Assembly: GCA_027063545.1 (NCBI GenBank) | Contig: JAMORN010000153.1 | Coordinates: forward strand, 1-6,392 | DNA: 6,392 nt | DNA from: JAMORN01 sp027063545 [NCBI: bacterium] | GTDB lineage: Bacteria; JAMORN01 | Direction: 5' to 3' | Shown: positions 1 through 6,392 of the stretch, in pieces | Layout of the letters: each line of letters begins with the position of its first letter | Numbering within the stretch: position 1 is the first letter of the stretch | The notes under the pieces: model-generated | What the model was told of the DNA's origin: nothing | The model's database searches: none | What the model saw: the letters and a program-made list of their open reading frames with translations, nothing else | Program-made: the position numbers and the translations under genes

Positions 1-475
1 AAAAAAATGGAAAATCAAGAGATGGAAAATAAAGATATCTGTGCAAAGAGTGTGGGAGAAATTTCACTATAGGAGCAGAAAGATTAAAAAAACCAGAATC
101 TTTAAAAGAGCAAGCTTTAAAAATGATAGCTGAAGGCTCTTCGATTTCCGCAGTATCAAGAATATTAAATATTTCTCCTTGGATAATTTCCACTTGGATT
201 CAAAGAGAAGGAAAACGTTTATTGAAAGAACATGAAAAAAAAGCAAAAACTTTTGCAAAAAAAGTTTGAAGGAAGAAGTAGAAGAAATAATATATGATTA
301 CAAAGTATATTGGGGAAATATAAATGAGAAAAAGTAAAAAAACGGTAAGTTTAAAGAGGTAAATAGAAATGAAGCTTTGCATTCTTGGTTAAGAGCAAAA
401 AATGCGGGAGGTGTGATAAAATTTACATAGTTTTTGGGGCAATCCTAGTTTAAAACATGCTTAAACACTCGTTAG
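1..475 (+). pseudogene. IS1-family transposase remnant (InsA/InsB-like), broken
   Basis: Frame starting at base 3 reads an InsA-like N-terminal part: NGKSRDGK, a stop at 30-32 (probably Gln CAA turned TAA), RYLCKECG (second half of a zinc finger), then a helix-turn-helix region (ISAVSRILNISPWIISTWI), ending at TGA 267-269. The -1 frame continues EEVEEIIYD, whose Asp fits the first catalytic position of the DDE core, and then jumps directly to YKVYWG, which in IS1 transposases lies beyond the second Asp. The middle of the catalytic domain is therefore deleted, perhaps 50-75 codons by comparison with IS1. Further damage follows: a lost base near 316-319, TGA at 325, an extra A in 336-342, and TAG at 428 and 446. 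The ancestral end is TAG 473-475. The intact 3' copy at 6236-6392 supports the original reading NEALHSWLR, which holds the catalytic Glu. Confidence 0.85.
257..263 (+). other. A7 slippery tract, probable -1 programmed frameshift site of the IS
   Basis: Seven consecutive A residues sit one codon before the TGA (267-269) that ends the InsA-like frame. Reading GCA AAA AAA GTT TGA, a slip of -1 on the two AAA codons gives AGT TTG AAG GAA and leads straight into the frame encoding EEVEEIIYD, the start of the catalytic domain. IS1 is known to make its transposase by -1 frameshifting on an A6C tract near the end of insA, so position and direction agree with the family. A random decay indel in the A-run is the alternative, since this copy is degenerate. 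Confidence 0.65.
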
Positions 476-535
476 ATATTAGTCTTTATTATGGAGGCAA
501 ATCTAATGAATTTATCAGATTTTGATAAGAATACC
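318..535 (+). repeat. Left arm of a long inverted repeat (partner 6170-6392)
   Basis: This arm pairs in inverted orientation with 6170-6392 and comprises the last third of the transposase gene plus the IS right end. Compared with the partner it lacks 6 bp near 508, which removes one arm of a stem-loop present in the other copy, and it has one extra A in the run at 336-342. The two copies face each other with their right ends inward, about 5.6 kb apart. Confidence 0.9.
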
Positions 536-550
536 AAAAGAGTTTATAGA
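522..550 (+). promoter_or_regulatory. Possible hybrid promoter spanning the IS/host junction
   Basis: TTGATA (522-527, five of six matches to the sigma-70 -35 box) lies inside the IS right end. TATAGA (545-550, four of six to the -10 box) lies in the flanking DNA, 17 bp downstream. A start near 557 would leave about 20 nt of leader before rfbB, including its ribosome binding site. The other IS copy has TTAATA at the same place, so the G that makes the -35 box is specific to this copy. In DNA this AT-rich such matches arise by chance, so this is a candidate only. Confidence 0.4.
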
Positions 551-572
551 AAAAGAGCTAGAAGGAAGGTAA
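537..572 (+). pseudogene. Possible 3' end of an upstream gene truncated by the IS
   Basis: Starting immediately after the IS terminus there is an open frame of 11 codons, KEFIEKELEGR, followed by TAA at 570-572. The stop lies 4 nt before the rfbB start, the spacing of a translationally coupled operon, and the composition (Glu/Lys-rich helix) looks like a protein C-terminus. I infer that a gene once preceded rfbB and was cut by the insertion. A missing neighbour such as rmlA would fit the pathway, but 11 residues are too few to identify it. Confidence 0.35.
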
Positions 573-576
573 GAAA

Positions 577-1596
577 ATGAAAGTGCTAGTTACAGGTGGA
601 GCAGGCTTCATTGGAAGTCATTTTGCACGCCTTGCTTTAAAAAAGAGATATAAGGTAGTAGTTGTAGATAAACTAACTTATGCCGGAGACTTGGAAAGAA
701 TAAAGAATATTTTAGATGATATATCCTTTTATAAATGTGATATTTTAAATAAAGAATTTTTAGAGCATATTTTTGAGAAGGAAAAAGTAAACATAGTAGT
801 TCACTTTGCTGCAGAGAGTCACGTGGATAGAAGTATTTTAGAACCCGGTTTATTTTTAAAAACAAACATCCTTGGCACCCATACTCTTTTAGAGGTAGTA
901 AAAAATAAAGGTATAGATCTATTTATAAATATCTCAACTGACGAAATTTATGGAGATATAAAAAAAGGTGAAAATAGAGCTTTTAAAGAAACGGATCCTT
1001 TAAAGCCTAGTTCTCCTTATTCTTCTAGTAAGGCTTCTCAAGATTTACTTGCACAGAGCTACTATAGAACATATAACTTACCTATAATAACAATTAGACC
1101 ATCAAATAACTATGGACCTTGGCAATATCCAGAAAAATTTATTCCAGTAGTAATTTTAAAGGCTATAAAAGGAGAAAAAATTCCTATATACGGAACTGGA
1201 GAAAATGAAAGAGAGTGGCTTTATGTAGAAGACTGTGCGCAAGGTGTTTTAGCTGCAATCGAAAAGGGAAAAATAGGCAAAGTTTATAACTTAGGAAGTG
1301 GAAAAACATATAAAAATATAGATGTTGCAAAATATATTTTATCTTATTTGGATAAAATATATCCAAGAAAAGACGGGAAAAGCTACCTTGAGCAAATAAC
1401 ATTTGTAAAAGATAGACCTGGACATGATTTTAAATATTTCTTAAATTCTTCTAAGGCTAAAAAGGAATTAAACTGGGAAGCTAAAACTTCTTTTGAAGAG
1501 GGTATTAAGAAGACTATTGATTGGTACTTAAACAATCTAAATTGGCTTGAAAATAAATTACATGAACTTCAAAAATTTTGGGAGGAGGTATATTAG
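577..1596 (+). CDS. rfbB: dTDP-glucose 4,6-dehydratase
   Basis: Cytoplasmic NAD-dependent enzyme of the extended short-chain dehydrogenase family that converts dTDP-glucose to dTDP-4-keto-6-deoxyglucose, the branch point for many deoxysugars. At 339 residues it has normal length. The N-terminal Rossmann motif is GGAGFIG (7-13). The family signature HFAAESHVDRS is at 76-86. The catalytic triad is seen as TDE at 121-123 and YSSSK at 148-152 (Tyr148, Lys152). The substrate-binding stretch RPSNNYGPWQYPEKFIP is at 174-190, and DRPGHD at 279-284. The TDE and the long NNYGPWQYPEK segment separate it from the epimerases GalE and RmlD. The ATG at 577 follows GGAAGGT (564-570) at good spacing. It is the first gene of the sugar operon, and its product is the substrate of the wecE product encoded downstream. 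Equivalent names are rmlB and rffG. Confidence 0.95.
   Translation: MKVLVTGGAGFIGSHFARLALKKRYKVVVVDKLTYAGDLERIKNILDDISFYKCDILNKEFLEHIFEKEKVNIVVHFAAESHVDRSILEPGLFLKTNILGTHTLLEVVKNKGIDLFINISTDEIYGDIKKGENRAFKETDPLKPSSPYSSSKASQDLLAQSYYRTYNLPIITIRPSNNYGPWQYPEKFIPVVILKAIKGEKIPIYGTGENEREWLYVEDCAQGVLAAIEKGKIGKVYNLGSGKTYKNIDVAKYILSYLDKIYPRKDGKSYLEQITFVKDRPGHDFKYFLNSSKAKKELNWEAKTSFEEGIKKTIDWYLNNLNWLENKLHELQKFWEEVY
1581..1589 (+). promoter_or_regulatory. Strong ribosome binding site that fixes the wecF-like start at 1601
   Basis: GGAGGAGGT lies inside the last codons of rfbB, 11 nt before ATG 1601. In-frame ATGs also occur at 1547 and 1562, but they lie upstream of this site within rfbB and would add residues (MKINYMNF...) that look like out-of-frame rfbB coding rather than protein. 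The start at 1601 gives MKFLHIAILDKF, which is the expected beginning of the family. Confidence 0.8.
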
Positions 1597-1600
1597 AAGA

Positions 1601-2620
1601 ATGAAATTTTTACATATAGCTATTTTAGACAAGTTTATACCTCCTTATATAGATTTTATAAAAAATAACTTTGGTATAGATGAACATAAATTTGTCATTA
1701 TTGGAAAGAAAAAATATGAGTATGGTTTAACAGAAAATCATCCGGTAGAGTGGATAGACAAAAAGGTAAAAGTTTTTAATTTGATAAAATATATGTACAC
1801 AGCAAACAAAATCATTCTTCATGGATTATGGAACGAATATATTATTAGATTATTGTGTATGCAACCTTGGCTATTAAAAAAATGTTATTGGGTGGCGTGG
1901 GGAGGAGACTTCTATTTTCCAGAGAAACACTCAAAATTTAAACATTTTGTTATAAGAAATATAAGGTATATTCTTACTTTTTTAAAAGAGGATTTTAAAT
2001 ATATAAAAAAACATTATAAAACTAGAGCTACCATGTATGAATGTCTATGTTATACAAGTAATATTGCAGATGATTGTTTAGAGTTTACAAATAAGAATAA
2101 TAACAATGGAAATAAAAAAATTAAAGTTCTTATAGGGAATTCTGCAACAGAAACAAATAATCATTTTTACATTTTTGAGATATTAAAAAATATTAAAAAT
2201 AAAGAAAAGTATATATTCTATGTTCCTTTATCTTATGGTAACAAAGATTATGCTAAGAAAGTAATAGAGAAAGGGAAACAAATATTAGGAAATTCTTTTG
2301 TACCTTTAGTTAAATATATAGAGTATAAAAATTACTTAAAATTTTTATCTAGTATAGATATAGCTATTTTTGCTCATAATAGACAACAAGCTATGGGAAA
2401 TACTATAAAACTTCTTGCTATGGGTAAAAAGGTTTTTTTAAGAAAAAATACAAGTCAATGGAAATTATTCAAAGAACTTAATATTAAAGTTTACGATATA
2501 GAAAAATTAGATAAAACTTCTCTTATTCCTGAAGATATGTGTGAGAATATAAAAAAAGTAAAAGATTATTTTTCCTATAAAAACTTAAGAAAACAATGGG
2601 AGAAAATTTTTGAAATATAA
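1601..2620 (+). CDS. wecF: dTDP-Fuc4NAc:lipid II Fuc4NAc transferase (WecF-like, GT56)
   Basis: Glycosyltransferase expected to move N-acetyl-4-amino-4,6-dideoxygalactose from dTDP-Fuc4NAc onto an undecaprenyl-diphosphate-linked sugar at the inner face of the cytoplasmic membrane, the step WecF (RffT) performs in enterobacterial common antigen synthesis. Counted from ATG 1601 it has 339 residues, close to the family length. Recognisable blocks are the N-terminal MKFLHIAILDKF, WVAWGGDFYF (97-106), VLIGNSATETNNH (176-188), PLSYG (209-213) and FAHNRQQAMGN (257-267). The last three are the hallmarks of the Glyco_transf_56 family. It starts 4 nt after the rfbB stop. Acceptor identity cannot be read from the sequence; since the rest of the ECA pathway is not visible, the lipid-linked acceptor may differ from that of E. 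coli. Confidence 0.85.
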   Translation: MKFLHIAILDKFIPPYIDFIKNNFGIDEHKFVIIGKKKYEYGLTENHPVEWIDKKVKVFNLIKYMYTANKIILHGLWNEYIIRLLCMQPWLLKKCYWVAWGGDFYFPEKHSKFKHFVIRNIRYILTFLKEDFKYIKKHYKTRATMYECLCYTSNIADDCLEFTNKNNNNGNKKIKVLIGNSATETNNHFYIFEILKNIKNKEKYIFYVPLSYGNKDYAKKVIEKGKQILGNSFVPLVKYIEYKNYLKFLSSIDIAIFAHNRQQAMGNTIKLLAMGKKVFLRKNTSQWKLFKELNIKVYDIEKLDKTSLIPEDMCENIKKVKDYFSYKNLRKQWEKIFEI

Positions 2621-2637
2621 TTTTTCAAGGTTTTGAA

Positions 2638-3198
2638 ATGCCGTATTATACCAAAGAGGAATTAAAAAAAATGGGGTTTAAATATTTAGGAAAAAATGTA
2701 AAAATAAGTACGAAAGCAAGTATATATTATCCAGAAACTGTAGAGATTGGTGATAATAGTCGAATTGATGATTTTTGTATTATTTCTGGTAAAGTAAAGA
2801 TTGGGCGAAATGTACATATTGCACCTTTTTGTTTAGTTGCGGGTGGAGAGGAAGGAATTATTTTAGATGATTTCTCTGGTTTGGCATATGGTGTAAAAGT
2901 TTTTACTCGTTCAGATGATTATACCGGATTAACAATGACAAACCCTACAATACCTGAAAAATATAAAAAAGTAAAAAAAGCCCCAGTTTATATCGGTAAA
3001 CACTGTATAGTTGGAACAAATTCAATTATTTTTCCTGGCGTCAAGCTAGCTGAGGAAACTGCCGTAGGAGCTATGACTTTAGTAACAAAATCAACAGAAC
3101 CCTGGAGCGTTTACTTTGGTATTCCAGCCAAAAAAATAAAAAACAGAAAAAAAGATTTACTTAATCTGGAAAAAAAAATACCTAGAGGAAGAAGATAA
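2638..3198 (+). CDS. Left-handed beta-helix (hexapeptide repeat) acetyltransferase, probably sugar N-acetylation
   Basis: Acyl-CoA-dependent transferase of the WbbJ/maltose-acetyltransferase-like fold, 186 residues. After an N-terminal helix (YYTKEELKKMGF) come hexapeptide-type turns (VKISTKASI, VEIGDNSRI, VKIGRNVHI), a loop around residues 85-115, further turns (VYIGKHCIVGTNSIIFPGVKL, 117-137) and the usual closing GIPAKKIKNR (161-170). His60 in NVHIAPFCLVAGG is a plausible catalytic base. It lies between wecF and wecE, so I infer that it acetylates the 4-amino group of dTDP-4-amino-4,6-dideoxygalactose, the job WecD, a GNAT enzyme, does in E. coli. O-acetylation of the finished glycan is the alternative. 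The start at 2638 has only a weak binding site (CAAGGT, 2626-2631). Its stop overlaps the wecE start as TAATG. Confidence 0.85.
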   Translation: MPYYTKEELKKMGFKYLGKNVKISTKASIYYPETVEIGDNSRIDDFCIISGKVKIGRNVHIAPFCLVAGGEEGIILDDFSGLAYGVKVFTRSDDYTGLTMTNPTIPEKYKKVKKAPVYIGKHCIVGTNSIIFPGVKLAEETAVGAMTLVTKSTEPWSVYFGIPAKKIKNRKKDLLNLEKKIPRGRR

Positions 3199-4337
3199 TG
3201 TATAAAATTCCTTTTAATAAACCTTGCTATACTGGTAATGAAGATAAATACGTACTACAGGCTATGAGAAGTTCTCATATATCAGGAAATGGTCCATTTG
3301 GACAAAAATGTGAAAAATGGTTTGAGGAAAAACTAGATTGTAAAAGAGCTTTACTTACACCTTCCTGTACACACGCTCTTGAAATGGCCGCTATGCTTAT
3401 TAATATTGCACCTGGAGACGAAGTTATAATGCCCTCTTTTACTTTTGTATCCACAGCAAATGCTTTTGTGTTAAGAGGAGCAAAGGTAATATTTGTAGAT
3501 ATCAGACCAGATACTATGAACATAGATGAAAATTTGATAGAACAGGCAATTACGGAAAAAACTAAAGCGATTGTTGTTGTGCATTATGCAGGTGTTTCTT
3601 GTAATATGGATAAAATAATGGATATAGCAGAAAAATATAACTTATTTGTAATTGAAGATGCAGCTCAAGGAATGATGAGTTTTTATAAAGATAAACCTCT
3701 AGGAACAATTGGTCACCTTGGAACTTACAGTTTCCATGAAACAAAAAATTATACAAGTGCTGGAGAAGGAGGGCTTTTGATTATAAATGATGAAAAGTTT
3801 GTAGAAAGAGCAGAAATTATAAGAGAAAAAGGAACAAACAGAAGCCAGTTTTTTAAAGGTTTAGTAGATAAATATACATGGGTTGATATTGGAAGTAGTT
3901 ACCTAATGAATGATGTAAGTGCAGCTTACTTGTGGGGTCAACTTGAAAAAGCAGAAGAAATTTTGGAATATAGACTCAACGCCTGGAATTTTTATTATGA
4001 AAACTTAAAAAAATTAGAAAATAATGGATATCTGGAGTTACCTGTAATTCCAAAAAACTGTAAGCACAATGCTCATATTTTTTATATTAAATTGAAAAAT
4101 AAAAATATTAGGGACAAATTATTAAATTTTTTAAAGCAAAATGGAATCTTAGCCACATTTCATTATATTCCATTGCATATTTCCCCAGCTGGAAGGAAAT
4201 ATGGAGAATTTAGAGGTAAGGACGTATATACTACTAAGGAAAGTAGTAGATTAATAAGATTGCCTTTGTTTTATGGTATAAAAAAAGAAGAACAGTTATT
4301 TGTTGTTAGAAAAATAGAAGAATTCTTTAATATTTAA
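3198..4337 (+). CDS. wecE: dTDP-4-amino-4,6-dideoxygalactose transaminase
   Basis: PLP-dependent aminotransferase of the DegT/DnrJ/EryC1/StrS family. It transfers an amino group, from glutamate in characterised members, to C4 of dTDP-4-keto-6-deoxyglucose, giving dTDP-Fuc4N. The 379 residues match WecE/RffA length. Blocks shared with the E. coli protein as I remember it include TPSCTHALEMAA (54-65), GDEVIMPSFTFVSTANAFVL (73-92), RPDTMNIDE (103-111), HYAGV (129-133), EDAAQG (153-158, Asp154 for the pyridine nitrogen), SFHETKNYT (178-186, Lys183 the Schiff-base lysine), AEIIREKGTNRSQFF and FHYIPLH. This density of matches favours WecE over ArnB, VioA or Fdt-type relatives. The ATG overlaps the preceding stop by one base, so the two genes are translationally coupled; AGAGGAAG (3184-3191) is the binding site. 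It uses the product of rfbB at the head of the operon. Confidence 0.93.
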   Translation: MYKIPFNKPCYTGNEDKYVLQAMRSSHISGNGPFGQKCEKWFEEKLDCKRALLTPSCTHALEMAAMLINIAPGDEVIMPSFTFVSTANAFVLRGAKVIFVDIRPDTMNIDENLIEQAITEKTKAIVVVHYAGVSCNMDKIMDIAEKYNLFVIEDAAQGMMSFYKDKPLGTIGHLGTYSFHETKNYTSAGEGGLLIINDEKFVERAEIIREKGTNRSQFFKGLVDKYTWVDIGSSYLMNDVSAAYLWGQLEKAEEILEYRLNAWNFYYENLKKLENNGYLELPVIPKNCKHNAHIFYIKLKNKNIRDKLLNFLKQNGILATFHYIPLHISPAGRKYGEFRGKDVYTTKESSRLIRLPLFYGIKKEEQLFVVRKIEEFFNI

Positions 4338-4367
4338 TTTACTTTTTAAGAGGAGGTTTAATAAAAA

Positions 4368-4808
4368 ATGGATGTTGCTCATAGAAGAGAAAATGCTATA
4401 AGAAGACTATTTGCTGAAGGTTTAAAATGTTGTCCAGATTTTCTTCAAAATTTTAACGGGAATGTTTTGGGTGTATATGGTGATCCAGCTGGACTGGCGA
4501 AAGCTGATATTTTAGATTGTAAAAATGAAAAGGATATAGAGAAATGTTTAAAACTTAAATATTTGGTTGGATATACCGTATTAGTTTTATTAAATGTTAT
4601 TGAACATTGTCAAAAGGATTTATCTAAAATTTTAAAGAAAGAGTTAAAGAATTTAGAAGATGATTTACTCTTTAAACTAAGAATATTAGATAATATGAAA
4701 TGTCCGCAGAATTGTGAAGATATTTTAAAAATTTTTGATGAACTAATAAATAACTATATATTAGATGAAAAAAATAATTTTATTTTGGAACAATGTTGCA
4801 ATAAATAA
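4368..4808 (+). CDS. Hypothetical cysteine-rich protein, 146 aa
   Basis: I do not recognise this protein. It is surely a gene: AGGAGGT (4351-4357) lies 10 nt before the ATG, the frame is open for 146 codons on the operon strand, and it follows wecE by 30 bp. The N-terminus is basic and helical (RRENAIRRLF). The middle reads GNVLGVYGDPAGLAKADI (31-48) and then a hydrophobic stretch LVGYTVLVLLNVIEH (66-80), which is short for a membrane span. The C-terminal half looks like charged helices (81-135). It has nine cysteines (21, 22, 51, 60, 81, 112, 116, 143, 144), including two CC pairs and a CPQNC group. No signal peptide is evident, so a cytoplasmic metal- or cluster-binding role is conceivable but unproven. 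It pairs with the next gene, also small and Cys-rich. Confidence 0.75.
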   Translation: MDVAHRRENAIRRLFAEGLKCCPDFLQNFNGNVLGVYGDPAGLAKADILDCKNEKDIEKCLKLKYLVGYTVLVLLNVIEHCQKDLSKILKKELKNLEDDLLFKLRILDNMKCPQNCEDILKIFDELINNYILDEKNNFILEQCCNK

Positions 4809-4836
4809 AAATTAAATTTTAATTCTGGAGGTTAAA

Positions 4837-5220
4837 ATGAATAAAAATTCAAGACTAATGTTGAGAAAATTATTAGGCCCAAAAAAAGAAGAAAACTTAA
4901 TTCCAGTATTGGATCATCGTAAAACTCAGAGATTTTGTTTTGTGCAAAATAGGGATACTGGTACTGTTCATATAGCTTGTTGTGTAAAAGAGAATGATTC
5001 ATTTGAATGTTATAAAGAAAATATTGTTAATCTTAACTGCAAAAGTATGATAAACAAGTTAAAGTTAGAATATTTCAATGTTAGTCCATATTTAAAAAAA
5101 GATATAAGTAAAAGGTGTTTTACATTAGATGAGATAAGAAAAATAGCTGCAATTTTAGCTAATCTAGGTATAAACATATGTGCCAAATGTATATCCATGT
5201 TTTATACAAATAACCTATGA
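4837..5220 (+). CDS. Hypothetical cysteine-rich protein, 127 aa
   Basis: I do not recognise this family. The ATG follows TGGAGGT (4826-4832) by 4 nt and starts 28 bp after the previous stop, so the two are probably co-transcribed. The N-terminus is basic (MNKNSRLMLRKLLGPKK). A likely beta-rich middle follows, with RFCFVQNRDTGTVHIACCV (32-50), and the C-terminal part looks helical (LDEIRKIAAILANLGI, 97-112), followed by CAKC (115-118). It has eight cysteines (34, 48, 49, 58, 68, 94, 115, 118). There is no signal peptide or clear membrane segment. A small metal-binding or regulatory protein is possible; a two-gene toxin-antitoxin arrangement was considered, but nothing in the sequence favours it. 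The role relative to the sugar genes is unknown. Confidence 0.75.
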   Translation: MNKNSRLMLRKLLGPKKEENLIPVLDHRKTQRFCFVQNRDTGTVHIACCVKENDSFECYKENIVNLNCKSMINKLKLEYFNVSPYLKKDISKRCFTLDEIRKIAAILANLGINICAKCISMFYTNNL

Positions 5221-5467
5221 TGGCAAGAAACATTGGAAATTAAACAAAAAACTACATCTTCAATAAAATGGAGTGTATTATTAAGTATTTTTATTAGCTA
5301 GTTGTAAGGTTGTTTATACGAGGATATAATAAGTTACATATCATAAAAACATAATGAACATTTTTAGAAATAAACATAACTTCTTAATACAGAAATTACA
5401 TTCAAAAGATTAAATATTAACCAGTACCTTGAGTTAATAAAAATATTTTTTATAGGGAGAATATGAT
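5221..5467. other. 247-bp AT-rich intergenic region
   Basis: No gene or RNA is recognisable here. The region carries the promoter at 5302-5330 and a leader of about 130 nt before the methyltransferase. AAAAATATTTTT (5439-5450) is a perfect palindrome, but its arms are only A/T, so it is weak as a hairpin. I see no GC-rich stem followed by a T-run, hence no clear terminator for the upstream operon. Confidence 0.6.
5302..5330 (+). promoter_or_regulatory. Sigma-70-type promoter for the methyltransferase gene
   Basis: TTGTAA (5302-5307, four of six matches) and a perfect TATAAT (5325-5330) are separated by 17 bp, the ideal spacing. Transcription would begin near 5337 and give an untranslated leader of roughly 130 nt before ATG 5468. 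This suggests that the methyltransferase is expressed separately from the sugar operon. Confidence 0.6.
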
Positions 5468-6160
5468 ATGAAACCAAGTAAATATCATAAAAATAAAAGT
5501 TTCCATAATTGGCTTGTATATAGAACCTTAGATAGGCATTTAATTAAATATTCAAAATATATTAAGGGAATCTTGGTAGATTTGGGATGTGGGGAAAAAC
5601 CGTATAAAGAATTTTTTTTAAAATATTGCAATAAGTACATAGGGGTAGACTGGAGTAATTCTTTGCATAACGTTAAACCTGATGTTATTTCAGACTTAAA
5701 TCAAAAAATAAATTTACCAAGTGAGTATGCAGATACGGCTGTGGCTATCTCTGTTATGGAGCATTTATATAATCCACAAAAATTTTTAAATGAAGTTTAT
5801 AGAATATTGAAAAAAGATTCTTACTTTATTTTACAGATTCCCTGGCAGTGGTGGGTACATGAGGCTCCTTATGATTATTTTAGATATACTCCTTATGCTC
5901 TTAAATATTTATTAGAAAATGCTGGATTTGAAATTATAGAAATATCTCCACAAGGTGGATTATTTAGTACTTTAGCATTGAAATTAAATTATTTTACTCT
6001 TAGACTTATAAAAGGTCCAAAATTTTTAAAACTTTTGATAAAGCTATTTTTAATACCTATGTGGAACTTGTCTCAGTATCTAGCTATATTATTGGATAAG
6101 TTAGATAGACATTGGATGTTAGAGGCACCAGGTTATTTTGTTTTAGCCAGAAAGAAATGA
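5468..6160 (+). CDS. Class I SAM-dependent methyltransferase (Methyltransf_11-like)
   Basis: Transfers a methyl group from S-adenosylmethionine; the acceptor is not evident. In its 230 residues, motif I is VDLGCGEKPY (37-46), the acidic residue that would hold the SAM ribose is Asp61 in YIGVDWS (57-63), motif IV is AVAISVMEHL (91-100), and ILKKDSYFILQIP (113-125) is the post-motif segment. HEAPYDYFRYTPYALKYLLENAGFE (131-155) is typical of methyltransferases in surface-polysaccharide clusters. The C-terminal third (about 166-210) is hydrophobic and aromatic, suggesting membrane association or a lipid-linked substrate. The ATG at 5468 is preceded by GGGAGA (5455-5460); the ATG at 5463 is out of frame. 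It stands alone behind its own promoter and ends 9 bp before the right IS. Methylation of the glycan built by the upstream genes is an inference from position. Confidence 0.88.
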   Translation: MKPSKYHKNKSFHNWLVYRTLDRHLIKYSKYIKGILVDLGCGEKPYKEFFLKYCNKYIGVDWSNSLHNVKPDVISDLNQKINLPSEYADTAVAISVMEHLYNPQKFLNEVYRILKKDSYFILQIPWQWWVHEAPYDYFRYTPYALKYLLENAGFEIIEISPQGGLFSTLALKLNYFTLRLIKGPKFLKLLIKLFLIPMWNLSQYLAILLDKLDRHWMLEAPGYFVLARKK

Positions 6161-6196
6161 TAGAAATAAGGTATTCTTATTAAAATCTGATAAATA

Positions 6197-6231
6197 TAGC
6201 TTTATTAGATTTGCCTTCATAATAAAGACTA
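6197..6231. other. Stem-loop just downstream of the IS transposase stop
   Basis: TAGCTTTATTA (6197-6207) pairs with TAATAAAG-A-CTA (6220-6231), giving an 11-bp stem with one bulged A (6228) and a 12-nt loop. On the transposase (minus) strand it starts within 10 nt of the TAG stop and is followed by T-rich sequence, so it could act as a weak terminator or protect the mRNA end. The left IS copy has lost its right arm through the 6-bp gap near 508. Confidence 0.45.
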
Positions 6232-6235
6232 ATAG

Positions 6236-6392
6236 CTAACGAGTGTTTAAGCATGTTTTAAACTGGGATTGCCCCAAAAACTGTGTAAATTTTATCACAC
6301 CTCCCGCATTTTTTGCTCTTAACCAAGAATGCAAAGCTTCATTTCTATTTACCTCTTTAAACTTACCGTTTTTAACTTTTTCTCGTTTATAT
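6236..6392 (-). CDS. IS1-family transposase, C-terminal 51 residues (partial)
   Basis: The minus strand reads from 6391 down to TAG at 6238-6236 with no interruption: YKREKVKNGKFKEVNRNEAL, then HSWLRAKNAG and a Lys/Gln-rich tail ending CLNTR. NEALHSWLR corresponds to the IS1 segment around the third catalytic residue (Glu) of the DDE core, where IS1 has RIERHNLNLRQHL. The N-terminus, zinc finger and first two catalytic Asp residues lie outside the window. This copy has CGA, CAG and CAG where the left copy has TGA, TAG and TAG, so it may be functional. It should be made by -1 frameshifting if the upstream part resembles the left copy. Confidence 0.85.
   Translation of the reverse strand, partial: YKREKVKNGKFKEVNRNEALHSWLRAKNAGGVIKFTQFLGQSQFKTCLNTR

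Follow-up and report, generated by a model that had tools for sequence, protein, structure and literature searches.

Cassettes for Fuc4NAc-containing glycans of the enterobacterial common antigen (ECA) type are recognisable from their RmlB, WecE, and WecF proteins. Cysteine-rich proteins are known from other settings: the Csp copper storage proteins, as part of PMC7558416 describes them, are helical and rich in cysteine, with Csp3 being cytosolic. Genes that belong to no family are common in uncultured taxa according to part of PMC10849945, which describes novel gene families of the FESNov type that are exclusive to uncultivated taxa, span multiple species, and are under purifying selection; the word "cysteine" has no occurrence in the main text of that paper. 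The locus considered here touches on all three, as it places two adjacent, cysteine-dense genes that match no family behind a Fuc4NAc-type gene set.

The stretch of DNA analysed (the window; 6,392 nucleotides) is apparently the whole of contig C153 in a 1.57-Mb draft genome of 355 contigs that is 83% complete. In searches restricted to the host family, order, or phylum, this genome (G000) was the sole entry in each. LpxK and the type 9 secretion system (T9SS)-type response regulator PorX (L022:2516-4072, plus strand; 539.9 bits against a cut-off of 300) are both encoded in the genome, each scoring above its curated cut-off. The host is therefore taken to be Gram-negative in type, and it probably lies near the FCB group. 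A search for a 16S gene in it found none. Cysteine-rich spore-coat proteins were dropped as candidates for the pair, given that the genome has LpxK and is of the LPS type.

Features of the window, and of the second locus that carries the gene 2 module. Bit scores are followed by the cut-off of the model.
Feature	Position	Strand	Remarks
rmlB, dTDP-glucose 4,6-dehydratase (RmlB)	577..1596	+	TIGR01181, 407.9 bits (365.1)
WecF-like (GT56) N-acetylfucosaminyltransferase	1601..2620	+	PF07429, 76.2 bits (25)
Hexapeptide acyltransferase	2638..3198	+	PF00132, 54.5 bits (27)
WecE-type dTDP-4-amino-4,6-dideoxy sugar transaminase	3198..4337	+	TIGR02379, 663.5 bits (434.85)
Shine-Dalgarno-like AGGAGG of gene 1	4351..4356	+	Read from sequence
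Gene 1, cysteine-rich ORF	4368..4808	+	ATG start, 146 aa, 9 Cys
Shine-Dalgarno-like GGAGG of gene 2	4827..4831	+	Read from sequence
Gene 2, cysteine-rich ORF	4837..5220	+	ATG start, 127 aa, 8 Cys
Gene 2 C-terminal module, residues 100-123	5134..5205	+	IRKIAAILANLGINICAKCISMFY; common to the C253 frame
Class I SAM methyltransferase	5468..6160	+	PF08241, 45.1 bits (21.2)
C253 short frame	L086 (G000 contig C253) 1521-1772	-	Carries the gene 2 helix-CAxC module

The four genes upstream of the pair make up the gene set for a glycan containing a dTDP-4-amino-4,6-dideoxy sugar of the Fuc4NAc type, and their product would be a surface-type glycan. RmlB and WecE exceed the curated cut-offs for this cassette; the WecF-like protein exceeds that of Pfam but reaches only 352.3 bits against the best NCBIfam model, NF002756, which has a curated cut-off of 457. 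The hexapeptide acyltransferase is a possible substitute for WecD. The listed wecF-like frame starts at a TTG at 1547, within rmlB; the ATG just past the rmlB stop, adopted in the table, is the likelier start. No Rfam family or tRNA gene was found in the window. WecF-like neighbourhoods of 3.4–4 kb were inspected at eight loci from seven other genomes, and in four of these loci, L073, L074, L077, and L078, short cysteine-rich frames of 60–96 aa were flagged. Two of these, the overlapping L073 and L078 of genome G364, contain a WecF-like match interrupted by 8 to 12 stop codons, preceded by an apparent fragment of a dTDP-glucose dehydratase and followed by an apparent fragment of an aminotransferase, and look like a cassette of the same kind that is decaying. 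The WecF-like protein was also searched against viral contigs, with nothing credible found there.

Gene 1 begins 30 nt after wecE, and gene 2 begins 28 nt after gene 1. The 20 nt before each start read AAGAGGAGGTTTAATAAAAA for gene 1 and TTTTAATTCTGGAGGTTAAA for gene 2, and thus the claim of the sequence-only reading that two consecutive ORFs of 146 and 127 residues follow good ribosome-binding sites is borne out; of the 518 ATG-started ORFs sampled from the host, 181 have GGAGG, AGGAG, or GAGGT in the 20 nt before the start. In same-length regions generated from a first-order Markov model, an ORF of at least 127 aa arose in 2 of 2000 and one of at least 100 aa in 35 of 2000. The coding signal in the frame of each gene beats that of all five other frames. 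Ranked by synonymous codons among 181 small host ORFs, gene 1 is at the 47th percentile and gene 2 at the 8th, with the five other named genes of the window lying between the 2nd and the 40th. Once amino-acid composition is counted, the rank of gene 2 drops below the 2nd percentile (of 200 ORFs), which may be due in part to its many cysteine codons. Both genes are confirmed as real, and their codon usage fits that of resident genes. No terminator-like site was found in 4200-5600, and the pair is probably co-transcribed. Promoter-like sites are not enriched in the same interval (seven, against a mean of 10.7 in shuffles); one of them, with 10 of 12 matches, lies at 5302-5330 in the 247-nt gap (5221-5467) between gene 2 and the methyltransferase gene.

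The most striking property of the two proteins is their cysteine content. Gene 1 has cysteines at 21, 22, 51, 60, 81, 112, 116, 143, and 144, forming CC pairs at 21-22 and 143-144 and a CPQNC motif at 112-116; those of gene 2 lie at 34, 48, 49, 58, 68, 94, 115, and 118, with a CC pair at 48-49 and CAKC at 115-118 in a C-terminal module. The nine and eight cysteines and the motifs first read from the sequence are thus all present. They make up 6.2% of gene 1 and 6.3% of gene 2, around 13 times the frequency in the sampled genome, where cysteine accounts for 0.49% of residues (497 ORFs of at least 100 aa on 94 of the host's own contigs, about 600 kb). At the host rate, the binomial chance of such counts is 6e-8 for gene 1 and 3e-7 for gene 2. 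None of the 136 sampled host ORFs of 100–200 aa reaches 4% cysteine, and the five other named window genes have 0.6%–1.7%; the density noted in the sequence-only reading is extraordinary by the standard of this genome. Across the 94 contigs, only six ORFs of at least 60 aa have four or more cysteines at above 3.5%, and on inspection of their sequences, these have a zinc- or cluster-binding look.

Neither protein has a hydrophobic segment at its N terminus by Kyte-Doolittle hydropathy, which agrees with the earlier statement that signal peptides are not evident, and neither has a clear transmembrane helix (best 19-residue means of 1.66 for gene 1 and 1.69 for gene 2). Gene 2 contains a single CxxC, and gene 1 has none, possessing only C-x3-C; the two CxxC/CxC knuckles of a classical zinc ribbon are thus absent from both proteins. 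Histidine is sparse in gene 1, occurring only at positions 5 and 80.

Against Pfam and NCBIfam, both proteins stay below every curated cut-off, and the only Pfam hit of gene 1, the Death effector domain PF01335, was rejected at 17.8 bits against a cut-off of 35.9. The PADLOC anti-phage defence models gave no match up to E 1. Against the PDB by sequence, the best E values were 9.2 for gene 1, 0.36 for gene 2, and 0.2 for the gene 2 profile A1. In tblastn against 50,697 phage and 72,556 plasmid records, neither gene had a match up to E 1, and gene 1 had none in phages up to E 10 either; viral contigs likewise gave no match to the pair. Scans of genome contigs, which need an exact 8-residue stretch and so detect close relatives only, gave no credible match. 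The only PHROG hit of gene 1, phrog_5384 (residues 33-129; 21.6 bits, E 4e-4), looks like one of helical composition, because elsewhere the profile matches stretches of long frames: it was found in three of 192 genomes at E ≤0.01 (about two expected) within frames of 492–1159 aa, G000 not being among the three.

Genome searches covered 192 and 392 genomes for gene 1—at least two were common to both sets, giving at most 581 besides G000—and 386 genomes (385 besides G000) for gene 2 and profile A1. All matches outside the host were judged to be chance: for gene 1, 11 of 191 other genomes at E ≤0.1 (about 19 expected) and one of the 392 at E 0.006, the latter a GIY-YIG-like-looking protein sharing no cysteine; for gene 2, 14 of 385 at E ≤0.05 (about 19 expected); and for profile A1, three of 385 at E ≤0.01 (about four expected). 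The two genes do not appear homologous to each other either, since 46 of 500 shuffles reach their alignment score. No relative of gene 1 emerged from any search, and both genes are probably lineage-restricted. A literature search returned nothing on such a pair, which is not proof of its absence from print. The proposals that the two genes belong to no recognisable family and are likely undescribed have thus held up, and the pair appears new to all libraries searched.

One relationship was found within the host genome itself. Residues 98-124 of gene 2, comprising a predicted helix followed by CAxC...FY, match a short frame on another contig (C253). The genome search gave this match an E value of 0.0028, and two of the 385 other genomes matched gene 2 equally well (E 0.0023 and 0.0027), matches that were taken for chance. 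Acceptance of the relationship therefore derives not from that value but from a local search through some 650 kb of host genome (E 2e-4), a reversed-sequence control with no hit up to E 10, shuffling, and genomic place. Over the module, 11 of 24 residues are identical and 18 of 24 positive, a score that none of 2000 shuffles reached; the C253 frame ends in ...VRELATTLKNLGVDVCANCLREFYKY and gene 2 in ...IRKIAAILANLGINICAKCISMFYTNNL. The frame is flanked by a Wzy-like gene—a label assigned on inspection, Pfam giving no hit over cut-off—and a gene for a GT4 glycosyltransferase. Farther up lies a GT2 gene; by gene content, C253 is a second glycan locus of the host.

The C253 frame is, however, not a plain second copy of gene 2. 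Read upstream to the nearest ATG, which has a possible ribosome-binding site, it spans 84 codons and includes one in-frame TAA, and the longer match obtained with profile A1 spans two in-frame stops (the E value of 5e-38 in that search arises by construction, the frame being a row of A1). The part of the frame before the module resembles gene 2 no better than chance, with 1760 of 2000 shuffles reaching its score. A frameshift-tolerant alignment of gene 2 with the region reached a score of 91, where the best of 60 shuffles gave 79, the module being included in that score. Either a decayed gene or some other short gene with a common module could thus account for the frame. As a tblastn query up to E 10, the C253 reading matched 15 phage and 32 plasmid records, with best E values of 0.7 and 0.2, respectively. 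An H-C-C-C zinc site across a gene 2 hairpin and the CAxC, drawn from a MAFFT alignment, was dropped; His45 and Cys58 are not claimed, as the pre-module part alone aligns no better than chance. Conservation of the cysteines, which the sequence-only reading had singled out as a check, could be tested only at C115 and C118 of gene 2, and there the CAxC is kept; conservation support thus extends to two of the eight cysteines of gene 2 and none of the nine of gene 1, and this limits the metal-binding proposal. No relative of gene 1 was found on the 3.8-kb C253 contig or the other sampled host contigs. This speaks mildly against obligate pairing of the two genes and suggests that the gene 2 module is able to function by itself or with different partners.

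Structure prediction with AlphaFold2 on single sequences gave an all-helical model of gene 1, the best of five reaching a pLDDT of 73.9 and a pTM of 0.70, with pLDDT falling to 43.3 across the set. Its main helices are modelled at 3-21, 23-28, 54-82, 87-108, 116-131, and 134-144, which places Cys 21/22, 51, 81, 112/116, and 143/144 in loops or at the ends of helices; C60, the seventh residue of its helix, is the exception. Were the helices arranged up and down, topology would bring eight of the nine cysteines (all but C81) to one end of the bundle. Gene 2 was modelled poorly (pLDDT 51.5), with strands, a helix, and a final helix beginning near CAKC, and a model of this quality cannot show a site. 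In fold searches of the PDB, neither model had a match at E 0.001 (best values 0.96 and 0.54). For gene 1, the VIA Z was at most 8.1 against the PDB, which is ordinary for helical bundles; a hemerythrin-like bundle among its structural neighbours (VIA Z 6.5) falls within that common range. Hemerythrin-like bundles use multiple histidine ligands for diiron, and this assignment was rejected given the two histidines of gene 1.

The reading tentatively preferred here is that the pair is cytosolic, binds zinc or another metal, and serves the glycan cassette as an accessory or regulatory complex. The sequence-only reading had already suggested metal or cluster binding, or a joint complex, and these parts are inferences here as well. 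Both proteins would be made together from the glycan operon, and the cysteine clusters of each would hold metal. Zinc is the first guess, in a role that would most likely be structural, since a CxxC where a helix begins is a common feature of structural zinc sites. Gene 1 would contribute a helical bundle, with most of its cysteines at one end should the helices run up and down, the helix-plus-CAxC module of gene 2 would provide part of the metal site, and the two would form a small complex for the dTDP-4-amino-sugar (Fuc4NAc-type) cassette. Dense thiols, pairing, operon-like spacing, and recurrence of the module favour this over unrelated cargo, though only mildly. Such cargo—defence genes, toxin-antitoxin genes, or mobile passengers of this lineage that settled in variable glycan loci and have no glycan role—is a doubtful but serious alternative, as it would suit a small two-gene unit that lacks relatives and a possibly decayed C253 copy sitting alone, passenger-like, in another glycan locus. 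The resident codon usage of both genes tells against it, as do the empty searches of PADLOC, phages and plasmids (tblastn up to E 1), and viral contigs, and the helical-composition look of the one PHROG hit. Should the ORFs instead be non-functional or decaying, the low codon score of gene 2 and the possibly broken C253 frame would be accounted for; this is highly improbable, however, for two successive long ORFs with good ribosome-binding sites and in-frame coding signals, when even one ORF of the length of gene 2 is so rare in Markov sequence.

A different use of the thiols is unlikely: the cysteines could form disulfides within or between molecules, whether inside an oxidising cytosol or following export by a route that uses no classical signal peptide, for instance as a glycan-linked surface or matrix protein. 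CC pairs and evenly spread cysteines, as found here, are usual in disulfide-rich helical proteins, the cassette would make a surface-type glycan, and LpxK and PorX represent LPS-type and T9SS-type genes in the genome. The N termini of both proteins are not signal-like, however, cysteine avoidance throughout the genome gives no hint that cytosolic disulfides are widely used, and the shared CAxC is also compatible with metal. Metal storage or buffering of the Csp or metallothionein kind, with the position beside glycan genes being due to chance, would fit a signal-less, cysteine-rich protein modelled as all-helical, as cytosolic copper storage proteins are. It is very unlikely nonetheless: no such Pfam or NCBIfam match occurs up to E 1, the modelled cysteines of gene 1 lie mostly at helix ends and in loops rather than along the helices as in Csp cores, and two different proteins with nine and eight cysteines would offer small capacity. 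The metal-binding accessory pair can also be put in a bolder form that is distinctly unlikely: a new, cysteine-dense, two-protein cytosolic metal complex for glycan assembly, specific to an unstudied phylum, in which a helical-bundle protein that has most of its cysteines at one end and a helix-CAxC partner share one metal or cluster site and the module is used, now or once, in at least two glycan loci.

What sets the pair apart is its contrast with a cysteine-poor genome: cysteine at above 6% in two adjacent genes, where the genome has some 0.5%, must be paying for something. If the proposed metal complex is real and linked to the synthesis of sugar chains, it would be an accessory factor without precedent, to our knowledge, in such cassettes, in a phylum with one genome; if the two genes are passengers, they would show how variable glycan loci gather lineage-specific genes. 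In either case, the small size of the pair should make expression and testing easy.

Comparison with known systems gives a partial likeness in each case. Four genes upstream of the pair resemble an ECA-type Fuc4NAc cassette with RmlB, WecE, and WecF, whereas the cysteine-rich pair matches none of the Pfam or NCBIfam models for proteins of such a cassette. Gene 2 recalls small zinc-ribbon and CxxC proteins in that its C-terminal CAxC follows a helix, but it has only one CxxC and no nameable other two ligands. With the Csp proteins, as they appear in part of PMC7558416, gene 1 has in common a helical fold (by model), richness in cysteine, and the lack of a signal; it departs from them in having no Pfam hit to such a family, as does gene 2, in having modelled cysteines that sit mainly at the ends of helices instead of filling the core of the bundle, and in being co-encoded with a second, different cysteine-rich protein. 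Finally, unlike the multi-species FESNov families described in part of PMC10849945, the pair is known from one genome only, but it shares with them the combination of familyless genes, an uncultured lineage, and an operon-like context that hints at function.
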